The notes beneath the pieces are model-generated. The model was not told the DNA's origin. It saw only the letters and a list, made by a program, of their open reading frames with translations, and searched no databases. A stretch of 64,000 nucleotides of DNA from Rhizobium leguminosarum bv. trifolii WSM1325. GTDB lineage: Bacteria; Pseudomonadota; Alphaproteobacteria; Rhizobiales; Rhizobiaceae. This document shows, piece by piece, positions 1 to 64,000 of the stretch (its first letter is position 1; every line of letters starts with the position of its first letter). Position numbers and translations under genes: made by a program. The DNA lies in contig CP001622.1 in assembly GCA_000023185.1 (NCBI GenBank), positions 4,006,501 to 4,070,500 of the forward strand. Reading direction: 5' to 3'.

Positions 1-25
1 GTCCAATCGCAACAAGGAGCGACGC

Positions 26-622
26 ATGCAAACACCCACCAGGCTGGCTGTCATCTACGGAAGCACGAGAGAGGGCCGCATCTGCGACCGGGTGGTCAAA
101 TGGCTGACGCAGGAGCTCCTCCGCTTCCCGCAGTTTGATATCGACATCATCGACCCGCTCGACTTCGCGCTGCCGGCCAACCGCGATGTGACGCACCTAG
201 AAGTCGACAGGCTCGCCGGACGGCTTGGCATGGCCGACGCCTTCATCATCGTCACGCCGGAATATAATCACAGCTTCACCGCCCCGTTGAAATCGATCAT
301 CGATTTCTTCTTCGAGCCCTGGCAGGGCAAGCCGGTCGCCTTCGTTTCCTATGGCGGCATATCCGGCGGCCTGCGCGCCGTCGAACAGCTGCGGCTGGTC
401 TTCGCCGAACTGCACGCCGTCACCATCCGTGATTCGGTCAGCTTTGCCGCACCTTGGAACCGCTTCGATCCAGACGGACGACTCGATAATCCCGCCGATG
501 GAATGCGTTTGCTCGATCGGATGATGGCGAGGCTGGAATGGTGGACGCAGGCGCTCGTCACCGCCCGCAGCAATCGTCCCTATGCCGACATAGAGCGCCG
601 CGCGTCTTTTCAGACACGCTAA
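26..622 (+). CDS. NADPH-dependent FMN reductase-like flavoprotein
   Basis: This 198-aa cytoplasmic protein belongs to the NADPH-dependent FMN reductase/azoreductase family with a flavodoxin-like fold. The N-terminal strand and phosphate loop (YGSTREGR, about residues 11-18) bind FMN, and the family motif PEYNHSF followed by PLKSIIDFF lies near residues 78-95. Such enzymes reduce flavins or quinones with NAD(P)H; the substrate cannot be read from sequence. AAGGAG lies six bases before the ATG. The last ten or so codons, from about IERRASFQTR to the TAA stop, lie inside a RIME1 repeat, so the native C-terminus was probably replaced. No operon partner is visible upstream because the window begins here. 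Confidence 0.85.
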   Translation: MQTPTRLAVIYGSTREGRICDRVVKWLTQELLRFPQFDIDIIDPLDFALPANRDVTHLEVDRLAGRLGMADAFIIVTPEYNHSFTAPLKSIIDFFFEPWQGKPVAFVSYGGISGGLRAVEQLRLVFAELHAVTIRDSVSFAAPWNRFDPDGRLDNPADGMRLLDRMMARLEWWTQALVTARSNRPYADIERRASFQTR

Positions 623-692
623 GGACGCTCTATCACTTTGAATCTGCTCATAATCCTTTCCGAAAATCGATTCCGATTTTCGGGGTTATGCG
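590..692 (+). repeat. RIME1-type intergenic mosaic element (copy A)
   Basis: About 103 bp with two palindromes: an outer ATAGAGCG/CGCTCTAT pair enclosing GCGTCT..AGACACGC, then CCGAAAATCG/CGATTTTCGG. This matches the two-palindrome layout of the rhizobial RIME1 repeats. It overlaps the end of the FMN reductase gene and supplies its stop codon. Confidence 0.8.
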
Positions 693-873
693 CTAGCCGC
701 CTGAGCCAGAAAGCTCCGGTTCCGTTCCCGGCAGGTACGGAACCATTGGGAACACCCGGGCAGATCCTCCGCCCGGGTGTTTTCCGTCACATCCGGTTCA
801 TTCCGACCGCACGGACGGGTTCGCAATTTTGCGGTTGCGGGGAGAAAACCCCGGTGATAGTTTCCGCGCAAAT

Positions 874-968
874 AACAGGGGGGCTCCGTATTGCCGGGGC
901 TGAGATGTGAGGCGCAAGCCTCTGGACCCTTCAAAGCTGATCTGGGTAATGCCAGCGGAGCGAGGTTC
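874..968 (+). promoter_or_regulatory. TPP riboswitch (THI element)
   Basis: The conserved THI-box parts appear in order: GGGGGGCTCC, GGGGCTGAGATG, a short variable stem, GGACCC, and GATCTGGGTAATGCCAGCGG followed by AGCGAGG. It ends two bases before the ATG of the ykoF-like gene, so the purine-rich Shine-Dalgarno segment (GGAGCGAGG, about 957-965) is part of the 3' closing strand. Binding of thiamin pyrophosphate should therefore block translation initiation directly, as in other proteobacterial THI elements. It controls the downstream ykoF-thiXZY genes. The 623-873 stretch before it holds the rest of RIME1 copy A and no gene I can support. Confidence 0.93.
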
Positions 969-970
969 AG

Positions 971-1603
971 ATGTTCTCAGGCGCACAAGTGTCACTCTAT
1001 CCGATGTCCGACAATTTCGTCGGCATCATTCTCGATGCCGTCACGGCGCTCGATCCCTATCGCGACCGGCTGCGCATCGAGACCGATGACATTTCCACAC
1101 TGCTGGTCGGCCCGCCTGACATTCTCTTCGCCGCCATGCACGACCTTTTCGTCGCTGCCGCAAAGACCGGCGAGCATTGCGTGCTGTCCGCTGCGATTTC
1201 ACGCGGCTGCCCCGGCGAGCCCGACGACGCCATCTGCGGCGTCAACCCCTCCCTCGGCCAGGCGGAGCCGCTTGCCGAGCGTATAACAGCCGCACTTGCC
1301 GCGGTTGAAACCACCGCCGAGACCGGACAGCCGACCGCTGCGCAATTCTCGCTCTACGTCATGGGAACCGGTACCCATATGGACGAGATCTACGGCTGCA
1401 TCGACTTCCTGAAGCGCTCCGGCACCTTCGACCGTGCCAAGAATTTCTGCACCAGGCTCTCTGGCGACGCCGGCGCGGTCTTCTCCACCATTCGTGAGGC
1501 CTTCCTTCGCTTCGGCGACCCCGAGGGACATGTGACGCTCGACATCACAGTGTCCGCCAATACAGCGCCGCGCGTCTTTTCAGACGCGCCAAGGACGCTG
1601 TAA
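971..1603 (+). CDS. YkoF-like thiamin/HMP-binding protein
   Basis: This 210-aa soluble protein resembles Bacillus YkoF, which binds thiamin or its pyrimidine moiety (HMP) and is linked to thiamin-precursor transport. It shows the family's internal duplication: each half starts with a similar strand (VSLYPMSDNF near residue 7 and FSLYVMGTGT near 117), consistent with paired ferredoxin-like domains. The start is fixed by the TPP riboswitch immediately upstream and by the N-terminal family match. Family similarity fades after DITVSANT, exactly where RIME1 copy B begins; the final TAPRVFSDAPRTL and the stop are repeat-derived. It is the first gene of the thiamin transport operon. Confidence 0.85.
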   Translation: MFSGAQVSLYPMSDNFVGIILDAVTALDPYRDRLRIETDDISTLLVGPPDILFAAMHDLFVAAAKTGEHCVLSAAISRGCPGEPDDAICGVNPSLGQAEPLAERITAALAAVETTAETGQPTAAQFSLYVMGTGTHMDEIYGCIDFLKRSGTFDRAKNFCTRLSGDAGAVFSTIREAFLRFGDPEGHVTLDITVSANTAPRVFSDAPRTL

Positions 1604-1661
1604 CACTTTAAATTGCTGCATATTTTATCCTTAAATCGATTCCGAATTCAGGAATTATGCA
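1562..1661 (+). repeat. RIME1-type element (copy B)
   Basis: About 100 bp, the same two-palindrome architecture as copy A: ACAGCG/CGCTGT around GCGCGTCT..AGACGCGC, then a decayed AAATCGATTCCGAATT palindrome. It forms the end of the ykoF-like gene and runs up to the GTG start of thiX; the AGGA before that start is repeat sequence. It is therefore transcribed within the thiamin operon. Confidence 0.8.
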
Positions 1662-2498
1662 GTGCCCGACGAAAGCCTGAAACGAACGCTGATGACACTG
1701 CCACAACCATCGGATTCGCGCCTTGCCGCGCTCCGCGCCGCTCTCTACCGGGGCATACCCGCCTTGCTCGCCGGCTGCGTTTTTTTGGCGGCATGGGAAC
1801 TCTATGTCGATCTCTCCGGCATCAAACCGTCCATCCTGCCGGCGCCTTCGCGCATCGTCATGCAGGGCTGGCTGAACCGCGAGGGACTGATTGCCAATAC
1901 CTGGCCGACGCTCGGCGCGACACTCGGTGGTTTCGCCCTGTCGCTGGCCTTCGCCTTCGCCGCCTCGATCCTCATGGATTTCGTGCCCTTCATGCGCCGG
2001 GCATTGCTGCCGGTCTTCATCGCCAGCCAGACCCTGCCGCTGGTGGCGATCGCCCCCCTCGTCGTCCTTTGGTTCGGCTTCGGCCTGTTGCCGAAGATCC
2101 TGCTGGTGGCGCTCGTCACCTTCTTCCCGCTGCTCGTCGCCTTGCTGCAGGGCTATGAATCGACTGACCGCGACATCGCCGAATTGCTGTATTCGATGAA
2201 GGCGAGCCGCTGGCGCATTTTCCGTCTGGCACGGCTTCCCTCCTCGCTGCCCTATTTCTTCGCCGGCCTGCGGATCTCGATCACCTATGCCGTCGTCGGC
2301 GCGATCTTTGCCGAATATGCCGGTGCCGCCCGCGGCCTCGGCATCTATATCCTCAACGCCAAGAACAACTTCCGTCCCGATCTCGTGCTCGCCGCCGTCA
2401 TCGTCAGCGCCGTGCTGACACTCTGCCTCTTCGGGTTGACGCTGATGATCCAGCGCCTCGTTATGCCCTGGCAGCCATCCGGGGAGCAGCGCCGATGA
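1662..2498 (+). CDS. thiX: ABC transporter permease, thiamin-precursor (HMP) uptake
   Basis: A 278-aa inner-membrane permease of the BPD_transp_1/SsuC-like family with about six hydrophobic segments. The cytoplasmic coupling loop lies around residues 160-185 (LLYSMKASRWRIFRLARLPS, an EAA-type motif). Position after a TPP riboswitch and ykoF, together with thiZ and thiY, identifies it as ThiX of the predicted hydroxymethylpyrimidine importer. A GTG start at 1662 has AGGA eight bases upstream inside the RIME repeat; an in-frame ATG at 1692 is the alternative. The stop overlaps thiZ by four bases (ATGA), implying translational coupling. Confidence 0.88.
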   Translation: MPDESLKRTLMTLPQPSDSRLAALRAALYRGIPALLAGCVFLAAWELYVDLSGIKPSILPAPSRIVMQGWLNREGLIANTWPTLGATLGGFALSLAFAFAASILMDFVPFMRRALLPVFIASQTLPLVAIAPLVVLWFGFGLLPKILLVALVTFFPLLVALLQGYESTDRDIAELLYSMKASRWRIFRLARLPSSLPYFFAGLRISITYAVVGAIFAEYAGAARGLGIYILNAKNNFRPDLVLAAVIVSAVLTLCLFGLTLMIQRLVMPWQPSGEQRR

Positions 2499-3307
2499 GC
2501 GATGCAATGGTTGAACTCAGCAACATCTCGAAGTCCTTCGATGGCATGAAGGTGCTGGACGACATTTCACTCGCTGTCGCAAGCGGCGAGTTCGTTTCGA
2601 TCGTTGGCCCATCCGGCTCCGGAAAATCGACGGTGCTGCGACTGCTGACCCAGGCGCTTCGGCCCGATTCCGGCACCATGCTTTTCAAAGGCGCGCCGCT
2701 GGAACAGGCGCCGCATTCCTTCGCCTTCATGCCGCAACGCGATGCGCTGATGCCCTGGCGCCGGATCATCGACAATGCAGCACTCGGTCTCGAAGTGAAA
2801 GGCATGAGCCGTCGCGCGGCCCGCGCCGCTGTCGCGCCGCTGTTCGAGCGCTTCGGCCTTGCAGGCTTCGAGCAACACTATCCCTCCGCGCTGTCAGGCG
2901 GCATGCGCCAGCGCGCCGCGCTGCTGCGCACCGTCGTCCAGACCCAGGACATGCTGCTGCTCGACGAGCCTTTCGGCGCCCTCGACGCGCTGACGCGTAC
3001 GCAGATCCAGGAATGGCTGCAGGGCATGTGGACCGAGCACCGCTGGACGGCGCTGCTGATCACCCATGATGTTCGCGAGGCCGTGTTCCTCTCCGACCGG
3101 ATCTACGTGCTTTCGGCCCGTCCAGCGCGTATCATCCGTGAATTCCGCGTTCCCCTGCCCCGTCCGAGAAGCATCGCCGATCTCGGCTCGCCGGCGGCCC
3201 AGGCGATCGAAACCGAAATCCTGCAAACCCTGCTTCATCCGCTAGAACAGGATGATTTTAGGTCGGTCGGCCTAAAATCTGAATCCTGTTCTAATTTAAA
3301 GAGTTAG
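2495..3307 (+). CDS. thiZ: ABC transporter ATP-binding protein, thiamin-precursor uptake
   Basis: This 270-aa ATPase of the nitrate/sulfonate/taurine-type ABC family powers the ThiXYZ importer from the cytoplasmic side. It shows Walker A GPSGSGKST (about residues 38-46), Q-loop FMPQRDALMPW, signature LSGGMRQRAALL, Walker B LLLDEPFGALD and switch histidine LLITHDVREA. It overlaps thiX by ATGA. The last 20 residues after LLHPLEQDD are encoded by a perfect-armed palindrome (3243-3293), and the TAG stop is the first three bases of the next repeat, so the natural C-terminus has been extended or replaced by repeat DNA. Confidence 0.9.
   Translation: MSDAMVELSNISKSFDGMKVLDDISLAVASGEFVSIVGPSGSGKSTVLRLLTQALRPDSGTMLFKGAPLEQAPHSFAFMPQRDALMPWRRIIDNAALGLEVKGMSRRAARAAVAPLFERFGLAGFEQHYPSALSGGMRQRAALLRTVVQTQDMLLLDEPFGALDALTRTQIQEWLQGMWTEHRWTALLITHDVREAVFLSDRIYVLSARPARIIREFRVPLPRPRSIADLGSPAAQAIETEILQTLLHPLEQDDFRSVGLKSESCSNLKS
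3243..3293 (+). repeat. Palindromic repeat within the 3' end of thiZ
   Basis: Arms TAGAACAGGATGATTTTAGG and CCTAAAATCTGAATCCTGTTCTA flank a short GC-rich loop, giving a hairpin of about 20 bp. It is read in frame as the C-terminal residues of ThiZ. Confidence 0.75.
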
Positions 3308-3355
3308 AGCATGATGTCGTCCGAAAACGCTCACACTTTTCGGCATCATGCTCTA
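3305..3355 (+). repeat. TAGAGCATGATG palindromic repeat (copy 1)
   Basis: TAGAGCATGATG and CATCATGCTCTA form the outer arms, with CCGAAAA/TTTTCGG inside. Related copies lie at 4440-4488 and 59962-60009. The first TAG is the thiZ stop codon. Together with the preceding palindrome it separates the ATPase and binding-protein genes of the operon. Confidence 0.8.
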
Positions 3356-3374
3356 GAGACCTGAGGAGGTCACC

Positions 3375-4385
3375 ATGCTGCTTCTCACCCGTCGCCAGAC
3401 GATCTTCGCCGCCATCGCGGCAAGCGTCGCCGGCCGCACTGCCTTTGCCCAATCGGCGCCCGCAAAGGTTCGCATCGCGCTCGACTGGACGCCCAACACC
3501 AACCATATCGGCATCTATGTCGCCAAGGCGAAGGGCTTCTATGCCGATGCCGGGCTCGATGTCGAGATTCTTCCCTTCACCGATACCAGCGCCGGAACGC
3601 TGGTGTCGAACGGCGTTGCCGATTTCGGCATCAGCAGCGAGATCGAGACGCTGACGCAACGCGCTGGCGGCGGTGACGTGAAGATGGTCTACGGCGTCGT
3701 CCAGACGGAAACCGCACGCCTGATCTTCAAGGGCGGACGCGACGACATCAAGAGCCCGAAAGACCTCGACGGCAAGACCTATGGCGGCTTTGGTGGCACC
3801 TGGGAGAGCGCGCTGATCTCGGCGATGATCCGCAATGACGGCGGCAAAGGCGACGTCAAGACCGTCACCCTCGGCACCTCCGCTTACGAGGCGCTGGACA
3901 ATGGCTCGATCGATTTCACGCTGGAGATCTACACCTGGGAAGGCATCGCTGCCGAACTGGAAAACCGCAAGATCGGCCGCTTCCACTATTCCGATTATGG
4001 CATTCCCGACGAGCAGACGACGGTCATCGTCTCCAGCGACGCCTATCTCTCCGCAAGTCGGGACCACGCCCGCGCCTTCATCCAGGCGACACGAAAGGGT
4101 TATGCCTACTCCGTCGACCATCCCGACGAAGCCTGCGACCTGTTGATCTCTGGAAGCAACGGCGCACTGATGAATACGGAACTGGTAAAGGCTTCTCAGA
4201 AGGCATTGATCGAGGGCCACTTCCTGAAATCCGAGGCCGGTGTGATCGGTAAGCTCGACCCGGCAAAGGCCGAGGCCCTGGGTGGCTTCCTGATCGAGAA
4301 TGGTATTCTGGTCGATGCGAATGGCGCCGCACTCAAGGAGAAGCCGGACTTTTCCACCTATTATACCAACGAACTTCTCGACTGA
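3375..4385 (+). CDS. thiY: Periplasmic thiamin-precursor-binding protein (NMT1/THI5-like)
   Basis: The 336-aa solute-binding component of the predicted HMP ABC importer. A Tat- or Sec-like leader (TRRQTIFAAIAASVAG...TAFAQ, residues about 5-26) directs export. The mature protein starts with VRIALDWTPNTNHIGIYVAK, the hallmark of the NMT1/THI5-like family that binds pyrimidine precursors of thiamin, followed by GLDVEILPF and the DFGISSEIE segment. The start is marked by an ideal AGGAGGT five bases upstream, so translation is likely strong, as expected for a binding protein. It is the last gene after the riboswitch. Formylaminopyrimidine binding is possible instead of HMP. Confidence 0.9.
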   Translation: MLLLTRRQTIFAAIAASVAGRTAFAQSAPAKVRIALDWTPNTNHIGIYVAKAKGFYADAGLDVEILPFTDTSAGTLVSNGVADFGISSEIETLTQRAGGGDVKMVYGVVQTETARLIFKGGRDDIKSPKDLDGKTYGGFGGTWESALISAMIRNDGGKGDVKTVTLGTSAYEALDNGSIDFTLEIYTWEGIAAELENRKIGRFHYSDYGIPDEQTTVIVSSDAYLSASRDHARAFIQATRKGYAYSVDHPDEACDLLISGSNGALMNTELVKASQKALIEGHFLKSEAGVIGKLDPAKAEALGGFLIENGILVDANGAALKEKPDFSTYYTNELLD

Positions 4386-4439
4386 GCCCAACGCCTGCCT
4401 TGCCCGTCGTGACTTTCCGCTGCAAAGTCCGAGACCCCG

Positions 4440-4488
4440 GAGCATGATGTCGTCCGAAAACCGCTCACACTTTTCGGCATCATGCTCT
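4440..4488 (+). repeat. TAGAGCATGATG-family palindromic repeat (copy 2)
   Basis: Nearly identical to the repeat at 3305-3355: GAGCATGATGTCGTCCGAAAA on the left and TTTTCGGCATCATGCTC on the right. It lies between thiY and the acyltransferase gene. Confidence 0.8.
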
Positions 4489-4507
4489 GGGCAGGGCGGG
4501 GGATAAG

Positions 4508-5728
4508 ATGCGACAACAGGAGAGACTGGCCGGAGCGGACTTTCTGCGCGCGACGGCCTGTCTGCTGGTGCTCGCCCACCACTTCGCGCTGCGGCTGGAT
4601 ATGCGCAGAATCCCCGACGAACTCGGACCGGCCGCAAATATCCTCCGCTTCGGCAATTTCGGCGTCGCCATCTTCTTCGTGCTCAGCGGCTTTCTTCTTG
4701 CCTATCCCTTCTGGCGCGCGCTCGACGCGGCCAGCGACATGCCGAGCCTGCGGCATTACACGATACGCAGGATGGCGCGCATCGCTCCGGGCTTCTGGTT
4801 CGCCGCCACCGTCGGCTTCGCCCTCAGCCTAACGCTGCTGGCTCTGCCGCTGACGCCTGAGCTTGTGCTCCGCTACGTCTCCGGGCTGCTGTTCATGAGC
4901 CAATGGCATTGGCGCACCTTGTTTCCTGTCGAAGCCGACGGGCCGCTCTGGTCCATTCCCTTCGAGGTCACCAGCTATGTGCTCCTGCCGGTCTGCTTTC
5001 TCGTGCTGTTTCGTTTGCCTTTCCTGAGGCAGCGCCCGTTGCTTGCCCGCTTCGCCTGGCTTTGCGTCATCACCGGCGTACTCCTCGCCCATGTGCTGAT
5101 CCTGACCTTCCTTCCGCTCGACGACATCGGACGCGGCTGGCAGTATGGCCTGCAGGGCGGGGCTAAGGAGTGGATGCCGAGATATAACCCGATCGGCTTC
5201 TTCGCCGTCTTCGCGCTCGGCGCGCTTGCCGCCGGCGTCGAGGTCATGCTGCCAAGAAGGCGCTCCTCCTGGTTCGATGCCGCAGCGCTCCTCGCCCTCG
5301 CCATTGCCGCCTACCGCCTCGTCATATCGCCCGGCGGCTCCGCCGAAGCCTACGGCTGGCTCGAAATCCCCTACGGTTTTCCGGTCTTTCCACTGGCAGT
5401 CGCAACGGCGCTCGTCTCACTCAGCCATTCACAACGCCTAGGCGTGCTGCTTGACAACGCTCCTGTCCGCTACATCGCAAGGATCTCCTTCGGCATCTAT
5501 ATCTGGCAGGAGATCATCCTGATATTGATCCAGAGGCTCGACCCGGGTTCGTTCGGCGTTTCCTCGGAAAATGTCGTCACTGGCTGGCTGCAGTCTTGCG
5601 GATTGGCGGCAGCGCTCATCCTTCTGGTCGCAACCCTCAGCTACGCGCTGCTGGAAAAGCCGGCGATCCATTTCGGAAGCCGGCTGACATCTCGTCAACC
5701 CAATCGGGCTACTCCTTTCAAAGTATAA
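4508..5728 (+). CDS. Acyltransferase 3 family membrane protein (OafA/YrhL-like)
   Basis: This 406-aa polytopic inner-membrane protein belongs to the acyltransferase_3 family, whose members O-acylate lipopolysaccharide, exopolysaccharide or other glycans. It begins with the family motif RLAGADFLRATACLLVLAHHF, including the catalytic-type histidine pair near residues 24-25, followed by FGNFGVAIFFVLSGFLL. About ten hydrophobic segments follow, with SFGIYIWQE near the end. The following gene is a polysaccharide-initiating sugar transferase, so decoration of a surface polysaccharide is a reasonable inference; the acceptor is unknown. No signal peptide or SGNH domain is present. Confidence 0.88.
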   Translation: MRQQERLAGADFLRATACLLVLAHHFALRLDMRRIPDELGPAANILRFGNFGVAIFFVLSGFLLAYPFWRALDAASDMPSLRHYTIRRMARIAPGFWFAATVGFALSLTLLALPLTPELVLRYVSGLLFMSQWHWRTLFPVEADGPLWSIPFEVTSYVLLPVCFLVLFRLPFLRQRPLLARFAWLCVITGVLLAHVLILTFLPLDDIGRGWQYGLQGGAKEWMPRYNPIGFFAVFALGALAAGVEVMLPRRRSSWFDAAALLALAIAAYRLVISPGGSAEAYGWLEIPYGFPVFPLAVATALVSLSHSQRLGVLLDNAPVRYIARISFGIYIWQEIILILIQRLDPGSFGVSSENVVTGWLQSCGLAAALILLVATLSYALLEKPAIHFGSRLTSRQPNRATPFKV

Positions 5729-5895
5729 ATTTCCCGTAAACGCAACTACAGGCGTTAAGGTTAACGCGGAATACTCCCATTTTTGGCGTCTTTAGGGTTA
5801 TCAAATTCTTATTTATCCCGATGACAAACGATACCTGACCATGTATTTGTCTCCCTGCTGTTCAGTATCGCATCTAAACTTGTGGACCTTGCGTA

Positions 5896-6633
5896 ATGAA
5901 TGCTTTTACTTCGAAGACGAATCCACGCTTCGATCCGTCTCAGCGTCAGGACAAAACCAAGACCCTGGTTATAGCGAACTCCAACATTCGCCAGCCGGAT
6001 AGCTTTTCCCTTATCGAAAGAAAGATGGCTGTGCGGCTGGGCGTGAAGCGGTTGATCGACATCGTCGCCTCAGTCAGCGCCCTCATCGTGCTGGCGCCGC
6101 TTTTTCTGGTAATCGCTCTTTTCATCAAACTCGACGATGGCGGTCCGGTGTTTTTCCGCCAGATCCGCTGGGGGCTGAACGGCCGGAAGATCATGGTCTT
6201 CAAGTTCCGGTCGATGCGTGCGGAAGCTTGCGATCCGAGCGGCATTCAACAGACCGTCAAGGGCGACAGCCGGGTGACAGGCATCGGCTCGGTGCTCCGC
6301 AAGACCAATATCGACGAGCTGCCGCAGCTTTTCAACGTTCTCAGGGGTGAGATGTCGTTGGTCGGCCCGCGCTGCCACGCCATCAATATGCGGGCAGCCG
6401 GTCGGCTCTACGAGGAACTGGTGCCGGACTACCACCACCGCCACATCATGCGCCCCGGCATCACCGGCCTTGCGCAGACGCGCGGCTGGCGCGGCCCGAC
6501 GGCGCGGCCCCTGGCAGCCCGCGCTCGCATCGCCTGCGATATCTATTATGTCAGGAATTTCAGCCTGCTACTCGACCTGAAGATCCTGTTCAAGACGGTC
6601 GTCATCGAGCTGCGCGGTGGAACCGGCTTCTGA
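5896..6633 (+). CDS. Polyprenyl-phosphate sugar phosphotransferase (ExoY/PssA-like)
   Basis: This 245-aa bacterial sugar transferase would transfer a sugar-1-phosphate from a nucleotide sugar to undecaprenyl phosphate, the first step in assembling an exopolysaccharide repeat unit. A single transmembrane segment (about residues 55-80, IVASVSALIVLAPLFLVIAL) is followed by the conserved block: GPVFFRQIRWGLNGR, VFKFRSMR, the LRKTNIDELPQLFNVLRGEMSLVGPR core (about 138-163) and RPGITGLAQTRGWRG. The N-terminal 45 residues are variable, as in this family. The 5729-5895 stretch upstream is AT-richer and probably holds the promoter, but I could not define one. Confidence 0.9.
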   Translation: MNAFTSKTNPRFDPSQRQDKTKTLVIANSNIRQPDSFSLIERKMAVRLGVKRLIDIVASVSALIVLAPLFLVIALFIKLDDGGPVFFRQIRWGLNGRKIMVFKFRSMRAEACDPSGIQQTVKGDSRVTGIGSVLRKTNIDELPQLFNVLRGEMSLVGPRCHAINMRAAGRLYEELVPDYHHRHIMRPGITGLAQTRGWRGPTARPLAARARIACDIYYVRNFSLLLDLKILFKTVVIELRGGTGF

Positions 6634-6670
6634 GACGAAGCCGGCATCACTACCAGAGGTAGGCCGCCCT

Positions 6671-6731
6671 GCAGCGTCACGCGTCTTATCAGACGCGCAA
6701 AGGTCGCATTAGCCCTTTGAATTGTTGCGGC
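6671..6731 (+). repeat. RIME1-like partial element (copy C)
   Basis: Only the first half of the RIME1 layout is present: GCAGCGTC, ACGCGTCTTATCAGACGCG hairpin, then TTTGAATTGTTGC. The second palindrome is missing. It lies between the convergent sugar transferase and atpC genes. Confidence 0.65.
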
Positions 6732-6795
6732 CGCCGCTTAATTTCAACTCGGCCGATAGTGCTGTTTTCCATACATCGACAGATAAAGGCAGAAA

Positions 6796-6821
6796 CAAAA
6801 AAGCGGCCATCGCGGCCGCGT
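6796..6821 (-). terminator. Rho-independent terminator of the atp operon
   Basis: On the minus strand the hairpin GCGGCCGCGATGGCCGC is followed by TTTTTTG, 24 bases after the atpC stop. This is the expected end of the atpHAGDC transcript. Confidence 0.85.
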
Positions 6822-6844
6822 TTCATGGATCTTACCGATTGTAA

Positions 6845-7252
6845 TCAATCCTGTTGAACGACGCCGCGCAGGTGCGTCAGTTCCATGATGAAGTGCTCGA
6901 GCTTCGACTTGTGCTCGTGCAACTCGGCATGTTCGAGTTCCTTGCGGGCGGCCTCGATGCGGCGCGTCAGTTCGTCCTTGTGGAGTTCCTCGACCGGAAC
7001 CGCGGATTCGGCCAGCAATGTGCAGCCGGTCGGCAGGATATCGGCAAAACCGCCGAACACGACGTAGTCCTGCTTCTTGCCGGAGGCCGAACGCACGCTC
7101 ACGACACCCGGTTTGATCGTCGTCATCGTCGGCGCATGGTTTGCCATGACCGTCATCTCGCCTTCAGTCGCGGGGATGACGACCTCGGTCACCATCTCCG
7201 ACAGCAGCAGACGCTCCGGCGAAACGAGCTCAAAGTTGAAATTGTCAGCCAT
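6845..7252 (-). CDS. atpC: ATP synthase F1 epsilon subunit
   Basis: The 135-aa epsilon subunit is part of the central stalk of F1, coupling proton-driven rotation of F0 to ATP synthesis and inhibiting hydrolysis. The N-terminal beta-sandwich (FNFELVSPERLLLSE, EGEMTVMANHAPTMTTIKPGVV) and the C-terminal helical hairpin rich in E, K and H (about residues 85-135) are typical. The start codon overlaps the stop of the small upstream gene (TGATG), so translation is coupled to that gene rather than directly to atpD. It is the last gene of the operon and is followed by a strong terminator. Confidence 0.97.
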   Translation of the reverse strand: MADNFNFELVSPERLLLSEMVTEVVIPATEGEMTVMANHAPTMTTIKPGVVSVRSASGKKQDYVVFGGFADILPTGCTLLAESAVPVEELHKDELTRRIEAARKELEHAELHEHKSKLEHFIMELTHLRGVVQQD

Positions 7253-7490
7253 CAGTGACTTACCTTCTCGGCTATGGCGTTCGCATCTTGCAATTTAGTC
7301 CCGCAGAACGGGCAGTGCATTATCGCTTGGTCGAGATAACCGAGGCCTTCCTCGCTCTGGACCAGCCCCACCACCATCATCAGCACGCCATTATCGGCGC
7401 GATAGACGGTCGGCGCTGCCGGTTCCGGAAGATCCGCCACGACCCCTTTCAGGGAGTCGCAGCAGAATATCTCGTCTAGCGCATCGCTCA

Positions 7491-7491
<1 letters not shown>
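7252..7491 (-). CDS. Unrecognised 79-aa protein embedded between atpD and atpC
   Basis: This small soluble protein has no family I recognise. Visible features are a CC pair at residues 10-11, a hydrophobic stretch NGVLMMVVGLV, and HCPFCGTKL near residue 59, which looks like half of a zinc-binding knuckle. Its start overlaps the atpD stop (TAATG) and its stop overlaps the atpC start (TGATG), so it is translated as part of the F1 operon between beta and epsilon. The tight coupling on both sides makes it very likely a real gene. A role in ATP synthase assembly or regulation is only an inference from position. Confidence 0.75.
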
Positions 7492-9835
<2,344 letters not shown>

Positions 9836-9863
9836 CCGTGATCCGTCCTAACTTAGGGCCTGA

Positions 9864-11393
9864 TTACGAGAAAGACTTTGCGAAGCTATCCAGAGCAGCA
9901 TTGAGCTTGCCCTTGGTATCGTCGCTGATTGCCTTTTCCGTGCGGATCGCGTCGAGGATGGCGGAGCCTTCCGAACGCAGATATGAGAGGAAGCCCTGCT
10001 CGAACTTGCCGACCGAAGCGACCGGCAGCTTATCGAGATAGCCGTTGACGCCAGCAAAGATCACGGCGACCTGCTCTTCCGTCTTCAGCGGCGAGAACTG
10101 CGGCTGCTTCAGGAGTTCGGTCAGGCGTGCACCGCGGTTCAGCAGGCGCTGCGTCGCAGCGTCGAGGTCCGAACCGAACTGGGCGAAGGCGGCCATTTCG
10201 CGATACTGGGCGAGTTCGCCCTTGATCGAGCCGGCAACCTGCTTCATCGCCTTGATCTGCGCCGACGAACCGACGCGGGAAACCGACAGACCGACGTTCA
10301 CAGCCGGGCGGATACCCTGGTAGAACAGGTCGGTTTCAAGGAAGATCTGGCCGTCGGTGATCGAGATCACGTTGGTCGGAATGAAGGCCGACACGTCGTT
10401 GCCCTGCGTTTCGATGACCGGCAGAGCGGTGAGCGAACCGGCGCCCTTGTCGTCGTTCATCTTCGCAGCGCGCTCGAGCAGGCGCGAGTGCAGATAGAAA
10501 ACGTCGCCCGGATAGGCTTCGCGGCCCGGCGGGCGGCGCAGCAGCAGCGACATCTGGCGGTAGGACACGGCCTGCTTGGACAGGTCGTCGTAGCCGATCA
10601 GCGCATGCATGCCGTTGTCACGGAAATATTCGCCCATGGCGCAGCCGGCAAACGGCGCCAGAAACTGCATCGGCGCCGGATCGGAAGCGGTGGCGGCAAC
10701 GATGATCGAATACTTCAGTGCGCCGCGCTCTTCGAGCACCTTGACGAACTGGGCGACGGTCGAACGCTTCTGGCCGACGGCGACGTAGACGCAGTAAAGC
10801 TTTTCGCCTTCCGGACCGTTGTCGTGAATGGCCTTCTGGTTGAGGAAGGCATCGAGAAGGATCGCAGTCTTGCCGGTCTGGCGGTCGCCGATGACCAGCT
10901 CGCGCTGGCCGCGGCCGACCGGGATCAGCGCGTCGATGGCCTTGAGGCCGGTCGACATCGGCTCATGAACCGACTTGCGCGGAATGATGCCGGGAGCCTT
11001 GACGTCGACGCGCGAACGGCGCGTCGCGTTGATCGGGCCCTTGCCGTCGATCGGATTGCCGAGCGCGTCGACGACGCGGCCGAGCAGTTCCGGACCAACT
11101 GGAACGTCAACGATGGCGCCGGTCCGCTTGACGGTGTCGCCTTCCTTGATGTCACGGTCGGAGCCGAAGATGACGACGCCGACATTGTCGGATTCGAGGT
11201 TCAGGGCCATGCCGCGGATGCCGCCCGGGAACTCGACCATTTCACCGGCCTGGACATTGTCCAGACCGTAGACACGAGCGATACCGTCACCGACGGAGAG
11301 AACCTGGCCGACTTCCGAGACTTCTGCCTCTTTGCCGAAATTTTTAATCTGGTCTTTGAGAATTGCGGAAATTTCCGCGGCGCGGATATCCAT
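9864..11393 (-). CDS. atpA: ATP synthase F1 alpha subunit
   Basis: The 509-aa alpha subunit of F1 carries the non-catalytic nucleotide site and contributes the arginine finger to the beta active site. It starts with [19 protein letters not shown], has Walker A GDRQTGKT (residues 169-176), the [30 protein letters not shown] signature and the [15 protein letters not shown] segment with the arginine finger. The start codon overlaps the atpH stop (TGATG). Confidence 0.98.
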
Positions 11394-11959
11394 CAGCCAA
11401 CCTCTTTCAATGCGAGCTTAAGGGTAGAGAGTTTGGTACGAAGAGACGTATCAATCTGACGGGACCCGACCTTCACGATCAGGCCACCAAGAATTGACGG
11501 ATCAACCGTGACGGCAATCGTCACGTCTTTGCCGGTAACGCTCTTGAGTGCCACCTTCAATTCGGTTTCCTGCGCTTGCGAAAGCGCATGCGCCGAGGTG
11601 ACCTCGGCGGAGATTTCACCGCGATGGTTCGCGGCGATGATGCGGAAGGCCTTGATCATGCCCGGCAGGGCGAACAGGCGGCGGTTGCGCGCCACGACCT
11701 TCAGAAAATTGGCGAAGAAACCGCTGATACCGGCCTTCTCGCTGATGGCGACGATCGCCTTCAGCTGGTCTTCAGCGGAAAAAACCGGGCTTGCGACGAA
11801 GCGCTTCAGATCGGCGCTCTCATCCAGCATAGCCTGGAAATGATCAAGATCGGCGGTGACGCTGTCGACGGCGCCCTGCTCGAGCGCCAGTTCGAAAAGC
11901 GACGAGGCATAGCGTTCGGCAACACCAGAAGTAAGCTGGGACGTGTCTGCCACTGGCAC
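11393..11959 (-). CDS. atpH: ATP synthase F1 delta subunit
   Basis: The 188-aa delta subunit links F1 to the peripheral stalk of F0. The chosen start is a GTG giving [26 protein letters not shown], which matches the family N-terminus and is preceded by AGGGA; an open frame continues 67 codons upstream but has no family resemblance. The C-terminal region [26 protein letters not shown] is the conserved delta signature. It is the first gene of the F1 operon; the promoter should lie in 11960-12214, which contains no other gene, although I could not define boxes. Confidence 0.95.
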
Positions 11960-12214
11960 AAATTTCCCTGATTTCAACCCAAAATCCGGCTCTCGGCGGG
12001 CGCCGAACCTATGATCTTGAATTCGTTTTGATTTCCCCCAGAAATCACAAGAGAAGCCTCTTGCTTCTTCCGAAATTCGGGGTCCGTCTAACATAGGATG
12101 TTCGGACTCGCAACACGCGTAATGCCCGAATACGCCTTTCGCATGAATTTCTGTCTGCAAAATCGCGCAATGGCCTGAAAGCAGGCCGAAGAAGCCGTCT
12201 GCCGGCAGTAAGAG

Positions 12215-12604
12215 TCACGTCTGGGTGAAGCCGAAAACGTAGAGCAGCGGTAGCGCGGCCAAAGCGATCTGCACAACCAGGAGTAAATAGTTGACGAGAT
12301 TACTCCCCTTATCGGACAGAATCGAGATGACACGGGCGAAGGCCGCCATCGCGAAGGAGGCGCCGAGCGCCATGTAGATCCAGTCCTGGGCGAGCATGAT
12401 CGCCGACAGCCCGAAACCGAGATAGAAACCGCCCATCGAGCGTCCCTCGCCGAAGCCTTCCGGCCGCCCCTCCTGCGCCTGCAGACCGAGAAGACGGAAA
12501 GTATGGCCCGGCGCGAACATCATGATGAAGCCGGCAAGCGCCGTGAAAGCCGCGGAGCAAAAGGCAAGCTGCTCGCCAAGCTCGGTCGGAAAGTAAAACT
12601 CCAT
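12215..12604 (-). CDS. Small integral membrane protein, unknown function
   Basis: A 129-aa protein with four hydrophobic segments (about residues 13-38, 57-78, 78-95 and 105-126) separated by short polar loops, one containing EGRPEGFGEGRS. It has no recognisable catalytic motif; I see it only as a conserved-looking four-helix inner-membrane protein. It lies between priA and the F1 ATPase operon on the same strand, with separate spacing on both sides, so it is probably transcribed on its own or with priA read-in. Confidence 0.7.
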   Translation of the reverse strand: MEFYFPTELGEQLAFCSAAFTALAGFIMMFAPGHTFRLLGLQAQEGRPEGFGEGRSMGGFYLGFGLSAIMLAQDWIYMALGASFAMAAFARVISILSDKGSNLVNYLLLVVQIALAALPLLYVFGFTQT

Positions 12605-12684
12605 GCATCAGCCCCAAATCACCCGGATGAATCAGTGTTTTATGGCATGGGCCGAAAAAGGAGGAAATGGCGACTTCATTTGAT

Positions 12685-14901
12685 TTAGAGAAAACTCTGC
12701 GGATCGATATCCAGCTGCACCTGCACCGATCCACGCTCTTTGGGCGATTGTGAGAGCATCGCCCGCAGAAAGCCCTGCATGTCCGAGTTCCGCCGGCCGT
12801 GGACCAAAAGACGGAAGCGGTGGCGGCCGCGCACCAGCGCGAGCGGCGCTTCGGCCGGACCGAGCACCGAGATACCTGACACCTGCGGTGCGGCGTTGCG
12901 CATGCCGCGCGCATGGTTTTCTGCGTCGTGGCGGGTTTCGGCCGAAACGATGATCGACGCCAGCCTACCGAAAGGCGGCAATATGGCGCGTTCGCGTTCG
13001 GTGATCTCGCGCTCGTAGAAAGCGTCGGAATCGCCGGAGACAATTGCCTGCATGACAGGATGCTGCGGCTGATAGGTCTGCAGCAACCCATGACTCTTGA
13101 GGCCGGTGCGCCCGGCCCGGCCCGTCACCTGCGACAAGAGCTGGAAGGTGCGTTCGGCCGCGCGCGGGTCGCCATTGGCAAGGCCGAGATCGGCATCGAC
13201 GATGCCGACCAGCGTCATCAGCGGAAAATTGTGCCCCTTTGCCACAAGCTGGGTGCCGATAACGATATCGGCCTCGCCCTTGGCGATCGCTTCCAGCTCC
13301 AGCCGCAGCCGCTTCACCCCACCCATGATATCCGAGGAGAGAACGATCGTCCGCGCCTCCGGAAAATGCCGTTCCACCTCCTCCGCGATGCGCTCGACGC
13401 CTGGCCCGCAGGCGACGAGATGGTCGAGCGTGCCGCATTCTGGGCATGCCTCGGGCGTGCGCTCGGCATGGCCGCATTGATGGCATTGCAGCTGCTTGCG
13501 GAAACGATGCTCGACCAGCCAGCTCGAACATTGCGGGCATTGGAACCGATGGCCGCAGACCCGGCAGAGCGTCAGCGGCGCATAACCGCGCCGGTTGAGA
13601 AACAGCAGCGCCTGTTCGCGCTTGTCCACCGTCTTGCCGATCGCCCGGATCAGCACAGGCGACAGGAAGCCGCCCCGCTCCGGCGCGTGCCTGCGCATAT
13701 CGACCAGATGCAGGTCCGGCATCGCCGCATCGCCGAAACGCGTCGGCAGGTGGACGGTGCTGTAGCGTCCGCTCTGCCCGTTGACCTGGCTTTCGACCGA
13801 CGGCGTCGCCGACACCAGAATGACGGGAAAATCACCGATGCGGCCGCGCACGACGGCCATGTCGCGAGCATTGTAGAAGACGCGATCCTCCTGCTTGTAA
13901 GCGGGATCGTGTTCCTCGTCGACGATGATCAGGCCGAGATCCTCGAAGGGCAGGAAGAGCGCCGAGCGAGCGCCGGCCACCACCCGCACTTCGCCGGTCA
14001 CCGCCTGGCGCCAGACCTTTTCACGCATGCGCGGCGCAAGATCGGAATGCCATTCGGCAGGCTTTGCCCCGAAGCGGTCCTGGAAGCGCTCCATGAAACT
14101 GGCCGTCAACGCGATCTCCGGCAGCAGAATCAGCACCTGCTTACCGCGTTTCAGCGTCTCGGCAATCGCCTCGAAATAGACCTCGGTCTTGCCGGAGCCG
14201 GTTACCCCGTCGATCAGCGACACCGAAAATTCGCCCTTGCGGACATCGGCAACGATCTCTTCTGCCGCCTGCTTCTGCGGCCCTTCGAGACGTGCGGCGG
14301 CGAAATCCGGATCCGGCATCGCAACGACCGGCGGCGGCGGCAGGAATATCGCCTCAAAAATGCCGAGCGTGATTAGCCCGTCGACGACACTCGTCGAGAC
14401 ACCCGCCGCATGCGCAAGGCCGCTGCGTGTCCAGGAAAAGCCGTCGGAGGCGGTATCGAGCACCCGGGCGCGCGCCGGCGTCATCCGCTCCGGTTCGCCG
14501 CCGACGAGCTTCAGCCCCTCCACCATCGGTTCCGGCTCGAAGGCGTTCGGCGCCCGCAGCGCCATACGGGCGACGAGGCCGGGCGGCGAGAGCGTATAGG
14601 TCGCCACCCAATCGATGAAATCCCGCATCTCCCTGGCAAGCGGCGGGCAATCGAAGACATGGCTGATCGGCCGAAGCTTCTTTGGATCGACGCCGTCCTC
14701 GCCGCCGTCCCAGACGACGCCGATCACCTGCCGCGGCCCGAGCGGCACCTGCACGACCGAGCCGGGCTCGACCGCCATGCCATCCGGCACCGAATAGGAA
14801 TAGGGTTTCGGCGCCGGCATCGGCACCAGCACGGGAACCGTTCGGTTCGCGGGCGGTGCCTCGAAAAGCGCGCCAAAGAGATCGGACGAATCTGTGCTCA
14901 T
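12685..14901 (-). CDS. priA: Primosomal protein N', replication restart helicase
   Basis: PriA is a 3'-5' helicase that recognises stalled forks and reloads the replisome. The 738-aa protein has the N-terminal DNA-binding domain (VPVLVPMPAPKPYSYSVPDG), Walker A GVTGSGKTEVYF (about residue 235), DEEHD box, a zinc-binding insertion with paired cysteines (CRVCGHRFQCPQC and CHQCGHAERTPEACPECG) and helicase motif QVTGRAGR. The start is placed at MSTDSSDLFG, since seven further in-frame codons upstream lack family similarity; neither has a strong ribosome site. Confidence 0.96.
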   Translation of the reverse strand: MSTDSSDLFGALFEAPPANRTVPVLVPMPAPKPYSYSVPDGMAVEPGSVVQVPLGPRQVIGVVWDGGEDGVDPKKLRPISHVFDCPPLAREMRDFIDWVATYTLSPPGLVARMALRAPNAFEPEPMVEGLKLVGGEPERMTPARARVLDTASDGFSWTRSGLAHAAGVSTSVVDGLITLGIFEAIFLPPPPVVAMPDPDFAAARLEGPQKQAAEEIVADVRKGEFSVSLIDGVTGSGKTEVYFEAIAETLKRGKQVLILLPEIALTASFMERFQDRFGAKPAEWHSDLAPRMREKVWRQAVTGEVRVVAGARSALFLPFEDLGLIIVDEEHDPAYKQEDRVFYNARDMAVVRGRIGDFPVILVSATPSVESQVNGQSGRYSTVHLPTRFGDAAMPDLHLVDMRRHAPERGGFLSPVLIRAIGKTVDKREQALLFLNRRGYAPLTLCRVCGHRFQCPQCSSWLVEHRFRKQLQCHQCGHAERTPEACPECGTLDHLVACGPGVERIAEEVERHFPEARTIVLSSDIMGGVKRLRLELEAIAKGEADIVIGTQLVAKGHNFPLMTLVGIVDADLGLANGDPRAAERTFQLLSQVTGRAGRTGLKSHGLLQTYQPQHPVMQAIVSGDSDAFYEREITERERAILPPFGRLASIIVSAETRHDAENHARGMRNAAPQVSGISVLGPAEAPLALVRGRHRFRLLVHGRRNSDMQGFLRAMLSQSPKERGSVQVQLDIDPQSFL

Positions 14902-15006
14902 CGCGCGAGACCATGCCCGCAAATCGATGGAATTGGAACCGCAAAGACGCAGCGACGCGTTCCGGCTGGTCGCAACGATTTAAACAGTGAAGCTCAGAAT
15001 TGCGCT

Positions 15007-15894
15007 TCACCTGGCAAGTCGGTCGCCACTGCCGGAAGTGGCTTCATTTGTCTCGGCATTGCGCTGCCGCAGACGCAGGATCGCCGATGCCTCGCGAGGA
15101 TCGGGCGGCAGAACGGCGTTCTTCAACGCGATCGAATAGGCGTGTTTCGGATGTTCCAGCACGTCCCTGGCATCGCCGCTCTCCACCACCACGCCCTTGC
15201 GCATGATCACCACGCGGTCGGAAATATAATAGGCGGTCGCAAGATCATGGGTGATGTAGACGATCGAGACGTTGAGCGCATCACGCAGATCGCGGAAGAG
15301 ATTGACGATCGACATGCGAAGCGATGCGTCGACCATCGAGACCGGCTCGTCCGCCACGATCAGCTTCGGCTCGGGTATCAGCGCACGGGCGACAGCGATG
15401 CGCTGCAATTGGCCGCCTGAAAGCTCGTGCGAGAAGCGGCCCTTTATCTCCGCCATCGACAGGCCGACGCGTTGGAGGGCAACGTCGGCAAGCGCCTCTT
15501 TCTCGGTGCGGCTCTTTGCCCCCTTGAAGCGATGCGCGGTGGCCAGCAGATACTCGTCGATCCGGGTCAGCGGATTGAAGGCCTCGAATGGATTTTGGAA
15601 GACCGGCTGGACCTTGGCCATGAAAGCCTCGCGATCCCTGCGGGACCGCACCGCCTTCACATCCGTGCCGTCGAAATGAATGCTGCCCCGATCGGCCTTT
15701 TCGCTGCCGAGGATCATCTTCGCCAGCGTCGATTTTCCGGAGCCGGATTCGCCGACGATCGTGAATATCTCGGGTTTGTCGGCGGCAAGCGCAAAGCTGA
15801 CATCGTCGACCGCCTTCATCTTTTCGCGCGAGAAGAAACCGCCGATCGGAAAGAGCTTGGTCACATGGTCGAGTTCGAGGAGATTGCTGCTCAT
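15007..15894 (-). CDS. ABC transporter ATP-binding protein (DppF/OppF-like), oligosaccharide-type importer
   Basis: This 295-aa ATPase is the second of two nucleotide-binding subunits in a peptide/oligosaccharide-type importer. It has Walker A GESGSGKSTLAK (about residues 44-55), signature ELSGGQLQRIAVARAL, Walker B LIVADEPVSMVDAS and switch histidine YITHDLATAYY. The start is set by an ATGA overlap with the upstream ATPase gene, discarding ten upstream in-frame codons. The C-terminus lacks the cysteine-containing oligopeptide tail found in its partner. It closes the five-gene operon next to the GH39 glycosidase, so a glycan oligomer is a likelier substrate than a peptide. Confidence 0.9.
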   Translation of the reverse strand: MSSNLLELDHVTKLFPIGGFFSREKMKAVDDVSFALAADKPEIFTIVGESGSGKSTLAKMILGSEKADRGSIHFDGTDVKAVRSRRDREAFMAKVQPVFQNPFEAFNPLTRIDEYLLATAHRFKGAKSRTEKEALADVALQRVGLSMAEIKGRFSHELSGGQLQRIAVARALIPEPKLIVADEPVSMVDASLRMSIVNLFRDLRDALNVSIVYITHDLATAYYISDRVVIMRKGVVVESGDARDVLEHPKHAYSIALKNAVLPPDPREASAILRLRQRNAETNEATSGSGDRLAR

Positions 15895-16925
15895 TGGATC
15901 TGGTACTCCCCGGCACGGAAGCACGCGACCCGCCCTCCCGTCGCGCTCGGCAGCATCGCCGGCACTTCACGTGCGCATTTGTCGATCGCGATCGGACAGC
16001 GTGGATGGAAACGGCATCCCGAAGGCGGATCCGAAAGTGCCGGCGGCTTGCCCTTGAGGCTTTTCCGCGTCGAGACGTCGCCAATGCGCGGCAGGCTGCC
16101 GATCAGGTGGACGGTGTAGGGATGCTGGGGATTGTCGAAGATCGCCTGCGTCGGCCCCTCCTCCGCCAGCCGTCCCGCATACATGATGGCCAGCCGGTCG
16201 GTGATGGCGGCATGCACAGACATGTCGTGGGTCACGAAGATGACCGAGGACTGCAGGCGGGTCTGCACTTCCTTGATCAGCGCCAGCACGTCCTGCTGGA
16301 CAAGCACGTCGAGCGCCGTCGTCGGCTCGTCGGCGATGATGAATTCCGGCTCGCAGACGGTGGCAAGGGCGATCGTCAGACGCTGGCGCATGCCGCCCGA
16401 AAGCTGATGCGGAAAGGCTTCGAGCACATGAGGATCGAGATGCAGCCTGGCAAGATGCGCCTCGACGCGCGCGCGGAAGGCGGCGGGATCGAGGTTCATA
16501 TGGCGGGAGGCGAAATCGGTGAAGGCGTGTTTGACCCTTCTGACCGGGTTCAGCACGTTCATCGAACCCTGCATGATGTAGGAGAGGTGACGCCAGCGTG
16601 CCGCCTTCATCTTCGCCGGTTCGCCGTAGACATCGATCGGCCCGTCGGCAAAATTGAATTTCACCGTTCCGCCGACGACGCGCATCGGCGGGCGGATGGC
16701 GCCGGCAAGCGTCTTGATCAGCGATGTCTTGCCGCTCGAGGATTCGCCGGCAATGCCGTAGATCTCGTTCTTGCGGATGGTCAGGCTGATATCGTCGACT
16801 GCGCGGATTTCCCGCCGCACACCGAAATAGTCGTTGACGTAGTAGCATTTCAGCCCGTCGATCGTCAGTGCGTCCATGGTGTTTTCGGCAAGGGTCAAAG
16901 GCTGCGTCCTCATCAGGTTCTGCAT
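15891..16925 (-). CDS. ABC transporter ATP-binding protein (DppD/OppD-like), oligosaccharide-type importer
   Basis: This 344-aa ATPase has Walker A GESSSGKTSL (S in place of the usual G), signature LSGGMRQRLTIAL, Walker B FIIADEPTTALDV and FVTHDMSVHAA. It ends with the oligopeptide-type C-terminal extension containing CRFHPRCPIAIDKCAREVP. An unusual insertion early in the protein, YYVNDYFGVRREIRAVDD, is typical of oligosaccharide members of this family. The precise start is uncertain: GAGGAG lies immediately before the first ATG, and ATGs at codons 5 and 17 are alternatives. It overlaps the next ATPase by ATGA. Confidence 0.88.
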   Translation of the reverse strand: MQNLMRTQPLTLAENTMDALTIDGLKCYYVNDYFGVRREIRAVDDISLTIRKNEIYGIAGESSSGKTSLIKTLAGAIRPPMRVVGGTVKFNFADGPIDVYGEPAKMKAARWRHLSYIMQGSMNVLNPVRRVKHAFTDFASRHMNLDPAAFRARVEAHLARLHLDPHVLEAFPHQLSGGMRQRLTIALATVCEPEFIIADEPTTALDVLVQQDVLALIKEVQTRLQSSVIFVTHDMSVHAAITDRLAIMYAGRLAEEGPTQAIFDNPQHPYTVHLIGSLPRIGDVSTRKSLKGKPPALSDPPSGCRFHPRCPIAIDKCAREVPAMLPSATGGRVACFRAGEYQIQ

Positions 16926-16929
16926 CTCC

Positions 16930-17787
16930 TCAAGCTCCCATGCGGGCGAGCCGCGAGCGCGGGTCGATATATTCGTTCACCGACATGGCGAGCATGAACA
17001 GGCCGAGGAAGAGGATGACGACGAAGAGCATCGGAAAGGCGACCCACCACCATATGCCCGATACCATCGCGGAATGCGCATTGGCCCAGTAGATCATGCC
17101 GCCGATCGTCGGCCGGTTGATGTCGGAAAATCCGAGCACCGAGAGCGTCACTTCGAGGCCGATCGCCCAGATCATGTTGTTCATCGTCGTGAAGAAGACG
17201 ATCGGCATGACATAGGGCAGATGTTCGCGGATGAGGATCTGCGGTGTGCGCATGCCCGAAAAGACCGCGTGCCGGGTGAATTCCCGCTGACGGAGAGACA
17301 GGGCGACGGAACGGATCAGGCGGCTGTCATGTGTCCATCCGAGCAGCGCTGCGGTGATCGCCAGCATGAACCACGTCATCTGGTCGCGGAGCACGAAGAC
17401 CAGAAGCAGCAGGATCGGAATGTTCGGCAGTGCGCCGAGCGTATCGTTGACCGCCATGATGATCTGGTCGGTTCGCCCACCGATATAGCCGGAGATCAGC
17501 CCGACGGCGATGGCGATGATGCGGCTGACCAAGGCGACGATGATGCCGAAGAACAGCGTATTGCGCATCGAGGCGGCGATCTGCCAGAAAACCTCCTGGC
17601 CGCGCGAGGTGGTGCCGAGCCAGAATTCGGCCGAAGGCGGCATGTCGGGCGCGACTACATAGATGGCATTCTCGTCATAGGGCGAGAAGAACGACGCCAC
17701 GATCAGCGCCAGGATGATAGAAATCAGGATGGTTCCGAGCAGGAACTCCTTGTTGTAGCGCAGCAGGTCTCTGAGGACTTTGAACAT
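16930..17787 (-). CDS. ABC transporter permease (DppC/OppC-like)
   Basis: This 285-aa inner-membrane permease is one half of the channel of the neighbouring oligopeptide/oligosaccharide-type importer. It has an N-terminal membrane segment (FLLGTILISIILALIVASFF), the periplasmic LGTTSRGQEVFWQIAASMRNTL motif typical of DppC-type permeases (LGTDxxGxD variant), five further hydrophobic segments, and the cytoplasmic EFTRHAVFSGMRTPQILIREHLP coupling loop. It lies six bases after its partner permease gene and four bases before the ATPase gene. Confidence 0.92.
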   Translation of the reverse strand: MFKVLRDLLRYNKEFLLGTILISIILALIVASFFSPYDENAIYVVAPDMPPSAEFWLGTTSRGQEVFWQIAASMRNTLFFGIIVALVSRIIAIAVGLISGYIGGRTDQIIMAVNDTLGALPNIPILLLLVFVLRDQMTWFMLAITAALLGWTHDSRLIRSVALSLRQREFTRHAVFSGMRTPQILIREHLPYVMPIVFFTTMNNMIWAIGLEVTLSVLGFSDINRPTIGGMIYWANAHSAMVSGIWWWVAFPMLFVVILFLGLFMLAMSVNEYIDPRSRLARMGA

Positions 17788-17793
17788 CGCGGA

Positions 17794-18798
17794 TTACCCC
17801 AGTTTCACGCGTGGATCGATCAGCGGATAGATGATGTCGATCACGAAGACCGCGGCGGCAACCGCGATGATGGCGATGGTGGTGACACCGAGCACGAGGC
17901 TGTAATCGCCGGAATAGATGCCGGAGATCAGAAGCTTGCCGATCCCGGGATAATTGAAGACGAACTCGACGATGACGGCGCCGCCGAAGACATTGCCGAG
18001 ACTGAGCGCCAGGCCGGTGACCTGCGGCAGCATGGCGTTGCGCGCCACATATTGCGAAAAGATGCTGCGCGAGCGCACGCCGCCAAGTTCGGCATAGACG
18101 ACGTGGTCGTCGGTGACGATGTTGGAAACCAGCGAGCGCATCGAGATGAACCAGCCGCCGATGCCGACGAGCACGAGGGTCAGGGCCGGCAGGATGCCGT
18201 GTTCGATCACCGAGCTGATGAAGGCCCAGTTGAAGGCCGGCGCGAGATTGACCTGCGCGCCGTCGCTGATCGGCAGGATCGGCCAGATGAAACCGAAGAG
18301 GATCACCAGGCTGAGACCGATGATGTAGGTCGGGATCGGCTGCAGCGCCATGATGACGATGCCGGCGACCTTCAGCAGCTTGCTGCTGCGGAAATAGCCG
18401 GCAAGCGCGCCGAGAAAATTGCCGATGATCCAGGAAATGATCGTTGCGAGCGTCAGAAGCCCGACGGTCCAGGGCAGTGCCCGGCCGATAACGGTCATCA
18501 CCGGAGTCGGGAAAGACGAAAGCGACGGGCCGAAATCGCCGGTCAGGACACGGCCCCAGAAGGTGAAATACTGCTCCAGCAGCGGGCCGCCGGTGCCGTA
18601 GAGCTCGCGCAGCGATTCGCGGAGGATTTCGACGGCCTGCGGATCGGTGGAACCGAAGCTCGTCAACAGCGATACGGTCTGCTCGATCGGATCGACCGGC
18701 GAAAAATGCGCGATCAGGAAGGCCAGCGTGATGCCGGTGAAGACCACGAAGAGAAATTGCAGAAAGCGTTTTGCCGCATAGATCAGAAAGCCGTTCAT
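17794..18798 (-). CDS. ABC transporter permease (DppB/OppB-like)
   Basis: This 334-aa permease pairs with the DppC-like protein. The N-terminus (FLIYAAKRFLQFLFVVFTGITLAFLIAHFSPVDPIEQ) is the usual first helix and periplasmic start of DppB-type permeases, and five further hydrophobic segments follow; the coupling loop is YAELGGVRSRSIFSQYVARNAMLP. The C-terminal helix is followed by IDPRVKLG. A strong 12-bp hairpin separates it from the upstream binding-protein gene. Confidence 0.92.
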   Translation of the reverse strand: MNGFLIYAAKRFLQFLFVVFTGITLAFLIAHFSPVDPIEQTVSLLTSFGSTDPQAVEILRESLRELYGTGGPLLEQYFTFWGRVLTGDFGPSLSSFPTPVMTVIGRALPWTVGLLTLATIISWIIGNFLGALAGYFRSSKLLKVAGIVIMALQPIPTYIIGLSLVILFGFIWPILPISDGAQVNLAPAFNWAFISSVIEHGILPALTLVLVGIGGWFISMRSLVSNIVTDDHVVYAELGGVRSRSIFSQYVARNAMLPQVTGLALSLGNVFGGAVIVEFVFNYPGIGKLLISGIYSGDYSLVLGVTTIAIIAVAAAVFVIDIIYPLIDPRVKLG

Positions 18799-18823
18799 GA
18801 CATCGACCCTTCAATAGCAGAAC

Positions 18824-18850
18824 GGAAACAGCCGGCGGCCGGCTGTTTCC
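18824..18850 (-). promoter_or_regulatory. Intercistronic hairpin between binding-protein and permease genes
   Basis: GGAAACAGCCGG and CCGGCTGTTTCC form a perfect 12-bp stem around CGG. No U-run follows, so partial termination or protection of the upstream binding-protein mRNA is likelier than full termination. This is a common arrangement in ABC operons that need excess binding protein. Confidence 0.6.
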
Positions 18851-18865
18851 TTTGTTGTGCCTCGA

Positions 18866-20767
18866 TCAAGGCTTCGGCGCATCCGGATTGGCCTTCAGCC
18901 CGACCACCATGTAGCGAATGTTCGACCAGTTCGGACCCGAGGCCGAATAGGGATTGTCAGCGCTCGGATAGTTGGTCCAGTAGGTCGTATCGAGCGGTGC
19001 GAACTTGTTGTAGGCCATCAGCGGGATCATCGGCATTTCCTCGACGGCAAGCTTCAGGAAGTCCTGGCCGAGCTTGGCGACATCGGGCGAATCGAAGGCG
19101 ATCGACCGATTGCGCTCGATCAGCTGGTCGAGACGCGGATCCTGCCAGCGCTGCAGATTGCGCGGCGGCTGGATCTGCCCGACCGGCTTGATGAACTCCG
19201 AATGATAGCTGTCGAGGAAGAAGGAGAGGTCGGGATGACCGCCCCAGGTCTCGATGCTCCAGTAGATCGCCGTCTCGAAATCGCCGGTGCTGAGGCGCTG
19301 GCCATTGGTCGGGCCGGCGACATCGACCTTGGTCGCGATGCCGGCCTGCGACCATTGCTGGGCGATCACCGTGCCGGCGCGGGCAAGCGTCGGGATGGCA
19401 TCGCCTTCCACCTGCAGGCGGATCGTAAAGGGCGTGCCGTCAGGCTTCACCCACTGGCGGCCGCTTTTCTTGAAACCAGCCTTCTGCAGCAGCTCGGTTG
19501 CAGCCTGAACGTCCTTCTTCCACCAGCCGAAGCCGAATGTACGCTGCAGCTTGGCCGGATCGGTCGGGATCTGATCGGCCCATTGGCTGCGCACCATATT
19601 GGCGATCTGCGCCGAGATGTTGGGATCGTAGGGCTTGATCTTGCGGGATCCGGTGTCGAGCTCGAAATTCGTCAGCCAGTCCTGCATCGGTGCGTAATAG
19701 TCGTCCGGGGCAGAACCCGTCGGCGGCGTGGCAAGGGCGGCGATATTGGCCGCGCCGCGGTAGGAGCCGAGCGCCACTTCGCGGATATCGATCAGTAGAG
19801 CGAGAGCCCAGCGCACGTCTTTATTGTCGAAGGGCGCCTTCTTCGTATTGAAGAGAACGGAAGGCAGCGTCGGGTCCGGATGTGCGAAAGGAAAGCCCTT
19901 CAGCCAGGAGGCCGTGCTCTTGCTGTCGCGCATGATCGAGAACATGCCCTCGGGCGCCATGTCGTTGATGACGTCGAGATTGTGGTTGCGCTGTTCGATG
20001 ACGCGCGCTTCCGGATTGCCGGCGGCCCGATAGACGACGTATTTGACCTCAGGCGGTTGTGCCGCAGCCAGGCCGATCGACGTGCGCTGCCAGTCATCAC
20101 GCAGCTTCCAGATCGTCCAGTTGCCGCCCTTGTCATAGCTCTGCAGCTGGTAGGGCCCGAGCGAAACCGGCGGATTATTATTGAAGGACAGCGGATCGGC
20201 GGCCTTCTCGAAGACGTGCTTCGGCATGATCCAGGCGGCATTCCAACGCACCGTGAACAGCGTGTGGAAGCGCGAGTTCGGCTTCTTCAGATGAAAGACG
20301 ACGGTCTGCGGATCAGGATTTTCGATACTCGCGACATTGACGGTGAAGGGCGCGCTCCAGGCCATGCCGGGATGGTCGATCTGCGTCTGCACGGTATAGA
20401 CCACGTCGTCGCTGGTAAATTCGACACCGTCGCTCCAGAAGATCCCCTTGCGCAGCTTTACCTTCATCTCGGTGAAATCGGCGTTGTAGCTCGGCGGTTC
20501 GCTGGCAAGCGCATTCTGCCAGGCATCCTTGCCGCCCTCGGGATTGATGAACCACAGCGTATCGGTGGTCAGCTGCTGCAGGCCGTTGAGGTTTGCCGCC
20601 GCCCCGCCGCCCGGAGCCCAGACGTTGAACCAGTCGGCATTCTGCTGCGGCGTGCCCTGGATGATCAGCGTTTCGTTGCGCGGTATGCCGGCAATGAAAT
20701 CCTGCGCAAATGCCGGAAGGGCCATGAGCGACAATAAGGCAAAGGCTGCATATTTACGGAACTTCAT
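18866..20767 (-). CDS. Periplasmic solute-binding protein (SBP_bac_5 family), probable oligosaccharide binder
   Basis: This 633-aa exported protein starts with a clear Sec signal peptide (MKFRKYAAFALLSLMALPAFAQ, cleavage near residue 22). The body matches the large peptide/nickel-type binding family: an LNGLQQLTTDTLWFINPEGG segment, KLRKGIFWSDGVEFTSDDVVYTVQ (family signature around residues 105-130), and ALALLIDIREVA. At over 600 residues it is longer than typical dipeptide binders, as seen in rhizobial oligosaccharide-binding relatives. It leads the five-gene importer operon and is divergent from the GH39 gene across a 350-bp regulatory region. The substrate is inferred from context only. 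Confidence 0.88.
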   Translation of the reverse strand: MKFRKYAAFALLSLMALPAFAQDFIAGIPRNETLIIQGTPQQNADWFNVWAPGGGAAANLNGLQQLTTDTLWFINPEGGKDAWQNALASEPPSYNADFTEMKVKLRKGIFWSDGVEFTSDDVVYTVQTQIDHPGMAWSAPFTVNVASIENPDPQTVVFHLKKPNSRFHTLFTVRWNAAWIMPKHVFEKAADPLSFNNNPPVSLGPYQLQSYDKGGNWTIWKLRDDWQRTSIGLAAAQPPEVKYVVYRAAGNPEARVIEQRNHNLDVINDMAPEGMFSIMRDSKSTASWLKGFPFAHPDPTLPSVLFNTKKAPFDNKDVRWALALLIDIREVALGSYRGAANIAALATPPTGSAPDDYYAPMQDWLTNFELDTGSRKIKPYDPNISAQIANMVRSQWADQIPTDPAKLQRTFGFGWWKKDVQAATELLQKAGFKKSGRQWVKPDGTPFTIRLQVEGDAIPTLARAGTVIAQQWSQAGIATKVDVAGPTNGQRLSTGDFETAIYWSIETWGGHPDLSFFLDSYHSEFIKPVGQIQPPRNLQRWQDPRLDQLIERNRSIAFDSPDVAKLGQDFLKLAVEEMPMIPLMAYNKFAPLDTTYWTNYPSADNPYSASGPNWSNIRYMVVGLKANPDAPKP

Positions 20768-21117
20768 CGGATGTTCCTCCTCCTCAACTCGCCGCGGCGA
20801 GCGCTTCCCGTAATCAATTGACGATGGCGTCCAGCGAACCCCTGCCTGCGCGTGCCGTAGGGCACATGCACTCCTCGGCGGCGGGTGAACTCACGCCGTA
20901 GTTATCGACAATTTTTTGAGAAACGGCAACTAATAATTTTGCTGGTCATAAAAAATAGCGCATTTTCAGGCATTTTTGGCGCAGGGCAGCGATGTGCTTT
21001 TTTATATTATTGACAAAGTGAGCGTTTGGCTTAGCTTTTGCGGCGAGCGCGGCGCCCTCCCAAGAGGCCGCACTTCATCACCAGACAGGTCGGCTGCTTT
21101 CGGGAGGAGGCTTTGGC
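20768..21117. promoter_or_regulatory. Divergent regulatory region of the importer and GH39 genes
   Basis: This 350-bp gene-free stretch is markedly AT-rich from about 20895 to 21020. It contains two copies of the TTATYGAYAA motif (20902-20911 and 21007-21016), which also occurs before the dehydratase and dehydrogenase operons of the same locus, and the candidate GH39 promoter. It is the likely site of control by the nearby GntR-family regulator. Confidence 0.6.
21010..21037 (+). promoter_or_regulatory. Candidate promoter of the GH39 gene
   Basis: TTGACA (21010-21015), a 16-base spacer and TAGCTT (21032-21037) resemble a housekeeping promoter. The -35 box overlaps a TTATTGACAA motif shared with the dehydratase promoter, which has the same spacing. 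Confidence 0.45.
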
Positions 21118-22746
21118 ATGACCGTTCAAGAGGACACCAGAATGAGCAGCCCCTATGACGTGACAATCTCCGTTCACGCCAACCGGCCAACCGGCAAATA
21201 CCAACCTTTGTGGAACTGGTTCGGCTACGACGAGCCGAACTACACCTACTCCCCGCACGGCAGGAAGCTGCTGAAGGAACTCACCGAGCTGAGCCCGGAG
21301 CCGCCCCGCATCCGTGCGCACAATCTTCTGACCAGCGGCGACGGCCTGCCTGCCCTCAAATGGGGTTCGACCAATGCCTATACCGAGGATGCGAACGGCA
21401 ATCCGGTCTATGATTGGACGATCATCGACAAGATCTTCGACACCTATGTCGAAGCCGGCAACATTCCGCTCATCCAGATCGGCTTCACGCCGGAGACGCT
21501 CTCCGATTTCGACGGCCCTTATCGCCACCAATGGGAGCCGGCCGACAAATACGCGACGATCACCACCGGCTGGACGGCCCCGCCGACGGACCTGAAGAAA
21601 TGGGGCGACCTGATCGAAGCATGGGCACGGCATCTTGCCGAGAGATATGGCGAGGACGTCGTTTCAAGCTGGCCGTGGGAAGTGTGGAACGAGCCGGACG
21701 GCCACTACTGGACCGGCACCATCCCGCAATTCTGCGAAATGTATGATGTCAGCGCCAAGGCCCTGAAGCGTGCCTTGCCCAATGCCCGCGTCGGCGGCCC
21801 GCACACCTGCGGCGCCTTTGCCAATGAAAAGGCCCAGACCTTCCTGCGCGCCTTCCTCAGGCACGTGGTCGAGAACAAGTCGCCGATCGATTTCCTCGCC
21901 TTCCACGCCAAGGGCAATCCTGTGATCTACGAGGGTCACGTGCGGATGGGCCTGCACAAGCAGCTCCGCGACATCGAGACGAACCTTGCCATCATCAATG
22001 AGTTTCCGGAACTCCGGCACCTGCCTGTGGTGATCGGCGAATCCGATCCGGAAGGCTGTGCGGCCTGCTCCGCACGCGTCCATCCCCAGAACGGCTATCG
22101 CAACGGTCCGCTTTACGGCGTCTATGTGGTCGAGAGTATGATCCGCACTTACGAGCTTGCAAGACGCGCCAACATCCACATCGAAGGCGCGGTGACCTGG
22201 GCCTTCCTCTTCGACGACCAGCCCTATTTCGACGGTTTCCGCGATCTTGCCACCAACGGCGTCGATAAGGCTGTTCTCAACGGCTTCCGCATGCTCGGCA
22301 AACTCGGCGGCGAATGGCTGGAATCGGAAAGCGATTATCGCCGCGACATCGAAGATATCATGAGCCATGGCGTTCGCGGCAAGCCCGATGTCAACGTCGT
22401 GGCAACCCGCGACGACAAGGGCGTTTCCATTCTCGTCTGGCACTACCACGACGATGATGAAGCCGGGCCGTCCGCCAATATCACGGTCAATCTCGACGGC
22501 TGGGACGGCAAGTTCGCCTCGCTCAAGCATTTCAGGATGGACGAGGAGCATTCCAACGCTTTCGGGGTCTGGAAGGCGATGGGCAAGCCGCAGAATCCGG
22601 CCGGCGAAGACTATGCCAGGCTGGAAGCCTCGGGAAAACTCGCCGAGATCGATGGTCAGGCGTCGGTCAAGGTCGACGACGGCAAGATCGAGCTCAAGGT
22701 CTCCCTACCGCGTCAAGGCGTGTCTCTCCTGCGTCTCGATTGGTGA
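21118..22746 (+). CDS. GH39-family glycoside hydrolase (beta-xylosidase-like)
   Basis: This 542-aa retaining glycosidase of family GH39 has no signal peptide, so it should act in the cytoplasm on an imported oligosaccharide. The acid/base glutamate is in EVWNEPDGHYW (Glu192) and the nucleophile is probably Glu308 in VVIGESDPEG, both in the usual order on a TIM barrel. A cysteine-rich CAACSARVHPQNGYRNGP segment follows the nucleophile. The last 100 residues look like the beta-sandwich domain of the family. AGGAGG lies seven bases before the first ATG. GH39 includes beta-xylosidases and other pentosidases; which sugar is released is not resolved here. Confidence 0.85.
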   Translation: MTVQEDTRMSSPYDVTISVHANRPTGKYQPLWNWFGYDEPNYTYSPHGRKLLKELTELSPEPPRIRAHNLLTSGDGLPALKWGSTNAYTEDANGNPVYDWTIIDKIFDTYVEAGNIPLIQIGFTPETLSDFDGPYRHQWEPADKYATITTGWTAPPTDLKKWGDLIEAWARHLAERYGEDVVSSWPWEVWNEPDGHYWTGTIPQFCEMYDVSAKALKRALPNARVGGPHTCGAFANEKAQTFLRAFLRHVVENKSPIDFLAFHAKGNPVIYEGHVRMGLHKQLRDIETNLAIINEFPELRHLPVVIGESDPEGCAACSARVHPQNGYRNGPLYGVYVVESMIRTYELARRANIHIEGAVTWAFLFDDQPYFDGFRDLATNGVDKAVLNGFRMLGKLGGEWLESESDYRRDIEDIMSHGVRGKPDVNVVATRDDKGVSILVWHYHDDDEAGPSANITVNLDGWDGKFASLKHFRMDEEHSNAFGVWKAMGKPQNPAGEDYARLEASGKLAEIDGQASVKVDDGKIELKVSLPRQGVSLLRLDW

Positions 22747-22757
22747 GCCGGCAGGCG

Positions 22758-22789
22758 AAGGGAGCGTAATCGAAAGATTGCGCTCCCTT
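22758..22789. terminator. Bidirectional terminator-like hairpin
   Basis: AAGGGAGCGTAATC and GATTGCGCTCCCTT form a 14-bp stem around GAAA. It lies between the convergent GH39 and GntR genes with a short T-run on the plus side, suggesting termination of both. Confidence 0.65.
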
Positions 22790-22801
22790 TAAACGGCCCG
22801 G

Positions 22802-23473
22802 TCAATTCTCGCTGACATAGGCAAGATAACGTTTCTTGCTCGGCTGTAGATGGTCGACGCAGAGCTGGGCGAGAACCCAGTTATCCCCGCCACGCAGCAT
22901 CTCGATCATCAGCCGGTGATGCTCATGCGAGATGCGTAGCGATTCCTTGCTCGACATTGAATTGGCACGCACCGGCAGGCTGAGCCGCATATAGAGCTCG
23001 ATCGATTGCACGAGATGCGCATTGCCGCAGGCGCTAAAGAGCGTCAGGTGGAACTTGTCATTGGCCTCGTGCACACCCCTGAGATAGCCGGATTCGATGT
23101 GGCGGCCATGCTCCTCATGCAGCGCCAGCAGTTCCTCAATCAATGCCTCGGGCGCCGGCAGCTTTATCCACAGCGCCGCCTGCCGTTGCAGCAATTCCCG
23201 CACGTCGTAGATTTCCTGGACCTGGCGAGCCGTCAACGAACGCACCGTTGCCCCCTTGTTGCGCTCCCGAACGACGATGCCCATCGTCTCGAGCTGCACG
23301 ATCGCCTGCCGGGCGAAATGGCGCGTGACGTGAAAGCGGGCAAGAAGCGTGTCTTCGGTCAGGCGGGTTCCGGGCGCAAGCCGCCCGAAAATGATGTCTT
23401 CCTCCAGCGCGCGGGCAATACTTAAATCATCATGCTCGATGCCGTCTTCGCGGCTTTCGTTGAGCGTCTGCAA
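22802..23473 (-). CDS. GntR-family transcriptional regulator, FCD subfamily
   Basis: This 223-aa regulator has an N-terminal winged helix (LSIARALEEDIIFGRLAPGTRLTEDTLLARFHVTRHFARQAIVQLETMGIV, about residues 17-67) and an all-helical FCD ligand-binding domain (about 85-215) with the expected acidic and histidine residues for metal and sugar-acid binding (HEANDKFHLTLF, HEHHRLM). FCD regulators typically respond to the acids and lactones of the pathway they control. Position inside the sugar-oxidation locus makes it the likely regulator of all of its operons through the TTATYGAYAA motif; that link is inferred. Confidence 0.9.
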   Translation of the reverse strand: MQTLNESREDGIEHDDLSIARALEEDIIFGRLAPGTRLTEDTLLARFHVTRHFARQAIVQLETMGIVVRERNKGATVRSLTARQVQEIYDVRELLQRQAALWIKLPAPEALIEELLALHEEHGRHIESGYLRGVHEANDKFHLTLFSACGNAHLVQSIELYMRLSLPVRANSMSSKESLRISHEHHRLMIEMLRGGDNWVLAQLCVDHLQPSKKRYLAYVSEN

Positions 23474-23489
23474 ATGTCATCTCCTCTGA

Positions 23490-23593
23490 AGCATAACCCC
23501 GAAAATCGAAGTCGATTTTCGGAAAAGGATTATGCGCCAATTTAATGTGATAGAGCGTCCTTAGCGCGTCCTGTCGGACGCGCGGCGCTCTAA
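23490..23593 (-). repeat. RIME1-type element (copy D), inverted
   Basis: On the minus strand the order is the same as in copies A and B: TTAGAGCGCCGCGCGTCCGAC and partner, then CCGAAAATCG..CGATTTTCGG and GGTTATGC. It occupies almost the whole gap between the Gfo/Idh gene and the GntR gene, both on the minus strand. Confidence 0.8.
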
Positions 23594-23605
23594 CGGCGAG
23601 CCATG

Positions 23606-24631
23606 TTACAGTGGATTGCGTTCTGGGTCGAACCGGCTCAGGCGATAGATATCCTCGACAAGGGCAAGCGTCTTGATGTTATCGTCCGGCGATGTCTCCA
23701 TCGCCACCTTTCCATCGAGGCTGTCGAGGAAATGCGCAATGGTCGCGTCATAGGCGCCCTGGTAGGTCTCGTCAGGATCGAAGCTCTCCCGGCGCTGCTT
23801 CGCACCCTCGGCCGAGAGCAGATTGCCGTTCAGTTCGAGCGTGCCGAGCGCCCCGAAGATGCGTAGGTGATCACGCGGCGCTGGCGCCGCGCCATGCACG
23901 GCGAGATTGGCGTTGATGGTGACGAGAACGCCGTCGCTCGTCCGGCGCAGGACGACGCTTGCGACATCCTCCGCGACGATATCGCGATTGCTCCTCTCAA
24001 GCCGTGCACTGACCACCTCCAACTCGCCCAGAAGATATCTCAGCGCATCGAGATGATGGATCATGACCTCCATGACCAGCAATCGCTGCTGGGTCCGGAA
24101 GAACGGCTGGCGCACCAGCGCCGGCCTCTTTCCCTCCGCATCCGCGATCATGCCGCTGGACAGGAATTCGAACTGCACCTGCCGGATCTCGCCGGCTAGC
24201 TCCTCGTCAATCCACGCCTTCAGCCGCCGATAATAGGCGCGGAACCGCCAGTTCTCGTGGATCATCAGCCTGCCCCTGCCGGAAAGTCCTTCCAGCAGGT
24301 CGACCGCCTCGCCGTAAGAGGGCGCGAGCGGCTTCTGGCAGATGATGTCGAGGCCCTTTGCTGCCGCCAGCCGAACCAGTTCGACATGGAACTCCCGCGG
24401 CGCGCAGATATCAACGGCATCGAGCTGCTCGGCATCCAGCATCGCCTGCGCGCTCGCATAGCTGCGCGCGATATCGAAGGCGGCAAGCCGGGCTTCGACG
24501 GCGCTCAGCGACGGGTCGGCGATCGCCACGACCTCGGCTCTTTTCGACTGCCGCATCCATGCAGGCAGATGGTAGGCACTGACCCAGCCGGCACCGATAA
24601 TGCCGATACGCCGTCGTTCCGTTCCCATCAT
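23606..24631 (-). CDS. Gfo/Idh/MocA-family NAD(P)-dependent sugar dehydrogenase
   Basis: This 341-aa oxidoreductase starts with the nucleotide-binding motif RIGIIGAGWVSAYHLPAW and has a C-terminal alpha/beta dimerisation and substrate domain. The catalytic EKP motif of the family appears as CQKPLAP (about residue 97), with Gln in place of Glu, while the downstream HHLDALRYLLG segment with the active-site histidine is intact. In Azospirillum the first step of L-arabinose oxidation is done by a dehydrogenase of this family, so oxidation of the released sugar to a lactone is the favoured role. A TTATTGATAA motif lies 28 bases upstream. Confidence 0.85.
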   Translation of the reverse strand: MMGTERRRIGIIGAGWVSAYHLPAWMRQSKRAEVVAIADPSLSAVEARLAAFDIARSYASAQAMLDAEQLDAVDICAPREFHVELVRLAAAKGLDIICQKPLAPSYGEAVDLLEGLSGRGRLMIHENWRFRAYYRRLKAWIDEELAGEIRQVQFEFLSSGMIADAEGKRPALVRQPFFRTQQRLLVMEVMIHHLDALRYLLGELEVVSARLERSNRDIVAEDVASVVLRRTSDGVLVTINANLAVHGAAPAPRDHLRIFGALGTLELNGNLLSAEGAKQRRESFDPDETYQGAYDATIAHFLDSLDGKVAMETSPDDNIKTLALVEDIYRLSRFDPERNPL

Positions 24632-24658
24632 CGCGCTTCCTCTGCATTCAATCCTATT

Positions 24659-24668
24659 TTATCAATAA
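24659..24668 (-). promoter_or_regulatory. Candidate operator upstream of the dehydrogenase gene
   Basis: TTATTGATAA on the minus strand, 28 bases before the start codon. It matches the motif at 20902, 21007 and 24799 in the same locus. Confidence 0.4.
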
Positions 24669-24801
24669 TCTATCCTGCTTCCTCACAAAAGCCAATCATC
24701 TGATTGCTGAACGAAAGCGCGAATTGCGGAGATTCCTATTGTATTTTATGGTGATCGCCGAAGAAATCCAAAAATACGATACAGTGACACCATCTTATTT
24801 A

Positions 24802-24829
24802 TTGACAATCCTCCGTATCCCTCTACCCT
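24802..24829 (+). promoter_or_regulatory. Candidate promoter of the dehydratase operon
   Basis: TTGACA (24802-24807), a 16-base spacer and TACCCT (24824-24829). The -35 box overlaps TTATTGACAA (24799-24808), the motif shared with the GH39 promoter. Transcription would start near 24836. Confidence 0.5.
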
Positions 24830-24871
24830 GACGCCACGGCCATGGATCAATTTGGCGAGGGAGGAACAGCT

Positions 24872-26584
24872 TTGTCGAACGGTCTTCGCCGCAAGCTGAC
24901 GAGTTATGGCGATCAGGGATTCTCCCTTTTCCTGCGCAAAGCATTCATCAAGGCCATGGGTTATTCGGACGATGCGCTCGACCGTCCGATCGTCGGCATC
25001 GCCAACACCTACAGTGATTTCAACCCCTGTCACGGCAATGTGCCGCAACTCATCGAGGCAACCAAGCGCGGCGTGATGCTGACGGGTGCGATGCCCATGG
25101 TGTTTCCGACGATCTCGATCCATGAGAGCTTTGCCTCGCCGACCTCGATGTATCTGCGCAATCTGATGGCGATGGAAACGGAAGAGATGATCCGCGCCCA
25201 GCCGATGGATGCCGTCGTCCTGATCGGCGGCTGCGACAAGACCCTGCCGGCCCAGATCATGGCCGCCGCAAGCAGCGAGATACCGGCGATCTTCCTGCCG
25301 ACCGGCCCGATGGCCGTCGGCCACCACAAGGGCGAACGGCTTGGCGCCTGTACGGATTGTCGCCGTTTCTGGGGGCGCTTCCGCGCCGGAGAGATCGACG
25401 AGGCCGAGATCGCCGAGGTCAACAACAAGCTGGCCAGCTCGATCGGCACCTGCACGGTGATGGGCACGGCGAGCACCATGGCGAACCTGACCGAAGTCAT
25501 GGGTCTCTGCCTTCCCCGCGCCGGTTCGGCGCCCGCCGTCGAATCCGAACGGGTTCGCCTTGCCGAGGAGACGGGCCGTGTCGCTGCGCGTCTCGCCATG
25601 GATGAGGCCGCGCCGACGGTGCGCGATATCCTGACGCCGCAGGCAGTCCGCAACGGCCTCGTCGCGCTTCAGGCGATGGGCGGCTCGACCAATGCCGTCG
25701 TCCACCTTACCGCAATCACCGGCCGCCTCGGCCTGCGCCTCGACATGGCCGAGCTCGACCGGCTGGGCCGGAGCATTCCCCTGCTCGTCGACCTGCAGCC
25801 CTCCGGCCAGCATTATATGGAGCAGTTCCACGAGGCTGGCGGCGTCCCGGCTCTGTTGAAGGCGGTGCGCCATGAAATCGACGGCAGCGCCCCGACGGTC
25901 TACGGCAAAACGATCGGCGAAATCATCGACGCTGTCGTCGACGAGCCGGGCCAGACCATCATCCGCACCGTCGAGAAACCGTTGAAGCCGATCGGAACGA
26001 TCGCCGTCCTGCACGGCAATCTTGCGCCGCGTGGCGCCGTCATCAAACAATCCGCAGCCTCCAAGGATCTGCTCCAGCATATCGGCCGCGCCGTGGTCTT
26101 CGATTCCGTCGAGGATATGACGCTGCGCATCGACAGCGACGATCTCGACGTCCATGCCGATGACATCCTGGTTCTGCGCAATGCCGGGCCAAAAGGTGCG
26201 CCCGGCATGCCGGAAGCCGGCTATCTACCCATCCCGCGCAAGCTCGCGCGGCAGGGCGTGAAGGACATGGTGCGGATTTCCGATGCCCGCATGAGCGGCA
26301 CGGCCTTCGGCACGATCATCCTCCATATCGCGCCTGAAGCCGCCGATGGCGGCCCTCTGGCGATCGTCCGCACCGGCGATCGCATTCGCCTCGACGTCGA
26401 GGGCAGGCGCATCGACCTTGACATCGACCAGGCGGAATTCGATCGCCGCATGCTTGATGTCGTCAACCGGCCCTCCCCGGCCCCGGCGCGCGGCTATGCC
26501 AGGCTCTATCAGGAGCGCGTGCTCCAGGCTGACGAAGGCGCCGACTTCGACTTCCTGCAAAGCGAGGAGTTCGACGCGCGATGA
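24872..26584 (+). CDS. IlvD/Edd-family sugar-acid dehydratase
   Basis: This roughly 570-aa iron-sulfur dehydratase removes water from an aldonic acid to give a 2-keto-3-deoxy acid. The three cluster cysteines are in NPCHGN, GGCDKTLPAQ and GTCTVMGTASTM; GGSTNAVVHL and RISDARMSGTAFGT are also typical. It is closer to arabonate/xylonate dehydratases than to the branched-chain amino-acid enzyme. The start is taken as TTG at 24872, which has GAGGGAGGA just upstream; an ATG at 24842 lacks a ribosome site and would lie about six bases after the predicted transcription start. The stop overlaps the next gene by ATGA. Confidence 0.88.
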   Translation: MSNGLRRKLTSYGDQGFSLFLRKAFIKAMGYSDDALDRPIVGIANTYSDFNPCHGNVPQLIEATKRGVMLTGAMPMVFPTISIHESFASPTSMYLRNLMAMETEEMIRAQPMDAVVLIGGCDKTLPAQIMAAASSEIPAIFLPTGPMAVGHHKGERLGACTDCRRFWGRFRAGEIDEAEIAEVNNKLASSIGTCTVMGTASTMANLTEVMGLCLPRAGSAPAVESERVRLAEETGRVAARLAMDEAAPTVRDILTPQAVRNGLVALQAMGGSTNAVVHLTAITGRLGLRLDMAELDRLGRSIPLLVDLQPSGQHYMEQFHEAGGVPALLKAVRHEIDGSAPTVYGKTIGEIIDAVVDEPGQTIIRTVEKPLKPIGTIAVLHGNLAPRGAVIKQSAASKDLLQHIGRAVVFDSVEDMTLRIDSDDLDVHADDILVLRNAGPKGAPGMPEAGYLPIPRKLARQGVKDMVRISDARMSGTAFGTIILHIAPEAADGGPLAIVRTGDRIRLDVEGRRIDLDIDQAEFDRRMLDVVNRPSPAPARGYARLYQERVLQADEGADFDFLQSEEFDAR

Positions 26585-27453
26585 GCGCCGCTGATATCGA
26601 GGCACCGCTTTGCCTGCCCCACCGGCCGCTGACGCGGCTGCCTCGGGCGGCACTGCCGCAAGGCACGGTCGACACGCATTTCCACGTCTTTCGCACCGGC
26701 GCTCCGCTCAACACCCCACGCAGCTACACGCCTGACATCGCGACGATTTCCGACTGGATCGAATTCTCCGGCAGCCTTGGCATTGTCAGAGGCATATTGG
26801 TGCAGCCAAGCGTCTATGGCCGCGACAACAGGGTGTTGCTGGAGGCGCTTGCCGCCTATCCAGATCGTCTGCGCGGCGTCGTCGTCATCGATCCCGAAAC
26901 TACAGAAACCGAGATAGAGCGGCTCGACCGGCTCGGCGTGCGCGGCGTGCGGATCAATACGCGCAACAAGGGCGGCCTCCCGCTCGCCGCCGCCAGGACA
27001 CTGGCGGAGAGTATTGCCCCTCTCGGCTGGTCGCTTCAATTGCAGATCAATCCCGAACAACTTTCCGATATTGCAGCAACGCTGTCCGGCATCCGCCTGC
27101 CCATCGTCATCGATCATCTCGGCTTCATTCCGCTTGCCAGAGAGACGAGATCATTGCATGTCGATGCGCTGAAAAGACTGATGGACAGAGCCGAGGCCTA
27201 CGTCAAAGTAACCGCGCCCTATCGTCTGACGAAGGACGTGAATTACGACGGTTTTGCCGAGGTCGGCCGCGCCCTTGCCACCAGCCATGCGGAAAGGCTG
27301 CTCTGGGGCAGCGATTGGCCGCACACCGAATTGTGGGACGGCATGCCCGATGACACTGAGCTAGTAGAGACCATGCAGGCCACCATCGACGACCCCGCGG
27401 TTGCTGAAAAGATTTTTGTTCGAAATGCCGAAGCGCTGTTCTTCGGCCGCTGA
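26581..27453 (+). CDS. COG3618-type amidohydrolase, probable sugar lactonase
   Basis: This 290-aa TIM-barrel hydrolase belongs to the amidohydrolase_2 group that includes L-fuconolactonase and 2-pyrone-4,6-dicarboxylate lactonase (LigI). The metal-type motif VDTHFHVF (about residues 29-36), the IVIDHLGF segment and LLWGSDWPHTELW with the catalytic aspartate are intact. It is translationally coupled to the dehydratase (ATGA) and followed by a DapA-family gene, so hydrolysis of the lactone made by the Gfo/Idh enzyme is the simplest role. It stands where other pentose pathways carry an SMP-30 lactonase. Confidence 0.85.
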   Translation: MSAADIEAPLCLPHRPLTRLPRAALPQGTVDTHFHVFRTGAPLNTPRSYTPDIATISDWIEFSGSLGIVRGILVQPSVYGRDNRVLLEALAAYPDRLRGVVVIDPETTETEIERLDRLGVRGVRINTRNKGGLPLAAARTLAESIAPLGWSLQLQINPEQLSDIAATLSGIRLPIVIDHLGFIPLARETRSLHVDALKRLMDRAEAYVKVTAPYRLTKDVNYDGFAEVGRALATSHAERLLWGSDWPHTELWDGMPDDTELVETMQATIDDPAVAEKIFVRNAEALFFGR

Positions 27454-27467
27454 ATTGGAGAGCACCA

Positions 27468-28400
27468 ATGGCCAGACTGACTGAAGATGCCAAGGGCGTC
27501 TATGTGATCGCCGTAACCCCCTTCACCGATGACGGCGCGCTCGATCTCGCCAGCATCGACAGCATGGTCGATTTCTACGAAGGTGCCGGTGTCACCGGCC
27601 TGACGGTGCTTGGTCAGCTCGGCGAGGCCCCGAAGCTGACGGCCGAGGAATCGCGGATAGTCGTCGAAAGGGTGCTGAAGCGACTCGATGGCCGCCTCCC
27701 CGTCGTCGTCGGCGTTTCGGCGCCAGGGCTTGCGCCGATGAGCGAGCTCGCCGAAGCCGTCATGGGTGAGGGTGCCGCCGGTGTCATGGTCGCGCCACCC
27801 TGGACCGTCAAGACCGACGATCAGGCTTTCGCCTTCTACCAGTCGGTCGGCGAGGCCCTGGGCGATACGCCCTTCGTGCTGCAGGATTATCCGCTCACCA
27901 CCAATGTGACGATTGCGCCCAAGGTCATCGAGCGCATCGTCAACGAGGTGCCAAACTGCGTCATGCTCAAGCATGAGGATTGGCCGGGTCTTTCGAAAAT
28001 CTCGGCACTTCGCGCCGCCAGCGACAAGGGCGCCACGCGGCGCATCTCCATCCTGTGCGGCAATGGCGGGCTTTTCCTGCCCGAAGAAATGGGCCGCGGC
28101 GCCGATGGCGCCATGACCGGCTTTTGTTATCCCGAGATGATGGTTGGTGTCGTCGAGGCCTATGCCGCCGGAAATCCCGATCGCGCCCATGCGATCTTCG
28201 ATGCCTATCTCCCGCTCGCCCGCTACGAACAGCAGCAGGGCATCGGTCTTGCCTCGCGCAAATATGTGCTTGCCAAGCGCGGTGTGATCAAGTCCGCCAC
28301 CCTGCGCAAGCCGGGCGCCAAGCTCTCGGCGCTTGATATTGCCGATGTCGAGCGGCTGCTGGCGCGCCAGGCCATCCGCCTCAAGGAGATCGGGGCGTAG
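27468..28400 (+). CDS. DapA-family aldolase/dehydratase acting on a 2-keto-3-deoxy sugar acid
   Basis: This 310-aa class I lyase has the Schiff-base lysine in VMLKHEDW (about residue 167) and the partner tyrosine in LQDYPL (about 140). The GTTGE motif of true dihydrodipicolinate synthase is replaced by GQLGEAPKLT, so lysine biosynthesis is unlikely. Relatives cleave or dehydrate 2-keto-3-deoxy acids, as in the Azospirillum L-arabinose pathway. It is third in the dehydratase-lactonase-lyase operon, with GGAGAG before the start. Its last 20 bases overlap the convergent acetyltransferase gene. Confidence 0.88.
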   Translation: MARLTEDAKGVYVIAVTPFTDDGALDLASIDSMVDFYEGAGVTGLTVLGQLGEAPKLTAEESRIVVERVLKRLDGRLPVVVGVSAPGLAPMSELAEAVMGEGAAGVMVAPPWTVKTDDQAFAFYQSVGEALGDTPFVLQDYPLTTNVTIAPKVIERIVNEVPNCVMLKHEDWPGLSKISALRAASDKGATRRISILCGNGGLFLPEEMGRGADGAMTGFCYPEMMVGVVEAYAAGNPDRAHAIFDAYLPLARYEQQQGIGLASRKYVLAKRGVIKSATLRKPGAKLSALDIADVERLLARQAIRLKEIGA

Positions 28401-28878
28401 CACACCGGCGCAAATGCAAAGCCGCTGGATCATCGCTATGGCGCTGCAGCGCGAGCAGATGCGTATATCCATCTCGTCCGTGGGGTTGAAACCCGAGCGA
28501 CTCCCAGAACTTCGCTGCACCATCGTTTCCCGCATGAACGGTGACGACAGTGCAGAAGGAACGCGCATGATCGACCAGAGCCAGGGCAAGCATCCGGCCG
28601 ATGCCGCGCCCGCGCATTGCCGGACGAATGTAGAAACGCCGCATCCGCAACGCTCCTGACATGGCGGTGTCGACAGTCATGCCGCCGATGCCGACGAGCG
28701 CGTCGTCGACATAGGCGCCAAGCAACCTTTCGCCGTCACGTTCGAACCTGACGGCGCCGGCCGACCATTCGTCGATAAGGCGGGCGACATGGCGATAGCC
28801 CTCCCGCCGGGCCTCGCTTTCGAGATCTGCGATCTCCTGCGGCAATCGATCGCGGAGCCGGCGGATATCGATGGTCAT
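28381..28878 (-). CDS. GNAT-family N-acetyltransferase
   Basis: A 165-aa protein with the GNAT fold. The acetyl-CoA loop is RRFYIRPAMRGRGIGRMLALALVDHA (about residues 79-104), containing the R/Q-x-x-G-x-G/A pattern, preceded by the DALVGIGGMTVD strand and followed by VTVHAGNDGAAKFWESLGF, typical of the fourth motif. The substrate is unknown. The 3' end overlaps the convergent DapA-family gene by 20 bases, and the acyltransferase gene lies 14 bases upstream of its start on the same strand. Confidence 0.85.
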   Translation of the reverse strand: MTIDIRRLRDRLPQEIADLESEARREGYRHVARLIDEWSAGAVRFERDGERLLGAYVDDALVGIGGMTVDTAMSGALRMRRFYIRPAMRGRGIGRMLALALVDHARSFCTVVTVHAGNDGAAKFWESLGFQPHGRDGYTHLLALQRHSDDPAALHLRRCATPRSP

Positions 28879-28892
28879 TGCAATGCCGATGG

Positions 28893-29843
28893 TTAGATTG
28901 CAGGAACCGGAATCTCGCGGCGCGTCGCCGCAACCGGCAGGCCGACCGGCACGAAACTCGCGTCACCATCTCTAGCCATGTCCTGCACCGTATGTTTCTC
29001 CAGCGCCTTCGTCACCTCATTGAGGTCGCCGTCCAGCTGTTCGGCCGGAATGAGATTGCCGATGACGAAATCGAAGCGGTCGCCGCGTTTGTTCAACAAT
29101 TCGTGGAACACGGTCATGTCGCGAAGCTCGGTAGACCATTTCGCCAGCCAGTAGAACAGGCCGGAATTGCGTGCCGTCATATGAACGGGAAGGATCGGCA
29201 GATTGTATTTGCGCGCCAACCCGACGGCCGAGGTCTTCCACGGACGTTCATTCAGCCGGCCGTTCGCCCAATAGGCGATACGGCCTGAGGGAAAGAGCAC
29301 TGTCGCCTTGCCTTCCTTCACCGCATGGTTGGTCAGCTGCAGCGTTTCGCGCGCTTTCAGCTTGCTCTTATGCTCCTCCCGCCATTCGACGGGAATGATC
29401 ATCTCGGCAAAGCGCGGATTGACGCGGATGGCATCGCGATTGGCAAAGAACATCATGTCCGGCCGGCGCGTTTTCAAGAGATCGAACACGGCAACGCCGT
29501 CGGCAATTCCGGTCGGATGGTTGCTGACGAGGATGAAGCCGCCGGTATCGGGAATGCGTTCACCATTGGTGATGCCGATGTCGAGCCTCAGCACATCGCT
29601 CAGATATTCGAACGACTGGAAGCCCGGCATTTTGGCGACCGCATTGGCGAATTCGAGCGCCTTGTTATAGCGCAGCAGCGTGTAGAGGAACGGCCGCATA
29701 ACCGGCCAGAGCGGATTTTTCACGATCCTCTGGCCGCGTTCGGCAATCAGCGTATCGACGATATGACCGGGCTTTCCCTGTGAAACGAGAGCGATCGCTT
29801 CCGCGAGCTGTCCGAAAGCCGTCATGGAATCGCGCCGTGCCAT
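28893..29843 (-). CDS. PlsC-like lipid acyltransferase
   Basis: This 316-aa protein has a lysophospholipid acyltransferase domain. The active-site motif is ILVSNHPTGIADG (about residues 103-115, spaced HX5D as in hemolysin-type members of the family), followed by the FANRDAIRVNPRFAEMIIP and ATVLFPSGRIAYW blocks. It could act in ornithine-lipid or other phosphate-free lipid synthesis, but substrate assignment is not possible from sequence. AGGATCTTTC precedes the ATG. The GNAT gene follows after 14 bases, so the two may be cotranscribed. Confidence 0.82.
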   Translation of the reverse strand: MARRDSMTAFGQLAEAIALVSQGKPGHIVDTLIAERGQRIVKNPLWPVMRPFLYTLLRYNKALEFANAVAKMPGFQSFEYLSDVLRLDIGITNGERIPDTGGFILVSNHPTGIADGVAVFDLLKTRRPDMMFFANRDAIRVNPRFAEMIIPVEWREEHKSKLKARETLQLTNHAVKEGKATVLFPSGRIAYWANGRLNERPWKTSAVGLARKYNLPILPVHMTARNSGLFYWLAKWSTELRDMTVFHELLNKRGDRFDFVIGNLIPAEQLDGDLNEVTKALEKHTVQDMARDGDASFVPVGLPVAATRREIPVPAI

Positions 29844-29982
29844 GAAAGATCCTGTCTATGGGGTATAAGCTATCGCAATAGAATATGATCGAAGGATGAC
29901 AAAGGCTTGGCCGGCATTAGCAATTCCATAACTGTTCCTGCTCCAAATTGGCGGACTTGAAGGCAAAATCAAGGCCCGCAAC

Positions 29983-30918
29983 GTGAACGAACTGCTTGTT
30001 ATCGCCGATCCGCGCCTGATGACGGAACGGGCCGCCTGGCTCGAAAACCTCGCCAGTGAGCGCCGTCTTTCCGAGCACACGCTCGACGCTTACGAGCGCG
30101 ATACCCGCCAGTTTCTGACCTTTCTGACCGGCCATCTCGCCGGCCCGGTGACGCTTGGCGATATCAGGGAGTTGCGCTCCGCCGATTTCCGCGCCTTCCT
30201 GGCGGCCCGGCGAAAGCAGGGCTCCGGCGCCCGATCGCTCGGTCGCAATCTCGCCGGTCTTCGCTCGCTGCTGCGCCATCTCGAAAAGAAGGGCTTGGTC
30301 AATGCCGCCGGTGCTGCCGCGGTGCGCTCGCCGAAACAGCCGAAATCGCTGCCCAAGCCGCTGTCGGACACCCAGGCGATCACCGTCGTCAGCGACGACG
30401 CCCAGCTCCATGACGAACCCTGGATTGCGGCGCGCGATGCGGCGGTTATGACGCTGCTCTACGGCTGCGGCCTGCGCATCTCCGAAGCGCTGGATCTTAC
30501 TCCCGCCGACCTGCAGAAGGGCGCGACGACTCTCCGCATCACCGGCAAGGGCAACAAGACGCGGCTGGTGCCGCTGCTCTCCGTGATCTTCGACGCGGTC
30601 GAGAAATACCGCACGCTCTGCCCATACCATCTCGAGGCTGGCGAGCCGCTGTTTCGCGGCGCCCGCGGCGGCAAGCTGCAAGCGGCGATCATCCAGCGCA
30701 CCATGCAGAAGATGCGCAGCGCCTTCGGCCTGCCGGAGACGGCGACACCGCATGCACTGCGCCACTCCTTCGCCACCCATCTGCTTGCCGGCGGCGGCGA
30801 TCTGCGCACCATCCAGGAATTGCTCGGCCATGCCAGCCTTTCCACAACGCAGGTCTATACCGGCGTCGATGCATCGCGGCTGCTCGAGGTGTATGATCGG
30901 GCGCATCCGCGAGCGTAA
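29983..30918 (+). CDS. xerC: Tyrosine recombinase XerC
   Basis: XerC resolves chromosome dimers at dif together with XerD and FtsK. The 311-aa protein has the N-terminal SAM-like core-binding domain (residues about 15-105) and a catalytic domain with Arg164 (GCGLRISEAL), His257-x-x-Arg260 (HALRHSFATHLL), His283 (LLGHASL) and nucleophile Tyr292 (TTQVYTGVD). All catalytic residues are present. It stands alone with no integrase-associated genes or attachment-site duplication, which supports the housekeeping role over a mobile-element integrase. Confidence 0.92.
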   Translation: MNELLVIADPRLMTERAAWLENLASERRLSEHTLDAYERDTRQFLTFLTGHLAGPVTLGDIRELRSADFRAFLAARRKQGSGARSLGRNLAGLRSLLRHLEKKGLVNAAGAAAVRSPKQPKSLPKPLSDTQAITVVSDDAQLHDEPWIAARDAAVMTLLYGCGLRISEALDLTPADLQKGATTLRITGKGNKTRLVPLLSVIFDAVEKYRTLCPYHLEAGEPLFRGARGGKLQAAIIQRTMQKMRSAFGLPETATPHALRHSFATHLLAGGGDLRTIQELLGHASLSTTQVYTGVDASRLLEVYDRAHPRA

Positions 30919-31023
30919 TGGATGTCGCCCAAAAGTGCGCAGCGGTTTTGGGGCAACGACATGCATAAACGATAGGCTTAAAGCGCATCGCATGGATGCG
31001 ATTGAATGTGAGGCGCTTTAAGC
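30919..31023 (+). repeat. Dispersed two-hairpin repeat after xerC
   Basis: The first half pairs GTCGCCCAAAA with TTTTGGGGCAACGAC. The second has outer arms CTTAAAGCGC/GCGCTTTAAG around ATCGCATGGATGCGAT. The same two-hairpin layout and related sequence recur at 51892-52000, so this is a family distinct from RIME1. Confidence 0.65.
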
Positions 31024-31089
31024 TCTCGTTAAGGCATTCTCTTAAAGGAATATGCGCAAGCCGGGCGTAGAGCATGAAGCCTATAGCAT

Positions 31090-32184
31090 GTGATCGGAAC
31101 ACCCATCATGACGACATCAATCGGCCGCCGGACGTCTTACCTCGCAGTGCCGGCCAATCTGTTGCTCTGGCTGATCGCAGCCTTTCACATGCTGCTTCTT
31201 GCCGCCCTGTTTGCCGCCTTCCTGACGGCAAGGCCGGCAGCGGCCGAAGACGTCGCCTGCACCGGCCGCAATCTGATGGTCGAGCTGCAGCAGAACGACC
31301 CTGCCCGCTACGCAGAGGCGCTGAAGGAAGCCGACGCCACGCCGAACGGCAAGGGTATCTTCTGGAAGATCGAGAAGCCGGGATTGGCACCCTCGTGGCT
31401 GCTCGGCAGCATGCATGTCACCGATCCGCGCGTGCTGGCCCTGCCGCCGCGCGCCCAGGCAGCCCACGATGCCGCCGACACGATCATCATCGAATCCGAC
31501 GAGATCCTCGATGAGCGGAAGGCGACCGCCGCCCTGCTTGCAAAGCCGGAACTGACGATGTTCACCGACGGCACGACGATCGACAAGCTGCTTTCTCCCG
31601 AGGACTACAAGCGTCTCGAAACCGGCCTCAAGCAGCGCGGTATCCCGATCAGTACCGTTTCCCGGATGCGGCCCTGGATGATTTCCAGCGCCGTCGCCCT
31701 GCCGGCCTGCGAAATCGCCCGCAAGGCAAAAGGCGCGCAGTTCCTCGACCAGAAGATCGCCACCGATGCCATTGCTCAGGGCAAACAGGTCAAGGGGCTG
31801 GAAACCCTTGCCGAGCAGATCCAGGCCATGGCCGATCTGCCGGTCGAATTCCATCTGAAATCGCTGATCGAGACGCTGGAACTCGGCGACAAGATGAGCG
31901 ATGTCGTCGAGACGATGACCGACCTCTACCTCTCGGGTGATATCGGCATGACCATGCCGATGCTGAAAACCGTGACACCGGAGGAGGAAGGTGAAAACAG
32001 CGATTATGCCGCCTTCGAGCAGCGCGTCATCCTTGACCGCAACAAGGTGATGGCCGAGCGCGCAGCGCCCATCCTCGACAGCGGCAACGTCTTCATGGCC
32101 GTCGGTGCCCTGCATCTGCCCGGCAAGGACGGCGTCATCGAACTGCTGCGCCAGCAGGGCTTCACCGTAACAGATGTAAATTAA
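31090..32184 (+). CDS. TraB/GumN family protein
   Basis: A 364-aa exported protein of the TraB/GumN (haem-binding-like uptake, Tiki-type protease) superfamily. A signal anchor or signal peptide spans about residues 22-50 (NLLLWLIAAFHMLLLAALFAAFLTARPAAAE). The family motifs are GLAPSWLLGSMHVTDPR (the first GxxH) and VFMAVGALHLPGKDGVIELLRQQGF (the second GxxH near the C-terminus), which form the putative metal site. Biological role is unknown in rhizobia. A GTG start at 31090 is listed; ATG at 31108 is equally plausible. Confidence 0.85.
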   Translation: MIGTPIMTTSIGRRTSYLAVPANLLLWLIAAFHMLLLAALFAAFLTARPAAAEDVACTGRNLMVELQQNDPARYAEALKEADATPNGKGIFWKIEKPGLAPSWLLGSMHVTDPRVLALPPRAQAAHDAADTIIIESDEILDERKATAALLAKPELTMFTDGTTIDKLLSPEDYKRLETGLKQRGIPISTVSRMRPWMISSAVALPACEIARKAKGAQFLDQKIATDAIAQGKQVKGLETLAEQIQAMADLPVEFHLKSLIETLELGDKMSDVVETMTDLYLSGDIGMTMPMLKTVTPEEEGENSDYAAFEQRVILDRNKVMAERAAPILDSGNVFMAVGALHLPGKDGVIELLRQQGFTVTDVN

Positions 32185-32214
32185 GCCTTCAGTGCCAAGA
32201 TTGACGGAGCGGAC

Positions 32215-32772
32215 ATGCTTGGCAAAGTCGGCCTTGTGCACCGGATGGGCGGCGTGAAAACAAGCTCTGGTTCGGGAAGCGAATTAATTTCGCCGGAGAT
32301 GGAAACTATAAATCGGCCCAACTTTTTGCCGCCACCGCGGAAGCACAAATTGAAAGCTATTCGCAGTTTACGAATGGTCGCGATTCTTGCCGCTTCCGCT
32401 ATCCCATGCATCGCCACCGCCACCCAGAGTAATCGATTTCCGCTGGGAAAATATTGCGGGGAACTCCTGTCGAACGGCATCATGGCAGAGGCGCAGACAA
32501 CGTTCGGTCCGAGTGTCACAGACGGCAAGATAAGGGGAAGCTACGTATTCTTCGAGGAGGGGCAGACTGTCACGGGCTTGCTGGCTGAGCCGAGCGACGA
32601 CGGTGATGGAAATGATTTAACGCGCAATCTCGTTTGGCAAGACAAGTATGGCCACGGGAATCTGGTTATAACCTTCACATCGGATTTCTCCGAATTCCAA
32701 GGAAACTGGAGTGACGGAGGGAAGGCGTCTTTTCCATGGAATGGGATGCGTTGCGAACCAACGATAAGCTAA
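32215..32772 (+). CDS. Putative secreted protein, unknown function
   Basis: I recognise no family. A signal-peptide-like stretch LRMVAILAASAIPCIATATQ lies at about residues 52-71, so the true start is probably internal: ATG at 32299 (METINRPN), TTG at 32350 (LKAIRSL) or ATG at 32374. The mature part is about 115 residues with GKYCGELLSNG and a final CEPTIS, two cysteines that could pair. Base composition is clearly less GC-rich than its neighbours and codon choice is atypical, suggesting recent acquisition. Confidence 0.55.
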   Translation: MLGKVGLVHRMGGVKTSSGSGSELISPEMETINRPNFLPPPRKHKLKAIRSLRMVAILAASAIPCIATATQSNRFPLGKYCGELLSNGIMAEAQTTFGPSVTDGKIRGSYVFFEEGQTVTGLLAEPSDDGDGNDLTRNLVWQDKYGHGNLVITFTSDFSEFQGNWSDGGKASFPWNGMRCEPTIS

Positions 32773-32841
32773 ATCAAACTCCCATTTGTGCCACCTCTTC
32801 GATTAACGGGCCAAGGCGCATGTGATCGCTTATGCCGGCGG

Positions 32842-33342
32842 TCAGCCGAGCGTCATGCGGCGCAGAACATTGCTTTTCCAATAGCACTGATGGACGAGGG
32901 CGCCGGCGACATGCGCCGCGATCAGCGCCCAGAGAATGATCTTCAGGACATCCGCGTGGAACGAACCGGCGGGATTGATACCGAAATAGTAGGCGGCGAT
33001 GCCCGAAAGCGGCATCGCGAAGATCAGGATGTAGAGGCCGGCATGGGCAAGCCTCGCTGCAAGACGGAAGATCGCCGGCTCCTGCGCGATCTCATCCGGA
33101 ACGCCCTTGGTAAAACGCAGCCCGAGCCTGAGGACGGCAAGCAGCAGGATGGCGATGCCGACATAGGCATGGATATTCGCCGACGAAATCTGCTCCGGCG
33201 TCGGTACCTGGCCTCTGCGCATCAGCCGATGCCAGATATTCATGCCGTCGGGAAACAGCAGGTTGAAGAAGATCAGCAGCGCCACGGCCCAGTGAAGAAA
33301 ACGCTGGCTCAGGCTGTAACTCACGATGGACGGCTGTTGCAT
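32842..33342 (-). CDS. Cytochrome b561 family protein
   Basis: A 166-aa four-helix inner-membrane dihaem cytochrome of the bacterial b561 (YodB/CybB) family, which passes electrons between quinol and acceptors such as superoxide. Candidate haem histidines lie in QRFLHWAVALL, ANIHAYVGIAI, ARLAHAGLYIL and ALIAAHVAGALVHQ, one per helix. The start MQQPSIVSYS is chosen because AAAGG lies seven bases upstream; 13 further in-frame codons precede it. Confidence 0.88.
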   Translation of the reverse strand: MQQPSIVSYSLSQRFLHWAVALLIFFNLLFPDGMNIWHRLMRRGQVPTPEQISSANIHAYVGIAILLLAVLRLGLRFTKGVPDEIAQEPAIFRLAARLAHAGLYILIFAMPLSGIAAYYFGINPAGSFHADVLKIILWALIAAHVAGALVHQCYWKSNVLRRMTLG

Positions 33343-33379
33343 TTCTGGACCTTTACGAATGCAGAACCCAACGATACGC

Positions 33380-33419
33380 AAAAACTAAAACAGCCGCCTG
33401 CCTTCCGGCAAGCGGCTGT
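33380..33419 (-). terminator. Rho-independent terminator after lpdA
   Basis: On the minus strand ACAGCCGC/GCGGCTGT, with an inner TTGCCGGAAGGCA hairpin, is followed by TTTTAGTTTTT. It ends the suc-lpdA transcript 25 bases after the lpdA stop. Confidence 0.85.
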
Positions 33420-33443
33420 ATGCTTTGTTACGAATATGTAAGA

Positions 33444-34850
33444 TTACATATGGATCGGCTTGAAGAAGGTTGCGAGCGCAGCCTCTTTCACCGCTTCCGA
33501 CATTGTGGGATGCGCGTGGCAGGTACGGCCGAGATCTTCCGACGAACCGCCGAACTCCATCAGCACGGTGATCTCGTGGATCATCTCGCCGGCGCCGAAG
33601 CCGACGATATGGCCGCCGAGCACCCGGTCGGTTTCCTTGTCGGCAAGGATCTTGACGAAGCCGTCGGTCGCCAGCATCGCACGCGCCCGGCCGTTCGCCG
33701 TGAACGGGAACTTGCCGACCTTGTAGGCGACGCCTGCCGCCTTCAGCTCTTCCTCGGTCTTGCCGACCGAAGCGATTTCCGGCTGGGTGTAGACGACGCT
33801 CGGAATGACCTCGTAGTTCACATGGCCATGCTGTCCGGCGAGGATTTCGGCAAGCGCCACGCCCTCGTCTTCCGCCTTGTGCGCCAGCATCGGACCCTTG
33901 ACCACATCGCCGATCGCATAGATGCCGGCGACATTGGTCTTGTAGTGACCGTCGATCTCGACACGGCCGCGATTGTCGAGCGTAACACCGGCCTCTTCGA
34001 GGCCGAGGCCCGCCGTGTATGGCTTGCGTCCGGTGGCAATCAGCACGACCTCGGCGTCGAGCGTCACCTTGTCGCCGCCCTTGACCGGCTCGAAAGTGAC
34101 CTTGGCGCCCTTGTCGGCCTTTTCAACGCCGGTGACCTTGGCGCTGAGATTGAAATCGATGCCCTGCTTGGCCAGCATGCGCTGGAATTGCTTGGAGACT
34201 TCGCCGTCCATGCCGCCAAGGATGGTGTCGAGATATTCGACGACGGTGACTTTGGCGCCGAGGCGCGACCAGACGGAACCGAGCTCGAGCCCGATGACGC
34301 CGCCGCCGACGACGATCAGCGTTTCCGGCACCTTCTCCAGCGCGATGCCGCCGGTGGACGAGATGATGGTCTTTTCATCGATTTCGACCTGGACGCCGGG
34401 AATGCCGGCGACATCGGAGCCGGTGGCGATGACGATGTTCTTGCCTTCGATCTCCTGCACCTTGCCATCTTCGGCGGTGACGGAGACCTTGCCGGCCGAG
34501 ACGATCTTGCCGGTGCCCTGGAAGGTATCGATCTTGTTCTTCTTGAAGAGGAAGGCGACGCCGTCGACATTCGACTTCACCGTCGCATCCTTGTGGGCCA
34601 TCATATTGCCGAGATTGAGCGTCGGCGCCGGGACATCGATACCGAGCGCGCTCATCCCGTGGCCGGCCTGATGGAACATTTCGGAGGCATGCAGCAGCGC
34701 CTTCGACGGAATGCAGCCGACGTTCAGGCAGGTGCCGCCATAGGTCGCCCGCTTTTCAATGACGGCGACCTTGAGGCCAAGCTGGGCCGCCTTGACGGCG
34801 CAGACATAGCCGCCCGGGCCGGTTCCGATAATGATCACATCGTAGGACAT
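33444..34850 (-). CDS. lpdA: Dihydrolipoamide dehydrogenase (E3)
   Basis: This 468-aa flavoprotein reoxidises the dihydrolipoyl groups of 2-oxoglutarate dehydrogenase with NAD+. It has the FAD motif VIIIGTGPGGYVCA, the redox disulfide GGTCLNVGCIPSK (Cys41, Cys46), the NAD motif VVGGGVIGLELGSVW and the active-site His-Glu in CHAHPTMSEAVKEA. The start is at MSYDVIIIG with GGGAAAG upstream; the frame stays open into the preceding gene but that extension is the wrong frame of the SDR gene. Position after sucAB marks it as the E3 for that complex. Confidence 0.97.
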   Translation of the reverse strand: MSYDVIIIGTGPGGYVCAVKAAQLGLKVAVIEKRATYGGTCLNVGCIPSKALLHASEMFHQAGHGMSALGIDVPAPTLNLGNMMAHKDATVKSNVDGVAFLFKKNKIDTFQGTGKIVSAGKVSVTAEDGKVQEIEGKNIVIATGSDVAGIPGVQVEIDEKTIISSTGGIALEKVPETLIVVGGGVIGLELGSVWSRLGAKVTVVEYLDTILGGMDGEVSKQFQRMLAKQGIDFNLSAKVTGVEKADKGAKVTFEPVKGGDKVTLDAEVVLIATGRKPYTAGLGLEEAGVTLDNRGRVEIDGHYKTNVAGIYAIGDVVKGPMLAHKAEDEGVALAEILAGQHGHVNYEVIPSVVYTQPEIASVGKTEEELKAAGVAYKVGKFPFTANGRARAMLATDGFVKILADKETDRVLGGHIVGFGAGEMIHEITVLMEFGGSSEDLGRTCHAHPTMSEAVKEAALATFFKPIHM

Positions 34851-34948
34851 TGCTTCTTTCCCTTTGGATTTTTCGTTTAATCGGCCGCGCGCGATATCTG
34901 GCCGTAGAATTCGAGAATATATTGCAGGCTGTTTTTCGCCCTGTCGTT

Positions 34949-35701
34949 CTAGCGGCCGCCGCTCACATTGAGGATCGCGCCGGTGATATAGGAAGCCGAA
35001 GGTGACAGAAGATAGAGGATCGCATCCGCCACCTCCGCGGGCGTGCCCGCGCGCTGCATCGGGATCGACGGCGCCAGTTCCCGCGGCCGATCCGGCAGGC
35101 CGCCGGAGGCATGAAGGTCGGTTTCGATGACGCCGGGCCTTATCGCATTCACACGGATACCCTCGGCTGCGACCTCGCGCGCCAGCCCGACGGTGAACGT
35201 GTCGATCGCCGCCTTCGAGGCGGCATAATCGACATACTGCGTCGCCGAACCGAGGATCGCCGCCATCGACGAGATGTTGACGATCGCCCCGCCCTGCCCG
35301 CCATGCCGGCTCGACATGCGACGTATGGCCTCTGCGGCGCAGAGTATCGAGCCTGTCACATTGACGCGCAGCATGCGCTCGATCCGCTCCGCCGACATCT
35401 CGTCGACGCGCTGGGGATAATCGACGATGCCGGCATTGTTGACGAGCCCGTCGAGCCGGCCGAAATGCCGGTCGACCGTCGTAAACATCGAGACGATATC
35501 CGCAGCCTTGCCGACATCCCCCTGGATCGCCACGGCCTCGCCGCCATCCTCGACAATCGCAGCCACGACGGCATCCGCGGCTTGACGGTTGGCGGCGTAG
35601 TTCACCGCGACACGCCAGCCCTGGCGTGCCGCGAGCCGTGCAGCCGCGGCGCCGATACCCCGGCTTCCGCCGGTAATGAGAACAACAGGTGTATCGCTCA
35701 T
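34949..35701 (-). CDS. SDR-family oxidoreductase
   Basis: A 250-aa classical short-chain dehydrogenase/reductase, NAD(P)-dependent. It shows the TGGSRGIG cofactor motif (about residues 9-16), the NNAG motif, the catalytic Ser-Tyr-Lys in VNISSMAAI...YVDYAASKAA and the C-terminal ILNVSGGR. It resembles sugar or 3-oxoacyl reductases without a clear substrate. The start MSDTPV overlaps the stop of the upstream secreted-protein gene by ATGA, so it is coupled to that gene. It lies between sucB and lpdA in the TCA operon. Confidence 0.88.
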   Translation of the reverse strand: MSDTPVVLITGGSRGIGAAAARLAARQGWRVAVNYAANRQAADAVVAAIVEDGGEAVAIQGDVGKAADIVSMFTTVDRHFGRLDGLVNNAGIVDYPQRVDEMSAERIERMLRVNVTGSILCAAEAIRRMSSRHGGQGGAIVNISSMAAILGSATQYVDYAASKAAIDTFTVGLAREVAAEGIRVNAIRPGVIETDLHASGGLPDRPRELAPSIPMQRAGTPAEVADAILYLLSPSASYITGAILNVSGGR

Positions 35702-36228
35702 GTCGCACACTCCTTGAATGTCAGCACGTCCCACGGTGCCACCACGGCCTTGCCCTCGCCCCAGGCGCTGGATTCGCGGATGGCGGGACCAAGGCCGGGA
35801 AGCACGAGCTTTTCAGCCGCTTCAGCGCCTTCGGGTTGCAGATTGTCCATCTCGCCCTCGGCATCCATGCCATAGACGGCGCCCTGCCAGACCGTGCAGG
35901 CATTGAGATCGGCGCCGGTCGCATCACCCTCGGGGCAGTTGAACATCAGGATGCCGATGGCGCGCACCGGATCTTCCGACGGCATGACATAACCTTCCAT
36001 CACGACAGGTGTCTTCAGCGCGCTGACCTTGAACTGGTTGCTGGCGGCCGCCGATGGAGAATTCAGCGGTGCAAAGCGCAATTCATAGGCACCATCGCGA
36101 TCGACATAGACAGCCTGCTCCTGCTTGCATGCGGCACCGAAGGTGGAGGCCGGAACGACGAAAAACGCGGCGGCTGCGATTGCAGCCACGCCTTTCCGTC
36201 TCGCCGTGATCCTGATCCTTCCGCTCAT
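35698..36228 (-). CDS. Exported protein of unknown function
   Basis: A 176-aa protein with a signal peptide (GVAAIAAAAFFVVPASTFGA, about residues 13-32). No family is recognised. The mature part has four cysteines (ACKQEQ, NCPEG, NACTVW, KECAT), enough for two disulfides in the periplasm. It is coupled by ATGA overlaps to both the DUF4241 gene before it and the SDR gene after it, so these three genes form one translational block inside the suc-lpdA operon. Confidence 0.7.
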   Translation of the reverse strand: MSGRIRITARRKGVAAIAAAAFFVVPASTFGAACKQEQAVYVDRDGAYELRFAPLNSPSAAASNQFKVSALKTPVVMEGYVMPSEDPVRAIGILMFNCPEGDATGADLNACTVWQGAVYGMDAEGEMDNLQPEGAEAAEKLVLPGLGPAIRESSAWGEGKAVVAPWDVLTFKECAT

Positions 36229-36974
36229 TGCAGCTTCGGCTCCCTCCGCCCGTCGGCGTTCTCGACAACGCTGAAATCCGTCAACAGCACCAGCGCACGG
36301 CCATCCCTGTCGAGCCCCCAGAAGGCTGGATAGAAACCGTCGCCCCAGCCGCTCCAGAACACCGCGACATTGCCCTTCTTACCGGCGACCGGCCGGTGCA
36401 GCGCATAGATGTCCTTGTTGGCTTCCAGGTCCGACGCCAGCACGTCGTCGTAATAGTTGACGTCGGAATCCGGTTTCTGCGCCTGCACCTGCTTTTCGCG
36501 CTCTCCGATCAGATCAAGCGTATCGGCGTCCATGTAACAGCCGAGGCCGGCATCGACAGGATAGCCGAAGATCTCGCCGTCCTTCAGCGTCGCCGGGTCC
36601 TGCCCGGGCAGGACCGCAAGCTCCCAACGATCCGGCTTGCCCTCGGCAAACCGCATGCTGGCGGCCGCGACGCGCCCGAAGGCCTGGTAGAGCGTTACCG
36701 GATACTCGCCAGGCGCAACCGTTCTTGCGAGTGCCGGACGGTCGGGCTGGGCCAGCGGATCCGCCGCAACGATGCGCCCCGATGTCAGCTCGACATTGCC
36801 CATATGGATGACGCCGATCGATCGGCCGGAAAGCTCGGCATCGCTGAGCGCCACCAGGTCGAAATTGCTGCTTGCCTTGCCGATATCCCAGCCGGCAGCC
36901 GATGCGGCGACCGGAATATGCGCGGCGGCAGCGCAAAGAAGAAGGCGCGCCGCTCGCATGATCCGGTTCCGCAT
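36225..36974 (-). CDS. DUF4241-family exported protein
   Basis: This 249-aa protein carries a DUF4241-like domain, recognised by SGRIVAADPLAQ and AVFWSGWGDGFYPAFWGLDRDGR. A signal peptide (RAARLLLCAAAAHIPVAASA, about 7-26) is visible. Function of the family is unknown. It starts 13 bases after sucB and overlaps the following gene by ATGA, so it appears to be a stable part of this operon. Confidence 0.75.
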   Translation of the reverse strand: MRNRIMRAARLLLCAAAAHIPVAASAAGWDIGKASSNFDLVALSDAELSGRSIGVIHMGNVELTSGRIVAADPLAQPDRPALARTVAPGEYPVTLYQAFGRVAAASMRFAEGKPDRWELAVLPGQDPATLKDGEIFGYPVDAGLGCYMDADTLDLIGEREKQVQAQKPDSDVNYYDDVLASDLEANKDIYALHRPVAGKKGNVAVFWSGWGDGFYPAFWGLDRDGRALVLLTDFSVVENADGRREPKLQ

Positions 36975-36987
36975 CGAAAGCGCTCCC

Positions 36988-38250
<1,263 letters not shown>

Positions 38251-38289
38251 TGTTCAGATCCTGATTTCGTGTGTTTTCGTTTATGCGTT

Positions 38290-38598
38290 TCAGATGGCGG
38301 GCGGCCGCGAGATGATCGAGGGCATCGGCAGGATATCGAAGCGGAAACCGAAACCGGAAGCGATGATCGGATCGCCGTCGGCAAGAAGCTGCGCCGCCGC
38401 CTGATCCTCGACCTCGACGATCGCCATGCCCCAGGCGCCTTCACCCTCGAAGACGGGTCCGACGACGATAGCCGATCCCGCAAGGGCGATCCGATGCCAG
38501 TATTCAGCATGGCGTTTCATCGCCGCCATTTCCTCCCCGGTCCCGTCATGCGGGAAAGTGGGGCGCGGCGGCTGCAGTCTCAGAAAGAAATAAGCCAT
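38290..38598 (-). CDS. YciI-like protein
   Basis: A 102-aa cytoplasmic protein with a YCII-related ferredoxin-like fold: an initial AYFFLRLQPPRP strand, a MKRHAEYWHRIALAGSAIVVGPVFEGEGAWGMAIVEV centre with the conserved histidine, and a final FRFDILPM. The catalytic role of the family is uncertain. It lies between sucA and sucB on the same strand with short spacers (15 and 39 bases), so it is cotranscribed with the 2-oxoglutarate dehydrogenase genes. Confidence 0.8.
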   Translation of the reverse strand: MAYFFLRLQPPRPTFPHDGTGEEMAAMKRHAEYWHRIALAGSAIVVGPVFEGEGAWGMAIVEVEDQAAAQLLADGDPIIASGFGFRFDILPMPSIISRPPAI

Positions 38599-38613
38599 TG
38601 CGCCCCCCTTGTT

Positions 38614-41598
38614 TTAACCGCCCAATGCATCCTCGAGGAATGCGGCGAGCTGCGACAGATGCTTGGACATCAGGCCCGTCGCCGGCGAGGCGGCGGCCGG
38701 ACGGCCGGTATAGCGGACGCGCTGGTACTTCGCATCGATATGGGCGAGCACCCATTCGAGGAAGGGGTCGATGAACGACCATGCGCCCATGTTCTTCGGC
38801 TCTTCCTGGCACCAGACCATCTCGGCATTGCGGAAGCGCGACAGCTCGTTGATCAGCGCCTTCGCCGGGAACGGATAGAGCTGCTCGACGCGCAAGAGAT
38901 AGATGTCGTCGATGCCGCGCTTTTCACGCTCTTCGAGAAGATCGTAATAGACCTTGCCGGAGCACATGACGACGCGGCGGATCTTGTTGTCCTTCTGCAG
39001 CTTGATCGGGCCGTCCTTGATCACCTCGGCATCGTCCCAGAGCAGACGATGGAAGGCGGATTCGCCGGCCATTTCGGCAAGCGTCGAGACCGCCCGTTTG
39101 TGGCGCAGCAGCGACTTCGGCGTCATCAGGACCAGCGGCTTGCGGAAGTCGCGCTTCAGCTGCCGGCGCAGGATGTGGAAATAGTTTGCCGGCGTCGTGA
39201 CGTTGGCGACCTGCATGTTGTCTTCCGCGCAAAGCTGCAGGAAACGTTCGAGGCGGGCCGAGGAGTGTTCGGGACCCTGACCTTCATAACCGTGAGGCAG
39301 CAGGCAGACGAGGCCCGACATGCGCAGCCACTTGCGTTCGCCCGACGAGATGAACTGGTCGAAGACCACCTGCGCGCCGTTGGCGAAATCGCCGAACTGG
39401 GCTTCCCAGAGCGTCAGCGCATTCGGGCGGGCGAGCGAATAGCCATATTCGAAACCGAGCACGGCCTCTTCCGAAAGCATCGAATTGATGACTTCGTAGC
39501 GACCCTGCGTCGGCGAAAGATTGGCGAGCGGGATGTAGCGCTCTTCGGTTTCCTGATCGTAGAGAACCGAGTGACGCTGCGAGAAGGTGCCGCGTTCACA
39601 ATCCTGGCCGGAGAGGCGGATCTTGCTGCCTTCGACGCAGAGCGCGCCGAAGGAGAGCGCTTCGGCCATCGCCCAGTCGATACCCTCGCCGGTGGCGATC
39701 ATGTTGGCCCGGTTTTCCATGAAGCGCTGGATCGTCCGGTGTGCGTTGAAGCCCGCCGGGATCTCAGAGAGCTTGCGGCCGATCTCCTTCAGCGTCTTCA
39801 TCGGCACGGCGGTCTTGCCGCGGCGCTGCTCGTCGGCATTGTCGGCCGTGCGCAGTCCCGACCACTCACCATCAAGCCAGTCGGCCTTGTTCGGCTTGTA
39901 GTGCTGGCCGGCCTCGAACTCCTGCTCGAGATGGGCGCGCCAGTCGGCCTTCATCTTCTCGACTTCACCGTCGGTGAGCAGGCCCTCGGCGACGAGACGG
40001 GCCGCATAGAGCTGCAGCACGGTCTTGTGGGCGCGGATCACCTTGTACATCTTCGGCTGCGTGAAGGACGGTTCGTCGCCTTCATTGTGGCCGTAGCGGC
40101 GGTAGCAGAACAGGTCGAGCACAACAGGCTTGTGGAACTTCATGCGGAATTCGGTGGCGATCTTCGCCCCATAAACCACGGCTTCCGGATCGTCGCCGTT
40201 GACGTGCAGGATCGGCGCCTCGATCATCTTGGCGACGTCAGACGGATAAGGCGACGAGCGCGAGAAGGCCGGGTTTGTGGTGAAGCCGATCTGGTTGTTG
40301 ATGATCACATGCATGGTGCCGGCGACGCGATGGCCGCGCAGACCGGAAAGGCCGAGGATTTCGGCAATGACACCCTGGCCGGCAAAGGCCGCGTCGCCAT
40401 GGATCAGCAGCGGCAGAACCTTGGCGCGTTCGGAAAGCGGGATGATGTCGCCGTCCCAGACGGTGGCGTTCATATCCTGCTTGGCGCGGGCCTTGCCCAT
40501 GACGACGGGGTCGACGATTTCGAGATGCGACGGGTTCGCCGTCAGCGAAACGTGGATCTTGTTGCCGTCGAATTCGCGGTCGGAGGAGGCGCCGAGATGG
40601 TACTTGACGTCACCCGAGCCCTCGACCTCATCGGGAGCGGCCGAGCCGCCCTTGAACTCATGGAAGATCGCCCGGTGCGGCTTGCCCATGACCTGGGAGA
40701 GCACGTTCAGACGGCCGCGATGGGCCATGCCGAACACGGCTTCCTTGAGGCCGAGATGACCGCCGCGCTTGAGGATCTGCTCCAGCGCCGGGATCAGCGA
40801 TTCGCCGCCGTCGAGACCGAAACGCTTCGTGCCTTTGAACTTGACGTCGAGGAACTGCTCGTAGCCTTCGGCTTCGACCAGCTTGGCAAGGATCGCCTTC
40901 TTGCCTTCCGGCGTGAAGGCCACACCCTTGTCCGGTCCTTCGATGCGCTCCTGAATCCACGCCTTCTCTTCCGGATTGGAGATATGCATGAATTCGACGC
41001 CGAGCGTCGAGCAATAGGTGCGCTCGAGGATTTCGATCATCTCGCGGATGGTCGCGTATTCCAAGCCGAGCACGTTGTCGATGAAGATCTTGCGATCGTA
41101 ATCGGCGGCCGTGAAACCGTAATTCTCCGCCGACAGTTCATGATAGTCGTCGACGGGAGCGGCGATGCCGAGCGGGTCGAGCTTGGCATGCAGGTGACCG
41201 CGCATGCGGTAGGCGCGGATCATCATGATGGCGCGCACGGAATCGCGCGTCGCCTGCAGCACCTCGGTGCTGTCGGCAGGCTTGCCCTGAGCTTCGGCCT
41301 TGGCCTTGACCTTGGTCTCGATCACCTTCTCGACGATGCCCCAGTCGCCATCGAGAGCCGACACCAGATCGCCGCTGGCCTGAAGCGGCCAGTTCTTCTT
41401 GCGCCAGGAAGCCCCTTTGGCCGCCCTCTTCACATCGCTGGGATCCTCCTCCAGCGCCTTGAAGAAAGACCGCCACTGATCGTCGACCGATGCTGGGTCC
41501 TCTTCATACAGCGCGTAGAGCTGCTCGATATAGGCAGCGTTGGCGCCATCCAGAAACGAGGTGATCTGAAACTGCTCGTTGGCTTCTTGCCGTGCCAT
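38614..41598 (-). CDS. sucA: 2-Oxoglutarate dehydrogenase E1
   Basis: This 994-aa thiamin-diphosphate enzyme decarboxylates 2-oxoglutarate and passes the succinyl group to the E2 lipoyl arm. The N-terminal E2-binding segment is FLDGANAAYIEQLYALYEEDP; the body includes GMAHRGRLNVL, HGDAAFAGQGV (ThDP-Mg region) and the C-terminal VWCQEEPKNMGAW signature. MARQEANEQFQ is used as start, discarding 24 upstream codons without family similarity; the ribosome site there is weak. It follows sucD after a strong GC hairpin. Confidence 0.97.
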   Translation of the reverse strand: MARQEANEQFQITSFLDGANAAYIEQLYALYEEDPASVDDQWRSFFKALEEDPSDVKRAAKGASWRKKNWPLQASGDLVSALDGDWGIVEKVIETKVKAKAEAQGKPADSTEVLQATRDSVRAIMMIRAYRMRGHLHAKLDPLGIAAPVDDYHELSAENYGFTAADYDRKIFIDNVLGLEYATIREMIEILERTYCSTLGVEFMHISNPEEKAWIQERIEGPDKGVAFTPEGKKAILAKLVEAEGYEQFLDVKFKGTKRFGLDGGESLIPALEQILKRGGHLGLKEAVFGMAHRGRLNVLSQVMGKPHRAIFHEFKGGSAAPDEVEGSGDVKYHLGASSDREFDGNKIHVSLTANPSHLEIVDPVVMGKARAKQDMNATVWDGDIIPLSERAKVLPLLIHGDAAFAGQGVIAEILGLSGLRGHRVAGTMHVIINNQIGFTTNPAFSRSSPYPSDVAKMIEAPILHVNGDDPEAVVYGAKIATEFRMKFHKPVVLDLFCYRRYGHNEGDEPSFTQPKMYKVIRAHKTVLQLYAARLVAEGLLTDGEVEKMKADWRAHLEQEFEAGQHYKPNKADWLDGEWSGLRTADNADEQRRGKTAVPMKTLKEIGRKLSEIPAGFNAHRTIQRFMENRANMIATGEGIDWAMAEALSFGALCVEGSKIRLSGQDCERGTFSQRHSVLYDQETEERYIPLANLSPTQGRYEVINSMLSEEAVLGFEYGYSLARPNALTLWEAQFGDFANGAQVVFDQFISSGERKWLRMSGLVCLLPHGYEGQGPEHSSARLERFLQLCAEDNMQVANVTTPANYFHILRRQLKRDFRKPLVLMTPKSLLRHKRAVSTLAEMAGESAFHRLLWDDAEVIKDGPIKLQKDNKIRRVVMCSGKVYYDLLEEREKRGIDDIYLLRVEQLYPFPAKALINELSRFRNAEMVWCQEEPKNMGAWSFIDPFLEWVLAHIDAKYQRVRYTGRPAAASPATGLMSKHLSQLAAFLEDALGG

Positions 41599-41719
41599 GG
41601 TGATATGCGGACGCTTCCGTCCGCCTCCTGACTTTGATGAATTTGCCGGCTTGATGGCCGGCTGCCGCATTCGATTGCCGCCTGTCCGCGGCGCATCTGC
41701 TGGTTTCGTGTTGTCGAGG

Positions 41720-41755
41720 CCGGGCGGAGGGCGCAGATGCCGTTCCTCCGCCCGG
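41720..41755 (-). promoter_or_regulatory. Strong hairpin between sucD and sucA
   Basis: CCGGGCGGAGG and CCTCCGCCCGG form a perfect 11-bp GC-rich stem around a 14-base loop. No U-run follows on the minus strand. It could partly terminate or process the mRNA between the succinyl-CoA synthetase and 2-oxoglutarate dehydrogenase segments. Confidence 0.6.
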
Positions 41756-41769
41756 TCTATATAGGTGGC

Positions 41770-42672
41770 TTAGCCCTTGAGGACTTCAACCAGCGTCTTG
41801 CCGAGGCGGGCCGGAGAGGGCGATACCTTGATGCCTGCCGATTCCATCGCCGCGATCTTCGATTCCGCATCGCCCTTGCCGCCGGAAACCACGGCGCCGG
41901 CATGGCCCATGGTGCGGCCCTTCGGCGCCGTACGGCCGGCAATGAAGCCGGCCATCGGCTTCTTGCGGCCCTTCTTGGCTTCGTCCTTGAGGAACTGGGC
42001 TGCGTCTTCTTCAGCCGCACCTCCGATTTCGCCGATCATGATGATCGACTGGGTGGCTTCGTCGGCCAGGAACATTTCCAGGACGTCGATGAACTCGGTG
42101 CCCTTGACCGGGTCGCCGCCGATACCGACGGCCGTCGTCTGGCCGAGACCTTCATTGGAGGTCTGGAACACGGCTTCATAGGTTAGCGTGCCCGAGCGGG
42201 AAACGATACCGACCGAACCCTTGCGGAAGATCGAGCCCGGCATGATGCCGATCTTGCATTCTTCCGGCGTCAGGATACCCGGGCAGTTTGGGCCGAGCAG
42301 GCGCGACTTGGAGCGGTCGAGGCGAGCCTTGACGCGCACCATGTCCATGACCGGAATGCCTTCGGTGATGCAGGTGATGAACGGGATCTCGGCGTCGATC
42401 GCCTCGATGATCGCGTCGGCGGCTCCGGCCGGCGGAACATAGATGACAGACGCGTTGGCGCCAGTCTTTTCCTTGCCTTCGGCAACGGTTGCAAAGATCG
42501 GCAGGCTTTCGCCCTTCGCGCCGGTCCAGGTTTCGCCACCCTTCTTCGGATGGATACCGCCGACCATCTGGGTGCCGTAGTAAGCAAGCGCCTGTTCGGT
42601 GTGGAAGGTTCCGGTCTTGCCGGTTAGGCCCTGAACGAGAACCTTGGTGTCTTTGTTGACGAGAATGGACAT
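41770..42672 (-). CDS. sucD: Succinyl-CoA synthetase alpha subunit
   Basis: The 300-aa alpha subunit carries the phosphohistidine that relays phosphate in succinyl-CoA to succinate conversion. The start [24 protein letters not shown] is the family N-terminus with its CoA-binding loop; 45 upstream in-frame codons are not part of it. The active-site histidine is in [16 protein letters not shown] (about residue 250), and [12 protein letters not shown] is also conserved. A small gene separates it from sucC, which is unusual since the two subunits form one enzyme. Confidence 0.97.
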
Positions 42673-42685
42673 GCGAGGCCTTTGT

Positions 42686-43177
42686 TTAGGAGAGGTTGGA
42701 AGACGTGGGGGACGCACGACGATAGACGCCGCTGACGACCTCCTGCCAAGTATCGCTGCCTGCAGGCGAAAAGCTGACGCCCATCCGGTAGCAGTCTTCA
42801 TTTTCAAATGTGAATATGGTGCGCTGGCTGCCGCGCGGCGAAGTCTTCATCAGCACAAGCTCATTGCCGTTCCACTCGCCGGACGCCGGCACGGGCGGCG
42901 CAAAACCTGCGGTGTCGAACTGGTAGAGTTTGTAGGCCTTGTCCGAAGCATCGAAGCCGAAAACATTTCGCGCCTCGAACGAAACAGCACCATCGCGCGT
43001 CTGGCGATAGCGCTGCTCGAGGAAGAACCCGCCGAACAACGCCTCGCCGGAAAACTCCGCACTGGCCTTGCCTTCACTCGTCCACGCCGACGCCGCGACA
43101 CGCTCGTCCCCTTCCCACACGCCGGCGAAGGCGTGGAGGCGGAAATGAGCAGCGGAGGGCGTGGACTGGAAGGCCAT
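42686..43177 (-). CDS. DUF1579-family protein between sucC and sucD
   Basis: This 163-aa cytoplasmic protein has a lipocalin-like DUF1579 layout: [16 protein letters not shown] near the N-terminus, [20 protein letters not shown], and repeated beta strands ending in [12 protein letters not shown]. No catalytic motif is visible. It starts 8 bases after the sucC stop and ends 13 bases before the sucD start, so it is embedded in the operon. Ligand and role are unknown. Confidence 0.75.
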
Positions 43178-43185
43178 GATCGTTC

Positions 43186-44379
<1,194 letters not shown>

Positions 44380-44413
44380 GGGTCTATCCCTATTTCGATT
44401 ACTTCAGCGCCAA

Positions 44414-45457
<1,044 letters not shown>

Positions 45458-45552
45458 CTAAAAATGGCAATGCATTATTTTTGATGCAGCGTTTTCAATC
45501 GTTTAGATCCAAAAATTCTTACGTAAACGTAATTCATTCTGTCACCAGATTG

Positions 45553-46716
45553 TTACTCTGCGGCGCGTTTCTGATGGTGCAGCGCAAGATATTCCGCACT
45601 GCGCATCTCGAACAGGCGCGAAGCCGTGCGGTCAAATTCGAAGCCCTCGGTGCCCCGACGTTGTAGCAGCAGTTCCTCCGGCATCGCCGCCGCGGAAATG
45701 TAAAGCCGCACGGCATGATCGTAAAACGTATCGACCATAATGATGAACCGCTTGATCTGGTTCCGCTTTTCCGGCCCGAGCAAGGGAATGTGATCGACGA
45801 AGACCGTATCGTAGCGCTCGGCGATGGCCAGGAAGTCGACCGCCCCGAGCGGTTTGTCGCAAAGATCGGCGAAAGAGAAACGCGCCATGCGGTCGACGGC
45901 GAGCGGCACATGGATGTGGCGCCCCTTCATCGGAATATCCAGCGGCTGCGCCTTGCGCCCATGCAGCGCCTGGGTCCAGGACGCATCCATCGCCATGTCG
46001 TTATGCTCGTTGATCGGCACCAGGTAGACCGGCTGGCTGCTCAGCTTCTCCATCCGGTAGTCGGTCGACGAATCCAGGGTAACGACATCGACATACTGCT
46101 TGAGCAAGGCAACGAAGGGCAGGAAGAGGCCGCGATTGAGACCATCCGCGTAGAGATTGTCGGGCTCGACGTTCGAGGTCGCGACCAGCACGCATCCGCG
46201 CGCGAAAAGCTCGGAGAACAGCCGCGACAAGATCATCGCATCGGCGATGTCGGTGACCGTGAACTCGTCGAAGCAAAGCAGTTCTGCCTCGTCGTAAAGC
46301 GCTGCGGCGACCGGCGGCATCGGATCGGCCTGCCTCGTCTCACCGTTCTTGAGCTTCCGCCGGTGCGCGGCGATGCGGTTGTGCACATCCGCCATGAATT
46401 CGTGGAAATGCGCCCGCCGTTTCTTCCTGCACGGCGCCATCGCGAAGAACATGTCCATCAGCATGGTCTTGCCGCGCCCGACGCTGCCGTGGATATAAAG
46501 CCCCTTGATGCCGTCGGCCGATTTCTTCTTGGCGGCAAACAGCCAGCCGAGCGCGCTCGACTTTGCCGCCGGCCGCCGCTGCTTCAGACCGGCGAGCACC
46601 CGGTCGAGGCTCTTTGCCACGTCCAATTGGGCAGAATCGGCCTGAAGGGCGCCCGATGCGGTCAGCGCTTTAAGCTGTTCGCAGACGCTGAGCGCATAAT
46701 CCGGCATTGGTTGCAT
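45553..46716 (-). CDS. zapE: AFG1-family ATPase, cell division protein ZapE
   Basis: A 387-aa P-loop ATPase of the AFG1/ZapE family, which in E. coli acts on the FtsZ ring and in mitochondria on respiratory-complex quality control. Walker A is YIHGSVGRGKTMLMD (about residues 73-87), Walker B is ELLCFDEFTVTDIADAM, and the C-terminal FADLCDKPLGAVDFLAIAERYDTVF block is diagnostic. It lies between sdhB-omp19-like and mdh, all on the same strand. Confidence 0.92.
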   Translation of the reverse strand: MQPMPDYALSVCEQLKALTASGALQADSAQLDVAKSLDRVLAGLKQRRPAAKSSALGWLFAAKKKSADGIKGLYIHGSVGRGKTMLMDMFFAMAPCRKKRRAHFHEFMADVHNRIAAHRRKLKNGETRQADPMPPVAAALYDEAELLCFDEFTVTDIADAMILSRLFSELFARGCVLVATSNVEPDNLYADGLNRGLFLPFVALLKQYVDVVTLDSSTDYRMEKLSSQPVYLVPINEHNDMAMDASWTQALHGRKAQPLDIPMKGRHIHVPLAVDRMARFSFADLCDKPLGAVDFLAIAERYDTVFVDHIPLLGPEKRNQIKRFIIMVDTFYDHAVRLYISAAAMPEELLLQRRGTEGFEFDRTASRLFEMRSAEYLALHHQKRAAE

Positions 46717-46764
46717 GAGGGCATATCCGCCTGTCAGTCAACGGCGGAGAACCCGCCGGAACAT

Positions 46765-47280
46765 TTACCGGCTGAGACTGATCGACTGGCCTGTGCTCGT
46801 CTGTCCCTGGAAGCGGTTGTCGGCCGTCTTGTAGACGCTGCCGAGCTGGTTGCCCGAGCGGTCCTTGAGCAGCACCTGCTTGCCGGCGACCTCCCAGGAG
46901 CCCATCGCCGTCAGCTCGCCGACACAGCCACGCGTTCCGCCGCGCGAACCGCTGCCGAGATTGGTGAGCGTTAGGAACATGTCGCAGCTACCGTTGACGC
47001 GCCAGCTCCCGACCATCGATTCCTTGGTGATATCGAGCGCATTCGCGGCCATTGCACCAGGCTCAGCGCCCGGCATCGGCGCCGTCGTCGTCGGCGCGGC
47101 CGGAAACTGTGAGCCGCCGGTCGGCGGCGGAAGCTGCCCGCCCTGCACCGAGGGCACCGGCTGCGCCGTCAACGGCGCCGGGCCGGCACTGGCGTTGGAG
47201 CTGTAATCATATGCCGTACGCTGACAACCGGCTAGCGACAGAACCACCACCAGACCTGTCATCGCATATCGCAACTGCAT
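46765..47280 (-). CDS. Omp19-like outer-membrane lipoprotein with protease-inhibitor (AprI/Inh) domain
   Basis: A 171-aa lipoprotein: the signal peptide ends in the lipobox LAGC (Cys about residue 19). A Pro/Gln/Gly-rich linker follows, then a C-terminal beta-barrel domain of the AprI/Inh type with [14 protein letters not shown], a paired [14 protein letters not shown] and [15 protein letters not shown]. Brucella Omp19 has this architecture and inhibits proteases, so this is the rhizobial counterpart by inference. Three consecutive ATGs follow AGGAG; the third is chosen because its spacing is best. It is not clearly linked in function to zapE. Confidence 0.8.
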
Positions 47281-47654
47281 CATCATACTCCTGAATTCGG
47301 CTGTCGCCGTAGAGAAACGGGCGTGAGACAAGTCCGATTATCGTAATTCGATTTGGTTAATCAAGTCGTGCTGCATAAATTGCCCGTGACAACAACTAAC
47401 CGAAAAACGATACAGTTCAACTGTCCTGCTGCAAAACTTCCTGCACATAGAATTTGTCAGCAAGGTGTTGAGCGCGTTCATCTCAGTCAGGATCCCTGTC
47501 GAACTCGCGCAATGTCCTGGAATAGTGTCTCACCGCATCTTGCAGAAGGATTGCACCGGGATCGATGCGGATGCCCTGTTCGTGCACCGCGACCGAATCT
47601 CGGTGACGGCTTCGGAATCGAAGCCGTCTATTCCGCCATCGGTACCGAGGTTGA
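47281..47654. other. Gene-free stretch between sdhB and the Omp19-like gene
   Basis: I see no supportable gene in these 374 bases. It contains the hairpin GACGGCTTCG/CGAAGCCGTC (47605-47628), which may end the sdh transcript although no U-run follows. The AT-richer part near 47290-47420 is a plausible promoter region for the minus-strand Omp19-like gene. Confidence 0.5.
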
Positions 47655-48434
47655 TCAAACCCGGCGCTCGACCATCATCTTCTTGATTTCGGCGATCGCC
47701 TTGGCCGGGTTGAGGCCCTTGGGGCAGGTTTGCGCACAGTTCATGATCGTGTGGCAGCGATAGAGGCGGAACGGATCCTCGAGATTGTCGAGACGCTCGC
47801 CGGTCGCCTCATCTCTGGAATCGATCAGCCAGCGATAGGCCTGCAGCAGAACGGCCGGACCGAGATAGCGGTCGCCATTCCACCAATAGCTCGGACAGGA
47901 GGTCGAGCAGCAGGCGCAGAGGATGCATTCATAGAGGCCGTCGAGCTTCTGCCGGTCCTCATGGCTCTGCTTCCACTCCTTGGCCGGCGCCGGCGACACC
48001 GTCTTCAGCCATGGCTCGATCGAACGATGCTGGGCATAGAAGTTGGTGAGGTCGGGTACCAAATCCTTGACGACGGGCAGATGCGGCAGCGGATAGATCT
48101 TCACCGCGCCCTTGATATCGTCGAGGCCCTTGGTGCAGGCAAGCGTGTTCGTGCCGTCGATATTCATCGCGCAGGAGCCGCAGATGCCCTCGCGACAGGA
48201 ACGGCGCAGCGTCAGCGTCGGGTCGATCTTGTTCTTGATGTAGAGCAGACCGTCGAGCACCATCGGCCCGCAATCGTCGACATCGATATAGAAGGTGTCG
48301 ATAGACGGGTTCTGACCGTCGTCCGGGCTCCAGCGGTAGACGCGGAACTCGCGGGTGTTTTTGGCACCCGCCGGCTTCGGCCAGACCTTGCCTTCGCGCA
48401 TCTGAGAATTCTTGGGGAGAGCGAGTTCAACCAT
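47655..48434 (-). CDS. sdhB: Succinate dehydrogenase iron-sulfur subunit
   Basis: The 259-aa subunit passes electrons from FAD to ubiquinone in complex II. Ligands for the 2Fe-2S cluster are in [16 protein letters not shown], and those for the 4Fe-4S and 3Fe-4S clusters in [16 protein letters not shown] and [17 protein letters not shown]. All cysteines are present. It is the last gene of sdhCDAB, 18 bases after sdhA. Confidence 0.97.
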
Positions 48435-48452
48435 GTCCGGTTCCTCTTGAGA

Positions 48453-50294
48453 TCAGTACACGCGAGCCTTCGGCTCGATCTTGTGCGGATCGATGCCTTC
48501 GGCAATGAGCTCGGTGTGAACAGGACGATAGTCGAGTTTCACATCGCCTGCCTCGTTCACCCAGGCGAGCGTGTGTTTTCGCCAGTTGACGTCGTCGCGG
48601 CCGGCGAATGCACCCTCGGTATAATCTTCGCGGGCATGCGAACCGCGGCTCTCCTTGCGGGCCTCGGCTCCGTAGATCGTCGTGATGGCGTTGGCCATCA
48701 GGTTCTGCAGCTCCAGCGTCTCGACCAGATCCGAGTTCCAGATCATCGAGCGGTCGGTGACCTTGATGTCCTTCATCTCGCCCCAGATTGCCGAGATGCG
48801 CTGGCAGCCCGACTCCAGCGATTCCTGCGTGCGGAACACCGCGGCGTCTTCCTGCATGGCGCGCTGCATCTTCTCGCGCAGTTCCGCCGTCGGTGTGCCG
48901 CCGCTGGCGTGACGCAGACCGTCGAAGCGGTCCATGATCTTGTCGCAGGCGGCGACGTTGAGATGCGGGATCGGCGCTGCGCGGTCGATCACCTCGCCGG
49001 CGCGGATCGCAGCGGCGCGGCCGAAGACCACGAGGTCGATCAGCGAGTTGGAGCCGAGACGGTTGGCGCCGTGCACCGAGGCACAGCCGGCCTCGCCCAC
49101 AGCCATCAGGCCGGGGATGATCCGTTCCGGATTGGCACCGTCGGCGTTCAGCACTTCGCCCCAATAATTCGTGGGAATGCCGCCCATATTGTAGTGAACG
49201 GTCGGCAGAACCGGGATCGGTTCGCGTGTAACGTCGACACCGGCGAAGATTTTGGCGCTCTCGGAAATCCCCGGCAGGCGTTCATGAAGAACGGCTGGAT
49301 CGAGATGATCGAGATGCAGGAAGATGTGGTCCTTCGCCTTGCCGACACCGCGGCCTTCGCGGATTTCCAGTGTCATGCAGCGCGAAACGACGTCGCGCGA
49401 GGCAAGGTCCTTGGCCGAAGGCGCGTAACGCTCCATGAAGCGCTCGCCCTCGGAGTTGACGAGATAACCGCCTTCGCCGCGCGCGCCTTCGGTGATCAGA
49501 CAGCCCGAACCATAGATGCCGGTCGGGTGGAACTGAACGAATTCCATGTCCTGCAGCGGCAGGCCGGCACGCGCCACCATGCCGCCGCCGTCGCCGGTGC
49601 AGGTATGGGCCGACGTTGCCGAGAAATAGGCGCGGCCGTAGCCGCCGGTCGCCAGCACCACCATCTTGGCGGCGAAGCGATGGATCGTACCGTCATCGAG
49701 GCACCAGGCGATGACGCCGGTGCAGCGGCTGCCGTCTTCCGACATGATCAGGTCGAGCGCGAAATACTCGATGAAGAACTCGGCATTGTTGCGCAGCGAC
49801 TGGCCGTAGAGCGTATGCAGGATGGCGTGGCCGGTACGGTCGGCAACGGCGCAGGTGCGTTGTACCGGCGGGCCTTCGCCGTAATTCTGCATGTGGCCGC
49901 CGAACGGGCGCTGATAGATCTTGCCTTCCTCGTTGCGCGAGAACGGCACGCCGTAGTGCTCGAGCTCATAGACCGCCTTCGGCGCTTCCATGGTGAGATA
50001 CTGCATGGCGTCGACGTCGCCGAGCCAGTCGGAGCCCTTGACGGTGTCGTAGAGGTGCCACTGCCAGCTATCCGGCGTCATGTTGCGCAGCGAAGCGGCG
50101 ATACCGCCCTGGGCCGCGACCGTGTGGGAGCGGGTCGGGAATACCTTGGTGATGCAGGCCGTGCGGAAACCCTGCTCGGCCATGCCGAGCGTGGCGCGCA
50201 GCCCGGCGCCGCCGGCGCCGACGACGATCACGTCGTAGGAGTGATCGACATACTTGTAGGCTTTGCCGTTCTGGGCGGGTGAAGTCGGTGCCAT
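48453..50294 (-). CDS. sdhA: Succinate dehydrogenase flavoprotein subunit
   Basis: This 613-aa flavoprotein oxidises succinate to fumarate. It has the FAD motif [20 protein letters not shown], the covalent-flavin histidine in [13 protein letters not shown] (about residue 57), [20 protein letters not shown], and [20 protein letters not shown] near the capping domain. Length and order are as in other alphaproteobacteria. It follows sdhD by six bases. Confidence 0.98.
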
Positions 50295-50300
50295 ATCAGC

Positions 50301-50681
50301 TTATCCTACGAATGCGATTTTCAGAATGGCGAAGAGACAGAGGCCGGCGATCAGGATCGCAAAGAACGTGTTCAGCATCAGGAGAACGATCTTGCCGAAT
50401 TCGCCGTGCACGTAATCCTCGATGATGACCTGCATGCCGAGCTTCATGTGGATGACACCGGAGATTACCATCAGCCCCATGACCACGGCGACGAAGGGGT
50501 TCGATAGCGCGCGAACCACATCCGCATAGGGCGCGCCGGCATAGGCGAGCATGAAGAAGACGAAGAAGAGGATCAGCGGAACATTGGCGACGGCCGTCAG
50601 CCGCTGGCGCCAGAAATGATCCGTTCCGTCCTTGGCGGAGCCGAGCCCGCGAACCTTGCCGAGGGGGGTGCGCATATCCAT
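50301..50681 (-). CDS. sdhD: Succinate dehydrogenase membrane anchor SdhD
   Basis: A 126-aa membrane anchor subunit of complex II with three helices (about residues 32-50, 60-80 and 98-122). [26 protein letters not shown] is typical of the alphaproteobacterial SdhD N-terminus, and the [18 protein letters not shown] segment carries the probable haem-ligand histidine and quinone-site residues. It lies 10 bases after sdhC. Confidence 0.94.
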
Positions 50682-50691
50682 GAGAGGACCT

Positions 50692-51087
50692 TCAGAAGCG
50701 AATGAGGAAGCCGATCACCCAGACCAGCACGGTCAGACAGAGCGACCCGATGATGTTGGCGATGGCGAGCTTGGTCGAGAACTCTTTCCCGAAGCCATAA
50801 CCGAGATCCCACATGAAGTGGCGGAAGCCGCCGAGCATGTGGTGCAGCAGCGCCCAAGTATAGCCGAGAAGCACGAGCTTGCCGAGAAGGCTGCCGAGCA
50901 CCCAGTTGGCCCAGTCATAGGAGCCCTGGCCGCTTGCCGCCGCGATCAGCCACCAGGCGACGAGCAGCGTGCCGACGTAGAGCGCGCCACCGGTAATGCG
51001 GTGGACGATGGACATGACCATAGTGGGAATAGGCTTGTAGATTTGCAGATGCGGCGATAGGGGCCGGTTATTTGTCACGTTCGCCAT
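50692..51087 (-). CDS. sdhC: Succinate dehydrogenase cytochrome b556 subunit SdhC
   Basis: A 131-aa membrane anchor with three helices. The [26 protein letters not shown] motif is the SdhC signature with the quinone-site serine and arginine, and [17 protein letters not shown] carries the haem-ligand histidine. MANVTNN is chosen as start, with GAGG upstream, discarding 15 codons. It is the first gene of sdhCDAB. Confidence 0.95.
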
Positions 51088-51402
51088 CAGAACCTCGCGG
51101 CGGCTTCTCTGCGCTCCCGGATTTCGGAGCATGCTCAGTCAACCACACGAATGACAAAATTCTCTGTGTGCGTTGCATCAATTGCGACGTTTAATCACCG
51201 GGAACGCCGACGACAAGCACAATCGCTGTCTGCTTTTAATTTAATCGATTCGCGTTACCGGGAAGTTTGCAGGCTAACAAAACTGGTCTCTTCCGCTCAA
51301 ATTTTGTGCCGGTTGTCCGACCTGAATGGACAAGCTCCGGCTTTTGGCGCAATCTGGCGTTAACGATTTGTTAGGGATCGGAATTCCGGAGGCCGGCCAC
51401 CC
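51088..51402. promoter_or_regulatory. Divergent upstream region of sdhC and a secreted-protein gene
   Basis: A 315-bp gene-free stretch, AT-richer than the flanks, that must hold the sdh promoter on the minus strand and one for the gene at 51403. No convincing -35/-10 pair, operator or RNA element stands out to me. Confidence 0.4.
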
Positions 51403-51894
51403 ATGTTTCGCAGTCTGTCCGCAGTCGCCCTGCTTGCCCTGTCCGTGCTTGCTGCACTTCCCGCCGAAGCCGGCGACCGCCGCAACGATCATCGCTTTCC
51501 CGGCCATCGTCACGCTTTCCACGGCGGATTACTCCTCGGCGAACGTGCCATCTGGCGCGATCGCGGCATCCGTTTCGACAATGCCTATCGATATCGGAAC
51601 CGCAAAGAACGGATGCCGTTCCTGAAACAGTTTTCATCGCCGGCGACAAATCGCATAGCCCGCAACAATCTCATCGTCGTCCTGCCCCAAACGCAGGGTG
51701 GTGACGGCGGCGGCACTTATGCCGGCTCTTCCTATGTCTATCAGGTCGATGGCGGGACCTATGTCGGCGGCAACGGCTATGGCTATCCTACAGCACGGCC
51801 GGAGCTGCTGGCCCCGAAAGCAAAGGTCATCGATATCGCAGTGCGGGACGATCCCTGCTCCTATGAGGCCAATGTCTGCGTCATCCGGCCTTAG
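51403..51894 (+). CDS. Putative secreted protein, unknown function
   Basis: A 163-aa protein with a clear signal peptide (MFRSLSAVALLALSVLAALPAEA, cleavage near 23). A His/Arg-rich segment (DRRNDHRFPGHRHAFHGG) follows and could bind metal or polyanions; the middle is Gly/Tyr-rich (GGDGGGTYAGSS, VDGGTYVGGNGYGY), and two cysteines lie near the end (DPCSYEANVCVIRP). No family recognised. GGAGG lies 11 bases before the ATG. The TAG stop coincides with the first bases of a dispersed TAGAGC repeat. Confidence 0.65.
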   Translation: MFRSLSAVALLALSVLAALPAEAGDRRNDHRFPGHRHAFHGGLLLGERAIWRDRGIRFDNAYRYRNRKERMPFLKQFSSPATNRIARNNLIVVLPQTQGGDGGGTYAGSSYVYQVDGGTYVGGNGYGYPTARPELLAPKAKVIDIAVRDDPCSYEANVCVIRP

Positions 51895-52000
51895 AGCCTG
51901 TCGCGCAAGAGTATGCCGCGGTTTTGCGACAACGACACGCCTAAAACAAAGACCTAAAGCGCGAGGAGCGAATCTGAAAGGTCGGGACGCGCTTTAGAGC
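51892..52000 (+). repeat. Dispersed two-hairpin repeat (second copy)
   Basis: Same layout as 30919-31023: TGTCGCGCAAGA..GCGGTTTTGCGACAACGACA, then CTAAAGCGCG..CGCGCTTTAG. It begins with TAGAGC, whose TAG is the stop codon of the preceding gene. Confidence 0.65.
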
Positions 52001-52021
52001 AGGATGACGAATGCAGGCGGC

Positions 52022-52423
52022 TCAAATTTGCCCGGCCCCACTCTTTCGCGACGCGGCTACGTCGATACGGATGGCGCACATCGGCGGGAGATTCTTGTCC
52101 TCAAACGTCGCCCGCCGTGGCGTTCCGCTATCCGGCATCCAAGCATCCCAGGCTCTGTTCATTTCCTCGAATGAGGCAAGGTCCCTGAGCCAGATGTTGG
52201 CGAGAATGATCTCTGACTTGTCGGTACCTTCGCGCAGCAGCATGTCATTGATGCGTTCCAGTATTTCGTTGGTCTGCGCCGTCACGCTCGCTCCCCTCGT
52301 CAGGTTTGCGACCTGGCCGGGCAGATAGGCGGCATCTGCGAGGAGAGTTTCGTCAACTTTGGCTTGCCCCATCATCGTATTCGCAGACTTCCAATGCTTG
52401 ATATTGGGTCGTCGACCCTTCAT
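52022..52423 (-). CDS. RidA/YjgF-family protein
   Basis: A 133-aa protein of the Rid family, whose members hydrolyse reactive enamine/imine intermediates. KHWKSANTMMGQAKVDETLLADAAYLPGQVANL is the family N-terminal region, QTNEILERINDMLLREG and EMNRAWDAWMPDSGTPRRAT (with the arginine that contacts the substrate carboxylate in RidA) follow, and AIRIDVAAS ends the fold. It is a divergent subgroup rather than archetypal RidA, since the usual acidic residue is D in IRIDV. It lies near a LysR regulator on the same strand but a 274-bp element separates them. Confidence 0.85.
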   Translation of the reverse strand: MKGRRPNIKHWKSANTMMGQAKVDETLLADAAYLPGQVANLTRGASVTAQTNEILERINDMLLREGTDKSEIILANIWLRDLASFEEMNRAWDAWMPDSGTPRRATFEDKNLPPMCAIRIDVAASRKSGAGQI

Positions 52424-52500
52424 CCGATCACTGTGGGGCTTCGCCCGCCACTTCGGTAGAGCGAATTAATTTGAGCCGATATAATGGAAGCTGAACGCTC

Positions 52501-52774
52501 CTAGAGCCTTTCCTGGTCAGCTTGAAGCATTCTGTTGGCTCAAACGGAGTCGGATGGTCGACCGGCCGGCGCGCGTCGTAGCCCGGCTCTACGGCCAAGC
52601 CGGCCGGTCGATCAGCCGGCCCGTTTCAGCCAACCCGAAGGGCCGGGCATCTTTCCGCCAGGACAAAGGCGATCGGCTCGGACGTACCCTGGGGTATGCC
52701 CGTCGCCAATCGCCTCTGCCCTGACGAAAACCTGCTCCGGCAGAATGCTGCAATCTGACCAGGAAAGGCTCTAG
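52501..52774. mobile_element. 274-bp nested-palindrome element, MITE-like
   Basis: Terminal inverted repeats of 35 bp (CTAGAGCCTTTCCTGGTCAG on the left, complemented on the right; 2-3 mismatches) enclose two further inverted repeats: GTTGGCTCAAACGG with CCGTTTCAGCCAAC, both next to GGTCGACCGGCCGG-type arms, and GCCAGGACAAAGGCGAT with ATCGCCTCTGCCCTGAC around a GGGTACG/TGCCC hairpin. It contains no open frame of interest. The right end supplies the stop codon of the LysR gene. The structure suggests a non-autonomous element; no target-site duplication longer than two bases is obvious. Confidence 0.65.
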
Positions 52775-53628
52775 CTGGACAATATGGCGGTATGCCGCGA
52801 AATGAAGTCCACAAGATAGCGCGCGCCTTCGGCCGACTCGGATTGAGCATACAGACCGATCTCGATGCGCACCGGACCGGGCAGATCCGCCGATCGGTCA
52901 AGCGTCCGGCAGCCCTCCGGTTTCGTCGTGAGCATCATTGGCGCGATACCGATACCGACGCGAACCGCGGTCGCCATGGCCACCAGCGTCGATGCGACGC
53001 ACGCCGTCTTCCACTTGATGTTTCGCTGGGACAGAGCCGCAATCGTCGGAAGCGTCCAGGGACACTCCTCCTCGAACATGATGATCGGAAGCGGTTTTTC
53101 CGTATCCGCCACAAAGTCGGATCTCACCGTCCACATCAAATATTCGGTCCAGATCAGGGTCGGTTTTCGCGAGAGGCAGGTGATGTCGCAAACCACGAGA
53201 TCCAGCTTCCTGTCTTCAAACAGGCTGGCGAGGCGGCGATTCGGCTCGACAATGATGTCGATCTCGACCTTCGGGTTCTGGGCTCTGAAGGCACTAAGAA
53301 TGTCGATCAGGTGGCCAGCTGCGAAGTCCTCGACGACGCCGAGGCGAATGCGGTCCTCGATCATCTTGCCTGTCAGCCTTTTCCCGACCTCGTCGCTGAG
53401 GGCGACCATTTCGCGGGCATAAGCCAGCATGATCTGCCCATGGCTCGTCAGCTCGAGGCCCTTTGACGAACGCGAAAACAGCGTAACGCCGACAAGCTCC
53501 TCCAGCTTGCGGATCTGCATGCTCACGGCGGCCTGCGTTCTGTTCAGCTTGACGGCTGCTCCATTGACGGTGCCGATCTCCGCGACGGTCAGAAATGCAC
53601 GAAGCAGATAGGAATCAAGATCAAGCAT
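52771..53628 (-). CDS. LysR-family transcriptional regulator
   Basis: A 285-aa regulator with an N-terminal winged helix (LDSYLLRAFLTVAEIGTVNGAAVKLNRTQAAVSMQIRKLEELVGVTLFSRSSKGLELT, residues 2-60) and a LysR effector-binding domain (IRLGVVEDFAAGHLIDIL... ). The start MLDLDSY is favoured by family alignment; ATGs at 53640 and 53706 are alternatives. It lies downstream of a polyamine-type ABC operon on the same strand and may regulate it or the RidA gene; this is inference. Its TAG stop lies in the terminal repeat of the adjacent element. Confidence 0.88.
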   Translation of the reverse strand: MLDLDSYLLRAFLTVAEIGTVNGAAVKLNRTQAAVSMQIRKLEELVGVTLFSRSSKGLELTSHGQIMLAYAREMVALSDEVGKRLTGKMIEDRIRLGVVEDFAAGHLIDILSAFRAQNPKVEIDIIVEPNRRLASLFEDRKLDLVVCDITCLSRKPTLIWTEYLMWTVRSDFVADTEKPLPIIMFEEECPWTLPTIAALSQRNIKWKTACVASTLVAMATAVRVGIGIAPMMLTTKPEGCRTLDRSADLPGPVRIEIGLYAQSESAEGARYLVDFISRHTAILSS

Positions 53629-53738
53629 CAGAAGCCGCATTCCATACTTTGTGGCGCTCGATAGCCGAGGGCCTCTCCGCCTATAAGCGGATATTGGACG
53701 AACCATGTTCTTCCGGCAACTGGTGACCCTTAGCCCCC

Positions 53739-53760
53739 GGGCGCAGCACAAGCTGCGCCC
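53739..53760 (-). terminator. Hairpin after the polyamine-type ABC operon
   Basis: GGGCGCAGC and GCTGCGCCC form a 9-bp GC stem around ACAA, 14 bases after the ATPase stop on the minus strand. It lacks a U-run, so termination is only possible. Confidence 0.45.
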
Positions 53761-53773
53761 CATCAATGCCAGC

Positions 53774-54838
53774 TTATCGCGCGAAGAGGACGCATGCCTC
53801 GGGCGGAATGGAAACGCTGATCTCCTGCCCCCGAGCGAAGGCTATGTCTGGACGGTTAGGGCAAGCCGAGATTATCCGGTCGCCACTGACGAGGTCCAGA
53901 ACGACATGCCTGAAGGCACCGAGTGTCACGACGTCGGCAACGCGTCCGGTCATGGCTCCGGCAGCCGGAGCGCCGGACGATATCTCGACGCTTTCCGGCC
54001 TCACGCAAATCTCGGCGGCACCTGAAAGATTTGCCGTGGACGCGACCGGAAACTCCCAGCCGGATTCGGAGCGAAATTTGCGGGCCGTTCCGCCCGCGGC
54101 CGAAATCGAGCCATGAATCCAATTCGTCCGACCCATGAAATCCGCGACGAAACGTGAGTCTGGACGCCAATACACATCATCCGGCTTGCCGGATTGCATG
54201 ATTGCCCCGCGGTTCATCACGAAGATACGCTCTCCCAGGCTCATCGCCTCCTCCTGGTCGTGGGTTACCACGATTGCGGTCGAGCCGACCGCGGCGAGCA
54301 CATCCTTCAATTCGGTGCGCAGCTCATGCCGAAGCTTGGCGTCGAGGGCCGACAGAGGTTCATCCAGAAGAACGAGGCTCGGATGGGTGGCGAGCGCCCG
54401 CGCAAGCGCAACACGCTGCTGCTGTCCGCCGCTCAACTGGTGCGGCCGCCGCTGTCCGAAACCGACGAGCCGGACGAGCTCAAGCATCTCGGCAATGCGG
54501 CGCGGTATTTGCCCCGGCGGATGGTTGCGATGGCGAAGTCCGTAACCGATGTTCTGTTCGACTGTCATATGCGGGAAAAGAGCGTAGTGCTGGAACAGCA
54601 GCCCGACATTGCGCTCATAGGGTTTCAATCCGGCCATCGGCTCGCCGTCGATCAGGATCGAGCCTTTGTCGGGCCGCTCGAATCCGGCAATGAGCCGAAG
54701 AATGGTGGTCTTGCCGCAGCCGCTCGGTCCAAGCAGTGCGATTGTTTCACCTGGGTTCACAGAGAAGGAGATATCACCGAGGGCGACGGTTTCGCCGAAG
54801 CGCTTGCTGACCCCTTGAAATTCCACGGCAGAAATCAT
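53774..54838 (-). CDS. ABC transporter ATP-binding protein (PotA/FbpC-like)
   Basis: A 354-aa ATPase of the spermidine/putrescine-iron type. Walker A GPSGCGKTTILRL, Q-loop LLFQHYALFPHMTVEQN, signature LSGGQQQRVALARAL, Walker B LVLLDEPLSALDAKLR and VVTHDQEEAMSLGERIFV are followed by a C-terminal TOBE domain (about residues 245-350). MISAVEFQGVSKRFG is taken as start because GAGGA lies eight bases upstream. It is the last gene of the four-gene importer operon. Confidence 0.9.
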   Translation of the reverse strand: MISAVEFQGVSKRFGETVALGDISFSVNPGETIALLGPSGCGKTTILRLIAGFERPDKGSILIDGEPMAGLKPYERNVGLLFQHYALFPHMTVEQNIGYGLRHRNHPPGQIPRRIAEMLELVRLVGFGQRRPHQLSGGQQQRVALARALATHPSLVLLDEPLSALDAKLRHELRTELKDVLAAVGSTAIVVTHDQEEAMSLGERIFVMNRGAIMQSGKPDDVYWRPDSRFVADFMGRTNWIHGSISAAGGTARKFRSESGWEFPVASTANLSGAAEICVRPESVEISSGAPAAGAMTGRVADVVTLGAFRHVVLDLVSGDRIISACPNRPDIAFARGQEISVSIPPEACVLFAR

Positions 54839-54848
54839 CGTATTGTCC

Positions 54849-55688
54849 TCATGAACGAAACAAACCTTGGCCCACGACAGTGTCAAAGCCGACGACACGG
54901 TCCAGCACGACGATCAGCAACGCAGTGACGGCAATCAGGACCACGGCCGCCGCAGCGATCGTCAGATCGAAAGCCGCGCGCATGTTGCTGACCAGCGTAA
55001 CAGGCAAGGTCGTTGCGGACGGATCGCTCAGAAACAGACTGATCGATACGTCATCCATCGAAATTGCGAAGGCGAAGATCGCGCCGGTGACGACGCCCGT
55101 CCGCATGAGCGGCAGGGTTATGGTCCAGAAGGCCTGGCGCTCGGTGGCGCCGAGAACCATTGCGGCTTCCGTCAATCGTTGGTCGCTGCCGAGAAGGCTG
55201 GCGAGACTGGTCCTTATGCAATAGGGCAACGTCACGATCACGTGGCCGAGCAGCAGGCGCGCCATACCATTTGTGATGCCGGCCTTGGAAAGGAAAAGCA
55301 GCAGGCCGAATCCAATGACAACCGGCGGGACGATGAGCGGCGAGAGAAAGGCCGAAGTCAGCGCTGCCTTTCCTGGAAAATTGCCCCGGGCAAGACCCAC
55401 AGCCGCCGCAGTTCCAATCGTGACGGACAGAACCGTCGTGAGTACCGCCAAGATGAGGCTGGTGCGCAGGCTGGTAAGGATATCCGCCTGGGAGACGAGC
55501 CGTTCGAACCAGTGAAGCGACAAGGCAGGTGGCGGCATCGGGCCGAGGTAGGTCCTGGCGTCGAAAGCCATGACGCATGTTATCACCAACGGGATGGCGA
55601 GGAACGCCAATCCAAGGCCGATGACACCGTAGGCAAGGGAACCGGCGATCCGGTCTCCGGTTCTCGCGGCAAGAGACTGCATGCTCAT
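54849..55688 (-). CDS. ABC transporter permease (PotC-like)
   Basis: A 279-aa permease with six hydrophobic segments and the cytoplasmic loop LTEAAMVLGATERQAFWTITLPLMRTG. The long upstream open frame is not coding in this frame; the start at 55688 overlaps the stop of the PotB-like gene by ATGA. It follows the family pattern for the second channel subunit of a polyamine-type importer. Confidence 0.9.
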   Translation of the reverse strand: MSMQSLAARTGDRIAGSLAYGVIGLGLAFLAIPLVITCVMAFDARTYLGPMPPPALSLHWFERLVSQADILTSLRTSLILAVLTTVLSVTIGTAAAVGLARGNFPGKAALTSAFLSPLIVPPVVIGFGLLLFLSKAGITNGMARLLLGHVIVTLPYCIRTSLASLLGSDQRLTEAAMVLGATERQAFWTITLPLMRTGVVTGAIFAFAISMDDVSISLFLSDPSATTLPVTLVSNMRAAFDLTIAAAAVVLIAVTALLIVVLDRVVGFDTVVGQGLFRS

Positions 55689-56569
55689 CGGGAAACCCTC
55701 CGCGCCTGCGCAAACGTTATGACAGCGACGACCGCCAAGGCCGCGGCAAGCATGACGAGCGAGATCGCCGCACCGCTCGGGTAGTTGGCGATATCGCTGA
55801 ACCGGGTGTAGATGACATTCGACATGAAAAGCACCCGGCCCCTCCCGAGCACCATGGGAATGACGAAGGCGCTGATCGCAAAAGTCAGCGACACGAGCGT
55901 GCTTGAGATCAGAGCCGGGAAGCTCAGGGGAAGCGTGATCGACAGATGGGCTTTCCATCCCGGCGCGCCGAGCGACTGGGCCGCATCGAGCAGACGCGGA
56001 TCGATCGATTGCATCGCGCCAATCAGCGTTAGCGTTGCGACCGGTATGATCGAGTGAACCAGACCCGCAATAACGACGATATTAATATATTCGCGGCTGT
56101 TGGGCGAAAGGCCCAGCGTCAAGAGGAAGGGTCGGAAGATGCCGACCGACCCGAAGGTCAGTTCGATCGCATACGTCTTGATCAGGACGCTGGAAAGAAC
56201 AAGCGTAATCAAGAAGCCGAGGGTGAGCGTGCGCATCCGCGGCGAAATCCGCCGCACGGTGAAATAGGCCAGCGGGAATGCCACAAGCTGGCCGATGATC
56301 GCGGCAACTCCTCCAATCCAGAAGGTCGTCAGCAGGACGCTTGCAAACGCCTGGTTTGCAAGCTCGTAATAGTTTTGAACCGTTGCCGCGGCATTTTCCA
56401 CGGAGCCGACACGCCCCGGCGTAAACTCCTTCAAGCTTTCGATTGCCAGATTGATGAGCGGTGACAGAAAACCGAATGCGAACACCAGCAGGGCTGGCCC
56501 GAGCGTCAGGGCAGCATCTCGGCGATCCGGAATTGAAATGGCGACGGGTTGCCGCCTTACCTTAGTCAT
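55685..56569 (-). CDS. ABC transporter permease (PotB-like)
   Basis: A 294-aa inner-membrane permease with six hydrophobic segments, first at about residues 21-42 (TLGPALLVFAFGFLSPLINLAI). The coupling loop is LLDAAQSLGAPGWKAHLSITLPLSFP. It is followed by the PotC-like gene with ATGA overlap. The substrate is likely a polyamine or related cation, inferred from the binding protein and the divergent agmatinase-family gene. Confidence 0.9.
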   Translation of the reverse strand: MTKVRRQPVAISIPDRRDAALTLGPALLVFAFGFLSPLINLAIESLKEFTPGRVGSVENAAATVQNYYELANQAFASVLLTTFWIGGVAAIIGQLVAFPLAYFTVRRISPRMRTLTLGFLITLVLSSVLIKTYAIELTFGSVGIFRPFLLTLGLSPNSREYINIVVIAGLVHSIIPVATLTLIGAMQSIDPRLLDAAQSLGAPGWKAHLSITLPLSFPALISSTLVSLTFAISAFVIPMVLGRGRVLFMSNVIYTRFSDIANYPSGAAISLVMLAAALAVVAVITFAQARRVSR

Positions 56570-56657
56570 GATGGAACAGCCTTTTCCTCGCCCTTGCGGG
56601 CCATGAGAAAGGGAGGTTGTCGAAGCCCGCGCCTACGACAACCTGCCGCGAGGTGTC

Positions 56658-57734
56658 TTAGAGCAACGGGGCGATATCCTGCTCCCAGCGCTTGGACCAG
56701 GCATCCTGCTGTTCGAGAACGACATTGTAGTCCGGCACATAGACGAAGCTCGAAAACTCGTCCGACGTGAAGGACAGATGCTTGAGATTGTCGGGTGTGA
56801 CCGCCTTGCTGTTCAACGGCGCTTCGCCAGCCACCTTGGCGTAGAGCGAGTTCATGTCCGGGCTGATCGCGAAGTTGACGAAATCGAGCGTTGCCTTGGT
56901 GCTTGGCCTATTCTTCAGGACGCCGAAACCGCTCTGGTAGAGGAAGGCCTTGAAGTTGCTGTCCTTGGTGAAACGCGTAACCGGGAAGTTTTTGGCCACC
57001 GCCGCCCAGCCGGGCTCGGCGAAGAAGCCGACGGAGGTCTCGCCCGACGTCAGCGAATTGGTGAAATCGATATCGGTGACGGCAACGCGGCCGATATTGC
57101 CGGATTTCGCCAATTCCGTCATGAGCTTCCACCCGGGCTCCATATTCGTTTCACTGCCGCCGGCGTGAAGGGCGAGCGCGACGATCTGGAGCATCATGCT
57201 CTGTGTCGGGCCTGGCCAGCAGATCGCGCCCTTGAGATCGGGGCTCAGCAGATCATCGATGGTCTTCACGGTGATCGGAGCCGTGTCGGTTCGCGCACCG
57301 AAATACATGCCGCCAACTGCGCGCGGGACGGCTTTGATATTGCCCTTGCCGTCACGAATGATGATTTTCTCGGGAATATTCGCAAGGTTGGGAACATCTG
57401 CAGGATTGATGGTCTCGAGCCAATCCTCCTTCACCATGCTGTTGAACGAGCCTTCCCAGCCGGCGACATAGTCGTAGTCGACATTCGGCCAGACGGCCTT
57501 GATCTTCGGCAGGATGGCGCCCGCGCCGCCCTGGTGAAGAACCCAGTTGAATGTCGCCGCATTCTGGTCGGCGGCAATCTGCTTCATCGCTTCGACGACA
57601 TCGCCGCCCCATTCGACGGCGGTGAGATTGCCGCTACCGGCTGCGGCGGATCTTGCAAACCCGGTCATCGTGCTGGCAATCCCCGCGGCGGCGGCGGATC
57701 CGAGGAAGCGGCGGCGTGTCATATCGTGCAACAT
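56658..57734 (-). CDS. Extracellular solute-binding protein, polyamine/putrescine type
   Basis: A 358-aa exported binding protein with a twin-arginine-like leader (MTRRRFLGSAAAAGIASTMTGFARSAAA). The body matches the SBP_bac_8/PotD-like group: VVEAMKQIAADQNAATFNWVLHQGG, the DYVAGWEGSFNSMVKEDWLETINPADVPNL segment and AICWPGPTQSMMLQIVALAL. AAAGGGAA supports the first ATG. It leads the four-gene operon and is divergent from the ureohydrolase gene, consistent with a polyamine or guanidino substrate. Confidence 0.88.
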   Translation of the reverse strand: MLHDMTRRRFLGSAAAAGIASTMTGFARSAAAGSGNLTAVEWGGDVVEAMKQIAADQNAATFNWVLHQGGAGAILPKIKAVWPNVDYDYVAGWEGSFNSMVKEDWLETINPADVPNLANIPEKIIIRDGKGNIKAVPRAVGGMYFGARTDTAPITVKTIDDLLSPDLKGAICWPGPTQSMMLQIVALALHAGGSETNMEPGWKLMTELAKSGNIGRVAVTDIDFTNSLTSGETSVGFFAEPGWAAVAKNFPVTRFTKDSNFKAFLYQSGFGVLKNRPSTKATLDFVNFAISPDMNSLYAKVAGEAPLNSKAVTPDNLKHLSFTSDEFSSFVYVPDYNVVLEQQDAWSKRWEQDIAPLL

Positions 57735-57995
57735 GGTAGGTTCCCTTTGCTGTCGGCCCTCTGCCGGGCCGTTCGCATCGGAGACTGCTTGGAGGTTGCC
57801 AGCCGCGGTAGTGGGAAAATTCTCGCCGGGTTATAAAGTTTTCTGAACATCCCGATGAACGAGCTACCCGCATCGCTGAGCCTCGGCGGATCTGAGCTAT
57901 CAAGAATCGTTATATCCCCTCTCGAATTTTCGCGGTTCCAAGAGAAGTGGGCGGCGCTGATGATGATGGCAGCATCAATACCGTGGGAGCCTGCC
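57735..57995. promoter_or_regulatory. Divergent regulatory region, polyamine-type importer and ureohydrolase
   Basis: About 260 bp between the importer leader gene and the preferred start of the agmatinase-family gene. AT-rich segments near 57830-57940 suit promoters; no specific operator was recognised. Confidence 0.4.
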
Positions 57996-59057
57996 TTGAC
58001 CATTGACCGGGATTTTCTGGAAGACTTGAGAAAGCGCTTCGGCAGCGCTGCAGGCGGGGAGATGGAAGATCCGCACTTCCGCGCCGTGGCGGCGAGCGTA
58101 TTCAAGGACGGCGACAGCCGCAAATGGCCCTTCGCCGATCCTGCGACCTTTCTGGATGCCCGTTTCATCGAGAACGGCTTGCGGCCCGAGGTGCTTGAGG
58201 CGCTTGACGTGGCTCTGATCGGCGTGCCGATGGACCTCGGCGTCACCAATCGCGCCGGCGCGCGGCTGGGGCCGCGGGCCGTCCGGGCGATCGAGCGTAT
58301 CGGTCCCTACGAGCATGTTCTGCGTGTCGCGCCGATGGGAGGGCTAAAGGTCGCCGATGTCGGCGACGTGCCGATGCGCAGCCGGTTCGGCCTCGCCGAG
58401 TGCCATGCCGACATCGAGGCCTGCTACCGGATGATCGCGGCAACCGGGGTTATCCCGCTGTCGGTCGGCGGCGACCATTCGATCTCCGGCGCCATCCTCA
58501 AGGGCCTGGCGGCCGGCCAGCCGGTCGGCATGATCCACATCGACGCTCATTGCGACACCGCTGGTCCCTATGAGGGCTCGAAGTTCCATCACGGCGCGCC
58601 CTTCCGCGAGGCGGTTCTGGCGGGCGTGCTCGATCCGAAGCGTACGATCCAGATCGGCATCCGCGGCGGCGGCGAATATCTCTGGGAGTTCTCCTTTGTC
58701 TCCGGCATGACCGTCATCCACGCCGAAGAGGTGGCGGAGATGGGCCTCAAGGCTGTGATCGCAAAGGCTCTAGAGGTTGTCGGCGCCGGTCCGACCTATC
58801 TCAGTTTCGACGTCGACAGCCTCGATCCGGCCTTCGCTCCGGGAACCGGCACGCCGGAAGTCGGCGGGCTTCAGCCGAGGGAGGCCCTGACCCTGCTGCG
58901 CGGCTTCAAAGGCATCAACCTCATCGGCGGCGACGTCGTGGAAATCGCGCCGCAATACGACAACACCACCAACACCGCGCAGATCGCCGCGCAGGTCCTG
59001 TTCGAACTCCTGTGCCTCGCGATGTTCAGTCCCGCGGTCAGGACAAAGCTGACCTGA
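57996..59057 (+). CDS. Ureohydrolase, agmatinase/guanidinobutyrase family
   Basis: This roughly 353-aa manganese enzyme hydrolyses a guanidino compound to urea and an amine or amino acid. The metal ligands are present in SVGGDHSIS, IHIDAHCDTAG and FDVDSLDPAFAPGTGTPE. Agmatine, guanidinobutyrate and related substrates cannot be separated by sequence here. A TTG start at 57996 is preferred because GGGAG lies six bases upstream; an ATG at 57855 would add 47 residues without family similarity. It faces the polyamine-type importer and precedes an amino-acid ABC system. Confidence 0.82.
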   Translation: MTIDRDFLEDLRKRFGSAAGGEMEDPHFRAVAASVFKDGDSRKWPFADPATFLDARFIENGLRPEVLEALDVALIGVPMDLGVTNRAGARLGPRAVRAIERIGPYEHVLRVAPMGGLKVADVGDVPMRSRFGLAECHADIEACYRMIAATGVIPLSVGGDHSISGAILKGLAAGQPVGMIHIDAHCDTAGPYEGSKFHHGAPFREAVLAGVLDPKRTIQIGIRGGGEYLWEFSFVSGMTVIHAEEVAEMGLKAVIAKALEVVGAGPTYLSFDVDSLDPAFAPGTGTPEVGGLQPREALTLLRGFKGINLIGGDVVEIAPQYDNTTNTAQIAAQVLFELLCLAMFSPAVRTKLT

Positions 59058-59141
59058 GAACCAGCTCCACAACGGCAGCGTGCCTCGTGCCCGCTGCCAT
59101 CCATCACCTGTCGCACAACACGTCTCAAAAAGGGGAACGAC

Positions 59142-59939
59142 ATGACTGCTCTTATGAAGTTGCGTTACACCGCCACCGCGGCAATTGCCGTTTTCGGCAT
59201 CCTGGCAGGGGCCGCGCAGGCCGACGAACTTGCCGATATCAAGGCCGCAGGCGAAATCAACATCGGCATCTTCTCCGATTTCCCGCCCTTCTCTTCGGCA
59301 AGCGCCGATATGAGCATCAAGGGCTATGACGTCGACGTCGCCCAGAAGATCGCCGACGGGCTCGGCGTGAAACTCAATCTCGTCAGCGTTACCGGCCAGA
59401 ACAGGATCGCCTACCTGAACGACGACCGCGTCGACCTGCTGATGAGCGTCGGCTATTCGAAGGAGCGTGCCGAGGTTATCGATTTTGCCGCCCCGTACGC
59501 CCCCTACTATATCGCCGTCATCGGTCCGGCTGCGCTGAAGGTGAGCGGCAAGGAAGACCTCGCCGACAAGACCGTTGCCGTCAATCGTGGGACGCTCGAA
59601 GACACGTCGCTGACGGCCGTCGCCCCCGGCTCGGCTGCGATCCAGCGTTTCGAGAACTATAATTCGGTCATCCAGGCCTTCATATCCGGCCAGACCCAGC
59701 TGATGGTCGTCGGCAACGATGTCGGTGCGCAGGTTCTGGCACGACAGGACGAACTGAAGCCGGAGCAGAAATTCCAGCTCCTCAGCTCCCCCTCACACAT
59801 CGCGCTCCGCAAGGGCGAGGAAGGCCTGAAGAAAGTCGTCAATGACAGCGTCGCCGCAATGATCTCCGATGGTTCGCTCGACGCAAGCTCGAAGAGCTGG
59901 CTGAAAGCGCCGCTCAACCCTGAAAACCTGAAGGACTGA
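59142..59939 (+). CDS. Polar amino-acid-type ABC solute-binding protein
   Basis: A 265-aa SBP_bac_3 binding protein. A signal peptide (KLRYTATAAIAVFGILAGAAQA, about 6-27) is followed by IKAAGEINIGIFSDFPPFSS and KGYDVDVAQKIADGLGVKLNLVSVTGQNRIAYLNDDRVDLLMS, the usual ligand-site pattern with the arginine for the alpha-carboxylate. GGGGAA lies six bases before the ATG. Permease genes follow, after a repeat. Confidence 0.9.
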   Translation: MTALMKLRYTATAAIAVFGILAGAAQADELADIKAAGEINIGIFSDFPPFSSASADMSIKGYDVDVAQKIADGLGVKLNLVSVTGQNRIAYLNDDRVDLLMSVGYSKERAEVIDFAAPYAPYYIAVIGPAALKVSGKEDLADKTVAVNRGTLEDTSLTAVAPGSAAIQRFENYNSVIQAFISGQTQLMVVGNDVGAQVLARQDELKPEQKFQLLSSPSHIALRKGEEGLKKVVNDSVAAMISDGSLDASSKSWLKAPLNPENLKD

Positions 59940-59961
59940 CGAGGGCGGCCTCCCACTCACC

Positions 59962-60009
59962 AGAGCGTGATGCCGAAAACTGCAAGCGATTGCGGTGGCA
60001 TCATGCTCC
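59962..60009 (+). repeat. TAGAGCATGATG-family palindromic repeat (copy 3)
   Basis: AGAGCGTGATGCCGAAAAC on the left and GGCATCATGCTC on the right, a diverged copy of the 3305 and 4440 repeats. It lies between the binding-protein and permease genes of one operon. Confidence 0.65.
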
Positions 60010-60083
60010 AATTCTTTGGTTGAGAGGCGGATCGGGATTTCGGGCCGACCCGGCCCGGATCATCCGGCTCCAAAGGACAAGCG

Positions 60084-60752
60084 ATGAGATACAGCCTCGA
60101 TTTCAATTGGCTTTGGGACGGAATGGGAGCTCTGGCTTATGGCGCATGCACGACGCTTGCACTGACGGTCTCCACATCGGTCCTCGGGATCGTTCTCAGC
60201 ATTCTCGGCGCGGCTGCGCGCCGGGGACCTTATCCATGGTTGCGCAAGGTCGTCGGCCTGTATGTGGAAATCATGCGCAACACGCCATTTCTGGTGCAGC
60301 TGTTCTTCATCTTCTTTGGCTTGCCTAGCCTCGGCATTCGCCTCGATCCGATCACTGCCGCCGTCCTTGCCATGACCCTCAACATGGCCGCCTACACGAT
60401 CGAGGTGGTCGGGGCCGGGCTCGATGCCATACCGAGAGGCCAGAAAGAGGCTGCGCAGGCACTCGGCCTCAGGCCTCGGCTGGTGTTCTTCAAGATCATC
60501 CTGCCGCAGGCGATCGCCATCATTTTTCCGGCGCTGACGAGCCAGATCATCATCATGATGCTGGAATCGGCGGTGGTTTCGCAAATATCCGTCCGCGAGC
60601 TGGCGCAGGAGGCCGATCTGCTTCAATCGCGCACCTTCCGCTCCTTCGAGACCTATCTGGTGGCGACGTTGATCTATCTTTCGATGTCCGCCGCACTTCG
60701 CCGGCTGCTTGTCGCCGGGAAACGCCGTTTTCTGGGAGCCGGTCTGACATGA
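60084..60752 (+). CDS. Polar amino-acid-type ABC permease (HisQ/HisM-like), first subunit
   Basis: A 222-aa permease of the HEAQRP-type with MRNTPFLVQLFFIFFGLPSLG and the coupling loop GLDAIPRGQKEAAQALGLRPRLVFFKIILPQA. Four to five hydrophobic segments are present. AAAGGA precedes the start. It overlaps the second permease gene by ATGA. Confidence 0.9.
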   Translation: MRYSLDFNWLWDGMGALAYGACTTLALTVSTSVLGIVLSILGAAARRGPYPWLRKVVGLYVEIMRNTPFLVQLFFIFFGLPSLGIRLDPITAAVLAMTLNMAAYTIEVVGAGLDAIPRGQKEAAQALGLRPRLVFFKIILPQAIAIIFPALTSQIIIMMLESAVVSQISVRELAQEADLLQSRTFRSFETYLVATLIYLSMSAALRRLLVAGKRRFLGAGLT

Positions 60753-61396
60753 TTGAGTTCACCTTCTGGGACATTCTGCGCAATCTTGTCTTCGCGACAC
60801 GCTGGACCCTCATGCTTTCGCTCGCAGCCTTTGCCGGCGGCGCCATCGTTGGCCTGGCCATCCTGTCTGCGCGGATATCGAAAACACGCTGGCCGCGCAG
60901 CTTCGCGTCCGGCTACATTGCCCTGTTTCAGGGAACGCCGCTCCTGATGCAGCTCTTTTTGATGTTTTTCGGCCTGCCGATGCTCGGTTTCCGGATCGAG
61001 TCATGGACCGCCGCCGTCTGCGGCCTGACGTTCTACGCCAGCGCTTATCTTGCCGAAATCTGGCGGAGCGGCGTCGAGGCGGTGCCGCGCGGGCAATGGG
61101 ACGCCGCAGCCAGCCTGGGCTTGCATCGTCTCCTCGAACTTCGCCTTATCATCCTGCCGCAGGCTTTCCGGATCACGCGCGCGCCGACCGTCGGGTTCTT
61201 GGTCCAGTTGATCAAGAGCACCGCACTGGCCTCGATCCTCGGCTTCGACGAACTGCTGAAAACCGCAAACGCCATCAACAACGCGACCTTCGAACCTTTC
61301 AAGGTCTACGGTCTCGTCGCAGTGATCTTCTTCGCCCTGTGCTATCCGCTGACGCAATACGCCAGATTTCTGGAGAAGAAGGCGGCGTTTGGCTGA
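60749..61396 (+). CDS. Polar amino-acid-type ABC permease (HisQ/HisM-like), second subunit
   Basis: A 215-aa permease with FQGTPLLMQLFLMFFGLPMLG and GVEAVPRGQWDAAASLGLHRLLELRLIILPQAF, the same family motifs as its partner. Together they form a heterodimeric channel for the binding protein at 59142. No matching ATPase gene follows; the next gene is an ornithine cyclodeaminase homologue. Confidence 0.9.
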   Translation: MIEFTFWDILRNLVFATRWTLMLSLAAFAGGAIVGLAILSARISKTRWPRSFASGYIALFQGTPLLMQLFLMFFGLPMLGFRIESWTAAVCGLTFYASAYLAEIWRSGVEAVPRGQWDAAASLGLHRLLELRLIILPQAFRITRAPTVGFLVQLIKSTALASILGFDELLKTANAINNATFEPFKVYGLVAVIFFALCYPLTQYARFLEKKAAFG

Positions 61397-61553
61397 GCGG
61401 TGCTCAATGCTCCGTATTCCGATCGCAACGAAGTGTCCAAAGGGCCGATGCCGGTTAAAAAGCTGGTGCGCCACGCAGCGGCGACGCGGCTCTCGTTCAA
61501 TCACACAGAATTCGCTTTATCCAGCAGTCAGAATTTACCGGGAGATCGCTTCA

Positions 61554-62525
61554 ATGACCGACACACAAATCCGTATTCTCGATGCCCGGACAACGGGCGA
61601 GCTTCTCCCTTTCGGCCCACTGGTCGCGACCCTGCGGCAAGCATTTGCCGAAGGCTGTGTCGTGCCGGTACGGCATCACCACACGATAGCCAATAGCGGT
61701 GAGCCGGATGCGACGCTGCTTCTGATGCCGGCCTGGCATGAAACGCACCGGCCGGAGCGCTACCTTGGCATCAAGATCGTCACCGTCTTTCCCGGCAACA
61801 CGGTGCGCGGCATTCCCGGTTTGACCTCGACTTACATGCTCTATGATGGCCGGACCGGGATGCAGCTTGCGCTCCTTGACGGAAACACGATCACAGCGCG
61901 CCGTACGGTAGCGGCATCGGCCCTTGCCGCGGACTATCTTGCTCGAAAAGACGCCCGCCGCCTGCTGGTGATCGGCGCAGGCCGCGTCGCGAGCCTCATA
62001 CCCGATGCCTACCGCGCCGTCCGGCCGATCGCGCATGTCGATATCTGGGATATCGATCCCGCCAGCGCCGAACGGCTGGCGCAGAGCCTCCGGCAACAAG
62101 GGCTCCAGGTCGCTGCCGTCACGGATCTGGAAGCAGCAGTGCGGCAAGCCGATATCGTCAGCGCAGCGACGCTGGCGACAGCACCGCTTATCCGCGGCGA
62201 ATGGCTGCGGCCGGGCACCCATGTCGATCTGATCGGCGGCTTCACCCCGGCGATGCGCGAGGCCGATGACGAGGCGCTTCGGCGCTCCTCGGTCTATATC
62301 GATACGCACGAAGCCCTTCACGAAGCAGGCGATCTGGTTCAGCCGATCGGGGCCCGCGTCATTTCCGCAGATGCGGTGCGTGCGACACTCGACGAGCTGT
62401 GCCGCCGGGATGTTCCAGCGCGGACGTCCAACGATGAGATCACTCTCTACAAGGCAGTCGGAACGGCGTTGGCCGATCTTGCCGCCGCGACAATGGTGTA
62501 TGAGGCAGTCTTGATCGCAGGCTGA
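61554..62525 (+). CDS. Ornithine cyclodeaminase / mu-crystallin family protein
   Basis: A 323-aa NAD(P)-binding protein of the OCD family. The substrate domain has GIKIVTVFPGN, GLTSTYMLYDGRTGMQLALLDGNTITARRTVAASALAADYLAR, the cofactor motif LLVIGAGRVASLIPDAYRA (about 137-155) and the DLIGGFTPAMREADDEAL segment with the catalytic aspartate. Members convert ornithine to proline or reduce cyclic imino acids, so the exact reaction is open. MTDTQIRILD is used as start; upstream in-frame codons lack family similarity. It follows the amino-acid permeases. Confidence 0.87.
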   Translation: MTDTQIRILDARTTGELLPFGPLVATLRQAFAEGCVVPVRHHHTIANSGEPDATLLLMPAWHETHRPERYLGIKIVTVFPGNTVRGIPGLTSTYMLYDGRTGMQLALLDGNTITARRTVAASALAADYLARKDARRLLVIGAGRVASLIPDAYRAVRPIAHVDIWDIDPASAERLAQSLRQQGLQVAAVTDLEAAVRQADIVSAATLATAPLIRGEWLRPGTHVDLIGGFTPAMREADDEALRRSSVYIDTHEALHEAGDLVQPIGARVISADAVRATLDELCRRDVPARTSNDEITLYKAVGTALADLAAATMVYEAVLIAG

Positions 62526-62612
62526 TGTCTTTGGGGCGAAGGGGAAGCAACGGGCCGGCGCTGATATTCGTGCGGTACAACGCTTTGTATGCCATAGTCG
62601 GGTAAGCCCCTT

Positions 62613-64000
62613 GTGCAAATCCGATACAGACCCGCAGTGATTACAAATCCGCCGCGCATCGAAATCCAGCAACTGGCCCATTTCGTGCTGGCCTGTCAGA
62701 GCCCGACGCTGGCAGAGACCGCGCGCGAGCTTGGGATTGCTCCTTCGGCGCTGACATCAAGTCTGCGTACTTTGGAAAATGAACTTCAACTCAAGCTCTT
62801 CATTCGGAAAAGCGGTCACCTCAGTCCTTTACCGGCAGCCTTCTGGCTGTTTCAGCAGGCAACGGCCATCCTTCATCGCGAAAGGTTCGTGCGTCGGATG
62901 CGGAACGGGGACACGGACCATCTTCGCATCAATATTCGCCTCGATCTCAGTTTCTCCATCGGCCGGTTTTCGAAGGCGATCGGACGTACCGTCGAAGATA
63001 TGGAACGCGAGCGGCCCGACCTGCTGATCGACGTGATGTTTGCAGACGCACGAGGAAAATCCCTTGTTGAAGAGGGGGCCGCGGAAATCCCGGGCAACAC
63101 GGGTTCGATGGAAATCGAAGTCGGCTATGTGACTGGCGTGCCATCCGCGAACCTGCCTACGATGACGCCCTTCTACGATGAGGTCTGGTTTTCCGTCGGA
63201 ACGGCGGAGGCCGCGGTTGATCTTCGCTCCCCCAATCAGAAATTTGTCGTTTTGAAAATGCGTCAGGCGCTTCGCGATGCCGTCACCCGATATGCGGACG
63301 AGCATGGCATCCGCGACCGCATGATCCTGATGGATGAGGAGCCGGCAGACCTTCATCGGCTGCTCAACGAGTTTCCGCAAATGCGATTCCTGATGCCCCG
63401 CAGTATGGTCGCCGACCGGCTCGGACTTGCGCGCCTGCATCTGGAGCCCCTCGATCCGCCGTTGTCGAGCACCTTGGGCGTGCGCGCAAACAGGCCGGAC
63501 CAGGAGGTCGTGTCCGCCCTGCTTTGTAACCTCAAGAAAAATCTGGAGGCAACGGAGGCCAATATCGTCTTCCGGCCGCAGTTGACGGCACGTCAATTGC
63601 ACTACTTCAACCTTGCGCATCTCAGCGGAGGTATTTCGGCGGCGGCGCGCGCGGCGCATATCACGCAACCTTCCGTTTCGACGCAGATTCAGAAGATCGA
63701 GGCAGTTGTCGGGCAACCCCTGTTCGAACGGCGGCGCAACGGTGCCGAGAGCACGAAGGCCGGCAAGGCATTGCTTCCCTTCACCCTGGAGATCGAAGAG
63801 CGCATCGATAGCCTCCTTCGGGCCAGTCTGGATATTGCCGCCCACACACAGGCGACCATCTCGATCGGCATGCTGCCGAGTTCGGGGCATGATAGCGTCA
63901 TGACGGACAAGGTGGCGCAGGCGCTGACGGCAACCCGCCTTGGCCATCCCGAATACCGGCTGAGAATCATAGAAGGTTCCAACGCTGCGCTTCACGACCA
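62613..64000 (+). CDS. Tandem LysR-type regulator with two DNA-binding domains (partial)
   Basis: One uninterrupted frame, open to the end of the window, encodes two LysR N-termini in series. The first winged helix is QQLAHFVLACQSPTLAETARELGIAPSALTSSLRTLENELQLKLF (about 62664-62799). A weakly conserved effector-like region follows (about 62900-63540). A second winged helix is LTARQLHYFNLAHLSGGISAAARAAHITQPSVSTQIQKIEAVVGQPLFERR (about 63582-63735), then the start of a second effector domain (ISIGMLPSSGHDS). GTG at 62613 has GGGTAA upstream; GTG at 62637 is an alternative. It probably regulates the neighbouring amino-acid/ureohydrolase genes. Confidence 0.8.
   Translation, partial: MQIRYRPAVITNPPRIEIQQLAHFVLACQSPTLAETARELGIAPSALTSSLRTLENELQLKLFIRKSGHLSPLPAAFWLFQQATAILHRERFVRRMRNGDTDHLRINIRLDLSFSIGRFSKAIGRTVEDMERERPDLLIDVMFADARGKSLVEEGAAEIPGNTGSMEIEVGYVTGVPSANLPTMTPFYDEVWFSVGTAEAAVDLRSPNQKFVVLKMRQALRDAVTRYADEHGIRDRMILMDEEPADLHRLLNEFPQMRFLMPRSMVADRLGLARLHLEPLDPPLSSTLGVRANRPDQEVVSALLCNLKKNLEATEANIVFRPQLTARQLHYFNLAHLSGGISAAARAAHITQPSVSTQIQKIEAVVGQPLFERRRNGAESTKAGKALLPFTLEIEERIDSLLRASLDIAAHTQATISIGMLPSSGHDSVMTDKVAQALTATRLGHPEYRLRIIEGSNAALHD

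Follow-up and report, generated by a model that had tools for sequence, protein, structure and literature searches.

The DNA analysed here, a stretch of 64,000 nucleotides from Rhizobium leguminosarum bv. trifolii WSM1325 (hereafter the window, G000:C1:4006501-4070500 in its genome), ends inside a gene whose product, judged by its sequence and by structure predictions, is a single chain of two complete LysR units, each with a helix-turn-helix, a linker helix and an effector domain. Bacterial regulators of the LysR type form a very large family; they bind DNA as dimers or tetramers and respond to a small molecule, and the division of binding and sensing among their identical subunits is an old question. 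We propose that this single-chain double LysR protein is probably a dedicated local activator of the UbiD gene set predicted to begin 157 bp downstream of it.

On the + strand, the frame from the GTG at 62613 runs for 462 codons without a stop up to the end of the window, as the preliminary description had noted, and in the sequence of the same genome past the window it ends at 624 codons, with the stop at G000:C1:4070987. Its start had to be revised: the frame is indeed open from GTG 62613, but this codon is out of frame in three of the four Rhizobium relatives compared (R. johnstonii 3841, Rhizobium sp. WYCCWR10014 and R. leguminosarum USDA 2370), in which the stretch 62613-62637 is one base shorter, and is itself altered in the fourth, R. 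ruizarguesonis UPM1133. Since GTG 62637 is common to all four, whose proteins are 95.8-96.8% identical to the one described here, it was taken as the shared and likely start, which would give 616 residues. The features are the following, with residue numbers counted from GTG 62613.

62613..62636, + strand: in-frame extension from GTG 62613, probably untranslated (comparison with four relatives)
62637..64000, + strand, continuing 487 bases past the window to G000:C1:4070987: double LysR gene (frame, shared start, homologues)
62664..62837, + strand: first winged helix-turn-helix, residues 18-75 (Pfam HTH_1, dN = 0 against four relatives, models)
62832..62897, + strand: first linker helix, residues 74-95, at 22 residues shorter than the second (model)
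62919..63548, + strand: first effector (regulatory) domain, residues 103-312 (fold in models; no Pfam match)
63549..63587, + strand: junction of the two LysR units, residues 313-325 (model)
63591..63767, + strand: second winged helix-turn-helix, residues 327-385 (Pfam HTH_1)
63756..63848, + strand: second linker helix, residues 382-412, 31 residues (model)
63849..64000, + strand: beginning of the second effector domain, residues 413-619, mostly beyond the window (Pfam)

Scanned half by half, both helix-turn-helices score above the Pfam HTH_1 cut-off of 26.6 bits (39.9 bits for the first, 57.8 for the second), at the spacing of about 310 residues described at the outset. The domain search expected to return two copies of each domain in one protein did so for HTH_1, but LysR_substrate was found only once, in the second half (90.4 bits), and the first half scanned alone with Pfam gave no effector-domain match at E up to 1. 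The first effector domain had been called clearly degenerate; it does escape Pfam, but it keeps a LysR-type fold in the predicted structures and shows a dN/dS of about 0.24-0.31 among the Rhizobium relatives. In Foldseek comparisons, for which the first half was also folded alone, the best matches of both halves were full-length LysR proteins (CcmR, CbnR, OxyR and BenM), with probability 1.00.

A search of 5.8 billion proteins, in which 7,997 candidates were scored so that the count is a lower bound, yielded at least 74 homologues, 70 of which align over both halves; these full-length proteins have 575 to 686 residues and 29-97% identity in an alignment that leaves out P0061, P0072, P0073 and P0074. 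Together with the uninterrupted frame, they bear out the idea of a fused regulator, and they rule out a chance open frame. Source names among them include Rhizobium, Agrobacterium, Martelella, Devosia, Prosthecomicrobium, Radicibacter and Flavisphingomonas. In genome samples that all include the window's own genome, the gene is present in 11 of 297 at the family level, in 7 of 397 at the order level (full-length match; 28 of 397 when single LysR genes matching the second half alone are counted), in 2 of 385 at the class level and in 1 of 398 at the phylum level. Its distribution is patchy, the four named Rhizobium carrying the gene and the sampled genomes of the window's genus lacking it (0/4 and 0/5). 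By these counts, the double LysR is a rare but conserved family, more than a product of chance. Within the window's genome, 116 HTH_1 matches were found among the best 150 of 239 candidates, and two frames hold two each; an apparent second double gene at G000:C4 (open frame 653) was discarded, since this frame is a LysR gene of the ordinary kind, with 337 codons and a single HTH_1. Titles and abstract openings on fused, tandem or double LysR proteins, in a literature coverage that lies largely outside subscription journals, describe no such protein.

The homologues are not pairs of separate genes, 70 of the 74 being double, and profile searches with either half, covering proteins of 0.55-1.75 times the query length, gave no clear case of an intact stand-alone half and one doubtful one. 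The profiles were built from 13 rows each; genome G049 and the near-copies L035 and L036 were left out of alignments A2 to A4. That of the second halves recovered 14 proteins at E 1e-20 or better, some of them truncated doubles or fragments and four of them generic LysR proteins with 26-27% identity. The doubtful case, P0077, has 279 residues on a contig of 266 kb, contains the second half only, is 56% identical and begins inside the helix-turn-helix; it may be broken, misread or a true single copy. With the profile of the first halves, 25 proteins were recovered: one, on a contig of 880 bases, is a piece of a double LysR (E 1e-55), and the other 24, none with an E below 6e-9, are generic LysR proteins. 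A tree was built from nine first halves, nine second halves and 60 single LysR rows. In it the first halves form a group of their own, as do the second halves, with a support of 99 in both cases, the second halves sitting among single LysR proteins and the first halves elsewhere; the single rows were drawn from search hits, a good many of which matched the second half, and 10 of 70 outside 250-400 residues were left out. This pattern fits one fusion followed by common descent. The identity of 14% between the two halves in a profile alignment and their separate places in the tree rule out a recent self-duplication. When first and second halves were forced together as sisters, the clade test was borderline (p-AU 0.0515 with 58 rows, 20 of 78 having been removed, 6 as long-branched and 14 as near-copies). 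The fused partners may have been distinct LysR genes or may go back to an ancient duplication.

Both halves are under purifying selection, and both keep their fold in the models. Two sensors acting on one output, with each effector domain binding a different ligand so that two signals meet on one promoter, is a rather unlikely arrangement. The first effector domain does keep its fold, under purifying selection, and holds a conserved stretch, LDLSFxIGRxSKA, at a place often used for ligand binding in LysR proteins, but it is far less conserved than the second (20% vs 50% of positions over 3 bits), escapes Pfam and has in its model a low-confidence stretch (residues 147-155, pLDDT under 50) in place of a helix and a strand that the second effector domain has in its first lobe. 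The lower conservation and the missing Pfam match would also suit a decaying first half carried along by a second LysR unit that works alone, as would P0077, which has only the second half. We consider such a passenger quite improbable, given that the first helix-turn-helix is conserved like the second (2.94 vs 2.89 bits), with dN = 0 among the Rhizobium relatives, and that the first half is retained in 70 homologues down to 29% identity. It is by conservation only that the second effector domain, and not the first, is proposed here as the ligand sensor.

The conserved partner of the double LysR gene is, as far as gene content in the genomes compared can tell, the downstream UbiD gene set. Partners were counted by tblastn in 22 genomes, over stretches of 7 to 40 kb, because gene calling from G+C by codon position had overlooked genes, among them UbiX at a number of loci and, in L084, the regulator itself. 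The UbiD decarboxylase accompanies the regulator in 16 of the 22 genomes and ErtD/ErtE-type ergothioneine-degradation genes in 11; thiourocanate hydratase and thiohydantoin desulfurase lie beside it in 4, the window's genome not among them. Within the stretches compared, UbiD was not found in six genomes. In four of these (G096, G284, G230 and G576), thiourocanate hydratase, thiohydantoin desulfurase, ErtD and ErtE all have homologues; the 7.3-kb contig of the fifth, G049, carries transporter, CoA-transferase and acyl-CoA dehydrogenase genes only, like those beside UbiD in G152, G068 and G156; and in G639, where the regulator lies near a contig end, no partner genes were found in 12 kb. Seven genomes (G276, G161, G592, G519, G650, G589 and G717) combine UbiD with lyase, ErtD-type and ErtE-type genes. 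In NCBIfam terms, the four genes of G576 score above the cut-offs of thiourocanate hydratase, thiohydantoin desulfurase, ErtD and ErtE, as do the G284 hydratase for its own family, the ErtD-type genes of G717 and G650 for ErtD and the G717 ErtE-type gene for ErtE. Four of five lyases scored are above the histidine ammonia-lyase subfamily cut-off and 1 to 16 bits below the equivalog cut-off, and the G096 lyase, the fifth, falls well short of both; the lyase of the window's genome is represented in this scoring by that of G717, to which it is 84% identical.

In the window's genome, the regulator is followed by ubiD (the only UbiD gene in the genome, 157 bp downstream), ubiX, substrate-binding protein, PEP-mutase-like gene, permease and ATPase, in this order. 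The histidine-ammonia-lyase-like gene follows 1.8 kb after the ATPase, past a frame called on the other strand, and is perhaps in a transcription unit of its own. The loci L039, L040, L079, L080, L081, L082 and L085 (extensions L088-L092) contain histidine-ammonia-lyase-like, ErtD-/ErtE-type amidohydrolase, UbiD and UbiX genes, with no thiourocanate hydratase or desulfurase in the stretch compared, a set that perhaps encodes an unknown route for an imidazole compound. A different gene set is found at L044, L045 and L046, in three genomes, where UbiD/UbiX and genes for a TRAP transporter, a CoA-transferase and acyl-CoA dehydrogenases adjoin relatives of the regulator.

Just before ubiD, the following candidate site was recognised.

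G000:C1:4071042-4071072, beyond the window, in the 157-bp gap before ubiD: candidate operator (conserved pattern)

This element consists of two CTAT motifs at a distance of 26 bp, next to a -10-like hexamer. It was first spotted by eye in four loci and then tested by matrix and pattern. Between regulator and ubiD it is common to Rhizobium and Devosia enhydra, and it also precedes ubiD in G650 and G589; a matrix from those sites has its best match in the respective locus before ubiD in G519, G161 and G276 (weak in G276) and before the lyase in G096, G284 and G230 (close to the second-ranking match in G230). When one clade at a time was left out, all 9 sites tested (6 clades) ranked first in their locus and beat every position of the window, the held-out sites scoring 16.8-33.6 vs best scores of 9.8-12.1 in the whole window. 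The pattern YTAT, 22 bases, CTAY occurs in 7 of 12 ubiD upstream regions, including a G717 site missed by the matrix; 17 other spacers together gave 1 match in the same regions, and the background rate in the same loci, true sites included, is 0.007 per 420 bases on one strand. In the window's genome, the operator pattern matches exactly once, with 8 further matches at 3 mismatches vs 6 for a reversed control.

Read from the aligned sites, the -10-like hexamer follows the second repeat after 17 or 18 bases; it is CATAAT in G650, G589, G161 and G276, CATTAT in G717, GATACT in five Rhizobium, TATACT in the lyase sites of G096, G284 and G230, and poorer in Devosia and G519. Most ubiD sites also have two TTC repeats 22 bp apart. 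The three lyase-type sites are without the right-hand CTAY, in whose place G519 has CTTC. Neither matrix nor pattern gave a site in 7 of the 22 genomes (G152, G068, G156, G049, G592, G576 and G639). In G650 and G589, the regulator gene is followed by a second, weaker site (L081 ~8613 (-) and L082 ~10693 (+)), to which the full matrix gives 24.4 bits. The preliminary description had envisaged a regulator bound to two half-sites at once, and a candidate operator with two spaced repeats fits such binding; its other suggestion, a first half that acts as a dimerisation or sensing module, may also apply.

The genes upstream had been singled out as neighbours at the outset.

61554..62525, + strand: ornithine-cyclodeaminase-like gene, last of the ureohydrolase/importer run (named by eye)
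57855-59057 in the window: ureohydrolase

The ABC importer genes that adjoin the ureohydrolase (binding protein, two permeases and ATPase, named by eye from translations) lie at 53774-57734 (-). An operon of this kind as the regulator's target is very unlikely. The regulator does adjoin the run physically, on the same strand as the cyclodeaminase-like gene and 111 bp from its end at 62525 to the likely start; but this gene, like the binding-protein genes, accompanies the regulator in only 5 of the 22 genomes by tblastn, all of them Rhizobium (the ureohydrolase in 4, plus the window itself, where it lies outside the stretch compared), and the best matrix scores in the window stay well below those of held-out sites. 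Among the relatives surveyed, it is the fusion that recurs, the ureohydrolase/cyclodeaminase neighbourhood being confined to Rhizobium, and the functional link with that operon is not supported, the UbiD gene set being the partner that is conserved. A missed stop or frameshift that would have joined two ordinary genes, for which no support was found, has a negligible chance of being correct and is refuted by frames open between the halves in the window's genome and in four Rhizobium genomes, as well as by the full-length homologues.

The double LysR protein as local activator would operate as follows. Its two helix-turn-helices would read the candidate operator some 72 to 30 bases before the predicted transcription start, the right-hand repeat falling where a -35 element would be, and the second effector domain would sense a pathway metabolite and recruit or reposition RNA polymerase, with the first effector domain serving mainly as a structural partner. 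The genes controlled would be ubiD, ubiX, the oligopeptide-type ABC importer and the PEP-mutase/isocitrate-lyase-like enzyme. The neighbouring enzymes, our sole guide to the substrate, suggest a pathway that depends on a decarboxylase and make an imidazole compound of the histidine or ergothioneine type its probable substrate. The two units would form a built-in unequal pair, so that two chains might do the work of an ordinary LysR tetramer; this is a guess, as the models contain no chain-chain contacts.

More tentatively, it is conceivable, though we would not favour it as it stands, that such a covalent unequal pair has a fixed helix-turn-helix for each operator half, recognises a directional site, replaces the tetramer by two chains, has turned one effector domain from sensor into scaffold and governs a UbiD route. 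On this reading, the fusion would fix which helix-turn-helix reads which operator half and a directional site would thus be recognised, consisting of same-orientation CTAT repeats exactly 26 bp apart instead of the usual dyad; the pathway would be a prenylated-flavin (UbiD) route, as yet undescribed, for a histidine- or ergothioneine-type compound. Titles and abstract openings on UbiD with ergothioneine or histidine ammonia-lyase, in sources lying mostly outside subscription journals, contain no such pathway, and those on ergothioneine and LysR, of the same coverage, no such regulator. In a single chain with unequal units, unlike in a homotetramer, either helix-turn-helix or either effector domain can be separately disabled, and the conserved candidate operator offers a ready test site.

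Compared with known systems, both halves share the winged helix-turn-helix, linker helix and two-lobed effector of CcmR, CbnR, OxyR and BenM, and known LysR operators sit at positions like the one proposed here (about -72 to -30). The ergothioneine utilisation genes offer a parallel in gene content: all four adjoin the relative of the regulator in G576, and ErtD-/ErtE-type ones in half of the genomes compared, but the window's genome pairs the regulator with UbiD/UbiX and has its degradation-type cluster elsewhere, at L097:5909-13314 (-), about 4.754-4.761 Mb of G000:C1. Besides ErtD (782.8 bits, above its cut-off), that cluster contains homologues of the hydratase, the desulfurase and ErtE together with a distant lyase, and a single LysR frame lies close by. 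Another unusual LysR frame of the same genome (406 residues; G000:C1:148783-150003, L086:1784-3004 (+)) resembles the double LysR in holding two LysR helix-turn-helices in one frame but differs in having one effector domain, in the order HTH-HTH-effector, and helix-turn-helices that start about 96 residues apart; of 100 relatives searched, 50 have a match to it at E 1e-60 or better, every one of them in the window's genus, and two of these matches contain one stop. Among named subfamilies, the nearest NCBIfam models, PcaQ, CidR, GltC and NAC, match mainly the second half with 110.2, 109.6, 99.1 and 89.0 bits, far below their curated cut-offs of 303.8, 415, 350 and 309, and none of the best 25 of 29 families matching at E 1e-10 or better (CynR included) is above its cut-off. 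With two units in 616 residues, instead of the one unit in about 300 residues of an ordinary LysR protein, the predicted tandem protein is classed here as a variant of the LysR-type regulators that stands apart from the named subfamilies compared.
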